The translations under genes were made by a program, and so were the position numbers. Of a stretch of DNA of 57,146 bases, positions 1-57,146 are shown in pieces. The DNA is from Eubacteriales bacterium. Lineage in GTDB: Bacteria; Bacillota; Clostridia; Lachnospirales; Lachnospiraceae. The stretch lies in NCBI GenBank assembly GCA_030527665.1, contig JAUNAK010000008.1, positions 1-57,146 of the forward strand, in the 5' to 3' direction. The number at the start of each line of letters is the position of its first letter. The first letter of the stretch is position 1. The notes under the pieces were generated by a model. The model was not told the DNA's origin. It was given only the letters and a program-made list of their open reading frames with translations, and ran no database searches.

Positions 1-281
1 TATTTTGAAAGGAATGTAAGTCGCAGGGGTTGCATCTCGATTTACAATTCACGGTTCAAGCTTTCGTTCATGTACAGTCTACGCTTTTTCGAGACTACAT
101 ATTTCTCCTTTCCATCATCAATTTGCAAGTTATTTTTCTTAGCGATTATACTTATTCTATCATTATAAGCCTTTTCCTGCAATGTACGGCTTCGCTGCAG
201 TAATAATATGGATATATGTATTCTATATATTTTTAAATACAGCCCTCGCAGCATTTATCTATTGCGCCGTGATTTAAGCAT
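1..281. other. Left-edge region, no gene supported
   Basis: AT-rich stretch beyond the tuf terminator. A 70-codon open frame on the minus strand (254 to 42) has no Shine-Dalgarno sequence and no recognisable protein features, so I do not call it. A minus-strand ATG at 33-35 opens a frame that runs off the left edge (it begins MQPLRLTF), but with about 11 codons visible and no clear ribosome binding site it cannot be identified. Two TATAAT-like hexamers on the minus strand (around 155-180) could belong to promoters of a leftward gene outside the window. Confidence 0.4.
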
Positions 282-317
282 AAAAAAAGCCCCGAAACAG
301 GAAACCTGTCTCGGGGC
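282..317 (-). terminator. Intrinsic terminator of tuf / str operon
   Basis: A 13-bp stem (289-301 with 305-317, one G-U wobble) closes a 3-nt loop. On the minus strand it is followed by seven T residues (282-288). It lies about 55 nt past the tuf stop codon, the expected end of the str operon transcript. Confidence 0.93.
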
Positions 318-371
318 GTAAATGCTTATTCCCTAAGCACGCGCTAACTAAAATCAAATAATGATTAAGAA

Positions 372-1565
372 TTACTCGAAGATCTCAGTAACTCGACCGG
401 AACCTACAGTACGTCCACCCTCACGGATAGCGAATGTAAGACCCTCTTCCATAGCGATCGGGTGGATCAGCTCGATGGTCATCTCTACGTTATCTCCCGG
501 CATGCACATCTCTGTGCCTTCCGGCAGGTTGATAACGCCGGTAACGTCAGTTGTTCTGAAGTAGAACTGCGGACGATAGTTGTTGAAGAACGGTGTATGA
601 CGGCCACCCTCGTCTTTTGTCAGAACGTAAACCTGTCCTTTGAATTTTGTATGGCAGGTAACAGTTCCCGGAGCTGCTACAACCTGTCCCTTCTGGATAT
701 CAGTTCTGTTGATACCACGAAGAAGGCAACCAATGTTATCACCAGCCATTGCTTCCGGAAGCAGTTTGTGGAACATCTCGATACCGGTAGCTACGGAATC
801 CAGTTTCTTCTCGGAGATACCAAGAATCTCTACTTTGTCGTTTACATGAAGAGTACCACGCTCTACACGGCCTGTAGCAACAGTACCACGTCCGGAGATA
901 GTGAATACGTCCTCAACCGGCATCAGGAACGGCTTATCAGTGTCACGCTCCGGCTGCGGAATGTGCTCATCACAAGCATCCATCAGCTCAAGGATCTTGT
1001 CGCCCCACTCGCTGTTCGGATCTTCCAGTGCCATGAAAGCGGAACCTTTAACGATCGGTGTATCTTCGAATCCGTACTCCTCAAGAAGCTCGGAAACTTC
1101 CATCTCAACCAGCTCGATCAGCTCTTCGTCGTCTACCATATCACATTTGTTCAGGAAAACAACCATTGCCGGAACACCTACCTGACGAGCAAGCAGAACG
1201 TGCTCACGAGTCTGAGCCATAACACCATCGGTAGCAGCTACTACAAGGATAGCACCATCCATCTGAGCAGCACCGGTGATCATGTTCTTAACGTAGTCAG
1301 CATGTCCAGGGCAGTCTACGTGTGCGTAGTGACGGTTTTTGGACTCATACTCAACGTGTGCAGTGTTGATTGTGATACCACGCTCTCTCTCTTCCGGAGC
1401 TTTATCGATGTTTGCGAAGTCTACGATCTGGTTAGTCTCAGACGGCATTCTTACTGCCAGAGTCTTTGTGATTGCAGCTGTCAGAGTTGTTTTGCCATGG
1501 TCTACGTGTCCGATAGTACCAATGTTGCAATGAGCTTTTCCTCTTTCGAATGTTTTCTTTGCCAT
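372..1565 (-). CDS. tuf: Elongation factor Tu
   Basis: GTPase that delivers aminoacyl-tRNA to the ribosomal A site in the cytoplasm. The 397-residue protein starts at the ATG at 1563-1565, seen as [10 protein letters not shown], preceded by AAGGAGG; the frame is open further upstream but this is the family start. Visible GTPase motifs are G1 [10 protein letters not shown], the switch II motif DCPGHADY and the guanine-specificity motif NKCD, followed by domains II and III to the end (SGRVTEIFE). It is the last gene of the str operon, 174 nt after fusA, and has its own promoter in that gap (1639-1667) as well as a strong terminator after the stop. Length is normal for the family and nothing looks truncated. 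Confidence 0.99.
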
Positions 1566-1638
1566 TGTAATTTTTCCTCCTTGGATGAATACAGGCTTTA
1601 AAGCCAAATATCATATTTTTAGAAATCTGCTACGCAAA

Positions 1639-1667
1639 ATTATATTTCATTTTTACAATCTTTGCAA
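1639..1667 (-). promoter_or_regulatory. Internal promoter for tuf
   Basis: Minus-strand sigma-A-type promoter: -35 TTGCAA (1662-1667), 17-nt spacer, -10 TATAAT (1639-1644). It lies between fusA and tuf, so tuf can be transcribed independently of the rest of the operon. Confidence 0.75.
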
Positions 1668-1689
1668 GCATTATCTATAGCACAGAACG

Positions 1690-1714
1690 CTTAACCCGAA
1701 GTATACGGGCTAAG
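1690..1714 (-). other. Hairpin between fusA and the tuf promoter
   Basis: Nine-base arms (1690-1698 and 1706-1714, one G-U pair) with a 7-nt loop, directly downstream of the fusA stop codon. There is no T-run after it on the minus strand, so it is not a canonical terminator. It could stabilise the 3 prime end of the upstream mRNA or cause partial termination ahead of the tuf promoter. Confidence 0.45.
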
Positions 1715-1739
1715 ACGAACTGCAGCTTTATTTATTTGA

Positions 1740-3866
1740 TTATTTGTTCTTATCGCTAAGAACTTTCTCCTGAACGTTCTTCGGAACCGGCTCGTATTTC
1801 TCGAAGAACATGGAGTAGTTTGCACGTCCCTGAGTAGAAGAACGAAGGTCTGTAGAGTATCCGAACATCTCTGCAAGCGGAACAAGTGCACGTACCATTT
1901 TACCACCGCCGATATCATCGAAGCCCTGAACCAGACCACGACGACGGTTGATATCACCGATAACGTCACCCATGTACTCTTCCGGAGTGGAAACCTCTAC
2001 CTTCATGATCGGCTCAAGCAGTGCCGGAGCACCTTTCTCCATAGCCTGTTTGAATGCCATGGATCCAGCGATATGGAATGCCATCTCGGAGGAGTCGACC
2101 TCATGGTAGGAACCATCGTATACTTCTGCCTTAACACCAACAACCGGGAATCCGCCGAGGATACCAGCTTTCATAGCATCCTGGATACCGCTGTCGATGG
2201 ACGGGATGTACTCTTTCGGAATGGAACCGCCGGTAACGCTGTTTACGAATGCGTAAACTTCCTCACCGTTGGCATCCATCGGCTCGAAACGAACTTTACA
2301 ATGTCCGTACTGACCTTTACCACCGGACTGACGAGCATATTTGCTGTCGATATCAGATCCTCTGGTAATGGACTCTTTGTAAGCAACCTGCGGAGCACCA
2401 ACGTTAGCTTCTACGTTGAACTCACGAAGCAGACGGTCAACGATGATCTCCAGATGAAGCTCACCCATACCAGCGATGATGGTCTGACCAGTCTCATGGT
2501 TGGTTGTTGCACGGAATGTCGGGTCCTCCTCAGCCAGCTTTGCGAGAGCCTCGCCAAGCTTCTGCTGTCCGGCTTTTGTCTTCGGCTCGATAGCGAGCTC
2601 GATAACCGGATCCGGGAACTCCATGGACTCCAGGATTACCGGATGCTGCTCTGCACAGATGGTATCACCTGTTGCGGAGAACTTGAATCCGATCGCTGCT
2701 GCGATATCACCGGAGTAAACTTTGGAAAGCTCCTGACGTTTGTTAGCATGCATCTGAAGGATACGGCCAACACGCTCTTTCTTTCCTTTTGTTGCGTTCA
2801 GTACGTAAGAACCGGAGTTCAGTGTACCGGAGTAAACTCTGAAGTAAGCAAGACGACCAACGAACGGGTCAGATACGATCTTGAATACCAGAGCGGAGAA
2901 CGGCTCTTCATCGGAAGAATGTCTTACGATCTCTTCGCCGTCCAGGTCTGTACCGGTGATGTCCGGAACGTCTGTCGGTGCCGGCATGTAATCCAGTACT
3001 GCATCCAGAAGTTTCTGGATACCTTTGTTCTGATGAGCGGATCCGCAAAGTACCGGAACAGCTTTATTCTCGATGGTACCTTTACGAAGAGCAGCTTTCA
3101 GCTGTTCGATAGACGGCTCCTCGCCCTCCAGATACATCATCATCAGATCCTCGTCGAGGTCGCAGATCTTCTCTACCATTTCCTCATGAGCGATCTGAGC
3201 TTCATCTACCATATCCTCCGGGATATCTACGATGGAGATATCCTCACCGGTCTTGTCGTTGTAGATGTAAGCTTTCATTTCCATCAGGTCGATAATACCC
3301 TGGAAGAAATCTTCTTTACCGATCGGGAGCTCCAGGCAAACCGGGTTCTTGCCCAGTTTGGTTACGATCTCATGAACGGTATTGTCAAAGTTTGCACCGA
3401 GGATGTCCATTTTGTTTACAAATGCCATACGCGGTACACCGTATGTGTCAGCCTGACGCCATACGTTCTCGGACTGCGGCTCAACACCACCCTTGGCATC
3501 GAATACACCTACAGCACCGTCAAGTACACGAAGAGAACGCTCAACCTCAACTGTGAAGTCTACGTGTCCAGGTGTATCGATGATGTTGATACGATGCTCT
3601 TCAGCACCCGGCATAGTCTTTGCATTTTCCTGATGGGTCCAGTGGCATGTGGTAGCAGCGGATGTGATCGTGATACCACGCTCCTGCTCCTGCTCCATCC
3701 AGTCCATGGTAGCGGTACCTTCATAGGTCTCGCCGATTTTGTAGTTAACACCGGTATAATACAGGATTCGCTCTGTCAGAGTGGTCTTACCAGCATCGAT
3801 GTGCGCCATGATACCGATATTACGCGTTCTCTCAAGCGGATACTCTCTTCCATTAGTCTCAGCCAA
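1740..3866 (-). CDS. fusA: Elongation factor G
   Basis: Ribosomal translocase GTPase of 708 residues, also used in ribosome recycling. The start is a TTG codon (3864-3866) placed 7 nt after AGGAGGG, giving [16 protein letters not shown]; no ATG fits. Motifs: P-loop [15 protein letters not shown] near residue 20, switch [10 protein letters not shown], and NKMD; the conserved C-terminal domains end with SDKNK. Second-to-last gene of the str operon, 15 nt downstream of rpsG. A short insert near residue 75-90 (around [14 protein letters not shown]) is typical of clostridial EF-G. The non-ATG start may moderate translation initiation. Confidence 0.98.
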
Positions 3867-3881
3867 CAGAGTGCCCTCCTT

Positions 3882-4379
<498 letters not shown>

Positions 4380-4565
4380 TTAGATCTCAGGTACTCACAT
4401 TTGTTTAGGTTCAGATGTGTGTCTTGCACGTGTATTTATCTATCAACCCGCAGCCGTCGAGGGTCTTCGAAATACCGTTACACAAACCATATGTTTCCTG
4501 TGAGATAAATTATAAGTAGAAATTATCATCCCGCCTTGCAGCGGTCTGTCCGATCGAATGAAAAA

Positions 4566-4979
4566 TTATTTCTTCGGTCTCTTAGCGCCGTATTTGGAAC
4601 GGGCCTGTTTTCTGTTTGCGACACCTGCGGTATCCAGAGTACCACGGATGATATGATATCTTGTACCCGGAAGGTCCTTTACACGGCCTCCGCGAATAAG
4701 TACAACGCTATGCTCCTGAAGGTTGTGTCCCTCTCCCGGGATATAGCTTGTTACCTCGATACCGTTGGAAAGACGAACTCTGGCGATTTTTCTAAGAGCG
4801 GAGTTCGGCTTCTTCGGAGTTGCTGTTTTAACGGCTGTACATACACCACGCTTCTGCGGAGAAGACTGCTTTACAGCTTTCTTTGTAAGAGAGTTGAAGC
4901 TTCTCTGCAATGCCGGTGCCTGAGATTTCTTTACAGATGTCTCACGGCCTTTTCTAACTAACTGGTTAAATGTAGGCAT
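4566..4979 (-). CDS. rpsL: 30S ribosomal protein S12
   Basis: Decoding-centre ribosomal protein of 137 residues, starting [13 protein letters not shown] after AAGGAGG. The universally conserved [10 protein letters not shown] segment (Lys56/57) and the second loop [10 protein letters not shown] are intact, so no classical streptomycin-resistance substitution is visible. It is the first gene of the str operon here; its promoter lies at 5077-5105 and the next gene upstream is divergent. In most Firmicutes rpoB-rpoC or a ribosomal protein gene precedes rpsL, so this operon has been separated from them. The 213-nt gap to rpsG holds no gene. Confidence 0.99.
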
Positions 4980-5076
4980 TCCTAAATTTCCTCCTTGTTT
5001 TGTTTACGGCTGCTATTATGCATGTTTACTGTGACATCAACGGGCAGAATTCTCCCCCATTTCGCCACTAGCGACA

Positions 5077-5105
5077 ATTATAGTAGCAGCCGATGCAAAA
5101 GTCAA
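5077..5105 (-). promoter_or_regulatory. str operon promoter
   Basis: Minus-strand promoter with -35 TTGACT (5100-5105), 17-nt spacer and consensus -10 TATAAT (5077-5082). The predicted transcript starts near 5070, leaving a leader of about 90 nt before rpsL. The closeness to consensus fits a growth-related operon. Confidence 0.85.
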
Positions 5106-5280
5106 TATGAATAAATGGACGGATTTCCCTGTATTTCCGGGGATCGTCTCTGCATTTTTCACAAAGGATCCTTGTTTTTTTGCAATGTACCCGGTTCTTC
5201 CCTGCGTACATGAAACAGCCCGAAATCTGGTTATATTCTTTTTGTATAAACTGGTAGTTTTTATACATCCAGTCTTTCTG

Positions 5281-5286
5281 TATAAT
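5281..5286 (+). promoter_or_regulatory. Possible -10 element of the ECF transporter gene
   Basis: TATAAT on the plus strand about 125 nt before the ECF S-component start. No good -35 hexamer stands 16-18 nt upstream, so this is only a candidate. The 5287-5410 leader shows no riboswitch that I recognise. Confidence 0.3.
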
Positions 5287-5410
5287 ACCGCACTATAAAG
5301 CACTGCAATGTTTTAACTTAGTAAACCGACTTTTTCTCTATATATTCTATGATTGCATCTGACTGTTCCAAAAGCTAAGCAGCAGGCAGCGATTAGAAAG
5401 GCAGTACCCT

Positions 5411-6004
5411 ATGAAAAAACAAACCCATGCAATATCCGTTCATACACTTTCACTGACCGCCATGTTTGCGGCCCTGACTCTTCTGGCCACATCGGTTCTG
5501 AAGATCCCGACACCGACTTTCGGTTATCTCCATATCGGTGATACCTTCGTTCTTCTGTCCGGCATTTTCCTCGGTCCGCTCTGGGGACCGCTGGCAGCCG
5601 GCCTTGGTTCCGCCCTCTCCGATCTTCTGGGCGGCTATGTCCTGTGGGTTCCCGGCACCTTCGTTATCAAATATCTGACAGCCTTAACGGCCTCTGTGCT
5701 TTTCAGCCGCTTCCGACAGGAAAACGGCAGACAGCATCTCCGCCTGCAGACGCCTCTGCTTCTGCTCTCCGGTATTCTCGGTGAAGCCGTCATGGTCGCT
5801 GGCTATTTCTTCTATAATATATTGATCGTGGCTTTTTCCACCGGAACGCTGAATACGGCAGGCTTTGCCGCTTCCGCAGCCGCTTCAGCCGCCGAGATTC
5901 CTTTTAATCTTGTGCAGGGAACCTGCGGTGTCGTTCTGACGCTGGTGCTCTATCCCATGCTTAGAAGACTTCCGGCTAATGTATTTCTCGTTTCAGAAAG
6001 TTAA
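5411..6004 (+). CDS. ECF transporter S component (vitamin-type substrate-binding subunit)
   Basis: Integral membrane protein of 197 residues with about six hydrophobic segments, of the ECF-type S-component superfamily (PF12822-like). S components capture a vitamin or similar small molecule and dock on a shared EcfT-EcfA-EcfA2 module encoded elsewhere. The N-terminal AMFAALTLLATSVLK and the glycine-rich LGPLWGPLAAGLGSALSDL segment are typical and include the helix that contacts the T component. Gene order gives no substrate clue: divergent from rpsL and convergent with truA. The sequence could fit a folate, pantothenate or related subfamily, which I cannot resolve. Start chosen at ATG after AAAGG. 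Confidence 0.85.
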   Translation: MKKQTHAISVHTLSLTAMFAALTLLATSVLKIPTPTFGYLHIGDTFVLLSGIFLGPLWGPLAAGLGSALSDLLGGYVLWVPGTFVIKYLTALTASVLFSRFRQENGRQHLRLQTPLLLLSGILGEAVMVAGYFFYNILIVAFSTGTLNTAGFAASAAASAAEIPFNLVQGTCGVVLTLVLYPMLRRLPANVFLVSES

Positions 6005-6015
6005 TTAAACATCCA

Positions 6016-6104
6016 AAGAGGCTCCGGGCCGCTGCAGCCGCCTCCTTGAAGACAGATCCCAGATCCGCCTTTGGAGACAGCCGAGCGCAGCCCGGAGCCT
6101 CTTT
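6016..6104. terminator. Long-loop bidirectional terminator
   Basis: Arms around GAGGCTCCGGGC (6016-6029) and its complement (6090-6104) enclose about 60 nt that can fold further. T-run CTTTTTT follows on the plus strand (ECF gene) and a run of A on the other side serves truA less well. The large loop is unusual for a simple terminator. Confidence 0.7.
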
Positions 6105-6121
6105 TTTCATTATTTTTATTC

Positions 6122-6913
6122 TTAATAGTCCACCTGCATCAGACACAGTCCCTGTGCCGGTGCCGTCGGTCCGGCCAGCTTTCGGTCTTTTGCTTCCAGC
6201 AGGGCAGTCATATCTTCCGGTTTTCGTTTTCCGTATCCCACTTCCAGAAGTGTTCCGACCAGGATCCGCACCATATTCTGCAGAAATCCGCTTCCGTGTA
6301 CCGATATACGAATGTACGGTCCGTTCTGCCGGATCTCGATCGTATCCACCACGCGGATCGTGGATTTCTTCATATGAGAATTACCGCAGAAACTTTTATA
6401 ATCATGCATACCTTCCAGATAGGAAGCCGCTTCCCGCATCCTTGCCACATCAGGCATCTGTTCCAGTGTTGTCACATATTTACGGTCAAAAATCGGCTTC
6501 ACACCTTCTTTTCCGCCGTAAAAGCAGGTATAGCAATAGGTCTTGCCCATTGCCTTGAAGCGGCTGTGAAAACGATCGGCGCAGATCTTCAGTTCCTGCA
6601 CACAGATATCATCCGGCAGGTAACGGTTCATATATGCCCGGATCTCATCCTCGGTCTTGACGGTATCCAGCAGCACATTGGCCGTCATAGCCTTTGCGTG
6701 TACGCCGGCATCGGTCCTTCCGGCACCGATCACGGTGATCGTTCCCACCGGTGTACGTTCTTCCGGACGGCGTTTTTCCTGCTCGCCTTCCAGCATACGG
6801 GTCAGCACGGTCTCCAGTTTTCCCTGAATGGTCATCTCCTGACCCGGCTGGTGCTCCCATCCGTAAAAACGAGTGCCGTCGTAGCTGAGTGTCATCTTGT
6901 AGTTACGTTTCAT
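6122..6913 (-). CDS. truA: tRNA pseudouridine(38-40) synthase TruA
   Basis: Converts uridines 38, 39 and 40 in the anticodon stem-loop of many tRNAs to pseudouridine. The 263-residue protein begins MKRNYKMTLSYDGTRF, with the conserved YDGT segment, and carries the catalytic aspartate in GAGRTDAGVHA (Asp68). The C-terminal half contains GSGFLQNMVRILVGT, also conserved. Length is slightly above the roughly 245-270 range, with a short charged insert at 44-54 (EQEKRRPEER). It is the last gene of a minus-strand run, 103 nt after the MBL-fold gene. Start at ATG (6911-6913) after AAGGGA. Confidence 0.96.
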   Translation of the reverse strand: MKRNYKMTLSYDGTRFYGWEHQPGQEMTIQGKLETVLTRMLEGEQEKRRPEERTPVGTITVIGAGRTDAGVHAKAMTANVLLDTVKTEDEIRAYMNRYLPDDICVQELKICADRFHSRFKAMGKTYCYTCFYGGKEGVKPIFDRKYVTTLEQMPDVARMREAASYLEGMHDYKSFCGNSHMKKSTIRVVDTIEIRQNGPYIRISVHGSGFLQNMVRILVGTLLEVGYGKRKPEDMTALLEAKDRKLAGPTAPAQGLCLMQVDY

Positions 6914-7016
6914 AAAATTCCCTTAATTCAGGTCTTACCTGTGTATTCATCGTCCAAAAGAACAGTTAACCCTCTGCCTGCTGTCGAAACCTTTTCAAGG
7001 TCCGCATTTTCGTTCC

Positions 7017-7784
7017 TTAGAAATGGAGGGTCTCGCCGTTTTCCGGAACAAGCAGACTGTCACGGAAGCCGCGTGCTTCCGCATAGGCCTTTACTTCTCT
7101 GCGGGTCAGTTCCTGATTCTCGAAGGTCTCCATGTGTACGGCTACCAGTTTGGCCTTCGGTGCCGCTGTATGTACCTTCTCCAGATCCTCGCAGCCCATG
7201 GTCAGATGCATGTTTTCACCGTAGGCATGACCAAGGTAGGCAATGATCACATCCGGGTTATAGCCGAATCCGGCTTCCAGACCGGAACAGTATACGGTAT
7301 CGCCGGTGATAAACAATGTTTTCTCACCCTTTTTGCGGAGTACGATACCGCTGGAGTTCTGCATGGTGTTCAGCACATGCTGGATCGGTCCGTCGCCGTG
7401 GCGCACACTGACACGGAAGATATCGATATCATCCAGGTGGGTCATCAACGTCATGTTGATCGTCTGTTTCTTATTCATGCCGTATTTGCGGGACAGATCC
7501 TTGTCATTCAGGTTCTGTACAAAAAACGGAATGTCCTTCGGAATACAGTCTGCAGCCTCCTGATCGAAATGTCCCGGATGCAGATGGGTCAGCAGGATCG
7601 CATCCACGCCTTCCATGATTTCCTCTTTGGATACCGGCAGATCGGTCAACGGTCCCTTTTCCGGGTACAGAACGGTTGCAAGCTTATGTGTTACACCCTT
7701 TCCACGGAACATCGGATCCACCAGAAAGGTCTTGCCGCCGTAGCGGATCTTCATCGTACAGTTTCTGTAAAAATTTATTTCCAT
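7017..7784 (-). CDS. MBL-fold metal-dependent hydrolase (UlaG-like)
   Basis: Cytoplasmic metallo-beta-lactamase-fold protein of 255 residues. ATG at 7782-7784 follows CGAGG by 8 nt; an upstream ATG in frame lacks a ribosome binding site. It opens with a KIRYGGKTFLVDP strand pair, then the metal motif LLTHLHPGHFD, in which the second metal-1 residue position of the common HxHxDH motif is P-G instead of x-D while the HFD aspartate follows. Later ligands sit in FITGDTVYCSG and AVHMETF. This pattern is that of the UlaG/YddR-like branch, often called metal-dependent hydrolase. Substrate unknown. It follows the glycerol-3-phosphate dehydrogenase-like operon on the same strand. Confidence 0.85.
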   Translation of the reverse strand: MEINFYRNCTMKIRYGGKTFLVDPMFRGKGVTHKLATVLYPEKGPLTDLPVSKEEIMEGVDAILLTHLHPGHFDQEAADCIPKDIPFFVQNLNDKDLSRKYGMNKKQTINMTLMTHLDDIDIFRVSVRHGDGPIQHVLNTMQNSSGIVLRKKGEKTLFITGDTVYCSGLEAGFGYNPDVIIAYLGHAYGENMHLTMGCEDLEKVHTAAPKAKLVAVHMETFENQELTRREVKAYAEARGFRDSLLVPENGETLHF

Positions 7785-7811
7785 ATATTTGCCTCGTCTC
7801 GTATGCATCTC

Positions 7812-7859
7812 CGCCGGAACACTCCGCATTTTTTTCAGCAGATAACGGAGTTTCCGGCG
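7812..7859 (-). other. Long hairpin ahead of the MBL-fold gene
   Basis: Arms 7812-7826 and 7846-7859 pair over 14 bp with a single bulge and a 19-nt loop. It lies between the DUF1667 gene and the MBL gene and has no T-run following on the minus strand. It may be an mRNA processing or stability element within a shared transcript. Confidence 0.5.
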
Positions 7860-7892
7860 AATACACGCTCTTCCGAATTCCTGATTTTGTAA

Positions 7893-8252
7893 TTATGCAT
7901 TTCCGCTGGCAATGATATTGACACCGGTGCCTGCCACATTTTCAAGGATCACATCACCGATATGAACCGGTGCGGCAACGGTAATGTCCTTCAGTGCATA
8001 GACACATTCGAAGATCTTGCCCTTCGGAATATCGGATTCCGTCTTGACCGGAACCTGATGCACCTGCGTACTGCCCTCCACACGAACCGTCGAAGTGACG
8101 ATCCTGGTCGGATTGGTCAGCTCCTTCTCTGCATAGATCTTACCGCGTTTGCAGGTATTGCCCTGTACATTTTCCACACGAACGCCATCGGTCTCCGCCG
8201 TCAGAGCACAGCCCATCGGGCAGCCGATACAGATCAGTTCTTTTTTCTCCAT
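7893..8252 (-). CDS. DUF1667 protein, third subunit of G3P dehydrogenase-like complex
   Basis: Small 119-residue protein with an N-terminal cysteine cluster CIGCPMGC followed by NTCKRG, the DUF1667 signature and a likely iron-sulfur or zinc site. In Firmicutes it is encoded with GlpA-like and GlpB-like flavoproteins, as here: it starts 4 nt after the FAD/NAD oxidoreductase gene, with GGAGG in front of its ATG. The probable role is electron transfer or assembly in an anaerobic glycerol-3-phosphate dehydrogenase complex, replacing the GlpC subunit of enterobacteria. That role is inferred from context; the biochemistry of DUF1667 is not established to my knowledge. Confidence 0.88.
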   Translation of the reverse strand: MEKKELICIGCPMGCALTAETDGVRVENVQGNTCKRGKIYAEKELTNPTRIVTSTVRVEGSTQVHQVPVKTESDIPKGKIFECVYALKDITVAAPVHIGDVILENVAGTGVNIIASGNA

Positions 8253-8256
8253 CGTT

Positions 8257-9528
8257 TTATTCCTCCTCCAGCGTTACACGGATCGACTGCAGATCCGGAT
8301 GCTTTGCAAGCATCTCCGGCTTCAGGATCACCTGCTCCATCTCACCCGGAACCACTACCTGTTTCTTCTTATGAATGATCCGCTCATCATCCAGATATAC
8401 GGTGATATAGCGGTTCTTGTATACTGCGCCTACACGGAAACGAATCTTCAGTTCTCCGTTGACTCTGGCCGGACGTACAACTGCCGGAACCGTATAACGG
8501 ACACCGTTTTCTGTCTGTACGGAGATCTCCTTCTCCGCCGCATTCTTCTCGGCTTCGGTCATGCGTACATAGGCTGCCGCATTTCTTCCCGCTGCACCAG
8601 CCTCTTCGGATACGAAGTCTACCAGGTCATGTACATGCAGAACATTGCCGCAGGCAAACACACCCGGAATGTTTGTTTCCAGGCTCTCGTTTACGACCGG
8701 TCCTCTGGTTGCTCCGTGAAGCTCCACACCGATTCCCATGGACAGCTCGTTCTCCGGAATCAGTCCGCAGGAAAGAAGGAGGGTATCACAGCTGTACTGT
8801 TCTTCCGTTCCCGGAATCGGTCTGCCGCTGCCATCCACCTCAGCGATGGTCACACCTTCCACACGGTCTTTTCCCTGAATATCCACAACGGTATGACTCA
8901 GACGAAGCGGAATATCAAAATCGTTCAGACACTGAACGATATTTCTCTTCAGACCGCCGGAATAAGGCATCAGCTCGGCAACCACCTTGACCTTTGCACC
9001 TTCCAGCGTCATTCTTCTTGCCATGATCAGACCGATATCACCGGATCCCAGAATCACGACTTCCTTACCCGGCAGATAACCGTCGATATTTACCAGACGC
9101 TGTGCCGTACCTGCGGTATAAATGCCGGCCGGACGATAGCCCGGAATATTCAGCGCACCTCTCGGACGCTCTCTGCAGCCCATGGCCAGTACAACTGCCG
9201 CTGCACGGACCTGAAACATGCCGTCTTCCCGGTTCATCGCCGTTACCACTCGGTCACTGCTGATATCCATGACCATGGTATTCAGCTTATAGGTAATTCC
9301 CAGTTCCTCTATTTTCTGAATAAATCTTGCCGCATACTCCGGTCCGGTAAGCTCCTCATTAAAGGTATGGAGTCCGAATCCGTTATGGATGCACTGATTC
9401 AGAATACCGCCGAGACGGGTATCTCTCTCCAGAATCAGGATGCGGTCCTCACCGCTTTCTTTTGCGGCAGCCGCAGCAGCCAGACCAGCCGGTCCGCCGC
9501 CGATGATTACGATCGAATACTCTTCCAT
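8257..9528 (-). CDS. FAD-dependent pyridine nucleotide-disulfide-type oxidoreductase (GlpB-like partner)
   Basis: 423-residue flavoprotein. The N terminus has the FAD-binding Rossmann motif IVIIGGGPAGLAAA, followed by GGILNQCIHNGFG, characteristic of the oxidoreductase that accompanies GlpA-like dehydrogenases. A second nucleotide-binding motif VILGSGDIGLIMARR lies near residue 155. A C-terminal FACGNVLHVHDLVD completes the FAD site. No CxxC redox disulfide is visible. The start overlaps the GlpA-like stop by one base (TGATG), indicating translational coupling, and the DUF1667 gene follows. Probably passes electrons from glycerol-3-phosphate oxidation to NAD or a carrier. Confidence 0.9.
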   Translation of the reverse strand: MEEYSIVIIGGGPAGLAAAAAAKESGEDRILILERDTRLGGILNQCIHNGFGLHTFNEELTGPEYAARFIQKIEELGITYKLNTMVMDISSDRVVTAMNREDGMFQVRAAAVVLAMGCRERPRGALNIPGYRPAGIYTAGTAQRLVNIDGYLPGKEVVILGSGDIGLIMARRMTLEGAKVKVVAELMPYSGGLKRNIVQCLNDFDIPLRLSHTVVDIQGKDRVEGVTIAEVDGSGRPIPGTEEQYSCDTLLLSCGLIPENELSMGIGVELHGATRGPVVNESLETNIPGVFACGNVLHVHDLVDFVSEEAGAAGRNAAAYVRMTEAEKNAAEKEISVQTENGVRYTVPAVVRPARVNGELKIRFRVGAVYKNRYITVYLDDERIIHKKKQVVVPGEMEQVILKPEMLAKHPDLQSIRVTLEEE

Positions 9529-10991
9529 CAGCAGTTCTCCTCCTTCTTGCAGGCATCAAAATCTTTGTCAAGTCCGACGATCAGACCGGATCTTCCGCCG
9601 TGTTTCGTTACGTCTTCCAATCCAAGTCCTTCCACCTCACGTGCCAGGATCTCCATGACCTTCGGAGAACAGAAACCTGCCTGGCAGCGTCCCATGCCCG
9701 CGCGGGTACGGCGTTTCACACCATCCAGAGATACGGCGCCCAGCGGACGGCGGATGGCGTCGATGATCTCACCTTCGGAGACAGACTCGCATCTGCAGAT
9801 GATCGTTCCGTAAGCCGGATTCTCTTTGATCAGTGCGTTTCTTTCTTCCAATGTAAGTGTTTTCGGATCGACAGGTGCCTTTCTTGTATCAATAAAATCG
9901 CTCTTTTCTGTCAGCTGCAGGCGCTCTGCAAGGATCTCCGCTGCCATTCTGCCGATGGCCGGGCAGGCCGTCAGACCCGGAGACTCGATACCTGCCAGAT
10001 CGACAAATCCGGGAGCATCCGCCGGCTCACCGATCAGGAAATCATGCTCCGGACGATGTGCACGCAGTCCGGCAAAGGATGTAATAACGGAACGAACCGG
10101 TACATTTTTGACCGTTACCGCAGACTCTCTGGCAACAGATGCCAGTCCCTCGGCGGTGGTATTCACTGCCTCTTTATCTTCGATATCGGCAGCCGTCGGT
10201 CCTACCAGCAGATTGCCATGTACGGTCGGAGAGATCAGTACGCCCTTACCCATCTTGGACGGAAGTGCAAAGATCGTATGCGAAACATGACTGCCCGCAC
10301 TCTTATCAAGCAGATAGTACTCACCTTTTCTGGCAATGATGGAGATCTTCTCCCCGGAAACCATGTTGTGGATCTCATCTGCATATACGCCGGCAGCATT
10401 TACGACCGCCCTGGTCTCGATCTCGCCCTGATCGGTAACGACAACATATCCGTTTTCGGTACGGCGGATCGCCTCCACCTTTGTATTCATCCGGAATTCC
10501 ACGCCATTCTCCGCAGCATTTTCAGCCATGGCAATGGTCAGGTTAAACGGACATACGATTCCGCCTGTCGGTGCATCCAGAGCAGCCACTGCTTCATCGG
10601 AAATATTCGGCTCCATCTGCAGAAGTTCTTCTCTCTCAATGATGCGAAGTCCTTCTACGCCGTTCTTCTGTCCTCTCTCCAGCAGTTCCTCCAGCTTGCC
10701 TCTATCGGCCTCATCCGTACAGATGACCAGCGAACCGTTCTGTTTAAACGGAAATCCAAGCTTCTCCGACAGCTCCGGCATCATTTTGTTGCCTTCCACA
10801 TTCAGTTTTGCCATCAGGCTCCCCGGCTCTGCATCAAAACCGGCATGCACGATCGCACTGTTTGCCTTTGAGGTTCCGCAGCATACGTCTTCCTCTTTTT
10901 CCAGCAGAAGAATATCTGCCTGGTAACGGGACAGTTCACGTGCTGCGGCAGCACCGGAAACACCCGCACCGATAATCACTATATCTCTCAT
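9528..10991 (-). CDS. Anaerobic glycerol-3-phosphate dehydrogenase-like FAD protein with BFD [2Fe-2S] domain
   Basis: 487-residue DAO-type flavoprotein, GlpA-like (some relatives are annotated L-2-hydroxyglutarate oxidase). The dinucleotide motif IVIIGAGVSGAAAAREL is at the N terminus. The C-terminal part is a BFD-type [2Fe-2S] domain with ligands Cys399, Cys401, Cys436 and Cys441 (ICRCES and GRCQAGFC). E. coli GlpA is about 540 residues, so this is the shorter Firmicutes form. First gene of a three-gene operon with the oxidoreductase and DUF1667 genes. Likely oxidises glycerol-3-phosphate to dihydroxyacetone phosphate; no glycerol kinase or facilitator gene is adjacent. Start ATG follows AGGGGG. 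Confidence 0.9.
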   Translation of the reverse strand: MRDIVIIGAGVSGAAAARELSRYQADILLLEKEEDVCCGTSKANSAIVHAGFDAEPGSLMAKLNVEGNKMMPELSEKLGFPFKQNGSLVICTDEADRGKLEELLERGQKNGVEGLRIIEREELLQMEPNISDEAVAALDAPTGGIVCPFNLTIAMAENAAENGVEFRMNTKVEAIRRTENGYVVVTDQGEIETRAVVNAAGVYADEIHNMVSGEKISIIARKGEYYLLDKSAGSHVSHTIFALPSKMGKGVLISPTVHGNLLVGPTAADIEDKEAVNTTAEGLASVARESAVTVKNVPVRSVITSFAGLRAHRPEHDFLIGEPADAPGFVDLAGIESPGLTACPAIGRMAAEILAERLQLTEKSDFIDTRKAPVDPKTLTLEERNALIKENPAYGTIICRCESVSEGEIIDAIRRPLGAVSLDGVKRRTRAGMGRCQAGFCSPKVMEILAREVEGLGLEDVTKHGGRSGLIVGLDKDFDACKKEENC

Positions 10992-11046
10992 CTCTTTCCC
11001 CCTGTTTTTATGGTCTGGATCAGAATGCCCGTACCCCGGGCACCAA

Positions 11047-11097
11047 CCAACTGTAGAAGTTGGAATGGGATTCTATTACTTATGCCTGTACATTATA
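11047..11097 (-). promoter_or_regulatory. Leader of the GlpA-like operon
   Basis: A -10 TATAAT (11092-11097, minus strand) stands about 100 nt ahead of the GlpA-like gene; no convincing -35 is visible. The leader contains a 6-bp hairpin (11047-11052 with 11058-11063) and a GC-rich palindrome near 11028-11042. No known riboswitch is recognised. Confidence 0.4.
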
Positions 11098-11131
11098 ACA
11101 CATCACTATCGATATAAAATGGAATAATTAA

Positions 11132-11184
11132 AAAGATTGAGCAGATGGAATGCCGCTGTCCGGCGTCCCTTCTGCTCAATCTTT
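11132..11184. terminator. Bidirectional terminator after the LuxR-type gene
   Basis: A 14-bp stem (11132-11145 with 11171-11184) is flanked by A-runs and T-runs on both strands. On the minus strand it ends the LuxR-type transcript just upstream of the GlpA-like promoter. Confidence 0.88.
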
Positions 11185-11190
11185 TCGTTT

Positions 11191-11241
11191 CTATGCTGCC
11201 AGATAATGGAACAGTTCCCATTTGGAGGAAATTCGTTCCTA
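11191..11241 (-). repeat. In-frame 48-bp repeat of the LuxR gene tail
   Basis: The last 14 codons of the LuxR-type gene, including its TAG (11239-11280), are repeated immediately downstream at 11191-11232 with a period of 48 nt (16 codons). The second copy encodes ISSKWELFHYLAA-stop in the same frame, compared with ISSKWELFHYLVA-stop in the gene. Most differences fall at third codon positions. Confidence 0.9.
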
Positions 11242-12003
11242 TGCAACCAGATAGTGGAACAGCTCCCACTTGGAGGAGATGTTCAGTTTCCGGTAGATAT
11301 TCTGCAGATGCTTCTGCAGGGTATGCTCCGTGATCACCAGTTCTGTACAGATATCCTGGTTGCTCTTGGTCAGGAAGATCTTGGTCAGGATCTCGGTTTC
11401 CTTCGGTGTCAGATGCACCCGTTCCCGGATCTCTTCCAGTGCATGCTGAACCGGAAGATTTCTGTCACTCTTTCCGCATTTTTCATAAAATACCCGTCCC
11501 AGATGTTTCCCCAGTGTTTTCAGCAAGGCGGCATCCTCGTCTGTAAAGCTTCCCGCTTCTCTGGTTCGATACAGGGTGATCATGCCGATAAAACAATGTT
11601 TATACACCACCGACATCTGCAGGCTGTCCAGTACATGAAAGCCCTGGTAGCAGCTGCGGAACAGTGCGGAATGTCTGCGGTCTTCCTCCGACAGCAGACC
11701 GCTTTTGCGAACGGCGATCGACTCATTGGCAAAGATCCGCCACTCGGAAGGATTCTGTTCGATCCGCTGCACATAGCTCAGCTCCGCATTTTTAAAACGC
11801 TGCGGTTCACAATAGATCTCCGAGATCTGCAGGTCACTGCTTCTGTTCTCCGGATCGTTATCGATCAGCAGGATACTGGCATACTGATAGGGGATCAGCA
11901 TCTTCATATAAGAAAATAGTTCTCTCTTCACTTCCTGAAAGCTTGCTGCGGAATGCAGGGCATATACCAGATTGTCATATAATAAAAATGTATTCTTTTC
12001 CAT
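11239..12003 (-). CDS. LuxR-type HTH transcriptional regulator
   Basis: 254-residue cytoplasmic regulator. The C-terminal 60 residues form a LuxR/GerE helix-turn-helix (LTPKETEILTKIFLTK, then ITEHTLQKHLQNIYRKLNI). The N-terminal 190 residues resemble a GAF-like sensor domain (KMLIPYQYASILLIDND, and MSVVYKHCFIGMITLYRT) but no receiver aspartate is visible, so it is not a canonical response regulator. The nearest genes are the GlpA-like operon downstream (same strand, separated by a terminator) and a membrane operon upstream; target unknown. Start ATG after GTGAGG. The 3 prime end is followed by a diverged in-frame copy of its own last 14 codons. Confidence 0.9.
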   Translation of the reverse strand: MEKNTFLLYDNLVYALHSAASFQEVKRELFSYMKMLIPYQYASILLIDNDPENRSSDLQISEIYCEPQRFKNAELSYVQRIEQNPSEWRIFANESIAVRKSGLLSEEDRRHSALFRSCYQGFHVLDSLQMSVVYKHCFIGMITLYRTREAGSFTDEDAALLKTLGKHLGRVFYEKCGKSDRNLPVQHALEEIRERVHLTPKETEILTKIFLTKSNQDICTELVITEHTLQKHLQNIYRKLNISSKWELFHYLVA

Positions 12004-12150
12004 GGCTGTACCTCACTTTTGCCGTCTGCCTGTCAGCAGGACGGGACCTCTTTTGACGGGATGCACGTTTTTACATTAAAAACCGATTGTACTTTGCTCC
12101 GCGTTCCCGCAGGCGCCGCCGAATTCGGATTCCGGTCTCTAAACGCAAAA

Positions 12151-12185
12151 AAAGAGGCACTTCCCTCTATGGGAAATGCCTCTTT
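12151..12185 (-). terminator. Terminator of the membrane/MBL operon
   Basis: Two-part stem AAAGAGGCA / TGCCTCTTT with inner TTCCC / GGGAA and loop TCTA. On the minus strand it is followed by seven T residues (12147-12153 on the plus strand are A). It ends the operon that starts at 16796. Confidence 0.85.
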
Positions 12186-12265
12186 GCATCTGCTAGTACA
12201 TTACCAGTTTTTCTACTGATTTTCAAGTATAAATTTTCTTTTTTTGAAAACACTTCCGTTTCTTT

Positions 12266-13714
12266 CTATTTTAATATGACCGAATTCGGTGCAGTCGCAT
12301 AGTATACGGTCTCTGCTCCCATACTTTCCATCAGTTCTCTGTTCTCCGGGGTGGTAAACCGTGCATTTTCCTCGGAGGGATTCATCAGCCACTCGGGAGC
12401 ATCGAAAAAGGCTTTTTCGGGTTTGACCAGACGGTAAAACTTCTCGCTCACTCCGTCGTTTCCATGATGCGCCATCTGAATGTATGTCGAAGGCAGATCC
12501 TCTCCGAACCGGTCAATGATCTTCTGTTCCTGCTTTGCCTCGACATCCGCACAGAACAGCATGCTCTGTTCATTTCCGATCATCTTCAGCATCAATGCAC
12601 CGTCATTGGCTGCACTGCCGCCCTCCTTCTGTGAATAGTCATGCAGGCACTTAACCGTAAGCCCGTATATGTCCAGAACATCTCCTGCCTTCAGATACTG
12701 CAGACGTTCCTCCCCCTGCACAGCTTCCTGCCACATAACAAATACTTCATACTCATCCCAGGGCTTTGCTTCCTTTTCATATCGTACAGGATCAAACTCC
12801 GACGCATAGATCACATCGATATCCGGGCAGTCTCCGGATGTATAAACGGCCGTGAAGGCTTCTATATGATCCGGATGCGGATGGGTCAGAAACCATACAT
12901 CCACATGGTCTCCGAGTTCACGAATGACTTCTCTGACCTGTTCGGCATCCTCCGTGTGCCCGCCGTCGATCACGATCAGATGACCGTAAATGTCCTGGAT
13001 CGTATAAAACATCGCCTGCGCACCGGACAGGGAAGCATATTGCGTGATGTACCACATGTTTCCGCCGTCTTCCCGATCTTTCATCGTATTGCGGAGGATC
13101 ACGTTATTCTCCAGACGGTCAGTTTCTTCAAAACCCAGATCCAGAGCTGTTTCCCACACCGTGGATTCCTCCTGAAAGGACAGATAATCCGCCTTGTCCT
13201 TCAAAGCCTGAAACAGGATTTCCTCATCGCTTCCTTCTGCCATGGAGAAACGTACCTTTTCCGGTACCCGGTCGGTCAGATCCGTGTCTGTCACCACCAG
13301 GCATTCCCCGCTTTCTGTCCGAAATGCTTTCTCATACGGATTCAGACCTTTGATTCGATATACATTCACGTCCAGACCGATCGTTCCGAGCAGGATCAGC
13401 ACCAGCACAGCCAGACCTGCCCAAAATCCCCGCCGGCTTTTTGCTGCGCCAAGCCAATGCGCACCTGCAGCTCCGGCAAAGATCAATGTCGGCACGCTGA
13501 GGAGCAGCGCACTGTATCCGCTCTCCCCCATCCGTTCCAGCAGCACGGCGCCTGCCGGAAAGACAAAAACAAGAACATAGCCGGCATAGGTAAGCCAGAC
13601 CTTCTTCTGTTTTTTTCCAAATTTAACAAATGCGTACAGCCAGGCAGCCGCGGCAATGAGATACATCAAACCGCCGATTCCGTAATACTGTACAGCATCT
13701 TTCCACTGCTCCAC
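12266..13714 (-). CDS. Membrane-anchored ComEC/Rec2-like MBL-fold protein
   Basis: 482 residues: three or four N-terminal transmembrane segments (about residues 13-30, 40-58, 68-88 and 97-115) followed by an extracytoplasmic or cytoplasmic metallo-beta-lactamase domain (about 230-482). The metal motif FLTHPHPDHIEAF is intact, as are DGGH before it and FCADVE and MAHHGN after it, resembling the C-terminal hydrolase domain of ComEC. The ComEC permease core is absent, so a DNA-uptake channel is unlikely. It is the last gene of a four-gene membrane operon, 38 nt after its neighbour. Translation probably begins at GTG (13712-13714) behind GGAAG. Function unknown; a cell-surface hydrolase acting with the neighbouring polytopic proteins is plausible. 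Confidence 0.8.
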   Translation of the reverse strand: MEQWKDAVQYYGIGGLMYLIAAAAWLYAFVKFGKKQKKVWLTYAGYVLVFVFPAGAVLLERMGESGYSALLLSVPTLIFAGAAGAHWLGAAKSRRGFWAGLAVLVLILLGTIGLDVNVYRIKGLNPYEKAFRTESGECLVVTDTDLTDRVPEKVRFSMAEGSDEEILFQALKDKADYLSFQEESTVWETALDLGFEETDRLENNVILRNTMKDREDGGNMWYITQYASLSGAQAMFYTIQDIYGHLIVIDGGHTEDAEQVREVIRELGDHVDVWFLTHPHPDHIEAFTAVYTSGDCPDIDVIYASEFDPVRYEKEAKPWDEYEVFVMWQEAVQGEERLQYLKAGDVLDIYGLTVKCLHDYSQKEGGSAANDGALMLKMIGNEQSMLFCADVEAKQEQKIIDRFGEDLPSTYIQMAHHGNDGVSEKFYRLVKPEKAFFDAPEWLMNPSEENARFTTPENRELMESMGAETVYYATAPNSVILK

Positions 13715-13752
13715 TATAATTCTTCCATCCTTTCCAACTGTCTCAACGCTCT

Positions 13753-14841
13753 TTATTCTTTAGATACGATTCCCCCGGCTGCTGCACCGATCACCCAGGA
13801 CACTGCTCCCAGCACAACTGCGATCGGAGAATACAGCAGGATCAGCATACTGCAGGTGATCAGCAGGATACACGCATTCACTGTTTTCTGTATGAGATTC
13901 TTATCGATTCCGTGAGCCCGCACCTGTATCGCAAAATCCCTTACGGCATCCGTCCATTTCAGCGTTCCGAGAAACAGTGCGGGGATCCACACACATGCCA
14001 GCAATGTCTCACTTCTCCAGGGACAGATGAACAGACCAAAGGTATCCAGCGAATCGGTAAACACAGCTGTCAGAAAAGTCAGATACAAAATGGTCATAAA
14101 TGCATTCTGTTTTTTCCGTTCTTCGGGAAACAGATATTCAGCCAGTTCCCCATACAAGGACAGAGCGATCACAAAGATTACCAGAGATACCCATACCAGC
14201 AGTACCCGGGCCTCTGTATCTCCTGTCAGCTGACCGATCGTATAATACAGACGATGGATCGGTCTGAACTCCCAACCGTCCGCGGTAAGATATACCTGTG
14301 CCTCGTTTTGGTAGCGGCAGGAATTGAACAGTCCAAAGCCGGCCAGCATTGTTGCCGTATATACAGCTATAAGCAGATCTGCAAGCTTCTGCTCCCTGTT
14401 CCTTTGATTCGCCTTCTGCCTTTCTTCATTTTTTAACGCAGCAGCATATAACTTTTCGCTGTCTGCAGCTGCTTCGTTCTTTTTCCTCTTTTCAGCAGAA
14501 AGAAGATTCTTTACGCAGACAGACAGTACGGTCAAGCCGGCGCAGGAAAGGACGATTCCCGAAATACTGATCCATTTCCAGATGTTTCCAATTCCCGCTG
14601 CCTGCAACCGCCCGGTATGCAGTTCCAGATAATAGACAGCCGCATAGCAGATTCCCAGCGACAGATATCCATAGAGAACGGCATGCCGCAGACGCTCCGA
14701 ACGCTCTGTAAAGGCAGCTTTCTTCTGTGCTTTCCGCACACTCTCCTGCTTTTCAGAAAAATATTTCTGCAGTTCTCCCAGAAACCATCCCCAGAGGATC
14801 GGACAGGCACAGAAATATACGATAAATTTAATACGATCCAT
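13753..14841 (-). CDS. Polytopic membrane protein of unknown function
   Basis: 362 residues with about seven or eight predicted transmembrane segments (for example YLSLGICYAAVYYLEL, VLLVWVSLVIFVIALSLYG, and the C-terminal VNACILLITCSMLILLY then VVLGAVSWVIGAAAGG). A charged cytoplasmic stretch rich in Lys, Glu and Ala lies at about residues 118-150. I do not recognise the family. It sits between a GT-C-like membrane protein (40 nt upstream) and the MBL membrane protein, with which it is presumably cotranscribed. Start at ATG (14839-14841) with only a weak GGAA ribosome binding site. Confidence 0.7.
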   Translation of the reverse strand: MDRIKFIVYFCACPILWGWFLGELQKYFSEKQESVRKAQKKAAFTERSERLRHAVLYGYLSLGICYAAVYYLELHTGRLQAAGIGNIWKWISISGIVLSCAGLTVLSVCVKNLLSAEKRKKNEAAADSEKLYAAALKNEERQKANQRNREQKLADLLIAVYTATMLAGFGLFNSCRYQNEAQVYLTADGWEFRPIHRLYYTIGQLTGDTEARVLLVWVSLVIFVIALSLYGELAEYLFPEERKKQNAFMTILYLTFLTAVFTDSLDTFGLFICPWRSETLLACVWIPALFLGTLKWTDAVRDFAIQVRAHGIDKNLIQKTVNACILLITCSMLILLYSPIAVVLGAVSWVIGAAAGGIVSKE

Positions 14842-14880
14842 TGTTATTTTCCATACGGCGTACGTTCCGTTTCCGCCGCA

Positions 14881-15972
14881 CTACCCTTTCATTTTCCAAT
14901 ATAACCAGCCATAGACAAGTGTCGGCAGGCAGACCAGAACCACCAGCGGCAGTTCTTTCCATCTGCGTTTCAGCAGAATATCCCAGAAGCAGAACGGCCC
15001 CGCAAGCAGTCCGGAACCGACGATACCGACTCCGCTGAGATAACAGCCTGCCTGGCAGGCGATCCACATGCACAGATAGAGCACAACTCTGTTCTTTTCC
15101 GTATCCGCAAGCAGAAAATAAAGCAGAAACAACGCCGGGATAACAACAGCCGCAAACAAAGCCTTTCCCTGCCAGATCCGCACCAGGGTAACTGCAGCCT
15201 GTGTATGTGTATTTCCCCCAAAGGTCAGCAGTACGATCTCAACAGCCAGCAGAAAGCCCAGTGTTTTTGTGCATTCCTGCTTCATCAGCACATCTCCGAT
15301 CAGAAAGTAGGCAAGGATGCAGCAGAAAAACAGGAAAAACGGCAGTATCGTATGTGCGGCAACTGCCGGATGGATACGGATCACTTTTGCCAGCAGTGCA
15401 AATGTCATCACCCAGGGAGACACCAGATCCCTCTCCGGATAATAGCCGTCACCGATAAATTCACCGGTATTCCAGCTGTACTGATACATCGTATCCGTAT
15501 ACCAGGCATCGACAGCATTGCCGATGTATCGCGCATCGTCATCATCGACATGCATGCGCAGTACATACTGCCCGGCCATGACGGCAAACAGCAGAATGAC
15601 CGCGGCAAGCAGAAGGACTGAGCCTTTTGTCCATACGTCCTTCTTATGTGCCTTCTTTCGCAGCCTGCCATAAAGGTTTCCGGTTCCGGACAGTCTTTTT
15701 CGCACAAACAGCCATTCCACCAGAACCGTTCCTGCAGCCAGAGCAAAAAACGCAGCAATAAAGGCCGTCAGAGATCTTCGCTGCAGCACCAGAGGAACAG
15801 CCGTCAGCTGCATCTCTGCAAGCATCAGCAGCATTCCCATCAGATAGGCAAACGCACAGACATGCAGTGTTCTGTTTTTATATAACGGACATGGAAGGGC
15901 AAGAGGCAGGCCAAGAAGCATGGGCAGACCGATCAACACAGCAAAAATCATACAGATCTTATATACTATCAT
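14881..15972 (-). CDS. DUF6077-like / GT-C-fold polytopic membrane protein
   Basis: 363 residues with about nine hydrophobic segments. An acidic loop HVDDDDARYIGNAVDAW follows the fourth or fifth segment, in the place where membrane-embedded GT-C glycosyltransferases carry their metal or donor-binding acidic residues. The sequence resembles the N-terminal portion of DUF6077-type proteins of Lachnospiraceae and stops shortly after a last helix (PTLVYGWLYWKMKG). The start overlaps the upstream gene by 4 nt (ATGA), so translation is coupled. A role in surface glycan synthesis is an inference from the acidic motif and membrane topology. Confidence 0.65.
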   Translation of the reverse strand: MIVYKICMIFAVLIGLPMLLGLPLALPCPLYKNRTLHVCAFAYLMGMLLMLAEMQLTAVPLVLQRRSLTAFIAAFFALAAGTVLVEWLFVRKRLSGTGNLYGRLRKKAHKKDVWTKGSVLLLAAVILLFAVMAGQYVLRMHVDDDDARYIGNAVDAWYTDTMYQYSWNTGEFIGDGYYPERDLVSPWVMTFALLAKVIRIHPAVAAHTILPFFLFFCCILAYFLIGDVLMKQECTKTLGFLLAVEIVLLTFGGNTHTQAAVTLVRIWQGKALFAAVVIPALFLLYFLLADTEKNRVVLYLCMWIACQAGCYLSGVGIVGSGLLAGPFCFWDILLKRRWKELPLVVLVCLPTLVYGWLYWKMKG

Positions 15973-16796
15973 TCTACTTCTCCCTCAACGGAATAGATGC
16001 CGTAACCGCCGGCATAACTTTCCAGTACAAACCCCGCATCCAGCAGAATCCGGTCTCCACCGTTCTCTGCCGTCTCCTCTGCCGTCGGCAGCAGCAGATA
16101 GTTAAATCCTTCCTCCTGCATACATGCATATGCATACTCCCAGTCAAAGTCTTCCCGGAAGTCTGTGGAGATCGGAAAGTCACCGAAGCCCTCATCATAA
16201 AAACATCTCGCCGTTTTTCTTCCGGTCGTTCCCATCCGCTCCCCCCAGCGGCCGTATGCCATCTGGATCCGTGGCGAGATCTGCCGGATGTGTGCAGCCA
16301 GCTGACCATCCGTTACGATCCTCGGAATGTCATCCGGCTCAAGACGCTGCAGTTCATTTGCAATAGCAATATCACTTGCAGGAAGCTTCCACACATTCTC
16401 TGCCGCCGAAAATCCGGTTTCCTCATTCGCATATACAAATGCCCCCGAAAACAGACAAAGAAGTCCCAGATATACGGCAGCAAAAATCTTTTTTCCCGGC
16501 CTTTGGATATGGCTGATCATATCCACGGCCGCATATGCGATCGTCAAAATGACCGGAATCGTCCAGAAGATCCTCCAGTACGAATACCGCAGCGTATGCG
16601 ACCAGATATACCGGTAACATACGGGATTCAGAATAAGCAGCGTTAAAAGCAGTGATGGAATCACCAGTTTCAGACGCATCTTTTTTTCCGTAGTCCAGAT
16701 ATACAGCAAGCCCAACAGATACAATCCAAAAAAATAATTCCCATTGAATCCGTTATGGAATTGATCTAACATCGAAAGCCATGCCTCATTCAACAT
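15969..16796 (-). CDS. Membrane protein resembling the C-terminal half of a GT-C glycosyltransferase
   Basis: 275 residues from the ATG at 16794-16796, which follows AGGAAGG by about 8 nt; a GTG 12 codons upstream has no ribosome binding site and abuts a hairpin. Four or five transmembrane segments fill the first 130 residues, followed by a soluble domain ending FNYLLLPTAEETAE and YGGYGIYSVEG-like residues. That layout resembles the C-terminal soluble domain of YfhO-like or DUF6077-like GT-C proteins. First gene of the four-gene operon. Its gene product and the next one look like the two halves of one GT-C protein in swapped order, which is a hypothesis. Confidence 0.6.
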   Translation of the reverse strand: MLNEAWLSMLDQFHNGFNGNYFFGLYLLGLLYIWTTEKKMRLKLVIPSLLLTLLILNPVCYRYIWSHTLRYSYWRIFWTIPVILTIAYAAVDMISHIQRPGKKIFAAVYLGLLCLFSGAFVYANEETGFSAAENVWKLPASDIAIANELQRLEPDDIPRIVTDGQLAAHIRQISPRIQMAYGRWGERMGTTGRKTARCFYDEGFGDFPISTDFREDFDWEYAYACMQEEGFNYLLLPTAEETAENGGDRILLDAGFVLESYAGGYGIYSVEGEVE

Positions 16797-16832
16797 CAAA
16801 TAAGCCCTTCCTATCCAACTGTATTGGGGCAC

Positions 16833-16855
16833 AACCTGACAGCAGATGTCAGGTT
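16833..16855. other. Hairpin in the divergent intergenic region
   Basis: Perfect 9-bp inverted repeat AACCTGACA / TGTCAGGTT with a 5-nt loop, just upstream of the first gene of the membrane operon. It could be an operator or part of the leader; it lies between the -10 candidate at 16883-16888 (minus strand TATACT) and the start codon. Confidence 0.5.
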
Positions 16856-16910
16856 TGCCGTGAACAGCAGCATTTACACCTCAGTATAGCATACCTTCCT
16901 ACATTTTCAT

Positions 16911-16939
16911 TTGATTCTCTTTCATTTTTCAACTATACT
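16911..16939 (+). promoter_or_regulatory. Promoter of the glycosyltransferase operon
   Basis: Plus-strand -35 TTGATT (16911-16916), 17-nt spacer and -10 TATACT (16934-16939), about 90 nt before the GT2 gene. A small GGGGC/GCCCC hairpin follows at 16997-17010. Confidence 0.6.
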
Positions 16940-17031
16940 TTGATGGATGGGGAGAAAGTATTATTTCCTAATTACATATTCGATCCACAAAACAAAGGGG
17001 GCATCGCCCCGCACGAAAGGTATTGTTATCT

Positions 17032-17979
17032 ATGAAGAAAATAACCTTAATTGTTCCCTGCTATAACGAGGAAGAAGTATTGCCGGTCTTTTATGACCGA
17101 AGCACAGAGGTTCTGAAAGGAATGCCCTGCGACTATACGCTTCTTTTTATCAATGACGGTTCCAAAGACCGTACTCTGGAAATATTAAAGACACTGGCAG
17201 CCTCTGATGAACATGTAAAATACTTATCTTTTTCGAGAAACTTCGGAAAGGAATCCGCGATGTACGCCGGCTTTACCAATGCCGACGGTGATTACGTTGC
17301 CGTTATGGATGTTGACCTGCAGGATCCGCCGGAACTTCTTCCGGAAATGTTTAAAATTCTTGAAACAGAAGAATATGACAGTGTTGCCACCCGCAGAGAA
17401 AACCGTGCCGGTGAGCCGCCGATCCGCAGTTTCTTTGCACATCGATTCTATCACCTGATCAATCGTATCTCCGATGCGGATATCATGGACGGTGCCAGAG
17501 ATTTCCGTCTGATGAAGAGAAGCATGGTTGATGCCATTGTTGCCATGTCGGAATACAACCGTTTCTCAAAAGGTATTTTTGGCTGGATCGGTTTCAAGAC
17601 CAAGTGGCTGGCTTATGAAAATGTGGAGCGTGCAGCCGGTGAGACCAAGTGGAGCTTCTGGAAACTGTTCAAATATGCACTGACAGGAATCATGACCTTC
17701 TCGCAGATCCCGCTGAATATTGCTTCCTGGGCAGGCATCGGATTGTCCGGTGTATCTTTCCTGGCAATCATCTTTATTATCATCCGGCGTCTGGCCTGGG
17801 GTGATCCGGTGCAGGGATGGGCTTCTCTTGTGTGCATCATCACCTTTATCGGCGGCATCCAGCTGCTTTGTCTGGGAATCATCGGTCAGTATATTGCCCT
17901 GATCTATCTGGAGAGCAAAAAAAGACCGCATTATATTATTTCTGAAACCAATATCGAAGACACAAGGAGAATCCGCTGA
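17032..17979 (+). CDS. GtrB/DPM1-like polyprenyl-phosphate glycosyltransferase (GT2)
   Basis: 315 residues. The N-terminal GT2 catalytic domain has LIVPCYNEEE, the donor-binding INDGSKDRT, the DVDLQDPPE metal motif and the RDFRLMKR segment typical of bactoprenol glucosyltransferases. Two C-terminal transmembrane helices (about residues 233-255 and 268-292) anchor it in the membrane. It transfers a sugar from a nucleotide donor to undecaprenyl phosphate on the cytoplasmic face. The next gene, overlapping by one base, is a GtrII-like transferase that would use the lipid-linked sugar outside. No GtrA-type flippase gene is adjacent. Start at ATG (17032) behind GAAAGG. Confidence 0.93.
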   Translation: MKKITLIVPCYNEEEVLPVFYDRSTEVLKGMPCDYTLLFINDGSKDRTLEILKTLAASDEHVKYLSFSRNFGKESAMYAGFTNADGDYVAVMDVDLQDPPELLPEMFKILETEEYDSVATRRENRAGEPPIRSFFAHRFYHLINRISDADIMDGARDFRLMKRSMVDAIVAMSEYNRFSKGIFGWIGFKTKWLAYENVERAAGETKWSFWKLFKYALTGIMTFSQIPLNIASWAGIGLSGVSFLAIIFIIIRRLAWGDPVQGWASLVCIITFIGGIQLLCLGIIGQYIALIYLESKKRPHYIISETNIEDTRRIR

Positions 17980-19526
17980 TGAGCAGCACAAAAACATCAC
18001 AGGCAAATACAGATATTTTCGGTTATCTGTCCGATTTTCTTGCCTATCTGAAATCGCATATACTTTACACGATCGGCACCTATCTATTCATTATCACTTT
18101 GTACGGTTCCTGGGCATTTCAGGATATCGTCACCTTCGACGAGGAGGGGCTTTACTCTGCATATAATGCCTCAATATGGTATGAGCAGTGGATCTCACTG
18201 GGACGCTTTTCTCTCGTAGCACTGAAAAGACTCCTGAATGTCTATGTAATCAGCCCGTTCTTTTCCATGACGGTATTCCTGCTGCTGTTTCCGCTTTCCG
18301 TACTGCTGGTAAATTACTGTCTGTACCTGTGGAATCAGCGAAAGGACAGCCCGCTGGCATCCTTCCTGATGCTCTTCGTCTATCTGACCCATCCGATCTG
18401 GGCACTGCAGTTCCAGTATCAGAACCAGATCGAAGTGATCAGTGTAATTTTCTGCGTTCTGCCGATCGGCATGATTGCTTTGTATGATTATCTCCGGACG
18501 AAGCGTCCGCCTGCGGGAATCCTGGCACTGCTTCTGCTTGTCTTTTCCTTCGGCGGCTACCAGTCCTTTATCTTTGTATATCTGGAGCTTGCAGTGGTCA
18601 TGCTTCTGCTGATGCTGGACTGGGCCTATATCTCCAGAAGGGAAGTCTGGAAGGACTTTTTACGGATCATCTTTTTCACGATCATTGCCTTTGCCATTTA
18701 CGAAGCAATCGTCATCGTGACCCGCCGTCTGTTCGGAAGTTCCGTACCGTATCTGAATTCCCAGATTGAATGGAAGACACAGCCGTTCTCCGAATGTGCT
18801 GCCAAAACCATGCAGTATCTGAGAAAGCTTTTCCTCGGCACAGACACCTATGTCTACTCCAAACTCTTTGGTCTGGAAGCTCTGCTTCTCCTTGTATGGG
18901 GCTGCGTGCTGTTTATCCGGAAGAAAAAGTTTTCACCGGAACGTCTCCTGCTGGTTCTTGCCTGGATGATCTGCCCGGTTCTTCTCGGCATCGTTACGAC
19001 CGGAAACCTGGTGGAACGTGCGGAATTCGCCTTTATTTTCGCCATCGGAAGCGGATGCTATCTGCTGTTCCGATCGATCGATTCTCAAAACAGATACTGC
19101 AAGTCCATTCTTGCTCTTGTATTGTGCCTTGCAGTGATCCGCGTACAGATGGTACCGATCACCAGACTCTTATATACCGGCTCTGTCACCATGCGCAACG
19201 ACGCCAGATGGATGGATTCCATTTACCGCCTGGCGGAAGAAAACGGTGCCGCTCCCGGCGATGCCATCTGGTTTATCGGCGGACAGGTCAATTTCGACAA
19301 CGGAGCTGCATACAGCAATGAAGTTATCGGCATCTCCTACTTTGAGATCACCGGCTTTGCTACCGACAAGGCCGTACAGGCCATGCAGGATTACGGCTAC
19401 AATGTCTGCAGCCCGTCCCAGGAGCAGATCGAAGAGGCATCCCGGCTTGCACAGGATATGCCCAACTGGCCAGCCCGTGAATCTGTTCAGGTCAAGGATC
19501 ATCTGATTGTTGTAAAAATGTCCTGA
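17979..19526 (+). CDS. GtrII-like membrane glucosyltransferase
   Basis: 515-residue protein with about eleven transmembrane segments, matching the glucosyltransferase GtrII family (PF14264) in its layout: an acidic VTFDEEGLYSAYNA loop after the first helix and the QFQYQNQIEVISV segment in a later loop. Family members transfer a polyprenyl-phosphate-linked sugar to a surface polysaccharide or teichoic acid on the outer face of the membrane. The TGATG overlap with the GtrB-like gene supports joint action. The sugar and acceptor are unknown. A strong terminator follows at 19638. Confidence 0.85.
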   Translation: MSSTKTSQANTDIFGYLSDFLAYLKSHILYTIGTYLFIITLYGSWAFQDIVTFDEEGLYSAYNASIWYEQWISLGRFSLVALKRLLNVYVISPFFSMTVFLLLFPLSVLLVNYCLYLWNQRKDSPLASFLMLFVYLTHPIWALQFQYQNQIEVISVIFCVLPIGMIALYDYLRTKRPPAGILALLLLVFSFGGYQSFIFVYLELAVVMLLLMLDWAYISRREVWKDFLRIIFFTIIAFAIYEAIVIVTRRLFGSSVPYLNSQIEWKTQPFSECAAKTMQYLRKLFLGTDTYVYSKLFGLEALLLLVWGCVLFIRKKKFSPERLLLVLAWMICPVLLGIVTTGNLVERAEFAFIFAIGSGCYLLFRSIDSQNRYCKSILALVLCLAVIRVQMVPITRLLYTGSVTMRNDARWMDSIYRLAEENGAAPGDAIWFIGGQVNFDNGAAYSNEVIGISYFEITGFATDKAVQAMQDYGYNVCSPSQEQIEEASRLAQDMPNWPARESVQVKDHLIVVKMS

Positions 19527-19637
19527 TGACAGATAACAGACGGATCCTGCCGGAGCATTTACATCATTTCAGAACACAACGTTCAAATCCGCAAAGGGAT
19601 CCGCGCAGGTATCTGCGTCCAATAAAAATATAGCAGC

Positions 19638-19670
19638 AGAGAAGCCGGCAGCCGTCGGCTTCTCTTTTTT
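19638..19670 (+). terminator. Terminator after the Gtr gene pair
   Basis: A 10-bp stem (19638-19647 with 19656-19665) is followed by TTTTTT. It lies within the 307-nt gap before asnB, which otherwise holds only the asnB promoter. Confidence 0.9.
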
Positions 19671-19764
19671 ATTCTTACGTGCTTTCCCGCATCTGCAGCG
19701 ATGCGCATATCAACCGGGAGATCGATCATATTCTTTTTCTCTGTCTCTACTGTTTTTTCCTACC

Positions 19765-19793
19765 TTGCGGCAGCTGCAAACGGGCTTTATAAT
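19765..19793 (+). promoter_or_regulatory. asnB promoter
   Basis: -35 TTGCGG (19765-19770), 17-nt spacer and consensus -10 TATAAT (19788-19793), about 35 nt ahead of the asnB start codon. The transcript has a very short leader without room for a T-box. Confidence 0.65.
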
Positions 19794-19833
19794 AAAGAAT
19801 CAATACTTTATCAATCCGAAAAGAGGACAGTTT

Positions 19834-21747
19834 ATGTGTGGAATCTGTGGTTTTACAGGACATGATGTAGAACAGAATACAGTTATTACAAATATGATGA
19901 ATCGAATCATCCATCGCGGACCGGACGGTGCCGGCGTATACAGCAGCCCCGCCATCACGATGGGCTTTCGCCGCCTGTCGATCATCGATCTGAGCAGTGC
20001 AGGCGACCAGCCGATGTACAACGAAGACAAAAGTCTGGTCATCACCTTCAATGGCGAGATCTACAACTACAAAGAGCTCCGTGAAGAACTGGAAGCTGCC
20101 GGACATGTTTTTTCCAATCATGCAGATACGGAGGTTCTGGTTCACGGATATGAAGAATGGGGTGCCAGGCTTCTGGACCGTCTGCGCGGCATGTTTGCAT
20201 TTCTGATCTGGGATACCCAAAAGGAGGAACTGTTTGCCGCCCGCGATATGTTCGGCATCAAGCCCTTCTATTACGGTCAGATCGACGGCCAGCTGGTCTA
20301 TGCATCCGAGATCAAGAGCATTCTGGAATACCCGCTTTATCATAAAGAAGTAAATACCGAGGCACTGGAGCAGTACCTGTCTTTCGAATACTCGGTACTT
20401 CCCGAAACCTTCTTCAAAGGCATCTTCAAGCTGATGCCCGGTCATTACATGATCTGGAAAAAAGGGGAACTGTCGATCTCCCGCTATTTCGATCCCATGC
20501 TGATTCCGGACAAAGGACCGGTCGATTCAGATAAGCTTACCGATGCAATCGACGAAGCCATGCAGGAATCCATTCGCTATCATATGGTCAGCGATGTAGA
20601 AGTCGCTTCTCTCCTGTCCAGCGGTGTCGATTCCAGCTATGTAGCCACCCAGTTTCACGGTGCCCGCACCTATACGGTCGGCTTTGACTATGAGACCTAC
20701 AACGAGATTCCCTATGCACAGGAGTTATCACAGACCCTCGGCATTCAGAATACCGGAAAAGTAATCTCTACCGAGGAATACTGGAACGAACTTTCCCGCA
20801 TCCAGTACTTTATGGATGAACCGCTGGCGGATGCTTCCGCTTCCGCGCTTTACTTCGTAGACCGCGAAGCTGCCAGGGATGTAAAGGTCATCCTCTCCGG
20901 CGAGGGCTCCGATGAGTTTTTCGGCGGTTATGTAATCTACCATGAACCGATGTCTCTGGCACGCTATCAGAAGCTTCCCAAGGGGCTCCGTAAAGGGCTT
21001 GCCGCCGTTGTCGATAAGCTGCCCGGTCATCCGAAAGGAAAGGGCTTTATTCTCCGCGGTTCCCGTGATGTGCAGGAGCGCTTCATCGGCAACGCAAATG
21101 TATATGATATGAAGCTCCGCAATAAGGTTCTGAAGCATACCACATCGGATTCCGAACCCTGGCGTCTGACTGCTCCTTATTATCAGAAAGCACAGAACAG
21201 CGGGCTGAAAGAAACCGAGATGATGCAGTATATCGATCTGAACTTCTGGCTGGTCGGTGACATTCTTCTGAAAGCGGATAAGATGAGCATGGCCCATTCC
21301 ATCGAGAGCCGTGTTCCCTTCCTGGACCGCGGTGTCTGGGAATGTGCACGACGGATCCCGCTGGAGGAAAAAGTCACCAATGAAAATACGAAGGTATGTT
21401 TCCGCCGGGCTGCCCATCGCTATCTGACGGATTTCCAGGCTAAGAAGAAAAAGCTGGGCTTCCCGGTTCCGATCCGTGTATGGCTTCGTCAGGACAAATA
21501 CTACAATATCGTCAGAGAAGCATTTACCGGTGAGACTGCCGGGCAGTTCTTCCACACCGATGAACTGGTTCGCATTCTGGATGCCCATAAAGCGGGCAAA
21601 GAAGATTACAGCCGGCACATCTGGGTCGTATACATGTTCCTCCTCTGGTATAAGGAATACTTCACCGAAGGCGGCTGCAGTGTCACCATGGAAGATGAAC
21701 TGGAAATGGAGCGTACCAGAAAAAACAATCGTGCACAGGCTCTGTAA
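19834..21747 (+). CDS. asnB: Glutamine-hydrolysing asparagine synthetase
   Basis: Makes asparagine from aspartate, glutamine and ATP. The start is the ATG at 19834, because the mature protein needs the nucleophile Cys2 at the N terminus (MCGICGF); frame-open sequence upstream is not part of it. 637 residues: glutaminase domain with GPDGAG and FNGEIYNY, then the synthetase domain with the pyrophosphate loop SSGVDSSYVA and the conserved GEGSDEFFGGY. This is the AsnB/AsnO bacterial type of normal length. Its position after the polysaccharide genes is probably incidental, although AsnB paralogues that amidate cell-wall components exist and cannot be excluded. Confidence 0.96.
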   Translation: MCGICGFTGHDVEQNTVITNMMNRIIHRGPDGAGVYSSPAITMGFRRLSIIDLSSAGDQPMYNEDKSLVITFNGEIYNYKELREELEAAGHVFSNHADTEVLVHGYEEWGARLLDRLRGMFAFLIWDTQKEELFAARDMFGIKPFYYGQIDGQLVYASEIKSILEYPLYHKEVNTEALEQYLSFEYSVLPETFFKGIFKLMPGHYMIWKKGELSISRYFDPMLIPDKGPVDSDKLTDAIDEAMQESIRYHMVSDVEVASLLSSGVDSSYVATQFHGARTYTVGFDYETYNEIPYAQELSQTLGIQNTGKVISTEEYWNELSRIQYFMDEPLADASASALYFVDREAARDVKVILSGEGSDEFFGGYVIYHEPMSLARYQKLPKGLRKGLAAVVDKLPGHPKGKGFILRGSRDVQERFIGNANVYDMKLRNKVLKHTTSDSEPWRLTAPYYQKAQNSGLKETEMMQYIDLNFWLVGDILLKADKMSMAHSIESRVPFLDRGVWECARRIPLEEKVTNENTKVCFRRAAHRYLTDFQAKKKKLGFPVPIRVWLRQDKYYNIVREAFTGETAGQFFHTDELVRILDAHKAGKEDYSRHIWVVYMFLLWYKEYFTEGGCSVTMEDELEMERTRKNNRAQAL

Positions 21748-21867
21748 GTATTCGATTGCGAATCTCGCAGGATGTTTCATGCGGGCTGCTGAGCGCCTGG
21801 AGTTCCACCGCACTGAAAAAAATATGTACAGTGACAGTTTGCATACTCTAACAGATATTAAAATAAA

Positions 21868-21896
21868 TGGACATTCTTTTACTGCCGTGCTATACT
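21868..21896 (+). promoter_or_regulatory. Strong promoter upstream of the DtxR-family gene
   Basis: -35 TGGACA (21868-21873), 17-nt spacer and extended -10 TGCTATACT (hexamer 21891-21896). The predicted start is near 21903, only about 11 nt before a complete intrinsic terminator, so this promoter drives either a very short RNA or an attenuated leader of the regulator gene. Confidence 0.65.
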
Positions 21897-21913
21897 GAAA
21901 GCGCGGCAAAAGC

Positions 21914-21947
21914 AAAAGGAGCAGCTGCCGTGCAGCTGTTCCTTTTT
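21914..21947 (+). terminator. Terminator or attenuator ahead of the DtxR-family gene
   Basis: Stem AAAGGA-g-CAGCTG / CAGCTG-t-TCCTTT with a 5-nt loop and a run of seven T. It is about 165 nt past asnB and 95 nt before the regulator start. It can end asnB transcripts and would also stop transcripts from the promoter at 21868. Confidence 0.85.
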
Positions 21948-22041
21948 TTAACCCATACGCAGGGACCCGACAGCAGTCCTCTGCCCGCCATACGGGCAAA
22001 AATTCACGCTGGAATTTATTAAGAAAAGGTGGACCAAAACA

Positions 22042-22413
22042 ATGACCATTCAGAAATCCGCAGAAGATTATCTTGAAGCAATGCTCATGCTGAAACAGAA
22101 AAACGGTTATATCCGTTCCGTTGATATTGCCGCACATCTGGGAGTTACCAAACCGAGCGTCAGCTATGCTACCAAGCGTTTACGTGAGAACGGCTTCCTT
22201 ACCATGGACCATTCCGGCTTCATCACTCTTACCGAAACCGGTATGGAGATCGCAGACCGTGTATATTCCCGTCACAAAATGCTGACCGAGTTCTTCTCTC
22301 TGATCGGTGTCAGTGATGAAGTAGCACGCGAGGATGCCTGCAAAGTAGAACATGACATCAGCGAAGAGACCTTCAATGCCATGTCCCGCTATCTGGAACA
22401 GAATAAAGGCTGA
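22042..22413 (+). CDS. DtxR/MntR-family metal-dependent transcriptional regulator
   Basis: 123-residue regulator: winged helix-turn-helix (residues 1-65, with the recognition helix around VTKPSVSYATKRLREN) and a dimerisation/metal domain, without the SH3-like third domain of DtxR. Aligned by eye with B. subtilis MntR, the metal ligands are Asp9, Glu12, His78, Cys100, Glu103 and His104. MntR has Glu at the position of Cys100, while iron-sensing DtxR/IdeR has Cys there; so the site is a hybrid and could sense iron. Downstream lies a promoter flanked by two palindromes and a probable small RNA, the natural target candidate. Start at ATG after AAGGTGG-like sequence. Confidence 0.93.
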   Translation: MTIQKSAEDYLEAMLMLKQKNGYIRSVDIAAHLGVTKPSVSYATKRLRENGFLTMDHSGFITLTETGMEIADRVYSRHKMLTEFFSLIGVSDEVAREDACKVEHDISEETFNAMSRYLEQNKG

Positions 22414-22421
22414 TTTGTTAC

Positions 22422-22457
22422 AGCTTCGTGCGAATACTGATTCGTGCGAAGCTTTTT
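22422..22457 (+). terminator. Terminator of the DtxR-family gene
   Basis: A 14-bp stem (with two G-U pairs) and 4-nt loop ACTG starting 8 nt after the stop codon, followed by TTTTT. It separates the regulator gene from the downstream promoter. Confidence 0.9.
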
Positions 22458-22502
22458 CTTTTCCGTTCGCATAAAAATAAAATGCCTTTTTTTCAAATTT
22501 AT

Positions 22503-22518
22503 GTTTGACATATCTAAC
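22503..22518 (+). promoter_or_regulatory. Operator-like palindrome 1
   Basis: GTTTG-ACATAT-CTAAC, overlapping the -35 hexamer TTGACA (22505-22510). It shares architecture with palindrome 2 (one mismatch in the left half). The two centres are 41 bp apart, close to four helical turns. Confidence 0.6.
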
Positions 22519-22536
22519 TTTTGGTGTTACTATAAT
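22505..22536 (+). promoter_or_regulatory. Promoter of the candidate small RNA
   Basis: -35 TTGACA (22505-22510) is consensus. Two -10 readings are possible: TACTAT (22528-22533) with a 17-nt spacer, or TATAAT (22531-22536) with a 20-nt spacer. Either gives a start near 22540-22543. No open reading frame with a ribosome binding site follows before the terminator at 22701. Confidence 0.75.
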
Positions 22537-22543
22537 CTTGCAA

Positions 22544-22559
22544 GTTAGATATAACTAAC
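22544..22559 (+). promoter_or_regulatory. Operator-like palindrome 2
   Basis: GTTAG-ATATAA-CTAAC, a perfect 5-bp inverted repeat with 6-bp spacer over the predicted transcription start. The half-sites resemble the GTTAG/CTAAC core in the DtxR consensus, but the spacing differs, so assignment to the neighbouring regulator is inference. Confidence 0.6.
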
Positions 22560-22695
22560 AAACGCACATACATATCTCTTTCTAAATGTGACAAGAAGTC
22601 ACGCGTTAACATACCCATCGTTAACAAAACCTGGACACCCCATATGTCCAACCTCCATCGCACTGCAGCCTAACACAACTGCAGATGCATAATGA

Positions 22696-22737
22696 AAAAA
22701 GGAGCTGCCATTCCATCCGGCAGCTCCTCTTTTATTT
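22696..22737 (+). terminator. Terminator of the candidate small RNA
   Basis: GGAGCTGCC / GGCAGCTCC (22701-22709 with 22719-22727), 9-nt loop, preceded by AAAAA and followed by TCTTTTATTT. Confidence 0.92.
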
Positions 22738-22764
22738 AAAAGACTCTCCATTTAAAATCCATCA

Positions 22765-22797
22765 CTAAAAAGGCACTCGCTTTTCTGCGAGTGCCTG
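22765..22797 (-). terminator. Terminator of the AI-2E family gene
   Basis: Ten-bp stem AGGCACTCGC / GCGAGTGCCT with a 6-nt loop, followed on the minus strand by TTTTT. It faces the small RNA terminator, giving two separate converging terminators. Confidence 0.9.
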
Positions 22798-22831
22798 CAT
22801 CATACCCGGCTCCATTTACCGGATTCGTATT

Positions 22832-24130
22832 CTATTTATCTTCTATCTGTTTATGTACAGCTTTCTCGACCGCCTTTTCAACGACCTCCGCTGCAAGTTT
22901 GTTCTCCACTGCGTTTTCCACCGCATTTTCTACAGCCTGTTCAACAGCATATCCAATGGCTTCCTCAGCTTCGGCATCCTTGGATTCCTTTTTTCTTTTC
23001 CCATGCCCTTTCTTCAGTTTCTCCATCCGCAGCAGGATCAGGTTGTGATAAACAAAGTTGAAGATCGCCGCACAGGGAATACTGATCAGGACACCAAGCA
23101 CACCCAGCATGCGTCCGCCGACAACGATGAATACAAGGATCCAGACTGAAGGTACTCCCAATGTATCCCCGAACAGTTTCGGCTTGATTATATATCCGTC
23201 AACCGTCTGGAGAACGATCGTGAATATCAAAAACCACAGGGCATACCAGGGATTAACAAGTATAAGTACCAAAGCTCCGACGACCGCACCCACGATCGGA
23301 CCAAAGGTCGGAGCAAGATTGGTCACACCGACAATGATGGATACAATGGAAATGTACTGCATACCGGCAATCAGCATAAAAGCGGCATTTGCGCAGCCGA
23401 CGATCAGTCCGTCCAGCAGATCACAGACGATATAGCGAATCAGGATCGAGTGACAGCGTCCAAAAAAATCACAATACGCCGCATATGTCTTATCTTTCAT
23501 CGTCATCCGCAGTAAATTGCCGAATCCGTTCAGAAGATGCTTCTTATCAAAAAGAAAGTAAATACCCAGGATCGTACCGAGGATCCATGTCATCAGATTT
23601 TTTCCCATGCTGATGGTCGTCTTTGCAATATCCGGCATGCTGCTTGGAACGATCCGCAGCAGTGTATCGACCATATCCTCACCTTTGCTGACAATGTCCG
23701 AAATCGGAAGTGCAGACTCCGCTCCCATTTCTTCCAGCGTTCCCATCCAACCCTTCAGGTTCGATGCGTAGCTGCCGATATTATTGATCAGCATTGTTAC
23801 ACTGCTGACAATAGCAGGAATCAGGGAAACCAGTATCAGCGTAATTCCGAGCATGATCGTAAGGATCGCCAGAATAACCGAAGCTCCTCTGATTCTCTGT
23901 TCCCTCTTCATTCGCCTGCGAAGCAGTTTCTCAAAGCACTTGACAAGCGGATCGATCACATAGGCAATAATGATTCCAAGCACGACCGGATAGATCCATT
24001 GCCAGATCTTGCTGCATACCGCTCCCACCAGATAAATATGCGAACCGGCAAGATAAACAAGCACCGCCAGGGACAGAGCAATAGCCATATCCAGCCAGTT
24101 TCCATCCTTCCAGTGTTTCCATAGTTTCAT
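22832..24130 (-). CDS. AI-2E family transporter (permease) with a repetitive tail
   Basis: 432-residue polytopic membrane protein of the AI-2E/YdbI superfamily (PF01594): two N-terminal helix pairs, a long loop with predicted helical regions at about 125-200, and four or five C-terminal helices containing the conserved NLAPTFGPIVGAVVGAL and GVPSVWILVFIVVGG segments. Family members export small molecules or exchange Na+/H+; the name does not guarantee AI-2 transport. The last about 45 residues are a charged, low-complexity tail of AVEN/AVEK-type tetrapeptide repeats, likely a cytoplasmic amphipathic helix. Start at ATG (24128-24130) behind AGGAGG. An extended -10 TGCTATAAT lies at 24239-24244 on this strand. 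Confidence 0.92.
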   Translation of the reverse strand: MKLWKHWKDGNWLDMAIALSLAVLVYLAGSHIYLVGAVCSKIWQWIYPVVLGIIIAYVIDPLVKCFEKLLRRRMKREQRIRGASVILAILTIMLGITLILVSLIPAIVSSVTMLINNIGSYASNLKGWMGTLEEMGAESALPISDIVSKGEDMVDTLLRIVPSSMPDIAKTTISMGKNLMTWILGTILGIYFLFDKKHLLNGFGNLLRMTMKDKTYAAYCDFFGRCHSILIRYIVCDLLDGLIVGCANAAFMLIAGMQYISIVSIIVGVTNLAPTFGPIVGAVVGALVLILVNPWYALWFLIFTIVLQTVDGYIIKPKLFGDTLGVPSVWILVFIVVGGRMLGVLGVLISIPCAAIFNFVYHNLILLRMEKLKKGHGKRKKESKDAEAEEAIGYAVEQAVENAVENAVENKLAAEVVEKAVEKAVHKQIEDK

Positions 24131-24238
24131 AGAATTCCTCCTGTATAATAATGCCTGTCCGCCTTGATCCAATCCACGGTCATCCCAGCAGACAGCTCTC
24201 CAGCTGTATATCCTTTCAGGCAATTGTAAATTCACTTT

Positions 24239-24265
24239 ATTATAGCATATCCGTTCTGGTATAAT
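24239..24265. promoter_or_regulatory. Back-to-back -10 elements between the AI-2E gene and the nucleotidase gene
   Basis: On the minus strand TGCTATAAT (hexamer 24239-24244) and on the plus strand TGGTATAAT (hexamer 24260-24265); both are extended -10 motifs without clear -35 boxes. The plus-strand transcript would have a leader of about 165 nt that includes repeat copy A. Confidence 0.5.
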
Positions 24266-24320
24266 CTTTACGATTGCTTGTATTTCTTAAAAAGCATTTC
24301 GGAGATTCTTGTAAATATCT

Positions 24321-24390
24321 TTCAAGTCGAGCTCTGCGAGACTTGGCGCGGGATTCGGGTCAGCTTTAGCTGACATCTACCCATCCGAAT
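24321..24390. repeat. Intergenic repeat, copy A
   Basis: 70-bp element beginning TTCAAGTCGAGCTCTGCGAG and ending CCCATCCGAAT. It contains the palindrome GTCAGCTTTAGCTGAC and complementary ends ATTCGGGT / ACCC..CCGAAT that can form a longer hairpin. About three quarters of positions match copy B at 25223-25292, in the same orientation; a partial copy C is at 55160-55195. Confidence 0.75.
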
Positions 24391-24434
24391 ATCTTCATCT
24401 CTCCCATTACACATACCTATAAGGAGAAAACAAT

Positions 24435-25043
24435 ATGTCCTTCAGTTTTTTTGCAACTGTTTCAAGAATGAAATACATCGAACGCTGGGCGCTGATGCGC
24501 AACTCCCGACCGGAAAATCTCAGCGAACACTCCCTGGAGGTCGCAATGATCGCACATGTTCTCTGTACTATCGGAAACGTCCGCTATCATAAAAATCTGG
24601 ATGCCGACAGAGCCGCATTGATCGGCATGTATCACGATGCCTCCGAGATCATCACCGGAGACATGCCTACTCCCGTCAAATATTTCAACAGGAAGATCAA
24701 GCATGCCTACAAGGAAGTGGAGCATACCGCGGAAAACCGTCTTCTGCAGGGGCTTCCGGATGACCTGCGGGACATCTATACCAGTATTTTCTATAATGAA
24801 CAGGCGGATGAGAACGAACAATATCTGCGAAAGCTTGTTAAGGCTGCAGATAAACTGTCCGCCCTGATCAAATGTATGGAAGAGGCAGACTCCGGAAACC
24901 GTGAGTTCCGTACCGCCGGCATCACCACCCGGAAAAGTGTGGATGCGGCAGCTGCGGAAATGCCGGAAGTTGCGGATTTTGTCCGCGATTTCCTCCCCTC
25001 CTACGGACTCACGCTGGATGAGCTTCTGGCGGATGAAGAATAA
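24435..25043 (+). CDS. yfbR: YfbR-type HD-domain 5 prime-nucleotidase
   Basis: 202-residue cytoplasmic HD phosphohydrolase. Metal ligands are visible in the expected order: His32 or so in LSEHSLEVA, the HD pair in GMYHDASEIITGDMPTP, and the later Asp in KAADKLSALIKC. That set with TGDMPTPVKY is diagnostic of the YfbR 5 prime-deoxynucleotidase family, which dephosphorylates deoxynucleoside monophosphates and cleans nucleotide pools. Length is normal (199 in E. coli). It stands alone between two copies of an intergenic repeat. Start at ATG behind AAGGAG. Confidence 0.94.
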   Translation: MSFSFFATVSRMKYIERWALMRNSRPENLSEHSLEVAMIAHVLCTIGNVRYHKNLDADRAALIGMYHDASEIITGDMPTPVKYFNRKIKHAYKEVEHTAENRLLQGLPDDLRDIYTSIFYNEQADENEQYLRKLVKAADKLSALIKCMEEADSGNREFRTAGITTRKSVDAAAAEMPEVADFVRDFLPSYGLTLDELLADEE

Positions 25044-25051
25044 ACCCCAAA

Positions 25052-25180
25052 AAACGCGCGTATTACGATACCGTTCTGCAAAAGGCGAATCATGAAAGAA
25101 GATTCGCATACAGGTCCGGCAGCTGCGAAGCAGCTTTCCATTGCCGAACACTAAGAGGAACGGTACGCATACGCGCGTTT
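25052..25180 (+). other. Branched, structured intergenic element
   Basis: Outer arms 25052-25076 and 25158-25180 pair over 12 bp (AAACGCGCGTAT) and, after an internal loop, 7 bp (ACCGTTC). Inside are two independent hairpins: GCGAATC/GATTCGC (25085-25107) and a two-step stem CGGCA-GCTGC/GCAGC-TGCCG (25117-25146). A T-rich stretch follows. It may be an elaborate terminator of the nucleotidase gene, a small mobile palindrome, or part of an RNA. Confidence 0.6.
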
Positions 25181-25222
25181 CTATTTTTCTCTCCTGCCTG
25201 CATATGCGGAGATCCCATCGGG

Positions 25223-25292
25223 TTCAGATCGAGCTCAACGAGACCAGGCGCGAAACTCGAGGCAGTTTTAGCTGGCATCTGCCCATCCGAAT
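25223..25292. repeat. Intergenic repeat, copy B
   Basis: 70-bp direct copy of the element at 24321-24390, with scattered differences; the internal palindrome is degenerate (GGCAGTTTTAGCTGGC). The two copies bracket the YfbR-type gene. Confidence 0.75.
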
Positions 25293-25323
25293 CCCAAACA
25301 ATACTGCAGGCAATTATTAATAT

Positions 25324-25626
25324 TTAGAACAACCCTGTCAGAAATACCGCTGCACAGCAGGTAATGGCCGTGATAAACAGATCTTCCGAAAGAAATGCAG
25401 CTGCAATGCCTGCAGCCAATGCAACAGCACCGGCATACGGTGTCTGCGAAGCTGTAAGGATCGCAGGGAAAGTCATTACTGCCAACGTTACATACGGAAC
25501 ATAATACAGGAAGGACTTGAACCAGCGGTTTTTGATCGGCTTACGGATGAACAAAAACGGCATGACACGGATCGCATAGATCGTCAGTGAAATGACCAGC
25601 AGTGAAAAATATATATGTTTCGGCAT
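25324..25626 (-). CDS. azlD: AzlD family branched-chain amino acid export subunit
   Basis: 100-residue membrane protein with three or four helices (ISLTIYAIRVMPFLFIRK, then YYVPYVTLAVMTFPAIL, and alanine-rich C-terminal helices). This is the small partner of AzlC; together they export branched-chain amino acids or analogues such as azaleucine. The start codon overlaps the azlC stop by one base (TAATG), implying coupled synthesis of the two subunits. Last gene of the map-azlC-azlD unit. A second azlCD pair occurs at 35.6-36.6 kb. Confidence 0.93.
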   Translation of the reverse strand: MPKHIYFSLLVISLTIYAIRVMPFLFIRKPIKNRWFKSFLYYVPYVTLAVMTFPAILTASQTPYAGAVALAAGIAAAFLSEDLFITAITCCAAVFLTGLF

Positions 25627-26393
25627 TATGCATCCCCCTGTTCTGTATCAGCCTCTTCATTCTCATCCGGGATCGGCCGAATGACTGCTGCAATTCCCGC
25701 AATAACCACTGTCAGAATGATAATGCGGAAGCCGGAGGAGATCTCCCGGATCACCGGTGCTTCTGTAAAGATCCAGCTTGCTGCCATGGATATGGCTACC
25801 AGAATTCCGATAAAGTGATTTTTCTTTGACGGCGGAATGATGATCGCAAGAAACATACCGTACATGGCTACGCTTAAGGCATCGGTTGCCCATCCCGGAA
25901 GAATATTGCCCATCAGTACGCCGAGCACGGTTCCCGTACACCAGCCGAATACGGATATGATTCCGATTCCATAGGTATAGAACGGGTTCAGATATCCCTC
26001 CACGGTTACTGACAGACCGAAGATCTCATCGGTGACAAACTGTGCCAGAAACATGCGGTGCAGCGGATTGCTGCCCGGTTTCAGCTTCTGCGTCAGCGAA
26101 CAGCTCATCAGAAAGTATCGAAGATTAACGATCAGCGCGGTGGTGATCATCTCGATCACACCAGCATTGGATGCGATCAGTGTAAGTGCGGCAAATTCAC
26201 CTGCAGAAGCTACCATTGCCGCCGACATGATGCCGGACTGCAGGGCATTCATTCCGATATTGCGCGCTGCAATACCCAGTGCAAAGGATACGGCAAAATA
26301 TCCCATGCAGATCGGAATGCCGTTGCGAAGGCCGTATACAAACCAGCCCGGTGTGGTTTTCGGTGTTTTTTTATTCTGTGCTGCTGATTCCAT
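25626..26393 (-). CDS. azlC: AzlC family branched-chain amino acid permease
   Basis: 255-residue membrane protein with about seven helices. Family marks: RNGIPICMGYFAVSFALGIAAR near the N terminus, SAGEFAALTLIAS, NLRYFLMSCSLTQKL and VTDEIFGLSVT. It forms the export pathway for branched-chain amino acids with AzlD, whose gene overlaps the stop codon. It begins at ATG 26393, overlapping the map stop by one base, so expression depends on translation of map. The link with methionine aminopeptidase may be chance operon membership. Confidence 0.94.
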   Translation of the reverse strand: MESAAQNKKTPKTTPGWFVYGLRNGIPICMGYFAVSFALGIAARNIGMNALQSGIMSAAMVASAGEFAALTLIASNAGVIEMITTALIVNLRYFLMSCSLTQKLKPGSNPLHRMFLAQFVTDEIFGLSVTVEGYLNPFYTYGIGIISVFGWCTGTVLGVLMGNILPGWATDALSVAMYGMFLAIIIPPSKKNHFIGILVAISMAASWIFTEAPVIREISSGFRIIILTVVIAGIAAVIRPIPDENEEADTEQGDA

Positions 26394-27277
26394 TAGTACG
26401 CCAATACCTCACATCCGTCTTCGGTTACGACGATCTGAACTTCCCACTGTGCAGAGGGCTTACCGTCATCGGTATAGATCGTCCAGCCGTTGTCCTTATC
26501 CTGGTAAATTCTGTCGGTTCCCATATTTACCATCGGCTCGATCGTGAAGCACATGCCCGGTACCATCAGCATTTCCGTACCCGGAAGGCTGACATAGCTT
26601 ACCCACGGATCTTCATGGAATTCCAGGCCGATTCCGTGTCCGCCGATCTCACGAACGATCGTATATCCGTTCTCCAGTGCATGCTGATGCACCTTATGTC
26701 CCATATCTCCCAGTGTTGTCCACGGCTTAACTGCCTCAATACCGATCTCCACGCACTCTTTGGTTACCCGTACCAGCTTCTGTTTTTCCTCGGAAACATT
26801 GCCGAGACAGAACATACGGGAGGAATCCGAAAAATAGCCGTTGTAGATCGTAGAAACATCCACATTGATGATATCGCCGTCCTTCAGGATCCGTTTGCTG
26901 TCCGGAATTCCGTGACATACTTCTTCATTGATGGACGTGCATACGCTTTTCGGAAATCCTTCATAATTCAGCGGAGCCGGAATCGCTCCGTGCGAAGTGG
27001 TTACCTCATGCACGATCGTATTGATCTCCTCTGTGCTCATACCGATGCAGATCCTGTCCGCAACCGTATCCAGAACCTCGATATTGATCTTGGCACTTTC
27101 TTTTATACCTGCGATCTGCTCCGGTGTTTTGATCTGCGCACGCTTGGGAACAAGGAAGCCCTTGCGTTCAAACTGTGTGATCTTCGCATCAAAGTTCATA
27201 TGACACTGTTTGTACTTTCTTCCGCTTCCGCACCAGCAGGGATCGTTTCTTTCTATCTTCTTATTTACTAATTCCAT
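26393..27277 (-). CDS. map: Type I methionine aminopeptidase with N-terminal SEC-C zinc motif
   Basis: Removes the initiator methionine from nascent proteins. 294 residues: an N-terminal SEC-C motif (NDPCWCGSGRKYKQCH, residues 11-26) that binds zinc and probably helps ribosome or SecA-related contacts, then the pita-bread metallopeptidase domain. Conserved elements visible are SINEEVCHGIP, the metal ligands in DGDIINVDVS and YFSDSSRMF, GGHGIGLEFHEDP and FTIEPM with the final Glu in WEVQIVVTE. First gene of an operon with azlC and azlD. Start ATG after AAAGGAGAG. Confidence 0.97.
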   Translation of the reverse strand: MELVNKKIERNDPCWCGSGRKYKQCHMNFDAKITQFERKGFLVPKRAQIKTPEQIAGIKESAKINIEVLDTVADRICIGMSTEEINTIVHEVTTSHGAIPAPLNYEGFPKSVCTSINEEVCHGIPDSKRILKDGDIINVDVSTIYNGYFSDSSRMFCLGNVSEEKQKLVRVTKECVEIGIEAVKPWTTLGDMGHKVHQHALENGYTIVREIGGHGIGLEFHEDPWVSYVSLPGTEMLMVPGMCFTIEPMVNMGTDRIYQDKDNGWTIYTDDGKPSAQWEVQIVVTEDGCEVLAY

Positions 27278-27365
27278 GTCTTTCTTCTCTCCTTTGAACC
27301 GCCGATCACAAACAGCCTCCGCCCAAAGGCAGGGAGCTGTGACGGGATCCGCAGTTTAACTGAGC

Positions 27366-27398
27366 AAAACAGCTCGGGCCGCAGGACCCGAGCCGGAT
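27366..27398. terminator. Terminator of thrS
   Basis: GCTCGGG / CCCGAGC (27372-27378 with 27387-27393) with 8-nt loop. On the minus strand TGTTTTG follows; on the plus strand ATTTTTA follows, so it is roughly symmetric. Located just after the thrS stop codon. Confidence 0.8.
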
Positions 27399-27404
27399 TT
27401 TTAC

Positions 27405-29180
27405 TTATTCAGCTGTGTTGATCAGCTCTTTGGAGTGCTCGGTATTCATAGCAGTACACATCTCTACCAGCTTCTCCAGCGGAACGTTGTGCAGCTGCTG
27501 TTTCTGACCGCGTACCGTGATGGATACGGTATTGTCTGCAGCTTCCTTGTCTCCGACAACGATGATATACGGATCCTTGAAGGTCTTGTAATGTTTGATC
27601 TTCTCGTTCATGTTCTTGTCTTCGTAATCTACTTCCACACGAACACCTGCACCCTTCAGTGCAGCAACGACCTTCTTCGCATATGCATTGTGCTCGGTAC
27701 GGATCGGAACGACTGCAACCTGATACGGGCTCAGCCAGAACGGGAATGCACCCTTATAGTTTTCGATCAGGATACCGATATAACGCTCGAAGGATCCGAA
27801 GATCGCACGATGGATCATTACCGGCTGTTTTACAGTGCTGTCATTTGCTGCGTATTTCAGATCGAAATTCAGCGGAAGCTGGAAGTCAAGCTGGATGGTA
27901 CCCATCTGCCATTCTCTTCCCAAAGCATCCTTCATCTTCAGGTCGATCTTCGGTCCGTAGAACGCACCGTCACCTTCGTTGACCTCATAGTTGCCCTCGC
28001 CGTAAACATCATCCAGAATCTCTTTCAGCTCGCTCTCGGCCTTGTTCCAAACCTCGATATCGCCCATGAAATCATCCGGTCTGGTGGACAGCTCTGCCAT
28101 ATAGGTCAGACCGAAAGTACCGTAGATCTGTGTAGCGATCTCCATGATATCACGGATCTCCTCACCGATCTGATTCTCGGCAACCAGAATATGTGCATCG
28201 TCCTGACGGAACTGCTGTACACGGAACAGACCGTTCAGCTCGCCGGATTTCTCTTTTCTGTGGATAACGTCCACCTGGTTGATACGCATCGGAAGATCTC
28301 TGTAGGAACGCAGTTTGTTTTTGTAAACAAGAATAGCGTTCGGGCAGTTCATCGGTTTTACAGCGTAGTAATCGCTCTCATCCTCTTTTACACCCGGGAT
28401 AACGAACATATTCTCTTTGTAGTGTCCCCAGTGTCCGGAGGTTCTCCACAGCTTGGAGTTGCTGATGACCGGTCCGGAGATCTCGGTATAGCCGTGCTCC
28501 TCATGGATATCTCTCCAGAAGCTCAGAAGTGCATTGAACAGCTTCCAGCCTCTCGGCAGCCAGTACGGCATACCCGGTGCAGACTCATCAAACATGAACA
28601 GCTCCTGCTGCGGTCCCAGTTTCTTGTGGTCACGCTCAGCTGCCTCCTGCAGGAATTTCTTATACTCTTTCAGCTGCTGTTTATCCGGGAATACGCTTAC
28701 ATAAATACGCTGCAGCTGGTCTCTCTTCTCATCGCCTCTCCAGTAAGCACCGGATACGGAACGGATCTCATAGGCAACATTCATCAGCTCCTGAGAATTG
28801 TCCACATGCGGTCCGCGGCAAAGATCGGTGAAGTCCTCACCTGTCAGATAGATGGTAATAGTCTCATCTTCCGGAAGCTCCTCGATCAGCTCTTTTTTGA
28901 ACTTCTGCTCAGCAAAAAGAACCAGTGCCTCCTCTTTGCTTACTTCCTTGCGGGTCCATGCCTCTCTTCTCTTGATGATCTCACGCATCTTGTCCTCAAG
29001 TGCCTTGAAATCATCGGCAGTCAGTGCACGCGGCAGAACGAAATCATAGTACATACCGTTGTCGATCTGCGGTCCGATGGCATACTGTACATTCTCTTTG
29101 CCGAACATCTCTACAACGGCTTTTGCAAGAATGTGTGCCATGGAATGACGATAAACCTGTAAAAATTCTTCTCTTTCCAT
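27405..29180 (-). CDS. thrS: Threonyl-tRNA synthetase, short form without TGS domain
   Basis: Charges tRNA-Thr with threonine. The start is ATG 29178-29180, MEREEFLQVYRHSMAHILAK; sequence upstream belongs to the T-box leader although it is open. 591 residues: the N-terminal ubiquitin-like TGS domain found in B. subtilis and E. coli ThrRS is missing, and the protein begins directly with the editing-domain helix carrying HSMAHILAKAV. Editing residues CRGPHVDNS, catalytic motifs MPYWLPRGW, MNCPNAILVYKN with its zinc Cys, and RAIFGSFERYIGIL are present. Only this copy is in the window. Expression is controlled by the T-box at 29271-29533. Confidence 0.97.
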   Translation of the reverse strand: MEREEFLQVYRHSMAHILAKAVVEMFGKENVQYAIGPQIDNGMYYDFVLPRALTADDFKALEDKMREIIKRREAWTRKEVSKEEALVLFAEQKFKKELIEELPEDETITIYLTGEDFTDLCRGPHVDNSQELMNVAYEIRSVSGAYWRGDEKRDQLQRIYVSVFPDKQQLKEYKKFLQEAAERDHKKLGPQQELFMFDESAPGMPYWLPRGWKLFNALLSFWRDIHEEHGYTEISGPVISNSKLWRTSGHWGHYKENMFVIPGVKEDESDYYAVKPMNCPNAILVYKNKLRSYRDLPMRINQVDVIHRKEKSGELNGLFRVQQFRQDDAHILVAENQIGEEIRDIMEIATQIYGTFGLTYMAELSTRPDDFMGDIEVWNKAESELKEILDDVYGEGNYEVNEGDGAFYGPKIDLKMKDALGREWQMGTIQLDFQLPLNFDLKYAANDSTVKQPVMIHRAIFGSFERYIGILIENYKGAFPFWLSPYQVAVVPIRTEHNAYAKKVVAALKGAGVRVEVDYEDKNMNEKIKHYKTFKDPYIIVVGDKEAADNTVSITVRGQKQQLHNVPLEKLVEMCTAMNTEHSKELINTAE

Positions 29181-29270
29181 ACTTGTCTCTGTCCTTTCTG
29201 TTGGTCCGTACGGTGAATTCTGTGAGGATATATTGCGGACTTTTTTGCTCCCTGCGCAAATTTGGGTCGC

Positions 29271-29533
29271 AAAAAAGTCCCCTACATCACCTAAATTTTT
29301 CGGTAATGTAAGGGACGTAAGATACGCGGTTCCACCCTTATTGCTGCAGCAAAAGTTATGCTGCGGCCACTCATTAAAAGATGATAACGGAATCACCGGA
29401 CCGGATTGGGGTCTCTCGGAGGTGGTCTTCACATAAGTCCGCCTGAAAATACTTCCAGCACCCTTCCGCTTCTGCGAAATTCGGTATTTCTCTCTGTCAC
29501 GCGCTTCTCAGCTACTTTCCTCGTCAACGATTT
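29271..29533 (-). promoter_or_regulatory. Thr-specific T-box riboswitch of thrS
   Basis: The conserved T-box GGGTGGAACCGCG is at 29325-29337 (minus strand). It is followed by a terminator of 15-bp arms (29277-29291 with 29302-29316) and TTTTTT (29271-29276). The UGGA of the T-box would pair with a tRNA end UCCA. In stem I the likely specifier is the Thr codon ACC at 29424-29426, within GAAGACCACC; a second ACC near 29485 is an alternative. Uncharged tRNA-Thr binding would favour the antiterminator and raise thrS expression when threonine is scarce. Confidence 0.95.
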
Positions 29534-29539
29534 GCAAAC

Positions 29540-29568
29540 ATTATACAGCCGTCCTTTTGAAATGGCAA
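29540..29568 (-). promoter_or_regulatory. thrS promoter
   Basis: Minus strand -35 TTGCCA (29563-29568), 17-nt spacer and -10 TATAAT (29540-29545). The start near 29533 leaves a 260-nt leader that contains the complete T-box. Confidence 0.85.
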
Positions 29569-29642
29569 GTGCCTTTTCCATACCTTTACAGAAAGATACG
29601 CGGCTGTTCCTGCCGCAGATACTATACCGCACAGGTATTTGC

Positions 29643-31127
29643 TCATACTTCCATCATGGTCAGCAGATCCTCCCGAAGCTCCGTACGGCGGTCCTTCATC
29701 AGCAGCAGACGATTGAACTTGTAATATGTATCGTTTCCGCATTCACGGACATATTTCAGACTGTAATACCCTGCTGTAAGCTCGGTAAGGAAAATAACCA
29801 TCTCCTGACCTTCACCGAACACCTGCTCCAGAAATGTAAACGCATTTGTCAGCTCGTTTCCGGTATCTTCGATCGCCTGTTTTCTTTCCGCTTCTCTTTT
29901 TCCGAACCACGCTTTGATTTCTGCAAATGTGTACTCTTCTTTTTCCGCCTCGGAAAGCAGGAGCAGCAGTTTTTTCCGGATTCGGATCTGTTCCTTATCC
30001 AGAAGTGCGGCTTCTGTCTGCCGGTCCAGTTCATGCTGCAGCTGCATTCTCTTCTGTTTCAATACACCGGACACTGACATCTCCGGATCCTTGATTCCTG
30101 TCTTTATCTCCTTCAGGATACCGAAAAGCGCACGCTGCAGTTCCAGGTCCTCTGCGTAAGAACGAAAACGATTGCCAAGACTGTCGATCAACAGGCCGAT
30201 CAGGCTGAGCTTCTCATCAAAGGGAGCCCGCTGCATGGTTTCCTTCTCTTCCGGAATCCAGCCGGACAGAATCTCCGGAATTCGATACACATCCCTGTAT
30301 TTTCGATACAGCTCATAATATACAGCAAAATCCTCGGCGATCTCCGGATCCTGCAGATACTGGACCGTTGTATTGGCGGTAACCGGTTTTCCCAGTTTTT
30401 CATAAACCTGGATCAGCCGGGACAGATCCTCCCATCCCCGGGCCGTCACAAAACGTCTGCCCGATACCTCTGTGCGGATATGATAGAAATTTTCTCTCCG
30501 TATCTCCAGATAGGCAAGAATCGATCCATGCACTCCGGTTTTGTATGCATATTCCTTCCATGCCTCAAAATCCGCATCGATATCGATCTTCTTCACACGG
30601 TCCAGCGTAACCACATCCATATCCCGTACCGATTTGTTGTATTCCGGCGGATTGCCTGCCGTTACGATCACAAAACCATCCGGGATCCGGTGGGTACCGA
30701 AACTTTTGTACTGCAGGAACTGCAGCATCGTCGGTGCCAGTGTTTCCGAAACACAGTTGATCTCATCCAGAAACAGAATGCCTTCCTGAATGCCGCTTTT
30801 TTCGATCTGCTCGTAGATCGACGCAACGATCTCACTCATGGTATATTCGGTTACCGAGTAGTTTCTGCCGCCGTACTCTCTTTCACGAATAAACGGAAGA
30901 CCGATCGCGCTCTGCCGGGTATGATGTGTGATCGTATAGGCCACCAGATTAATGCCGCATTCTCTGGATACCTGTTCCATAATGGCAGTCTTTCCGATTC
31001 CGGGCGGGCCCATCAGCAGGATCGGCCGCTGTTTTTCCACCGGGATCACATAGGATCCGGTCTCATCCTTCAGAAGATACGCTTCGATCGTATCCTTGAT
31101 CTCGTTTTTTGCTTCTCGTATATTCAT
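29643..31127 (-). CDS. MoxR-type AAA ATPase
   Basis: 494 residues from ATG 31125-31127 (MNIREAKNEIK) behind AGGAAGG; a longer frame runs into the preceding gene. AAA core: Walker A MGPPGIGKTA at about residues 38-47, Walker B GILFLDEINC, sensor 1 TAGNPPEYNKS. The C-terminal 200 residues are helical and charged, without a recognised domain. MoxR ATPases usually work with vWA proteins as chaperone-like pairs; here the vWA/DUF2201 gene ends 50 nt upstream. Last gene of the LRR-vWA-MoxR operon. No terminator is visible before the thrS promoter. Confidence 0.9.
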   Translation of the reverse strand: MNIREAKNEIKDTIEAYLLKDETGSYVIPVEKQRPILLMGPPGIGKTAIMEQVSRECGINLVAYTITHHTRQSAIGLPFIREREYGGRNYSVTEYTMSEIVASIYEQIEKSGIQEGILFLDEINCVSETLAPTMLQFLQYKSFGTHRIPDGFVIVTAGNPPEYNKSVRDMDVVTLDRVKKIDIDADFEAWKEYAYKTGVHGSILAYLEIRRENFYHIRTEVSGRRFVTARGWEDLSRLIQVYEKLGKPVTANTTVQYLQDPEIAEDFAVYYELYRKYRDVYRIPEILSGWIPEEKETMQRAPFDEKLSLIGLLIDSLGNRFRSYAEDLELQRALFGILKEIKTGIKDPEMSVSGVLKQKRMQLQHELDRQTEAALLDKEQIRIRKKLLLLLSEAEKEEYTFAEIKAWFGKREAERKQAIEDTGNELTNAFTFLEQVFGEGQEMVIFLTELTAGYYSLKYVRECGNDTYYKFNRLLLMKDRRTELREDLLTMMEV

Positions 31128-31176
31128 TACAGTTATCCTTCCTGTTTTCCAAAATTCAGAAACTGCAGATTCATCA

Positions 31177-32631
31177 TCATTGTTCAGCACCTCGGAAAGT
31201 TTCCGGCGCATGATCCGGTTCTGCTTTCACGAACAATTTCATCGCCCATCCCGGAACCTCCGCATCATCCATCTCCTCTTCCCGGTGAAAAACAAATGCA
31301 GTCTCATAGGGTGTCGGTTCCTCCGGATAGGTTCCGAATCCGTCTGTAAAATACAGCAGTCCCCGCAGTCCGGTCATCTCTCCCTGCCTCTGTTTTTCTG
31401 TTATATAGCGGAATACCGGACGGAAATCCGTTCCGCCTCCTCCGTGTACATGAAAAGCCTTGGCGTACTTTTCCATATCCTTCGGCGATTCCAGAAAAAC
31501 CACTTTCTGTACCTTCTCATCGCACTCAATGATATGGATCTGCACCCGCTGAAAAAAGCTCTCCGCATCAGACAGAATCACTGCCGTATCATTCAGAAAT
31601 TTCTGCACCAGACTGTCCTGACAGGACATGGAGGTATCTACAGCGATCACCAGTTCCTCGACTTTTTTGGCTTCCCGATATTCCAGTTCTTCAAAAAGAG
31701 GCATGTTGCCGTACATCTGCATGCCGTAATTGTAATAGCCATAATCAAAGGCATCCATATCGATGCCCGGTTCTTCACGGACGACGGAAAACTTCTGCAG
31801 ATACTCCCGGAAATCGGTCCGTTTCCTGTTTTCCAGTGCAAGCACCCGATGCAGTTCCCCTTCCCGGCTTCCTTTTTTGCTTCCCCTGGTCTCCAGCTCG
31901 ATCTGGATCTTCCGGGCATTTTTCTCCCATTCCTCCTGTTTTTCCTTCACCTGATGCAGACGAACGGTCAGAGGAGGAATTTCACCGCTCTCCTGCTGTT
32001 TTTCCTCCGGTTCTTCCTCTGTATCCTGTGCCTGCGGAGGCATACCGGCCGGCGGCTTCTCCTGTTTTTCATTATCCTCCCGGGGCACCTTCTCCATGCG
32101 ATCCCAGAAGCTGTGATCGTCACAGGCAAACTCGAAGGCCATGCGTGCCTCCTCGTCATAATCTCTGTGACGGGAAGTAAAATACCGGTACAACCGCTCG
32201 GCCGTCAGAACCCCGACCTCCCTGTTCAGATCTTCATATACCGCCTCCCGGTAATCCGTCAGGACAACGTTCAATACGGGAACGTCCATACTGTCCACCA
32301 CGGCTTCCGCCGCAATGTCACAGCACAGATCCCAGAGATCCCTTTCTCCATACAGATCCGAGGAAAACATATGCCGGAACAGGCAGTGCATCAGCATATG
32401 CATATAGGCCCGATCCAGCCGGTAGGGATGTTCCAGATAGACCGCATACAGATAATTTGGATTAAAACGAACGGATACCGCATCTGTTCCGATGGTCTTG
32501 GTCCACAGATCCATCTGCAGATCCAGGCTGTTCAAAGCCGGTCCCATGAAATGCATGGACAGAAACAGCTCGTTCCGGATCACCTCAAGGATCTTCTTTC
32601 CCATCTGTTCCAGTTCAACTCGATTTCCCAT
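31177..32631 (-). CDS. vWA-like protein with degenerate DUF2201 metallopeptidase domain
   Basis: 484 residues. The N-terminal domain (about 1-160) matches the putative metallopeptidase DUF2201_N, but the expected HExxH reads His78-Met-Leu-Met-His82 with a third His87: the three histidines are kept and the catalytic glutamate is lost. A Glu/Gln/Lys-rich linker spans about 190-300. The C-terminal vWA-like domain has the MIDAS residues DTSMS (about 335), the threonine in GGGGTDF and the aspartate in YFTDGFG. Such proteins partner with MoxR ATPases, encoded next. TAATG overlap with the LRR gene indicates coupling. Likely a substrate adaptor rather than a protease. Confidence 0.88.
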   Translation of the reverse strand: MGNRVELEQMGKKILEVIRNELFLSMHFMGPALNSLDLQMDLWTKTIGTDAVSVRFNPNYLYAVYLEHPYRLDRAYMHMLMHCLFRHMFSSDLYGERDLWDLCCDIAAEAVVDSMDVPVLNVVLTDYREAVYEDLNREVGVLTAERLYRYFTSRHRDYDEEARMAFEFACDDHSFWDRMEKVPREDNEKQEKPPAGMPPQAQDTEEEPEEKQQESGEIPPLTVRLHQVKEKQEEWEKNARKIQIELETRGSKKGSREGELHRVLALENRKRTDFREYLQKFSVVREEPGIDMDAFDYGYYNYGMQMYGNMPLFEELEYREAKKVEELVIAVDTSMSCQDSLVQKFLNDTAVILSDAESFFQRVQIHIIECDEKVQKVVFLESPKDMEKYAKAFHVHGGGGTDFRPVFRYITEKQRQGEMTGLRGLLYFTDGFGTYPEEPTPYETAFVFHREEEMDDAEVPGWAMKLFVKAEPDHAPETFRGAEQ

Positions 32632-33548
32632 TACAGATCCTCCATAGAGAATGTCTCCGGTTCCGCTGCATCTTTTATGTCTCTGCCATAGGCCATCAGC
32701 ATGGCGCAGATCTCCGTATGCCCGCCTGCCGATGCCAAACGCACCGCCTGATCCATATCTCCGGAATCAATATCTGTCTGCTTCAGCAGCACTTCCAGAC
32801 TCTCTTTATCTTCCGCAGCAATGTATGCAGCAAGGATCTCTACCGCATGCTCCTGCAGATACTGTATGTATTGTTTTCTCGCAGCATCCTCCAGCCGGAA
32901 CGGACAGCCGATCCGGTCCAGAGCGATCCGTGCCGTCACTTCCTGCTGCTCTGTTTCCGCCCTGGTAAAGGAGCGGTCATATCCTTCAAAATCGATCCCG
33001 CTGCGGGAAACATTTTCCCGATAGGCATAGCCGGCACCGACGATCTTCGGATGGATCGCTCTTGCATAGGTATCCTCCCGATCCTCATTGTGATAGGACG
33101 GAAAGGTCAGCCGTGCCTCTCCCTCCGGAAGCTGCAGACGGAAATGCAGCACTTCCGTATTGTCCCCCAGAATATCCTTCAGAACCCGGAAATATCCCTG
33201 CTCAAACCGGATGCAGATCTCCTGCAGCTTCCGGTTTTCCCGAATGCCTCCGTCATAATAATCGATCACCGAATCTGTCATGGTGATCCGTTCCAGATTC
33301 CGGCACCGGTAAAAAGCAAAGGGGCCGATCTCCGTCACGGAAGACGGCAGGATCACCTCCCGGATATCCCCATTTTCATCAAATGCATGACGTCCGACCG
33401 CCCGGACCGGAAGCACAACGTTTTTGCCGTCCGCCTCCGTCCAGACTGCTTCCGACGAAATCTGCAGACTGTGTACCCTACCCGCAAAGCCCGTCACCGC
33501 CAGACAGGACTGTCCGCGTTTTTCTCTTTTTTCATATAGTACAGGCAT
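32631..33548 (-). CDS. LRR_5/BspA-like repeat protein with ankyrin-like C terminus
   Basis: 305 residues from ATG 33546-33548, which follows AAGGAG with good spacing; a GTG two codons earlier sits directly on that site. The N-terminal half contains BspA/LRR_5-type repeats (RAVGRHAFDENGDIREVILP, then SSVTEIGPFAFYRCRNLERI). The C-terminal part resembles an ankyrin repeat (LASAGGHTEICAMLMAYGRD). No signal peptide is visible, so it is probably cytoplasmic, unlike the exported BspA proteins. First gene of the operon with the vWA/DUF2201 and MoxR genes; it probably provides protein-protein recognition for that ATPase system. Confidence 0.83.
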   Translation of the reverse strand: MPVLYEKREKRGQSCLAVTGFAGRVHSLQISSEAVWTEADGKNVVLPVRAVGRHAFDENGDIREVILPSSVTEIGPFAFYRCRNLERITMTDSVIDYYDGGIRENRKLQEICIRFEQGYFRVLKDILGDNTEVLHFRLQLPEGEARLTFPSYHNEDREDTYARAIHPKIVGAGYAYRENVSRSGIDFEGYDRSFTRAETEQQEVTARIALDRIGCPFRLEDAARKQYIQYLQEHAVEILAAYIAAEDKESLEVLLKQTDIDSGDMDQAVRLASAGGHTEICAMLMAYGRDIKDAAEPETFSMEDL

Positions 33549-33650
33549 ATGCACTCCTTACTTAACTCCATGTACCCCCCAATGCTTCGGAATGAAATGA
33601 ATTCTGCATCCATTCGCACAAAGCTGCAGAACATTCACATCTTAACATAT

Positions 33651-33678
33651 AAAAAGGATGCCGCTTTCACGGCATCCT
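33651..33678 (-). terminator. Terminator of the symporter gene
   Basis: AGGATGCCG / CGGCATCCT (33655-33663 with 33670-33678), 6-nt loop, followed on the minus strand by TTTTT. Confidence 0.92.
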
Positions 33679-33739
33679 GAATTATAACATATTCTATTCT
33701 TTTGCGTTTACCCTTGTTCCAAAAGAGTACTCTGCGGCT

Positions 33740-35290
33740 TTATTCATCATCCCCGTCACTGAGTGCTTCACTCTGACGAACCAGTACCTTCTTGTCATAA
33801 CCGGAGAAGGCATCGTCTACCATTGCACGATCCGGCTTCGGTGTTACCAGAGAAATGATCGGAACGGTAACCAGACCAAGCAGCATACAGAAGGCACCTG
33901 CATTGATCGGAGACTGCAGCAGAGCCGGAAGAGATGCTCTTGCGATCATGTTGTAAACCATGAATACAGAAGAGAAGATAAAGCTTACCCAGCAGGCAGC
34001 CGCACTGGTCTTCTTCCAGTACAGTGCGTACAGGAACGGAGCCAGGAAAGCACCAGCCATTGCACCCCAGGAGATACCCATCAGCTGTGCGATGAAGGTA
34101 ACGTTGGACTTGTACTGAATCAATGCGATCACTACGGAGATTGCAATGAACACAACGATAAACAGACGCATAACCAGAACCTGTTTCTTCTCTCCCATCT
34201 TCTTGTCAAAGCAGTTTTTGATCAGGTCGATGGTCAGTGTGGAACTGGATGTCAGAACCAGAGAAGACAGGGTAGACATGGATGCGGAAAGCACCAGAAT
34301 TACCACTACTGCGATCAGGATGTCCGGAAGTGTGGACAGCATGGTCGGAATAATGGAGTCAAATCCATTTGCAGCAACATCGATCTGATCCTGGAACAGA
34401 CGTCCGAAACCGCCGAGGAAATAGCATCCGCCGGCAACGATCAGTGCAAAGAATGTAGAAACGACCGTTCCCTTTGCAATGGATTTCTCACTCTTGATCG
34501 CATAGAACTTCTGTACCATCTGCGGAAGTCCCCATGTACCGAGAGAGGTCAGGATAACAACACCCAGAAGGTTCAACGGATCCGGTCCGAAGAAGGATGC
34601 AAATACACCCGGTGTTGTAGATACAGACTCATCAACAACGCGTCCCATTCCATCCAGCGCTGCCAGGAAACCGCCCTGGCTGTTCAGTACAGACAGGATA
34701 ACCGCAACAATACCGAAGAGCATGATAATACCCTGAATAAAGTCATTGATTGCAGTTGCCATATAACCGCCGGCAATAACATAGATACCGGTAAGAACCG
34801 CCATGGCGATAACACAAATGGTGTAATCGATATTGAATGCCATTCCGAACAGACGGGAAAGACCGTTGTACAGAGAAGCGGTATACGGAATCATGAATAT
34901 AAACGTAATAATGGATGCCGCGATGCGAAGACTGTTGTTATTGAAACGCTTGCCGAAGAAATCCGGCATGGTTGCGGAATCAATGTGCTGGGTCATAATT
35001 CTGGTACGACGACCGAGAATCGCCCATGCCAGAAGAGATCCGATCACACAGTTTCCGATACCGATCCATGTGGATGCAATACCGTATTTCCATCCGAACT
35101 GTCCGGCATATCCGACAAAGATTACTGCAGAAAAATAGGATGTTCCGTATGCAAAAGCGCTGAGCCACGGTCCGACGCTTCTTCCGCCGAGAACAAATCC
35201 ATTTACATCAGTTGCATGCTGCCGGCAGTAAAATCCGATGCCGATCATGACGGCAAAGAAAACCACCAGGAGAAGTACTTTGATAACCAT
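33740..35290 (-). CDS. Sodium:solute symporter family protein (PutP-like)
   Basis: 516-residue SSS-family transporter with 13 predicted helices. It has the family features GGRSVGPWLSAFAYGTSYFS near helix 2, the TDFIQ-like NDFIQGIIMLFG and the helix 8 SSLVLTSSSTLTIDL that carries sodium ligands. Closest in overall pattern to proline or pantothenate symporters, but the substrate cannot be fixed. The ATG at 35288-35290 follows GGGGTAAG; another ATG five codons earlier lacks a ribosome binding site. It stands alone, with a strong promoter (35378-35406) and two operator-like palindromes in the leader, so its expression is probably under a dedicated repressor. Confidence 0.92.
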   Translation of the reverse strand: MVIKVLLLVVFFAVMIGIGFYCRQHATDVNGFVLGGRSVGPWLSAFAYGTSYFSAVIFVGYAGQFGWKYGIASTWIGIGNCVIGSLLAWAILGRRTRIMTQHIDSATMPDFFGKRFNNNSLRIAASIITFIFMIPYTASLYNGLSRLFGMAFNIDYTICVIAMAVLTGIYVIAGGYMATAINDFIQGIIMLFGIVAVILSVLNSQGGFLAALDGMGRVVDESVSTTPGVFASFFGPDPLNLLGVVILTSLGTWGLPQMVQKFYAIKSEKSIAKGTVVSTFFALIVAGGCYFLGGFGRLFQDQIDVAANGFDSIIPTMLSTLPDILIAVVVILVLSASMSTLSSLVLTSSSTLTIDLIKNCFDKKMGEKKQVLVMRLFIVVFIAISVVIALIQYKSNVTFIAQLMGISWGAMAGAFLAPFLYALYWKKTSAAACWVSFIFSSVFMVYNMIARASLPALLQSPINAGAFCMLLGLVTVPIISLVTPKPDRAMVDDAFSGYDKKVLVRQSEALSDGDDE

Positions 35291-35330
35291 ACTCTTACCC
35301 CACATAATTTATAATTTTTTTCGTGCGTTG

Positions 35331-35366
35331 AAGTGTAACACTTAGACGCTTTAAAGTGTAACACTT
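35331..35366 (-). promoter_or_regulatory. Tandem operator-like palindromes upstream of the symporter
   Basis: AAGTGT-A-ACACTT occurs twice (35331-35343 and 35354-35366), 23 bp apart, with a degenerate third copy toward 35370. They lie at about +5 to +40 relative to the predicted start, the usual location for a repressor roadblock. Confidence 0.7.
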
Positions 35367-35377
35367 AAACGTGTTAA

Positions 35378-35406
35378 AGCATACCATTCTTATTGTTTAC
35401 TGTCAA
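35378..35406 (-). promoter_or_regulatory. Symporter promoter
   Basis: Minus strand consensus -35 TTGACA (35401-35406), 17-nt spacer and -10 TATGCT (35378-35383). Confidence 0.8.
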
Positions 35407-35420
35407 TAGACCATGAACAG

Positions 35421-35465
35421 AAAAAGCGACAAATGTACTGCTTTTGCATACATTTGTCGCTTTTT
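35421..35465. terminator. Symmetric terminator between azlD and the symporter promoter
   Basis: 17-bp perfect stem AAAAAGCGACAAATGTA and its complement with an 11-nt loop, ending in T-runs on both strands. It ends the AAA-azlC-azlD transcript. Confidence 0.92.
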
Positions 35466-35595
35466 TATATACAAATTAAAAAATTTCGTTTTTACTTTGT
35501 TTTTCTCACACAGCCGGTTCTCCGACCGAAAAAAAGCACAGCTCACAGTGTCCGGCAGCAGAAACCGCTTTCAGCTTCCCTCTTAAACGCCTCGG

Positions 35596-35928
35596 TTATA
35601 AAATAAACTGGATCAGCAGCATGTAACACACGGTTCCGCCCAGAATACTGATCAATACATTTCGCTTCCATACATGCAGCAGAATGACCGCTGCGCAGCC
35701 GAGAAGTTCCGGAACGGCATGACTGCCGCTGAAGGGCTGAATATCCTTCAGGCAATAAACGACCAGCATGCCGATCACGGCTGTCGGAAGCACCTGACTC
35801 AGATAATGCATGACCTTCGGCATATTTTCCTTTGAACGGAAGACCAGAAAGGGAAGGGCCCGAATCGCCGCTGTCACCAGTGCCATCACCAGAACCAGGA
35901 TGGCTCCATACGTACTTCCTGCCATCAT
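35596..35928 (-). CDS. azlD: AzlD family protein (second copy)
   Basis: 110-residue membrane protein with four helices: GAILVLVMALVTAAIRALPFL, then VLPTAVIGMLVVYCLK and HAVPELLGCAAVILLHVW. Small subunit of an AzlCD-type exporter. Two adjacent ATG codons are possible (35928 overlaps the azlC stop by 4 nt, 35925 by one); both follow GGAGG. It differs clearly from the 25.3-kb copy, so this is a paralogous pair and not a recent duplication. A terminator follows at 35421. Confidence 0.92.
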   Translation of the reverse strand: MMAGSTYGAILVLVMALVTAAIRALPFLVFRSKENMPKVMHYLSQVLPTAVIGMLVVYCLKDIQPFSGSHAVPELLGCAAVILLHVWKRNVLISILGGTVCYMLLIQFIL

Positions 35929-36635
35929 TCCTCCCCTCCTTCCGAATCAAGACCTTTCCGGAACAGCAGAAGGATCGCGGTAATTCCGACCATTGCAGGA
36001 ATCAGGAAATATGTCCTTCCAAACACTACTCTGCAGACGGCCGTAACAGCAATACCGATCACAGCCGGCGCATGCCGCTTTGTTGTCAGCCACTGCTCTG
36101 TGAACGTCGTTACAAACAATGCGGTCATGGAAAAATCGATTCCTGCCGTATTGAAAGTGATCACACTACCCAGAAGGGCACCGATCACCGAACCCAGAAC
36201 CCAGTAACACTGGTCCATCAGGGTAACCAGAAAATAGAAGGTCGGTCCGTCTGTTCCTTCCGGATGATCTCCATTGCACAGAAGCGAATAGGTCTCATCG
36301 GTCAGACCGAAGATCATGTACGGCTTCCTGCTGCCTGCATCCGCATAGTTTTCGATCATGGCAACACTGTAGAACAGATGCCGCGCATTCACCAGAAGGG
36401 TCATTACCGCCGTCATCAGGATCGACGCGCCTCCGGTCAGCAGTGACACGCCTACATACTGCATAGAGCCGGCATAGATCAGTCCGCTCATAGCCAGCGC
36501 CCATAATACTCCGTAACCGGCATCATGCAGAACGATTCCGAATCCGATCCCCAGCACAAGATAACCAGCCATTACCGGCAGTGATCGAATAAAAGCCTGC
36601 TTAACCACATGACCGGTAAGTTTTCTTTCTTTCAC
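35925..36635 (-). CDS. azlC: AzlC family permease (second copy)
   Basis: 236-residue membrane protein with about seven helices. Conserved elements include SLPVMAGYLVLGIGFGIVL, IYAGSMQYVGVSLLTGG, NARHLFYSVAMIENY and GLTDETYSLLC. It pairs with AzlD to export branched-chain amino acids or related compounds. The gene begins 3 nt after the stop of the Lon-like AAA gene, so the three genes form one transcript; the reason for joining an ATPase of the TelA-associated module to an exporter is unknown. Confidence 0.93.
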   Translation of the reverse strand: MKERKLTGHVVKQAFIRSLPVMAGYLVLGIGFGIVLHDAGYGVLWALAMSGLIYAGSMQYVGVSLLTGGASILMTAVMTLLVNARHLFYSVAMIENYADAGSRKPYMIFGLTDETYSLLCNGDHPEGTDGPTFYFLVTLMDQCYWVLGSVIGALLGSVITFNTAGIDFSMTALFVTTFTEQWLTTKRHAPAVIGIAVTAVCRVVFGRTYFLIPAMVGITAILLLFRKGLDSEGGEE

Positions 36636-36638
36636 AAA

Positions 36639-38177
36639 TTACACACTTTCTCCGCGGAGCAGTTTCTCGACAGTCTCCGCATCGAATACCACTCCTTTTA
36701 CTTTCTTTGTTTCAATCTGATACAACGCATTTGCCGCCAGATGCTCTGCTGCCTGTTCCAGATCACGGCAGCCCGGCTGGGAGGCAAAAATACGAACAAC
36801 GGCAGCTGCCGCCTCATCGGTGACAACACACTCCTCCGGCTGCATGCCCATTCTCTTCAGGATCTTGGGAAGTGCAAAGCGGGTGAAAATGACCTGTTTT
36901 TCCTCCGGCGTATAATCCGGAATATCGATGACCGCAAAGCGGCTCATCAGCGGCGCACTGATCCTGGATTTGTCATTTGCCGTAGCAATCGGATATACAC
37001 CTCCGGTGGGAATCATGCATTCCATGTAGTTGTCCGTGTATCCCAGATTATCCAGCAGTGTCAGAAGTGCATCGGCCGGGTTGCCGTTGCTGCCTACCGC
37101 ATCGGCCTTATCCAGCTCGTTGATAATAAATACCTGATTGGAGGATCCCGCCTGCGAGAAGGCCTCCATGATCAGTCCCGGTTTAGCATTGGCATAAACA
37201 CGTGGACTGCCTGTCAATGCCTCTGCATCCTTGATCGCGCTCATATCCAGAGCCGTCCAGGGAAGCTTCAGAATACGCGCCACCGCATAGGACAGCTGCG
37301 ATTTTCCGACACCTGCCGGTCCTGCCAGCAGCAGACCGTAGGCCGGAAGTGTATGGGTACGATTAATCTGAATGATCGTCTCAATGATTCTCTGTTTTAC
37401 CTGATCCATACCGTAAAGCTCTTCGTCCAGGATCCGTCTGGCCTCCTCTGCATCGATCGATGCAAAATACGAGCCTCTCCACTGGATCTGCAGCATCATG
37501 GAAAGGGCACGCTGTGCATGTCTTCTCTCCTCCGGACTGATCGCCGTTGTTTTGCACATCAGAATGTTCCGCTGTGCCCACCGGCGGATATTGGCCGGCA
37601 GCGTCTCCGCTGCACAGCTGAGGAAATCCATGATACTTGACATATCGGAAAGGATCAGATCATCCTGCTCTTCCTCATCCTCATCTGCATCTGCTGCGCT
37701 CTTCTCCTCTTCCGGCCTGCTCAGAAGCAGCCGTCCGATCACCATCTGCAGAAAAGCATCGTTGCCCGTCTGGATATTGCCGTCACGATAGATCGCACGG
37801 ATCTTATAGACAGCAAATCCTTCATCGGTATTTTTTCCGGACAGCCGCACATAGAGCTGGTTCTCTCCCAGCCACTTCAGCAAAGATGAAAAACGGCGGT
37901 CGATCGCCAGCACATCACCGAACCGGAGCATATCATCGATCTTATACTGAAAGCTGTTTCTCCTCTCCGGACTGACAAAGGAACCGTTCTGGTGATGTTT
38001 CATCTCTTTTTCCGGATTATCCAGAATCATGATCGGATGTTCCGGAGACGCCTCCTCTGCCTCCGAATAGATCATGCGGCATTCATTTTTCTTCTTTATA
38101 TCTTCGACTGTACTTTTTCTCGCAGCCAACATTTTCGAATCAAAAACCACGCTTCCCCGTGACGGTATTTTTGCCAT
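36639..38177 (-). CDS. Lon-like AAA+ ATPase without protease domain
   Basis: 512 residues from ATG 38175-38177 behind GGAG; a slightly earlier ATG touches its own ribosome binding site. The C-terminal half is AAA+ of Lon type: YGMDQVKQRIIETI before Walker A GPAGVGKSQL, Walker B VFIINELDKAD, sensor TANDKSRISAPLMSRF and a lid GCRDLEQAAEHLAANAL. The Walker B acidic pair reads Asn-Glu instead of Asp-Glu. No Ser-Lys protease domain follows. The N-terminal 240 residues are unlike the Lon LON domain and contain an acidic run near 165-180. Divergent from the XpaC-like and TelA genes; probably an unfoldase or remodelling ATPase for that module. Confidence 0.85.
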   Translation of the reverse strand: MAKIPSRGSVVFDSKMLAARKSTVEDIKKKNECRMIYSEAEEASPEHPIMILDNPEKEMKHHQNGSFVSPERRNSFQYKIDDMLRFGDVLAIDRRFSSLLKWLGENQLYVRLSGKNTDEGFAVYKIRAIYRDGNIQTGNDAFLQMVIGRLLLSRPEEEKSAADADEDEEEQDDLILSDMSSIMDFLSCAAETLPANIRRWAQRNILMCKTTAISPEERRHAQRALSMMLQIQWRGSYFASIDAEEARRILDEELYGMDQVKQRIIETIIQINRTHTLPAYGLLLAGPAGVGKSQLSYAVARILKLPWTALDMSAIKDAEALTGSPRVYANAKPGLIMEAFSQAGSSNQVFIINELDKADAVGSNGNPADALLTLLDNLGYTDNYMECMIPTGGVYPIATANDKSRISAPLMSRFAVIDIPDYTPEEKQVIFTRFALPKILKRMGMQPEECVVTDEAAAAVVRIFASQPGCRDLEQAAEHLAANALYQIETKKVKGVVFDAETVEKLLRGESV

Positions 38178-38299
38178 ACTGTTCTCCATTCCTCATAAAA
38201 CCCGTACTCAACATACGGATTCCTGCCTGTTACTATCTGCAGAATCCCCTTCCGGATCCGCATCCTGTTTGTGCACCGTATCAGCCGGAACGGCCTGTC

Positions 38300-38394
38300 G
38301 ATCCTCTCTATCCGGAGAATACGGCCTTCCGATCTTCTCTATCCGAAGATACGCGGCCTTCCGCTCCTCTCTATCCGAAGATACGCGGCCTTCC
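38300..38394. repeat. Three-copy 32-bp tandem repeat
   Basis: Copies at 38300-38330 (31 bp), 38331-38362 and 38363-38394 (32 bp each) with core CTCTATCCGAAGATACGCGG. The period is not a multiple of three and no conserved protein is encoded. It occupies the divergent intergenic region (38178-38572, 395 nt) between the Lon-like AAA and the XpaC-like genes, which otherwise contains only leader sequence. Confidence 0.9.
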
Positions 38395-38572
38395 GGAATT
38401 CCCTCAGCTCCCGGCTTCCGAATCACACACTGCACACGGCTGCAAAAGCCGCAGGACTATCGTACTATAAAAATCTTCTTATAAAAAGAGAAATTTTTGT
38501 AAAAAAGCCCCCTTTTATATGCCCCTATGGTAAAATAAGTATCACGTCAGAGAATATCTCGGAGGTAAATAC

Positions 38573-39433
38573 ATGAGAAAAAACAAACGCGGACTATTGG
38601 TTGCAGCTTTATTGATCGGCCTGCTTGTCGTGACCAGCGGCACAGGCAGCAATCTCGGCTTTTTCTTTCGGTTCATCCGCGGTCTTGCTACGGCAGGAAT
38701 CCTTTTGACCGGCGGTCTGGTTGCTCTGATCATTTATCTGACCAAACAGGACAATAAGAAAAAAGGCCAGAACCTTGGCAGCAATAAGCAGGATCCGATC
38801 GATACGACCTATCGCGAGATTCCGAATCCGGCATCCGGGACACCGCATCCGGCGCAATCCACTGCATCCGCGCAGGGGAGAGGATTCAGTGAGCCGCCCT
38901 TTACCGGTGCTTCTTTTTCCGGAAGCCCCCGTACAGCAGTAGAAAAACTTTTCTACCCGTATCGTACCAGCCCGGGGCTGGGCTCCATCGTTCACACCGC
39001 ACTGCAGCAGAGCAGAAGACACGAGGAACAGGAGCGAAAATATACGGAACTGGTTGCACGCCGTTTCGGTACAGGAACCATGACCTATACCAAATATATG
39101 ACCCTGCAGGCAGATGCAACCGATGCGATGTTCCGGGTCTACCAGAAGATTGCAAACCGTATGGTTGCTTTCAATGACAAGGAATACCAGCACCTGATCA
39201 CTTCCATGTACAAATACGACTCTATTCCGGATGACATCCAGGAAGCACGGCTGGCCCTTTATCAGGATAACCTGAAAGAAATGAAAGATTCTCTCCGTGA
39301 GAACGAACAGACCATGTATGCCATCGATCAGCTGCTTCTGGAACTTGCGGATGCCAACTATTCGGAAAGCGGTATCCAGGAACAGATCGAGACATTAACC
39401 AAACAATTAGACTATTACAAACAGGCACTTTAA
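38573..39433 (+). CDS. XpaC-like membrane protein
   Basis: 286 residues. Two N-terminal hydrophobic segments (about 7-24 and 38-58) are followed by a Pro/Ser/Thr-rich linker and a helical, coiled-coil-prone C-terminal domain (about 120-286) ending in repeated Leu/Glu/Gln heptads. The layout fits the XpaC family (called 5-bromo-4-chloroindolyl phosphate hydrolysis protein), whose genes commonly precede telA in Firmicutes; telA follows here after 67 nt. Sequence motifs for the family are weak, so context carries part of the assignment. Start ATG after CGGAGG. Confidence 0.7.
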   Translation: MRKNKRGLLVAALLIGLLVVTSGTGSNLGFFFRFIRGLATAGILLTGGLVALIIYLTKQDNKKKGQNLGSNKQDPIDTTYREIPNPASGTPHPAQSTASAQGRGFSEPPFTGASFSGSPRTAVEKLFYPYRTSPGLGSIVHTALQQSRRHEEQERKYTELVARRFGTGTMTYTKYMTLQADATDAMFRVYQKIANRMVAFNDKEYQHLITSMYKYDSIPDDIQEARLALYQDNLKEMKDSLRENEQTMYAIDQLLLELADANYSESGIQEQIETLTKQLDYYKQAL

Positions 39434-39500
39434 TCCGGAACCTAGCATTCCGAAAATACCCTGCAGAATTCTGCAGTGAGGATACAGGAGGAAAACCACC

Positions 39501-40670
39501 ATGGCATTTTCATTAGATCTTCCGAGCAAAGAAGAGATCAAACAGGCAGTTGAAGCGGAAACCGCTGTTGAACCGGAGGTAAAACTGATCATCTCCGATA
39601 CTTCCGCCGTTAAAGGAAGCGAGATCGTCAATGCCGATCTTACCAACTTCGAAGAAGTAAAGAGTTTCACTTCCGCCATCGAAGAATTCGGTACCGATGT
39701 AGTCAAACAGTCTGCCAAGAAAAACGAAATTATGAAGACCCGTCTGAACGAGCTTTCCAGAGCCGGCGGCGAAAGCGGTGCTGTTGCCAAAGGTCTGGAG
39801 GATCTGAGTGCACAGATGAAGGATCTGGATCCCTCCGCTGTCGATTTCATGAAATCCGGTCCCTTATCCAAGCTTTTCAATCCGGTACGTTCCTACTTCA
39901 ACAAATACCAGACGGCAGATGCTGCGATCGCACAGATCATCTCCTCTCTGGAAACCGGTGCACGGGTACTGACCGACGACAACACCACACTGGAGATTGA
40001 GCAGGCTTCCATGCGTGATCTGACTCGCCAGCTGAATCAGAAGATCGCCCTTGGCCAGGAGCTGGACGATTACCTGACTTCTCAGATCACCAAACTTCGC
40101 ACCGAGAATGCCGATCCGGACCGTATCCGCTTCGTTGAAGAGGACATCCTCTTCCCGCTGCGTCAGCGGCTCATTGATTTCAACCAGATGCTGGCCGTAA
40201 ACCAGAACGGTATCATTGCCATGGAGATCATCCGCAAAAACAACCTGGAGCTGATCCGTTCTGTCAGACGCGCACAGACCGTAACCGTATCCGCACTGAC
40301 CGTTGCCGTTACCGTTGCCGGTGCTCTCTATAATCAGAAGGTCGTTCTTGAAAAGGTACAGGTTCTGAACCAGACAACCAACAATATGATTGCCTCCACC
40401 TCTTCCATGCTGAAGAATCAGGGAATCGCCATTCAGAAGCAGGCCGTGGAATCCAACATCGATGTAGAGACACTGAAGAAAGCCTTTGCCGAAACCTTAG
40501 AGGCACTGGATGACATCAGCCGCTACAAACAGGCTGCACTTCCGCAAATGCGCTCCACGATCGAAGAATTCCGTACACTGGCTGACGAAGGCGAAAAAGC
40601 CATCAACCGCATCGAGAAATCCAGACCGCTGGTTGCTCCGATCAACAACGAAAACAAAGAACAGAAATAA
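39501..40670 (+). CDS. telA: TelA family toxic-anion-resistance protein
   Basis: 389-residue soluble, almost wholly alpha-helical protein of the TelA family (PF05816; B. subtilis YaaN). Features: SLETGARVLTDDNTTLEIEQ in the middle, then DILFPLRQRLIDFNQMLAVNQNG split by helices, and the conserved ELIRSVRRAQTVTVSALTVAVTVAGAL segment in the C-terminal part. TelA proteins are linked to tellurite and cell-envelope stress responses and occur with XpaC, MoxR and vWA proteins. It is cotranscribed with the XpaC-like gene and ends at a terminator. No TerD or TerC genes are in the window. Confidence 0.95.
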   Translation: MAFSLDLPSKEEIKQAVEAETAVEPEVKLIISDTSAVKGSEIVNADLTNFEEVKSFTSAIEEFGTDVVKQSAKKNEIMKTRLNELSRAGGESGAVAKGLEDLSAQMKDLDPSAVDFMKSGPLSKLFNPVRSYFNKYQTADAAIAQIISSLETGARVLTDDNTTLEIEQASMRDLTRQLNQKIALGQELDDYLTSQITKLRTENADPDRIRFVEEDILFPLRQRLIDFNQMLAVNQNGIIAMEIIRKNNLELIRSVRRAQTVTVSALTVAVTVAGALYNQKVVLEKVQVLNQTTNNMIASTSSMLKNQGIAIQKQAVESNIDVETLKKAFAETLEALDDISRYKQAALPQMRSTIEEFRTLADEGEKAINRIEKSRPLVAPINNENKEQK

Positions 40671-40732
40671 TATCCGAAACACAGCTGGTGCCGGCATGAA
40701 ACACCTGTCCGGGCAGAACCGGCATTCGTCAC

Positions 40733-40765
40733 AAAAGGGACCGCTCATCGAGCGATCCCTTTTTC
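40733..40765 (+). terminator. Terminator after telA
   Basis: Stem AAAGGGA..CGCTC / GAGCG..TCCCTTT with a 3-nt loop and TTTTT. It lies in the gap between the convergent telA and DUF2974 genes. Confidence 0.9.
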
Positions 40766-40780
40766 TTTTACCCTTCGTTG

Positions 40781-41932
40781 TCAGCCTCCTGCCGGAATGC
40801 CCCTTTTATCATCCGCATCCACCTTATCTGCTTCTATAAGCTCAGAATCCTTCAGATCGCCGCTGATCAGAAGCAGCAGTATATGCTTCAGAAAATACCG
40901 CATCTCCTCGTCCATGTCCCGGTAATTCCGAAACAGCATAGTAAGCGTCTTCGCATTGCCCCTGCGAATATCGTCTACGCTTTCCACGCCGGTCGCATAG
41001 AGCAGATCAAAAACCGTATCGATAAAGAGTGCTTTATCCTCCGGACTGATCCGATAGACCCATGCATTCAATCTCTCCAGCATTTTTTTCGCTGCCGCAT
41101 CCGGTTTCTTCCGTTCTTTCAGCTCCGTCCCGATTACTTCCCAGCTCATCATATTGTGCTGCCAGACACCCATGCCATTGCTTTCAATGACCTTGGGTTC
41201 CGCTTCCTGCTCAAACAGCATGCCGAATACTGAAAACTGCGGAACGTTTTTTTGTATCCGCTCCCGAATACGGCTGTATCCGGGCTTCGCCAGATCCTCC
41301 TCGTAAAATCCCGGTCCGTCATGGGAATACACACGATGGATCCGTACCTGTATCTCTTCCGGGCAGTTGGATGCGGCATAAACAGCCAGATTTCCGCCTT
41401 TAGAATGACCGCCCAGAATCAACGTACCTTTTTCCTCTGCAGCGATCCGGTTCAGATACTCCAGCGCTTCCTTCTGTGCCGGTATGGGCGCTGTCAGAGA
41501 CAGTTTGAAGTCCTCTTTCCATCCGGTCATCGTCCAGTCGGTTCCCCTGTATGCCACGTAGACCAGCCCAGGCTGCAGCCGAAAGCTCACAGCAGCAAAC
41601 TGCTTTCCCCGTTCCGGATTCAGTTCTTCTCTGTATCCGAATATGCGGATATCCCGAAAACGCGGACTTGCCGCCAGCGCCCCCAGGAGTTCAATATTCT
41701 CTTCCGTACTCCATACCTCATGCAGCATCGCCGGAAAATTCTCCGCCCGGAAAATATCCCGTAAAGCCACGCCTTCCGGATTACCCTCCAGCAGTTCCGG
41801 CTCCTGAAAATGCAGATAGGCCAGATCCGAAAAGATCATACTGTCCACTTCACACGGATATCGTCTGGAAAAGGGCTCCAGATTATCTCTTGCATAAGTG
41901 ATAAAATTTGCTGCCTTGCGCCGTTCTGCCAT
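40781..41932 (-). CDS. DUF2974 / Mbeg1-like alpha/beta-hydrolase
   Basis: 383 residues. Alpha/beta-hydrolase core with the nucleophile elbow LGGHSKGGNLAVYAAS (serine near residue 172), preceded by VYVAYRGTDWTMTGWKEDF, the oxyanion region of class 3 lipase-like proteins. A conserved YSHDGPGF with candidate Asp follows. This combination is the DUF2974 (Mbeg1-like) family, common in Lachnospiraceae and of unknown substrate. No signal peptide. Convergent with telA, no operon partners. Start ATG after GGGAGG. Confidence 0.9.
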   Translation of the reverse strand: MAERRKAANFITYARDNLEPFSRRYPCEVDSMIFSDLAYLHFQEPELLEGNPEGVALRDIFRAENFPAMLHEVWSTEENIELLGALAASPRFRDIRIFGYREELNPERGKQFAAVSFRLQPGLVYVAYRGTDWTMTGWKEDFKLSLTAPIPAQKEALEYLNRIAAEEKGTLILGGHSKGGNLAVYAASNCPEEIQVRIHRVYSHDGPGFYEEDLAKPGYSRIRERIQKNVPQFSVFGMLFEQEAEPKVIESNGMGVWQHNMMSWEVIGTELKERKKPDAAAKKMLERLNAWVYRISPEDKALFIDTVFDLLYATGVESVDDIRRGNAKTLTMLFRNYRDMDEEMRYFLKHILLLLISGDLKDSELIEADKVDADDKRGIPAGG

Positions 41933-41939
41933 ACTTCAG

Positions 41940-42241
41940 CCTCCCTCGTATGATCTCTATGCGAGATTCACATATCGTTGTATCATCCCCATCAGTATAA
42001 CCCATACCAGCCAAAAAAAGTATGAAATCCCGGTGAACTGCAATCTGCATACAGGGATCTGCCAAGCATCTCCCAAAGTAAACACAGACGTTCTTCGCTT
42101 CGAGTCTGCTTCCTCTCCTGACTCTGTGCCTCATGAATATGCGCATTGCATAACTCTGAGAAACACGCTTTGCGAGTTTCTCAAGTTGTCGCGGTGCTCC
42201 TCGAATGCTCGTGCAGGCACGGCATTCTCATCGCTGCTCGC
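41940..42241. other. Hairpin-rich intergenic stretch
   Basis: About 300 nt without a gene between the DUF2974 gene and the tRNAs. It contains several local inverted repeats, for example CAGAC..GTCTG near 42080-42105 and GAGAAAC..GTTTCTC near 42160-42185, and a GTGC/GCAC-rich part at 42195-42241. The left end holds the DUF2974 ribosome binding site and a TATACT. I recognise no RNA family. Confidence 0.4.
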
Positions 42242-42243
42242 AC

Positions 42244-42272
42244 AAAAAAACAGAGTACCATACGGTACTCTG
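42244..42272 (-). terminator. Terminator of the tRNA-Pro transcript
   Basis: CAGAGTACC..GGTACTCTG hairpin followed on the minus strand by seven T residues. Confidence 0.88.
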
Positions 42273-42281
42273 CCTTCATCG

Positions 42282-42356
<75 letters not shown>

Positions 42357-42393
42357 TTTCAATATAAAATTGTATGAGACTTTAAGTCTCAAG

Positions 42394-42468
<75 letters not shown>

Positions 42469-42568
42469 TTCCTGTGATCCGACGAAGTTCTTCATCGGTC
42501 AACACAAGAGATTATATGACTTTGTTTTACAAAAGTCAACACTATTTATAAAAATATTTTTAGTATTT

Positions 42569-44170
42569 TCAGTGCTGTCCGATCCGCCAGGAAACCGGAT
42601 ATTTGTTTTTGATCAGCCCCGCTGCATATTTTCCCCAGCCAAGAGGAAATCTGTCAACACAGACCAGGATCCATCCCTTCGGCTCTTTACCGCCCGCATC
42701 GTCCCTGCATGCAGAAATTTCTTCTTCTGTCAGCCGAATACTCTCGCCCCGCAGATAAGCCTCGCACCGCAGATCATCCGCATTTATGGAAAATGTAATC
42801 GGATAGTTCTCCTTTGTCAGTGCCATTGCCGTCGGCTGCGCCGGCTCAAAGCGCCTGGTCTTCCATTCTCCAAGAAACAGACCGTTTCGAAGGAAAGTCA
42901 GACCACGTACCCCTTCCGGAAGGCTGCCGGTCAGATACGCTTTATCAGCACGGTGATCCACCGATCTGGTTCCTTTCCGGACTTCCTCAAACAGCGAGAT
43001 CGACTCCATGGGAAGCACCTCATTCAGAAGCGCAGCTTCCTCCATCTCTTTGCTTCCTGCACCCTTCTCTTTTCGATCTCTCCGTCCGCCTTTTCCTTTA
43101 CGCACCTCATCCCAGCTCTGCTTTTTCTTCTTTTTCTTATTTCTGTCCCGGCTGCCGCTGCACTCAAATCCATCCGTTCCATTATCCGCAGACAGATCCA
43201 CACCATTTCCTGCAGTCACCGAATCACCGTCCCACTGTTCAGCAGCCTCTGCCGGCATCTGCTCCGGGAGCTTTCGCAGCAAGGCAAGGAAATGTCCCTC
43301 TCCCGGCATCTTATGCGGCCAGATCCGGACACATTTCCGAAGTTCCGCATTGCCGTCTGCCCACTCCGGGCGTCCCTCGGAAAAGCCTTCATAGGGCTCC
43401 ATTTCCTGCAGCTGCATATCCGGATGTTCCCGCAGGAACCAGGCGATCACTCCTTCATCCTCATCTGCCGAGAAAGTACAGGTGGAATACATCATCCAGC
43501 CGCCGGGCTTCAGCATCTCATAGGCATGCTTCAGAATCGTTCTCTGCTGCGCAGCAAAATACTGCACCCGTTCCGGACTCCAGGTATCCGCTACCTCCGG
43601 TGCCTTTCGGAACATTCCCTCACCGGAGCAGGGGGCATCCACCAGAATCTTGTCAAACCAGGAGGCAAATGCACGATTCAGCTTCTCCGGTGTCTCATTC
43701 GTAACCAGAATATTGGATGCACCGAAAAGTTCCAGATTCCTCAGAAGCGCCCGCGCCCTGGAATTGCTGATATCATTGGCAACCAGAAATCCGCTGCCTG
43801 CAAGCCTGGCAGCCAGTTCCGTAGCCTTGCCGCCCGGAGCCGCACACAGATCCAGAACTCTATCACCGGGATTGACCGGAAGCCTCGATGCCGGTGTCAT
43901 GGCACTGGGTTCCTGCAGATAATACACCCCCGCCTGATAAAACGGATGTCTTGCCGGAAAAATATCATTGCTGTAGAAGAATCCATTCTTCACCCAGGGG
44001 ATCCGTCTGATCGGAAACGGAGCCTTCTGTTCAAACTCCTCCGGTGTCAGCTTCATGGTATTCACCCGAAGCCCCCGAAGCCGTTCCTCCTCATAACTTG
44101 CCAGAAACGCCGGATACTCCTCCCCCAGCATCTCTTTCATTCTATTCGTAAATTCCGCCGGTAACTGCAT
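42569..44170 (-). CDS. rsmF: RsmF/RsmB-type rRNA (cytosine-C5)-methyltransferase
   Basis: 533 residues from ATG 44168-44170 behind GAGAGGG. Uses SAM to methylate a cytosine of 16S rRNA. NOP2/Sun core: SAM motif VLDLCAAPGGKATELA, motif IV DAPCSGEGMF with the first catalytic Cys, motif VI YSTCTFSADEDEGV with the second Cys. The C-terminal 130 residues are the RsmF-type PUA-like extension. Between them lies a strongly basic insert of about 50 residues including a run of lysines (RNKKKKKKQS) and KGKGGRRDRKEKG, likely an RNA contact. No operon partners; the long structured element at 44221-44481 precedes the start codon by about 50 nt. Confidence 0.93.
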   Translation of the reverse strand: MQLPAEFTNRMKEMLGEEYPAFLASYEEERLRGLRVNTMKLTPEEFEQKAPFPIRRIPWVKNGFFYSNDIFPARHPFYQAGVYYLQEPSAMTPASRLPVNPGDRVLDLCAAPGGKATELAARLAGSGFLVANDISNSRARALLRNLELFGASNILVTNETPEKLNRAFASWFDKILVDAPCSGEGMFRKAPEVADTWSPERVQYFAAQQRTILKHAYEMLKPGGWMMYSTCTFSADEDEGVIAWFLREHPDMQLQEMEPYEGFSEGRPEWADGNAELRKCVRIWPHKMPGEGHFLALLRKLPEQMPAEAAEQWDGDSVTAGNGVDLSADNGTDGFECSGSRDRNKKKKKKQSWDEVRKGKGGRRDRKEKGAGSKEMEEAALLNEVLPMESISLFEEVRKGTRSVDHRADKAYLTGSLPEGVRGLTFLRNGLFLGEWKTRRFEPAQPTAMALTKENYPITFSINADDLRCEAYLRGESIRLTEEEISACRDDAGGKEPKGWILVCVDRFPLGWGKYAAGLIKNKYPVSWRIGQH

Positions 44171-44220
44171 AATTCCCTCTCTTGTATAATTTACAGTGAA
44201 TCGCCTCCTGAATTGTAACC

Positions 44221-44481
44221 GCAGCACCTGTTGTGCAAATACACGAAGCAGGTACTCTGAGGCGGCCGGCCCTTAGTGATTACGATGAGCACTTTCCTCG
44301 ATGGAGCCCCTGGTGACCATCGAGGATTAGTGCGACGTATGCATCGCACTTAGCAAAGCCAAGCGAAGCGAAGGCTGCGCTTAGTAAGATGCAGCACAAG
44401 CCTGCGCCGTGCGAACTTAGTGCCGCTGCCAGCCGAAGGTAGTGCAAACGTGCCTGCGAGGTATTGCGCAACAGGTGCTGC
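44221..44481. repeat. 261-nt structured element bounded by inverted repeats
   Basis: Ends are near-perfect inverted repeats: 44221-44242 and 44461-44481, GCAGCACCTGTTGYGCAA plus ATAC, with one mismatch and one indel. Inside are further stems, including TCCTCGATGG/CCATCGAGGA (44295-44326) and GTGCGA/TCGCAC (44331-44349). On the minus strand the hexamer-like motif CACTAAG or CTAAG recurs about five times at the bases of stems. No transposase and no target-site duplication is visible. Either a MITE-like palindrome or a structured RNA in the leader of the methyltransferase gene. Confidence 0.7.
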
Positions 44482-44553
44482 ACACACCTATACTCATAAG
44501 GCGTTTCACCTGCCATTTATTCCTGTTCTTTGATACTGTACATGATTTCCACC

Positions 44554-44588
44554 AAAAAGAAAAGCCTCCGAACCGAAGTCCGAAGGCT
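44554..44588 (-). terminator. Terminator of spoVG
   Basis: AGCCTCCG / CGAAGGCT stem (44563-44570 with 44581-44588; one mismatch) followed on the minus strand by TTTCTTTTT. Confidence 0.8.
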
Positions 44589-44628
44589 GTCTTTCAAAGT
44601 CTGCAAGCATCCAACGATCATTGTATCC

Positions 44629-44901
44629 TTATTCGCTGGTTTCTTCCTGCATTGCTTCTTCGTATTTTTCCAGAATAAGATTCTGAATTCTGTCACGCGT
44701 TTCTGAGTTAATGGGATGAGCGATGTCTCTGTATTCTCCGTCTGTCGCTTTCCGGCTGGGCATTGCAATAAACAAACCCTTTTCGCCTTCGATAACTTTA
44801 ATGTCGTGAACGGCAAATTCATTATCTAAGGTGATGGAAACGACTGCCTTCATCTTTCCTTCTTTTGTTACTTTTCGTACTCTGACATCAGTGATATTCA
44901 T
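44629..44901 (-). CDS. spoVG: Septation/sporulation regulator SpoVG
   Basis: 90-residue nucleic-acid-binding protein that affects septation, sporulation and capsule or virulence genes in Firmicutes. The family signature is clear: [35 protein letters not shown] and FRDIAHPI-like [13 protein letters not shown]. Start ATG with AAGGAGG close upstream. It follows glgD by 30 nt on the same strand with no terminator between, so it may be read from the glgC promoter as well as from one of its own. Its presence supports a sporulating-lineage Firmicute. Confidence 0.98.
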
Positions 44902-44931
44902 AATCCTCCTTCTCCCGCGCCAGATAGGGAT

Positions 44932-46047
44932 CTAGATCGTATATCGCTCATTCTTTTCGACTACGATCTTTATTTTGCCTTCCCCGCAATAATAAGAATT
45001 GGCTCTTATGGTATCACGGCTCTCGACGATACAATTCTCAATATGAGTATTGTCCCCCAGATACACATTGTTAAGGATGATGGAATTCTTAATCACACAA
45101 TTGTTGCCTACGTACACGTCTTTGAAGAGAATGGAATTTTCAACTTGTCCATTAATGATACAACCGCTCGATATCAGACTGTTCTTTACTATGTTGCCAG
45201 GATTGTATTTTGCAGGTGGAAGATCATCGATTTTTGAATATACTTCAGGATACTGATTGAAGAAATAATCTCTGATCTCCGGTTTCAGGAAATCCATATT
45301 CGTCTTGAAATAAGATTCCACCGTTGCAATGTTGCTCCAGTAGGTATTGATTTTATATCCATAAATCCGTTTTACATTCTTGTAACGGATAAAGATATCC
45401 TTTACCAGGTCGTATCGTTCTTCTTGTGCGCAACGCTCCAGAAGTTCGATTAATTGTCTTCTTCTTATAACATATATTCCGGTAGAAATCAAGTTTGAAT
45501 CGGAAACCATAGGTTTTTCCTCAAACTCTTCGATCCTTCCGTCATCATTCATTTTCAGAACGCCGAACCGGCTAGGATCCTCATCCCGGACTTCCGTACA
45601 GACAACGGTAATGTCCGAACGCTTGGAAACATGGTACTCCAGTACTTTGTTAAAATCCAGTTTGTAGATGCCGTCCCCGGACGCAATGACCACATAGGGT
45701 TCATGACTTTCCTTCAGCCAGGTCAGGTTCTGATAGAGGGCATCTGCCGTTCCTCTGTACCACCAGCTGTTGGAAGCAGTAACGGTCGGTGTAAATACAA
45801 ACAGACCGCCCTGCTTTCTTCCGAAATCCCACCATTTGGAACTCATCAGGTGTTCGTTCAGACTGCGGGCATTGTACTGTGTGAGCACGGCAACTTTCTG
45901 AATATGTGAATTACTCATGCTGCTCAATGCAAAATCAATGCTTCGATAACTGCCTACCATCGGCATTGCTGCGATGCAGCGTTTGTTTGACAGTTCCCGC
46001 ATGCGGTTGCTGTTCCCGCCTGCCAGGATGATACCAAGTGCTTTCAT
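44932..46047 (-). CDS. glgD: Glucose-1-phosphate adenylyltransferase subunit GlgD
   Basis: 371-residue partner of GlgC. It has the nucleotidyltransferase fold with [12 protein letters not shown] instead of the full catalytic signature, the [12 protein letters not shown] region where catalytic residues differ, and left-handed beta-helix repeats at the C terminus ([21 protein letters not shown]). In Firmicutes GlgC-GlgD heteromers are more active than GlgC alone; GlgD itself is mainly regulatory. The start overlaps the glgC stop by 4 nt (ATGA), which suits stoichiometric assembly. Confidence 0.97.
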
Positions 46048-47321
46048 AACCGATCACCGTCCTCTCTCAGAAGTGCTCCTCCGGAAGGAAGCATCTGCTC
46101 CGGATAATCTTCTGCCGTTGTGACTCCCGCAATGACGGTATTCTTACCGATTCGTACACCTTCCGGAATCACGGATTTTTCTCCGATGGTTACAAGTCCC
46201 CAGCCGTATACATCCGCTTTCAGGGTATTCGGCACTTCCTCACCGGTTCCGATAACCGTACCTGCACCGACAGCAACCTCTTCGGCAATGATTGCCCGGT
46301 CAATGGTACATCCCTTTCCGATCCGTGTATTACGCATGATGATGGAATCCCGTATAACCGTATCCGCTTCGATCGTTACACCGGCACCGATGATCGAATT
46401 ATACACTTTTCCGTAGATCTCACAGCCTTCACCCATAATGCAGCGATCCACTACAGCGTCGGAAGCAATGTACTGCGGGCGAATGATATCGCTCTTGGTA
46501 TAGAATTTCCAGAATTCCTCATACAGATTGAATTCCGGAATGATATCGATCAGCTCCATGTTTGCTTCCCAGAAAGATCCAAGTGTACCAACATCCTTCC
46601 AGTAGCCGTTGAATTCATAGGCAAAGAGGCGTTCGCCCTTATCCTTGCAGTACGGAAGAACATGCTTGCCGAAATCACAGCCCGGCTGATCCTTCAGGGT
46701 AAGCAGTGCTTCTTTCAATGCCTTCCATGTAAAAATATAGATACCCATGGATGCAAGATTACTTCGCGGATTTGCAGGCTTTTCTTCAAAATCCTCGACC
46801 TTTCCACGCTCATCCGCAATGATGATACCAAAGCGCTTTGCCTCTTCCATTGGAACCGGCATACATGCCAGCGTAACATCCGCTTTATTCGCCTTGTGAT
46901 ATTCCAGCATCATCTGGTAATCCATCTTGTAAATATGATCGCCGCCCAGAATGAGCACATATTCCGGATTGAAAGCCTCCATATATGCCAGATTCTGATA
47001 GATTGCATTTGCGGTTCCCGTATACCATTCCGTATCATGTTTCTTCTCATAAGGAGGAAGAACCGACACACCTCCGACGTTCCTGTCCAGATCCCACGGA
47101 ATACCGATTCCGATATGACTGTTCAGACGAAGCGGCTGATACTGTGTCAGCACACCCACTGTATCAATTCCCGAGTTGATGCAATTGCTGAGAGGAAAAT
47201 CAATGATTCGATATTTGCCGCCGAATTCCACTGCCGGCTTGGCAACCTTCGATGTAAGAACGCCCAATCTGCTGCCCTGACCACCGGCTAAAATCATGGC
47301 GATCATCTCTTTTTTGACCAT
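46044..47321 (-). CDS. glgC: Glucose-1-phosphate adenylyltransferase GlgC
   Basis: Makes ADP-glucose for glycogen synthesis. 425 residues: [30 protein letters not shown] (split here as [14 protein letters not shown] and [15 protein letters not shown]) is the substrate site, [10 protein letters not shown] the catalytic aspartate region, EEKPANP the sugar-phosphate region, and a beta-helix domain at the C terminus. First gene of glgC-glgD; glgA, glgB and glgP are not in the window. Start ATG behind AGAGGTGA. Promoter at 47352-47380. Confidence 0.98.
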
Positions 47322-47351
47322 AGAATCACCTCTTTCATTAAAAGTAAGTTA

Positions 47352-47380
47352 ATTATAGCATATCGGTTTACACATGTGAA
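47352..47380 (-). promoter_or_regulatory. glgCD promoter
   Basis: Minus strand -35 TTCACA (47375-47380), 17-nt spacer and extended -10 TGCTATAAT (hexamer 47352-47357), about 30 nt before glgC. Confidence 0.75.
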
Positions 47381-47473
47381 CAATTTAAATAATTTTCTGT
47401 CTTTTCTGCTCATCCTTTTATGCACAATAAACAATTTATTTTTCATTAAAATTTCCGAATATTTTCGGTTTGC

Positions 47474-47502
47474 TTGAAATGTCTATCCCCTGCATGTATA
47501 AT
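47474..47502 (+). promoter_or_regulatory. murC promoter
   Basis: Plus strand -35 TTGAAA (47474-47479), 17-nt spacer and consensus -10 TATAAT (47497-47502), 80 nt before murC. Confidence 0.8.
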
Positions 47503-47581
47503 TGATAAGCTAACTTAGTGTGGTAATCTATGCAAACTATGCGTTTTTTCATACTTATATAAGAGAAAGAAGGTTTTCATT

Positions 47582-48961
47582 ATGTACGAATTGCATTTTG
47601 ATCATACTTGCCATTTACATTTTATCGGTATCGGCGGAATCAGTATGAGCGGACTTGCCGCCATTCTGCTTGACCGCGGATTTACGGTTTCCGGTTCCGA
47701 TGCAAAGGAGACACCGCTGACAGAAAAGCTGACTGCCGCAGGTGCAAGGATCGCTTATGCACAGACAGCCGAGAACATCACCGATGACATCGATGTCGTT
47801 GTCTATACCGCAGCCATCCATCCCTCCAATCCGGAGTATGCGGCTGCTGTTGAGAAAAAGATCCCGATGCTGACCCGTGCCGAGCTGCTCGGACAGATGA
47901 TGAAGAATTACGCGATCCCGATCTGTGTATCCGGTACCCATGGCAAAACAACGACTACTTCCATGGCTTCCCATGTACTGATGGCCGGTGACCTGAACCC
48001 GACGATCTCGGTCGGCGGTATTCTTCCGATGATCGGCGGAAACTATCATATCGGAAGTGAGAAGGCCTTCCTGATGGAAGCCTGTGAATATACCAACAGC
48101 TTCCTGAGCTTCTTCCCGAAGATCAGCATCATTCTGGATATCGATGCGGATCATCTGGACTTCTTCAAGGATCTGGAGGATATCCGGAATTCCTTCCGCA
48201 AATTTGCGGAACTGCTTCCGGATGACGGTATTCTGATCATCAACGCCGACGACCCGGCATGCAAGATGATCACCAAAAATCTGAACTGCCGTATCATTAC
48301 CTATTCCATGAGCAACAAAGGAGACTACACCGCCGATCTTGTTACCTATGACAAGCTCGGTCATGCTTCCTTCCGTGCCCTGTACAAGGGCGAGCCGATC
48401 GGCAGTTTTTCCCTTGAAGTTCCGGGACAGCATAATGTCAGCAATGCACTGGCTGTTATCGCCCTCGGCAGAGAACTTGGCCTGAATGCAGAGCAGATCC
48501 AGAAGGGATTTGCGACCTTCACCGGAACCAACCGCCGTTTTGAGCAGAAGGGAACCTTCAACGGGGCCGACGTGATCGACGATTACGCGCATCATCCGAC
48601 GGAGATCCGTGCAACACTGCGCACCGCCGCCCGTGTTCCTCACAAGACCGTATGGTGCGTATTCCAGCCCCATACCTATACAAGAACAAAATCCCTGCTT
48701 CCGCAGTTTGCAGAGGCACTTTCCCTTGCCGATCATGTGGTTCTGGCAGATATCTATGCGGCACGTGAGCTGGACGTTTACGGCATCTCCTCCCGTGACC
48801 TGCAGACCGAGATCCTCAAATACGGTACGGAATGTGATTACTTCCCGTCCTTTGAGGAGATCGAAGATTATCTGCGCGCCAATGTGAAAGAAGGCGATCT
48901 CCTGATCACCATGGGTGCGGGAAATATCGTACAGGTCGGCGAAGCACTTATCGAGAAATAA
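47582..48961 (+). CDS. murC: UDP-N-acetylmuramate--L-alanine ligase
   Basis: Adds L-Ala to UDP-MurNAc, the first peptide step of peptidoglycan synthesis. 459 residues: N-terminal UDP-binding HFIGIGGISMSGLAAILL, ATP-binding SGTHGKTTTTSM at about residue 118, the central EACEYTNSFL and DIDADHLDFF, and the C-terminal VIDDYAHHPTEI. Length is canonical. First gene of a plus-strand run with dnaD, a dnaI-like loader and prs; the following ATG is 18 nt away. Start ATG after AAGAAGG. Confidence 0.98.
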   Translation: MYELHFDHTCHLHFIGIGGISMSGLAAILLDRGFTVSGSDAKETPLTEKLTAAGARIAYAQTAENITDDIDVVVYTAAIHPSNPEYAAAVEKKIPMLTRAELLGQMMKNYAIPICVSGTHGKTTTTSMASHVLMAGDLNPTISVGGILPMIGGNYHIGSEKAFLMEACEYTNSFLSFFPKISIILDIDADHLDFFKDLEDIRNSFRKFAELLPDDGILIINADDPACKMITKNLNCRIITYSMSNKGDYTADLVTYDKLGHASFRALYKGEPIGSFSLEVPGQHNVSNALAVIALGRELGLNAEQIQKGFATFTGTNRRFEQKGTFNGADVIDDYAHHPTEIRATLRTAARVPHKTVWCVFQPHTYTRTKSLLPQFAEALSLADHVVLADIYAARELDVYGISSRDLQTEILKYGTECDYFPSFEEIEDYLRANVKEGDLLITMGAGNIVQVGEALIEK

Positions 48962-48978
48962 ACGTTTCCGGGGGAATC

Positions 48979-50079
48979 ATGGGTCATCTGAAAATTAAAG
49001 ATCGGCGCACGGGCGGCACAACTGCTGTCCCGGATGCGTTTATCGATTATTATATGCCCCGTGCCAACGGGGAATTTGTCAAAATCTATCTGTTTCTGCT
49101 TCGTACCGTCTCCAAGGACGATATCGACCCCTCTCTCGAGGATCTGGCAGATATCTTTTCCTGCCCGGAAAAAGATATTCTCCGGGCACTTCGCTATTGG
49201 GAAAAAGCAGGACTGCTGCAGCTGAAATTTTACGGCCGGGAACGGGAACTGGAATCCATTTCCCTGCTTCCGATCGCAACCGAGCTTCACAAAACACAAT
49301 CGGAACCGGAAGAAAAACCGGAACCCCCGGAAGAAATCGTTCCCGCTGAACCGAAACCGGAAGAAAAACCGGCGCAGATCTCTGCCAGCCGCATGAAAGA
49401 ACTGAAGGATGACAATACCGCCCGTCAGATTCTTTTCATCGCCGAGCAGTACATCGGAACGGCCCGTCTGACCAAGACCGATATGCAGAAGATCCTGTAT
49501 TTTTATGACGAGCTGCATTTTCCGCAGGATCTGATCGATTATCTGATCGAATACTGTGTATCCACCGGTCACCGGGAGATCAGCTACATTACCAAAGTCG
49601 GACTGAACTGGCATCAGCAGGGACTTCTGACCGTCACCGATGCCAAAGCACACAACAAGCTCTGGAAAGATTCCTATTTTTCCATTTTCCGTGCTTTTGG
49701 TATCCGCAACCGAAACCCGATCCCGGATGAGATCCGCACCATGGACCGCTGGCTGAAGGAATACGGCTTCTCTGTGGAGCTGATCTCCGAAGCAGCCCGC
49801 CGAACCATTTCCAAAACGGGGCAGCCCAGCTTTCCGTATACCGAACGGATCCTGTCCGACTGGCATAAAGCAGGCGTGCACAATCTGGAGGCTGTTGCCG
49901 CACTGGATCAGGCGCACCGGGCAGAAAAGGATGCCGCCGCGCAGAAAGCAGCTGCAGCTTCCTCTGCCTCCCGCAAGCCTGCTGCCAGCCGCTTCACAAA
50001 CTTTGAAGAGCGTACCTACGACTATTCCAGTCTGGAAAGCCGTCTTCTGCAGAACAGCAAGGATTCGGACCTCGACTGA
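48979..50079 (+). CDS. dnaD: DnaD domain replication-initiation protein
   Basis: 366 residues with an N-terminal winged-helix DnaD-like domain (LRTVSKDDIDPSLEDLADIF, then RALRYWEKAGLLQL), a Pro/Glu-rich linker at about 108-132, and one or two C-terminal DnaB_2/DnaD domains including ILYFYDELHFPQDLIDYLIEY and the YSIFRAFGIRNR region near TERILSDWHKAGV, the YxxxIL-W signature. Such proteins remodel DNA and recruit the helicase loader at oriC or restart forks. Its neighbour at 50091 is exactly such a loader, 11 nt downstream. Alanine-rich region near residue 310-330. Confidence 0.92.
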   Translation: MGHLKIKDRRTGGTTAVPDAFIDYYMPRANGEFVKIYLFLLRTVSKDDIDPSLEDLADIFSCPEKDILRALRYWEKAGLLQLKFYGRERELESISLLPIATELHKTQSEPEEKPEPPEEIVPAEPKPEEKPAQISASRMKELKDDNTARQILFIAEQYIGTARLTKTDMQKILYFYDELHFPQDLIDYLIEYCVSTGHREISYITKVGLNWHQQGLLTVTDAKAHNKLWKDSYFSIFRAFGIRNRNPIPDEIRTMDRWLKEYGFSVELISEAARRTISKTGQPSFPYTERILSDWHKAGVHNLEAVAALDQAHRAEKDAAAQKAAAASSASRKPAASRFTNFEERTYDYSSLESRLLQNSKDSDLD

Positions 50080-50090
50080 AGGAGGAACCT

Positions 50091-51092
50091 ATGGCACTGA
50101 CCAATACACAATACGCATCTATCATGCGTATTTTCAATGACCGGCAGCTGGCAAACCACCGTGAGGAAGAACGCCGTCTGCAGGAGATCCGGGAACAGAT
50201 ACCTGCGATCCGGGAATTGGATGATGCACTGGCATCTCTTGCTATCCGTAAAGCATTCACCGTTCTGAACGATGACCATGCAGATATCGATCTGGAAAAG
50301 GCGATATCCGATCGCAGGGAACAGAGAAGGCAGCTTCTGCTGTCTCACGGTTATCCGGAGAACTATCTGGATCCGATCTGTCATTGCAGCAAATGCAGTG
50401 ATACCGGATATATCGACAATCGGAAATGCTCCTGCTTTCTGGAAATGGAGACCGGCATCCTGTACCGCTCCTCCAACCTTCACAAACTTGCCTCTGATGA
50501 GGATTTTGCCCATTTTTCACTGGACTGGTATTCCCGCTCCCAGATGAACAAATCAAGCGGCATGAGTGCCTATGAGGAGGCAGAACGCGCCCTTCTGGTA
50601 TCCCGCTCCTTTGTCAGGAATTTTTCGGAACGCCTGGATACCGGAGAACCGGAGAATCTCTTTTTCTTCGGTTCTGTAGGCACGGGAAAAACCTTTCTGT
50701 CCCATGCCATTGCAAAAGAACTTCTGCAGCAGGGACGAAGCGTCCTGTATCTGTCTGCCTTTGAACTGTTTGACATTCTCGGGAAATATACCTTCCGGAC
50801 CGAGCAGGATATGAAGCAGGCACATGATCTGATCTTCGAAAGCGATCTTCTGATCATCGATGATCTGGGAACCGAACTGACCAATGCGTTTGTTGCTTCA
50901 CAGCTTTTCCTGATCATCAACGAAAGGATCCTTGCAGGAAAATCCACCATCATCTCCACCAATCTTTCTCTCGATCGATTCCAGGAGATTTTCTCTGAAC
51001 GTACCTTCTCCCGTATTATGGGAGCTTACACATTCATCCACTTTTCCGGTGAGGACATCCGCCTCCGGAAAAAACTACAAGGAGGACACTAA
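50091..51092 (+). CDS. dnaI: DnaI/DnaC-type helicase loader ATPase
   Basis: 333-residue AAA+ ATPase. N-terminal zinc-binding cluster CHCSKCSDTGYIDNRKCSCF (about 99-118) as in B. subtilis DnaI; AAA domain with Walker A FGSVGTGKTFLSHAI and Walker B LLIIDDLGTELTN, and sensor 1 STNLS. It loads the replicative helicase with DnaD onto DNA. Cotranscribed with dnaD (11-nt gap after AAGGAGG) and ends 2 nt before prs. Confidence 0.93.
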   Translation: MALTNTQYASIMRIFNDRQLANHREEERRLQEIREQIPAIRELDDALASLAIRKAFTVLNDDHADIDLEKAISDRREQRRQLLLSHGYPENYLDPICHCSKCSDTGYIDNRKCSCFLEMETGILYRSSNLHKLASDEDFAHFSLDWYSRSQMNKSSGMSAYEEAERALLVSRSFVRNFSERLDTGEPENLFFFGSVGTGKTFLSHAIAKELLQQGRSVLYLSAFELFDILGKYTFRTEQDMKQAHDLIFESDLLIIDDLGTELTNAFVASQLFLIINERILAGKSTIISTNLSLDRFQEIFSERTFSRIMGAYTFIHFSGEDIRLRKKLQGGH

Positions 51093-51094
51093 TT

Positions 51095-52282
51095 ATGGCA
51101 AAAGAGACCCCCGCTTACATTGATTCTCTGCCGATCGGCAGACTCGCGATCATTCCGCTGAAAAGCTGTGAGAAGATCGGAAAACGTGTGGATCATTTTC
51201 TCACCGAGTGGAGAAAAGGAAGAGATTCCATTCATAAGGGCAATGACAGTATCGAAGGCTATGAACGTGACACCTATATCCTGAATGCGGAGACTCCCCG
51301 TTTCGGTTCCGGAGAAGCCAAAGGCATTCTGAAAGAATCCGTCCGCGGCGATGATGTCTATCTGCTGGTGGATGTATGCAACAACTCCCTGACCTATTCC
51401 CTTTCCGGTCAGGTAAACCATATGTCTCCGGATGACCACTACCAGGATCTGAAGCGTATCATCGCAGCCATCGGCGGAAAAGCCCGCCGCATCAATGTGA
51501 TCATGCCCTTCCTGTATGAGAGCCGTCAGCATAAGCGTTCCGGCCGCGAGTCCCTGGACTGTGCCCTTGCCCTGCAGGAGCTGATCGACATGGGCGTTGA
51601 CAACATCATCACCTTCGATGCTCACGATCCCCGTGTACAGAATGCGATCCCGCTCCACGGCTTCGAGACCATTCAGCCTGCGTATCAGTTCATCAAAAAT
51701 ATCCTTCGCCATGCAGAACCGGATATGAAGGTGGATGCCGATCATCTGATGGTCATCAGTCCGGATGAAGGCGGTATGGGACGCGCGATCTATATTGCCA
51801 ACAACCTCGGTGTTGACATGGGTATGTTCTACAAGAGAAGAGATTATTCCGTGATCGTTGACGGCCGCAACCCGATCGTCGCACACGAATTTCTGGGAGC
51901 TGATGTTACAGGCAAGGACATGATCATCGTTGATGATATGATCTCCTCCGGCGACAGCATGATCGAGGTCGCACAGCTCCTGAAGCAGCGCGGTGCGAAA
52001 AACATCTATCTCTGCGCTACCTTTGGTCTGTTCACCAACGGCATGGAAAAATTCGACAAAGCCTATGAAAAAGGCTGGTTCACCAAGCTGGTAACCACCA
52101 ATCTGGTTTATCAGCAGCCGGAGCTTCTGGATAGACCGTATTACATCGGCTGCGATATGAGTAAATTCATTGCACTGATCATTGATACACTGAACCACGA
52201 CGCATCCATCAGTTCTCTGCTGGATCCGGCAGACCGTATCAGCCGTGTTCTGAAAAAATTTGAGAATGGGGAAAAGATCTGA
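51095..52282 (+). CDS. prs: Ribose-phosphate pyrophosphokinase (PRPP synthetase), long form
   Basis: Makes PRPP from ribose-5-phosphate and ATP for nucleotide, histidine and tryptophan synthesis. 395 residues, longer than the roughly 315-residue classical enzyme because of an N-terminal extension and insertions. The PRPP loop DMIIVDDMISSGDSM near residue 288, the ATP-contact MPFLYESRQHKRSGRE and TFDAHDPR are intact. The gene follows the helicase loader with a 2-nt gap and AAGGAGG in the loader coding end. This variant is common in Clostridia. A terminator hairpin and tandem repeats follow. Confidence 0.95.
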   Translation: MAKETPAYIDSLPIGRLAIIPLKSCEKIGKRVDHFLTEWRKGRDSIHKGNDSIEGYERDTYILNAETPRFGSGEAKGILKESVRGDDVYLLVDVCNNSLTYSLSGQVNHMSPDDHYQDLKRIIAAIGGKARRINVIMPFLYESRQHKRSGRESLDCALALQELIDMGVDNIITFDAHDPRVQNAIPLHGFETIQPAYQFIKNILRHAEPDMKVDADHLMVISPDEGGMGRAIYIANNLGVDMGMFYKRRDYSVIVDGRNPIVAHEFLGADVTGKDMIIVDDMISSGDSMIEVAQLLKQRGAKNIYLCATFGLFTNGMEKFDKAYEKGWFTKLVTTNLVYQQPELLDRPYYIGCDMSKFIALIIDTLNHDASISSLLDPADRISRVLKKFENGEKI

Positions 52283-52306
52283 TTTTCTTACAAAACCCGT
52301 ATTTTT

Positions 52307-52360
52307 AACGAGATTCGCACTTTAAACGAGATTCGCACTTTAAAAGAGGTTCACGTTTCA
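52307..52360. repeat. 18-bp tandem repeat downstream of prs
   Basis: Two identical copies of AACGAGATTCGCACTTTA (52307-52324 and 52325-52342) and a degenerate third (52343-52360) directly after the prs stop codon. Confidence 0.85.
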
Positions 52361-52392
52361 AATAATAACAGTGCTCGATCAGGTGTATAAAA

Positions 52393-52440
52393 GGGGAGAA
52401 TGCCATTGATTTTGATGGTATTCTCCCCTCTTCTTTATTT
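52393..52440. terminator. Terminator between prs and the DUF5648/transglutaminase gene
   Basis: 14-bp stem GGGGAGAATgCCAT / ATGGtATTCTCCCC with an 8-nt loop, T-rich on the plus strand (TCTTCTTTATTT) and CTTTTAT on the minus strand. Confidence 0.85.
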
Positions 52441-52526
52441 ATATCTCCGTCGACTGCTTCCGGAAAACAGAAGCCTCCGAACCCGCAATGATGGATGCAT
52501 ACCCTCTTCGGGCTTCACACTGCCGT

Positions 52527-53600
52527 TTATCTGCTGCTCATGCGATACTGTGCCTGATAGCGGAGACTTCCGGGTGTTCCGGGAATCACGGCATAGCCGC
52601 CCTCCCGCTTATATTCCCATCGATATTCCGGATCATAGATCCGGCCGTCGATCTCTACCCAGGAATGTGCCGCCAGCGATCCGTCTCTCCGCGGAACGAT
52701 GCCTCCGATCTGCACAGCAGAATAACCGAGTGCATTCGCCATCTCGCAGAACAGACCGGCATCCACATAGCAGTTTCCTTCCTTCGCCTGATATCCTTTC
52801 ATTGCATAATAATGGGTACCCAGGGACGGATCCACATCATAGAAGACCCAGCGATACCCGGAAGCATAATCAAAGGCTTCCCGCAGCGTCGTTATATTTT
52901 TTTCCCGTAGAAAAACTTCTGCCTCCGGCCATTCACTCTCCGAATCCTTCCCGGCTTCACCGTACCAGGCAATTCCTTCCTCCTGCCAGCCCAGCCGAAT
53001 CAAATTCTCATGCTCTGCACTGCTGCTGGTATAATTATGTGCTCCGCTTTCCGCACGGGGATTGTATTCCCTGAAAAGAGGAACCGCACTTGTTTTCCTT
53101 TCGGCAGACCATACCCTGTCACTTCCGTCCGCAGCCCGTTCAACCGTTCCATCCCCTGCCGCAAGCAGATCCTGTCTGTTCCCGTCCGATTCACAGGAAT
53201 AAAATGCAATGCCTTCATACTGCCATCCTGCATTTTCCAGAAATGCTTTTTCACTTAAAACCGTCGTATAGTGATGATCCCCGGCATTGGGATTGTACAG
53301 CCGGTAGACCGGTACATTTGAGAATGCAGGCGCCTTCCAGCCGATTCCTTCATATACCCAGCCCTTCTCCAGCAGCATTTCCTTCTCAGCCGGATTTCCG
53401 GTATAAAAATGTTCCCCGCTATTCGGATTGTACATTCGGAACATGGAAACCGTCTCCGCTCCTGTATCCGGAACAGATGCATCTTCAAGACCCGGTTCCA
53501 AAACAGCAGCCTCTGCCACTGCAGAAAACGCCGTCACCAGAACAGTGATTCCGCTCAGTATAATAAGTTTTCCTGCTTGTCGAAATATTCTGATCTTCAT
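52527..53600 (-). CDS. Secreted DUF5648-repeat protein with transglutaminase-like domain
   Basis: 357 residues with a Sec signal peptide (about 1-31, hydrophobic core LIILSGITVLVTAFSAVAEA). Three DUF5648-type repeats follow (YNPNSGEHFYT at about 56, YNPNAGDHHYT at about 101, YNPRAESGAHNYT at about 183), each ending in WxYEGI-like residues. The C-terminal domain carries a transglutaminase-like triad: Cys in EGNCYVDAGLF, His in AAHSWVEI, Asp in IYDPEY. Likely an extracellular wall-associated protein; the repeats probably bind cell wall or other ligands. Tandem neighbour at 53763 has the same repeats. Own promoter at 53648-53675; the ribosome binding site is weak. Confidence 0.88.
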   Translation of the reverse strand: MKIRIFRQAGKLIILSGITVLVTAFSAVAEAAVLEPGLEDASVPDTGAETVSMFRMYNPNSGEHFYTGNPAEKEMLLEKGWVYEGIGWKAPAFSNVPVYRLYNPNAGDHHYTTVLSEKAFLENAGWQYEGIAFYSCESDGNRQDLLAAGDGTVERAADGSDRVWSAERKTSAVPLFREYNPRAESGAHNYTSSSAEHENLIRLGWQEEGIAWYGEAGKDSESEWPEAEVFLREKNITTLREAFDYASGYRWVFYDVDPSLGTHYYAMKGYQAKEGNCYVDAGLFCEMANALGYSAVQIGGIVPRRDGSLAAHSWVEIDGRIYDPEYRWEYKREGGYAVIPGTPGSLRYQAQYRMSSR

Positions 53601-53647
53601 TCAGTCATATTTCATTTGTTTCTGTTTCGGTTCTGACAACCATTTTC

Positions 53648-53675
53648 ATTATAGCAGGAACCTTGTCTGCCGCAA
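53648..53675 (-). promoter_or_regulatory. Promoter of the transglutaminase-like gene
   Basis: Minus strand -35 TTGCGG (53670-53675), 16-nt spacer and extended -10 TGCTATAAT (hexamer 53648-53653). Confidence 0.65.
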
Positions 53676-53681
53676 CATTGA

Positions 53682-53724
53682 AAAACCGCCGCTAAAAGGA
53701 TATACACATTTTAGCGGCGGTTTT
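53682..53724. terminator. Symmetric terminator after the second DUF5648 gene
   Basis: 16-bp perfect stem AAAACCGCCGCTAAAA and complement with an 11-nt loop, T-runs on both strands. It separates the two DUF5648 genes into independent transcripts. Confidence 0.93.
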
Positions 53725-53762
53725 ATCAGGATGAGCGGAAGCTTGAGTCTAGTACATCGCCT

Positions 53763-54863
53763 TTAACCCATAGCAGCTGCTTCTTTATTGAAAATGATCT
53801 TTGCGCTCTGGATCCATCCGTAATTATTCTCTACGATCATAAGCGTATAATCGAATGCTCCATGCGCATTCGTCTCTTTCATGTCATAGATCAGCAGGAT
53901 CTGCGCTGCATCCGCCGGATCCTCTGTTGCCTTAATACAGGTATTGCTGAAAGTCGGGCTGCCGTTGAACTGATCTTCCAGTCCCGTGCGGAATAGTTCA
54001 CGTGAGAAAGCATATTTCATATAAATGCCCTTCATGTTCATCTTCCCGCTCATGTCTGTCAGTTTAAGAGCCGTTACTTCCTCGCCGTCATTGGTAAATG
54101 TGATCTCAAACATATCTGTTTTATATGTCGGATGACCGCCGGCAGGTGTAATTTCCTCTGCCTTTGGATACCGTTCCCTGAACTGCGGAAGTGTCAGATT
54201 CTGGAGTGTCAGGATATCCTTATCATCCACAGCATCCATTCCGATATACTTCCAGCCGCCATACCAGCCGATTCCTTCATCCTTCCAGCCATGCTTAATC
54301 AGATAGTCTTTTTCCCCTTTGTTCGTAGTATAGTTGTGGTTATTGGCATAGGCATTGGGATTGTACTGCCGATAGACCGGAACGCCATTTTCCTCATTAC
54401 AGCTGTACCAGCCGATTCCTTCGTCCTTCCAGCCGACCTTCACGAGATTATCCTTCTCCCCTTTGTTCATCGTATAGTGATGCTCGCCGCCGCTGGCATT
54501 GTACAAACGATACACCGGTTTACCGATCGAAGCATCCTGCTGACCAAACCATCCGATGCCTTCATAGCTCCAGCCGATCGATGCCAGATGATCTCTTTCC
54601 TTTTTACTGGCAGTGTAAAAATGCTCTCCGCTGTTGGGATTATATACCCGGTACAATGCCTCTGTACCAAGGTAATAACCAAGCATCTCCTCTTCGCTGT
54701 CCGTTTCCTCTGCAATCAACTCCACGCAAGCATCTTCGATCTCTGTTTCTGTTATTTCTTCAATCATACGATTCTCTGCAGCTTCCGGTGTATCTGCATA
54801 TGCCGGAAAAGCCGCTGCCGCCAGCAGTGCAGCACAGACGATACATGCGATTCTTCTTTTCAT
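53763..54863 (-). CDS. Secreted DUF5648-repeat protein
   Basis: 366 residues with a Sec signal peptide (MKRRIACIVCAALLAAAAFP, cleavage likely after AYA). An acidic spacer (to about residue 65) leads to three DUF5648 repeats with YNPNSGEHFYT, YNASGGEHHYT and a YNPNAYANNHNYT variant, each closed by GW-(S/K)-(Y/D)-EGIGW(F/Y). A C-terminal domain of about 150 residues (from IGMDAVDDKD) looks like a small beta-rich domain with no assignment. Extracellular, probably surface-associated; it shares its repeats with the downstream transglutaminase-like protein. Start ATG behind AAAGGGG. Confidence 0.85.
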   Translation of the reverse strand: MKRRIACIVCAALLAAAAFPAYADTPEAAENRMIEEITETEIEDACVELIAEETDSEEEMLGYYLGTEALYRVYNPNSGEHFYTASKKERDHLASIGWSYEGIGWFGQQDASIGKPVYRLYNASGGEHHYTMNKGEKDNLVKVGWKDEGIGWYSCNEENGVPVYRQYNPNAYANNHNYTTNKGEKDYLIKHGWKDEGIGWYGGWKYIGMDAVDDKDILTLQNLTLPQFRERYPKAEEITPAGGHPTYKTDMFEITFTNDGEEVTALKLTDMSGKMNMKGIYMKYAFSRELFRTGLEDQFNGSPTFSNTCIKATEDPADAAQILLIYDMKETNAHGAFDYTLMIVENNYGWIQSAKIIFNKEAAAMG

Positions 54864-55205
54864 ACCTTTTCCCCTTTCTCTTATGGTATCTTTTCAGATA
54901 CCATTTTTCTTATATAAATTTATTATTTACGCTGTTATATAGTTATGATTTGCGCTGTTCAGCAGTCTTCGGTAAGCCAAAGATCGATTTGGCCTGGTGT
55001 CGATCAGGTATAATTTCCGCTCCCGTTTCCCCATCAATTATATGTATAGTATAGCAATGTTTTCCTTTTTGTTCCCTACCCAGATGAAGAGTCTATACGC
55101 CCGGATACACGATTGCACGGCTGCCTCTGCATAGAAAACCGTTTTCTCCGGCTTTCCGCTTCTAATCGGGCTCTGCGAGACTTGGCGCAGGATTCTTCTC
55201 GATGG
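54864..55205 (-). other. Leader/intergenic region upstream of the second DUF5648 gene
   Basis: About 340 nt without a gene. An extended -10 (TGCTATACT, minus strand, near 55050) would give a leader of about 180 nt. This leader can form CCTG..CAGG, GCCAAA..TTTGGC and ATGGTATC..GATACCAT (54883-54904) hairpins, the last next to the ribosome binding site. No known riboswitch class is recognised. A partial intergenic repeat (copy C) lies at 55160-55195. Confidence 0.4.
55160..55195. repeat. Intergenic repeat, partial copy C
   Basis: 36 bp closely matching the first half of copies A and B (core GCTCTGCGAGACTTGGCGC), without the palindromic second half. Located between typA and the DUF5648 gene. 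Confidence 0.7.
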
Positions 55206-55209
55206 AGAT

Positions 55210-55244
55210 AAAAAATCCCCCCTGCCTGCAAACGGCAGAGGGGA
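55210..55244 (-). terminator. Terminator of typA
   Basis: TCCCC-CTGCC / GGCAG-GGGGA type stem (55216-55226 with 55234-55244) with 7-nt loop and, on the minus strand, TTTTTT. Confidence 0.88.
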
Positions 55245-55262
55245 CTCCCTTACTCTTCTCTA

Positions 55263-57098
55263 TTAACCTTTTTTGTTGAAGCTTTCACGTCTGCGCAGTC
55301 TGGCATCCAGCTGTCTCTTACGGATTCGCAGGGACTTCGGTGTCACCTCCAGCAGCTCATCCGCATCGATAAACTCCAGTGCTTCCTCCAGAGACAGGAT
55401 CTTCGGCGGTGTCAGTGTCAGTGCCTCGTCAGCCGAGGAAGAACGGGTATTGGTCAGGTGTTTTGTCTTGCAGACATTCAGATCAATATCCTCCGGCTTC
55501 GCACAGGAACCGATTACCATACCTGCATATACTTTCTCACCGGCACCGATAAAGAGTGTACCTCTCTGCTGTGCGGAGAACAGACCGTAGGGTACAGATA
55601 CACCTGCTTCAAAGGCGATCAGGGATCCCTGTTTACGGAAAACGATATCTCCCTTGTACGGTGCATACTCATCAAAGATCGTATTCAGAACACCGGTACC
55701 CTTTGTCATAGTCATGAAGTTTCCACGGAAACCGATCAGACCACGGGACGGAATGGCAAATTCCAGACGGGTCGTTCCGCCGTTGCCGGCGCTCATGCCC
55801 TGCAGCTCACCCTTACGCTCCGAAAGGGCCTGAATAACAGAACCGGAGAATTCATCGGCAACATCCACATAAGCGATCTCCATCGGCTCTAGCTTCTTGC
55901 CGCGCTCATCGGTCTTGTAAATTACCTCCGCCTTACTTACGGCAAACTCAAAGCCTTCACGGCGCATTTCCTCGATCAGTACGGACAGATGCAGCTCACC
56001 GCGTCCGGATACTTTAAAGCACTCTGCAGAATCGGTTTCCTCCACACGCAGGCTGACATCTGTGTTCAGCTCACGGAACAGGCGGTCTCTCAGATGACGG
56101 GAAGTGATATAATCGCCTTCCTGTCCTGCCAGCGGAGAATCATTGACTACAAAGTTCATAGAGATCGTCGGCTCGGAGATCTTCTGGAACGGGATCGGAT
56201 CCGGATTATCCAGATCACAAAGTGTATCTCCGATATGCAGATCCGCAATACCGGAGACTGCAACGATCTCACCTACACCTGCGCTGCTTACTTCTACTCT
56301 CTTCAGACCATCAAATACATACATTTTGCTGATCTTCACTTTTTTCTTCTTGGACGGATCATGATGATTCATCAGAAGAACTTCCTGGTTCAGTGCCAGG
56401 CTGCCGTTATCGATCTTACCGATACCGATTCTTCCCACGTACTCGTTGTAATCGATGGTGCTGACCAGTACCTGTGTACCGATCTCCGGATCACCGGTCG
56501 GTGCCGGAATGTATTTCAGAATTGCCTCAAACAACGGAGTCATATCCTTCGGCTCATCATCCAGATCTGCAATCGCATAGCCTTCTCTTGCAGAAGCATA
56601 GATAAACGGAGCATCCAGCTGCTCATCGGAAGCTCCCAGATCCATCAGAAGCTCCAGAACCTCATCCTCTACCTCGACCGGACGTGCAGCCGGTCTGTCC
56701 AGCTTATTGATACATACAACCACATGCAGATCCAGATCCAGTGCCTTCTGCAGAACGAATCTTGTCTGCGGCATCGGTCCCTCAAAAGCATCAACCAGCA
56801 GGATAACGCCGTTTACCATTTTCAGAACTCGCTCAACTTCTCCGCCGAAATCTGCATGTCCGGGCGTATCAATGATGTTGATCTTGGTATCCTTATAGGT
56901 TACTGCGGTATTCTTGGAAAGAATGGTAATTCCACGTTCTCTCTCGATATCGCCGGAGTCCATGACACGCTCCTGAACCGCCTGGTTGGCACGGAAAATA
57001 CCGCTCTGCTTCAGCAGCTCATCCACCAGTGTTGTCTTGCCGTGATCGACATGGGCAATGATCGCAACGTTTCTGATTTCATCTCTTGTAATCTGCAT
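55263..57098 (-). CDS. typA: Ribosome-associated GTPase TypA/BipA
   Basis: Translational GTPase of 611 residues that binds the ribosome and is needed for growth at low temperature or under stress. GTPase motifs: [45 protein letters not shown] and NKLDRPAARP; the C-terminal TypA-specific domain includes GMSAGNGGTTRLEF and RGLIGFRGNFMT. Length is the family norm. Single gene with its own terminator. Start ATG 57096-57098 behind GTGAGGA. It is the fourth gene with a translation GTPase or related role in the window with tuf and fusA, but it is not linked to them. Confidence 0.98.
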   Translation of the reverse strand: MQITRDEIRNVAIIAHVDHGKTTLVDELLKQSGIFRANQAVQERVMDSGDIERERGITILSKNTAVTYKDTKINIIDTPGHADFGGEVERVLKMVNGVILLVDAFEGPMPQTRFVLQKALDLDLHVVVCINKLDRPAARPVEVEDEVLELLMDLGASDEQLDAPFIYASAREGYAIADLDDEPKDMTPLFEAILKYIPAPTGDPEIGTQVLVSTIDYNEYVGRIGIGKIDNGSLALNQEVLLMNHHDPSKKKKVKISKMYVFDGLKRVEVSSAGVGEIVAVSGIADLHIGDTLCDLDNPDPIPFQKISEPTISMNFVVNDSPLAGQEGDYITSRHLRDRLFRELNTDVSLRVEETDSAECFKVSGRGELHLSVLIEEMRREGFEFAVSKAEVIYKTDERGKKLEPMEIAYVDVADEFSGSVIQALSERKGELQGMSAGNGGTTRLEFAIPSRGLIGFRGNFMTMTKGTGVLNTIFDEYAPYKGDIVFRKQGSLIAFEAGVSVPYGLFSAQQRGTLFIGAGEKVYAGMVIGSCAKPEDIDLNVCKTKHLTNTRSSSADEALTLTPPKILSLEEALEFIDADELLEVTPKSLRIRKRQLDARLRRRESFNKKG

Positions 57099-57146
57099 TT
57101 TTATTCCTCACTCTATCAAAAACATAACTGTCTGTTCTTTTCTAAT

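Follow-up and report, generated by a model that had tools for sequence, protein, structure and literature searches.

A candidate DtxR-controlled, iron-sparing small RNA family in Bilifractor and related Lachnospiraceae

A gene for a small RNA (sRNA) was predicted in the gene-free stretch 3' of a DtxR/MntR-type repressor gene, on the same strand, in 57,146 nucleotides of Lachnospiraceae DNA that were analyzed as a whole (hereafter the window). Of the 16 genomes analyzed from the genus, apparently Bilifractor (Lachnospiraceae), 11 contained homologues, one of which is truncated where its contig ends; a few more homologues were found elsewhere in the Lachnospiraceae. The RNA is probably an iron-repressed, DtxR-controlled, trans-acting sRNA that would block ribosome-binding sites, of the same kind as FsrA, IsrR, and MrsI, and a probability of about 0.73 is assigned to this reading. 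It draws on features recognized by sequence, namely palindromic boxes, a promoter, a covarying hairpin, anti-Shine-Dalgarno stretches predicted to be unpaired, a terminator, conservation among relatives, and the presence of the same box before iron genes.

Table 1. Features of the sRNA locus and their positions in the window
Feature	Position	Strand	Basis or remarks
Third box, GTTTGCATACTCTAAC	21837-21852	+	Located by pattern search of this genome, ~190 bp 5' of the regulator gene
Metal-dependent repressor of the DtxR/MntR type (123 aa; short form with two domains)	22042-22413	+	Pfam, NCBIfam, PDB alignment
Box 1, GTTTGACATATCTAAC	22503-22518	+	Palindrome spanning the -35 element
Promoter, TTGACA-17 bp-TACTAT	22505-22533	+	-35 at 22505-22510, -10 at 22528-22533
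Small RNA gene, predicted transcript	22542-22738	+	Fold and homologues
Box 2, GTTAGATATAACTAAC	22544-22559	+	Palindrome located at the predicted start of transcription
Unpaired anti-Shine-Dalgarno stretch, TCTCTTTCTAAA (ATCCTTTCAAA in relatives)	22575-22586	+	Alignment
Further short hairpin	22588-22602	+	Predicted fold
Hairpin, loop ATACCCATC	22605-22625	+	Predicted fold
Core hairpin, loop CCCCATA	22632-22650	+	Corresponds to the covarying hairpin with a CAUC loop in relatives
Anti-Shine-Dalgarno ACCTCC, adjoining the core hairpin on its 3' side	22651-22656	+	Predicted to be unpaired; position conserved
Hairpin, loop CCTAACACAA	22660-22688	+	Predicted fold
Intrinsic terminator, loop ATTCCATCC	22691-22736	+	Arms 22701-22709/22719-22727, then a T-rich run

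Organization of the locus

The two palindromes of the form GTTNG-N6-CTAAC that the original prediction had placed over the -35 element and the transcription start were both present, with their centers 41 bp apart, as was the consensus promoter (Table 1). The arrangement is that expected of a DtxR-regulated promoter, with a palindromic operator that lies over the promoter and is common to other genes of a putative metal regulon. The next gene, which encodes an AI-2E family transporter, is convergent to the sRNA, which is therefore a stand-alone unit. The third box makes an autoregulation of the regulator gene possible. Between this box and the repressor gene, a strong terminator-like hairpin was observed at 21918-21949 (GGAGCAGCTGCCGTGCAGCTGTTCC followed by T7), which may be either the end of asnB or a leader of the repressor gene. 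Elsewhere in the window, two tRNA-Pro(CGG) genes of equal score were found in tandem on the minus strand (42281-42355 and 42393-42467).

The pattern GTTWGN6CWAAC occurred at six sites in the whole 2.95 Mb genome, compared with three for a reversed-pattern control, and three of the six were located within 723 bp around the repressor gene. When one mismatch to GTTAGN6CTAAC was allowed, 12 sites were found, compared with 47 for the control. Hence, no genome-wide enrichment of the box pattern was observed.

The repressor matched the Pfam family Fe_dep_repr_C (4.4e-14), and an alignment with PDB structures placed its residues D9, E12, H78, C100, E103, and H104 at ligand positions. Among the NCBIfam equivalogs, it scored best against the MntR models, under their cut-offs. 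In the PDB alignment, C100 stands at the position of an MntR Glu; we take it to correspond to the Cys of DtxR, whereas D9 and E12 are presumably equivalent to the Asp and Glu ligands of MntR. The ligand set is thus mixed rather than purely iron-type. Of the original description as a DtxR-family repressor with an iron-type Cys ligand, the family (by Pfam) and the cysteine were retained, while an iron-type character of the entire site was not. Additionally, the own genome contains only one Fur-family match, directly before a rubredoxin/rubrerythrin-like ORF (named by eye), and by this sequence context it is probably PerR.

Predicted structure of the RNA

The predicted RNA, about 195 nt in length, had a folding energy of -54.2 kcal/mol, compared with a mean of -26.8 for shuffled sequences (z = -7.84), and none of the 200 shuffles equaled it. 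All six RNAs tested in this manner folded better than their shuffles, with z from -5.3 to -8.8. The length and the C-rich hairpin loops given in the original prediction (ATACCCATC, CCCCATA, and CCTAACACAA) were recovered, along with the strong terminator, the loop of which (ATTCCATCC) is C-rich like the others. The hairpin at 22588-22602 and a 5' hairpin that box 2 forms in the predicted fold were absent from the earlier list. For the hairpin at 22660-22688, no counterpart was found at that place in the other aligned RNAs. The ACCTCC previously described as exposed agreed with the fold, in which its CCTCC had an unpaired probability of 0.94, and the mean for CTCTTTC was 0.96. With its own promoter, a terminator, a stable fold, and no conserved reading frame, the locus has the features looked for in a trans-acting sRNA of Gram-positive bacteria.

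Distribution and genomic context of homologues

A direct blastn search with this stretch, which covered 60 other genomes, matched relatives at three places through the promoter part alone, and these matches led to homologues with diverged RNA bodies. A blastn match in G050, AT-rich by eye, was attributed to chance. Two models were then used: R1, a sequence-only model of the promoter, box 2, and the first ~45 nt built from seven homologues, and R2, which comprised 14 sequences; the E-values of both are rough, as the calibration was shortened. At E <= 2.3e-13, R1 identified 11 places in 10 of the 16 genus genomes (G000, which is the genome of the window, G002, G003, G007, G008, G009 (twice), G010, G011, G012, and G015), seven of which were in the model and four outside it. 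A hairpin with a C-rich loop, CCUCC, and a terminator were found downstream of the R1 places, and the four places outside the model (G003, the second G009 copy, G010, and G015) were followed by a full RNA. The homologue in G013 was cut at a contig end (R1, 4.2e-5). No convincing homologue was identified by R1 in the other five genomes (G001, G004, G005, G006, and G014), and weaker R1 matches in the genus, up to E = 10, were not counted as homologues. Three of these genomes (G005, G006, and G014) contain a close dtxR although no convincing sRNA homologue was identified. In G003, which is 81% complete, the sRNA was present and no dtxR match was found.

Among 397 genomes of the family, R1 at E <= 0.5 matched 346, almost all of which were judged to be background promoter matches and left out of the homologue set. 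R2 at E <= 1e-5 matched 12 of the 397: these were the RNA itself in G000, G008, G025, and G097, short terminated RNAs in G285, G107, and G081, and box promoters in the remaining five. G025 represents a further genus outside the R2 model (5.1e-14), while G097 is in the model (4.2e-13). A pattern scan of named GTDB genomes returned 21 loci, and two of them (L120 and L126) were homologues in Candidatus Scatomonas MAGs. Nine were already in the set (L114, L116, L117, L118, L121, L122, L124, L128, and L130), five were read and rejected by eye (L111, L119, L123, L129, and L131), and five were left out of the reading (L112, L113, L115, L125, and L127). The pattern GTTTGACATNTCTAAC, when searched in 200 family genomes, occurred at one place beyond the own genome (G183), inside an flgE-like ORF (by eye), and was regarded as chance.

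The short RNAs of G285, G107, and G081 (L173, L169, and L170) were observed to have a box at their start and a CATACAAAT-like sequence followed at once by a terminator. By their sequence, they are possibly reduced forms of the same sRNA in other Lachnospiraceae genera.

The sRNA adjoins dtxR in G000, G007, G008, and G013 and is one small gene away from it in G002 and G011, i.e., in six of the 11 genomes. In G009, G012, and G015, the sRNA and dtxR are located on different contigs, and in G003 and G010 the sRNA is located at the end of a contig or on a short one. The gene order in Scatomonas L120 is a P-type ATPase, a DtxR-domain gene, the sRNA, DUF3793, and a flavodoxin-like ORF (the last by eye). 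In addition, each of the two sRNA copies in G009 (L006 and L066) had a D,D-carboxypeptidase-like ORF (by eye) in its vicinity, which suggests that the sRNA was duplicated or is mobile.

A small heavy-metal-associated (HMA) domain protein with a box-like site upstream was observed between dtxR and the sRNA in G002 (L009 983-1249, minus strand) and G011. Its Pfam HMA match in G002 was under the cut-off (E 1.2e-4), and the versions in relatives were named by eye. An HMA-like ORF also followed dtxR in G014 and stood behind a box in G003 (by eye; HMA ORFs at L009, L010, L013, and L039).

Conserved features and covariation

Conservation of the boxes was read from an alignment of 14 homologous promoters. 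The GTTAG half of box 2 was invariant in all 14, while the CTAAC half was exact in eight. Box 1 was whole or nearly whole in six (G000, G002, both copies of G009, G011, and G012), reduced to its CTAAC half in G003, G010, and G015, and absent in G007, G008, G097, and both Scatomonas. The start-site box was the only one kept in all aligned homologues; the -35 box was not.

Approximately 33 nt into the RNA, the homologues carry ATCCTTTCAAA (in the window, TCTCTTTCTAAA), which includes CCUUUC or CUCUUUC. This seed (CCTTTC/CTCTTTC) had an unpaired probability of at least 0.75 in 12 of 15 RNAs and was predicted to be paired in the other three (0.18-0.23 in G007, G008, and G011). Further downstream, a hairpin with a C-rich loop, followed by CCUCC 1-4 nt after its 6-bp stem, was found in all 12 genus RNAs examined. 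The loops mostly bear CAUC, being CCCAUCA, CCCAUCU, CCAUCA, AUCAUCA, or CCUCAUCAA in the relatives and CCCCAUA in the window. The same hairpin and CCUCC were present in G025 and also in Scatomonas L120, where the loop is long; in G097, CCTCCATC was found inside the terminator loop, and in Scatomonas L126 the core hairpin part was missing. The core CCTCC had an unpaired probability of at least 0.73 in 13 of the 14 RNAs having it and was half paired in G012 (0.46). The terminator carries a CCCATC loop of its own in G002, G009, G011, and G012. Counts of YCATC exceeded those of shuffles at p < 0.05 in only three of 15 RNAs. As expected of an iron-sparing sRNA, the C-rich and seed stretches are predicted to be unpaired and are complementary to ribosome-binding sites.

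MAFFT, applied to the whole RNA as well as to the core hairpin, left the loops out of register, and the core stem was therefore aligned manually. Across eight distinct 6-bp stems (G025 included, rows with equal arms merged), 46 of 48 pairs were standard, compared with 171 of 336 (51%) for swapped arms, and this high pairing is partly by construction since the arms selected were those of the loop-closing stem. A first count without G025 gave 45 of 48. Stem counts left out Scatomonas L120 for its long loop, G097 for CCTCCATC in its terminator loop, and L126, which has no core. Two-sided changes were observed at all six stem positions; these and the swapped-arm control are evidence of covariation. 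With 46 standard pairs despite sequence change, the hairpin has been kept, and the C-rich loop and CCUCC have stayed with it. The original prediction had proposed conservation of palindromes and hairpins, rather than of a protein frame, as its test, and the outcome was favorable, given the homologues in 11 of 16 genomes, the covarying stems, and the lack of a frame shared by distant members.

Genes carrying the same box and the metal sensed

Several boxes of the own genome precede iron-related genes. Of the 12 sites within one mismatch, three are those around the repressor gene, two precede a DUF3793-flavodoxin operon (C28), and one precedes feoA-feoB (C113). At feoA-feoB, another site, with two mismatches, follows 40 bp on (by eye), so that feoAB has the same two-site layout as the sRNA promoter. 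One box precedes a hydrolase gene (C66), two belong to the exporter described below, and the other three sites may be chance. Boxes in relatives were found before an HMA-type gene (G003) and a gene for a FeoB-associated-type small protein (G006), both named by eye; others that were read preceded unrelated genes or none. The R2 matches in other genera lay before flavodoxin (G350 and G307) and a siderophore-type ABC binding protein (G201), again by eye. Flavodoxin replaces ferredoxin under iron starvation. Considering the same box before feoAB, the DUF3793-flavodoxin operon, and the iron-type genes of relatives, the siderophore-type gene among them, the metal sensed is probably iron rather than manganese, by which the metal control originally proposed is both supported and narrowed.

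The alternative that best withstands this evidence, albeit an unlikely one, is a controller that senses manganese in the manner of MntR, with the RNA serving in manganese sparing or in a manganese/iron switch of the RsaC type. The best family scores of the repressor, its MntR-like Asp/Glu pair (D9 and E12), and the precedent of RsaC, which is placed under MntR in a review (PMC9294342), would all agree with such a sensor. However, the box precedes feoAB, flavodoxin, and siderophore-type genes (the last by eye), and no manganese transporter was recognized among the genes read next to the boxes. Moreover, the MntR Glu is replaced by Cys in the repressor, and a paralogue of the repressor (61% identical) is located in G006 beside feoA-feoA-feoB-like ORFs (by eye).

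Other box-bearing genes were observed as well. Two boxes 92 bp apart precede a MacB-like ABC exporter (by eye; L138/L139, G000:C140:6359 and 6451), and a box was likewise observed at a MacB-like operon of a different genus (L172, G370). In G012, two boxes were found near divergent EntE-like and thioesterase ORFs (by eye; L052, C32 ~21125-21269), which suggests that this Lachnospiraceae genome has a siderophore-type cluster under iron control. In G012, the sRNA is located near a phosphopantetheinyl-transferase-like ORF (L005 3048-3785).

Proposed mechanism and candidate targets

From the above features we infer a mechanism that extends to repressor binding, the metal, expression, pairing with mRNAs, and the identity of the targets. 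In the presence of iron, the neighboring DtxR-type protein would occupy box 2 at the start site and shut the promoter, and in the window species box 1 over the -35 element would help repression. When iron is low, the repressor would be released and the ~195-nt RNA transcribed up to the terminator. Its anti-Shine-Dalgarno stretches (CUCUUUC/CCUUUC in the 5' part and CCUCC downstream of the core hairpin) would then, along with its C-rich loops, pair with ribosome-binding sites of mRNAs. This pairing would block translation, probably of dispensable iron-using proteins, resulting in iron sparing. The FsrA/RyhB-like function of the original prediction would be consistent with this anatomy.

For most members of the genus, the sequence complementary to the 5' element amounts to an entire translation start, UUUGAAAGGAUUUUGUAUGCA, comprising a Shine-Dalgarno sequence, a spacer, and AUG. 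The complement of the diverged element in the window is AGAAAGAG-N6-AUG, while those of G009 and G012 have no AUG at that distance (by eye). Targets were searched with the common genus seed rather than the diverged seed of the window. The complement of the 21-mer seed, with up to three mismatches, was found at seven places in the 16 genomes, six of which were sRNA genes, and no gene recurred. Similarly, TTTGAAAGGAT-N2-7-ATG was found at 13 places, eight of which were sRNA genes and five of which had no gene in common. Any targets of the common seed would therefore be reached by short pairing.

The missing extended complement would also suit a cis-acting or sponge RNA, one that controls the repressor gene, a neighbor, or an RNA-binding protein through repeated C-rich loops, as would the position beside or near dtxR in six of 11 genomes and the repetition of similar motifs (five YCATC each in G002 and G011). 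Such a role appears decidedly improbable, given that in G009, G012, and G015 the RNA, with its own terminator, is on another contig than dtxR, the neighboring genes vary, and conservation is among the highest in the two anti-Shine-Dalgarno stretches. A short mRNA or dual-function RNA for a small protein is highly improbable: MntS/RybA of E. coli, an MntR-regulated "sRNA" that makes a small protein, provides a precedent, and ORFs of 15-76 codons occurred in 14 of the 16 transcripts examined, some of them common to close relatives, but no frame common to distant members was seen by eye in the 16 transcripts, no Shine-Dalgarno-like sequence precedes the ORFs in the place tested, the G003 and partial G013 transcripts have no ORF of at least 15 codons, and the hairpin stems show compensatory changes.

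The preferred reading, an iron-repressed sRNA that acts in trans on ribosome-binding sites, can be extended into a more tentative proposal, for which the odds seem somewhat short of even. The RNA would represent a new Lachnospiraceae iron-sparing family under a DtxR-type iron repressor, in which the operator palindrome doubles as the 5' hairpin and the 5' seed (in most genus members the exact complement of UUUGAAAGGAUUUUGUAUGCA), C-rich CAUC loops, and CCUCC together form a broad start-site blocker; a shorter form, consisting of the box, a CATACAAAT-like stretch, and a terminator, may run through other genera. Lachnospiraceae are major gut anaerobes rich in iron-sulfur enzymes. With an RNA family, an operator, a likely regulator, and a candidate regulon (feoAB and DUF3793-flavodoxin) at hand, the question becomes testable in cultured Bilifractor porci.

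Comparison with known systems

No Rfam family matched the window locus at the gathering threshold, and a permissive Rfam search gave ten matches, all under their cut-offs (e.g., rli40, a minus-strand match across the terminator that scored 21.9 of 100 bits). For seven homologue loci, three matches were obtained at E <= 1, likewise all under cut-off, including Thr_leader with 30 of 55 bits (at the RNA end in G009) and AgrB with 26.8 of 40. The comparison with the FsrA sequence was made via the Rfam scan alone. Assignment to the iron-sparing kind would be by likeness of design. In the LhrC family of Listeria, Shine-Dalgarno regions are likewise bound through C-rich motifs present in several repeats, and this family differs in being multicopy and controlled by LisRK in envelope stress.

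The known sRNAs with the most similar logic are IsrR and FsrA. FsrA of Bacillus subtilis is described as a Fur-controlled iron-stress sRNA with a C-rich motif that binds Shine-Dalgarno sequences (PMC9410917). The window RNA resembles it in its Gram-positive host and in C-rich stretches complementary to Shine-Dalgarno sequences, whereas FsrA is under Fur and has FbpABC helpers, and the window RNA has a likely DtxR-type controller. IsrR of Staphylococcus aureus is described as having hairpins, a terminator, and three C-rich regions that are unpaired, of which two lie in loops and the third next to a stem, and as pairing with Shine-Dalgarno regions of mRNAs for iron enzymes (PMC9410917). It differs in its Fur control, its occurrence in staphylococci, and its C-runs, where the window RNA family has CAUC loops, CCUCC, and CCUUUC.

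With respect to the regulator, MrsI of Mycobacterium tuberculosis is described as an iron-sparing sRNA with a site for IdeR, a DtxR-family protein, in its promoter (PMC8628891). A DtxR-family site in the promoter of an iron sRNA is the shared feature, the site being a predicted one here. MrsI differs in its size of about 100 nt, its six-nucleotide seed, and its actinobacterial host. RsaC of S. aureus is likewise an sRNA under a DtxR-family repressor, MntR, with manganese as its metal, and the available part of the same 2022 review lists no sRNA for DtxR/iron (PMC9294342). The original claim that DtxR-type control is undescribed therefore does not hold in general, given the IdeR site of MrsI and the listing of RsaC under MntR, and its novelty can hold only for the Lachnospiraceae group, for which no paper on an iron sRNA or on an iron regulon of the DtxR type was found among the titles and abstract openings of the open-access literature. 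If the preferred reading is correct, a DtxR-type iron repressor in Firmicutes would join Fur (FsrA and IsrR) and IdeR (MrsI) in controlling iron-sparing RNAs, and the iron-sparing kind would have arisen again with the same Shine-Dalgarno-blocking logic.
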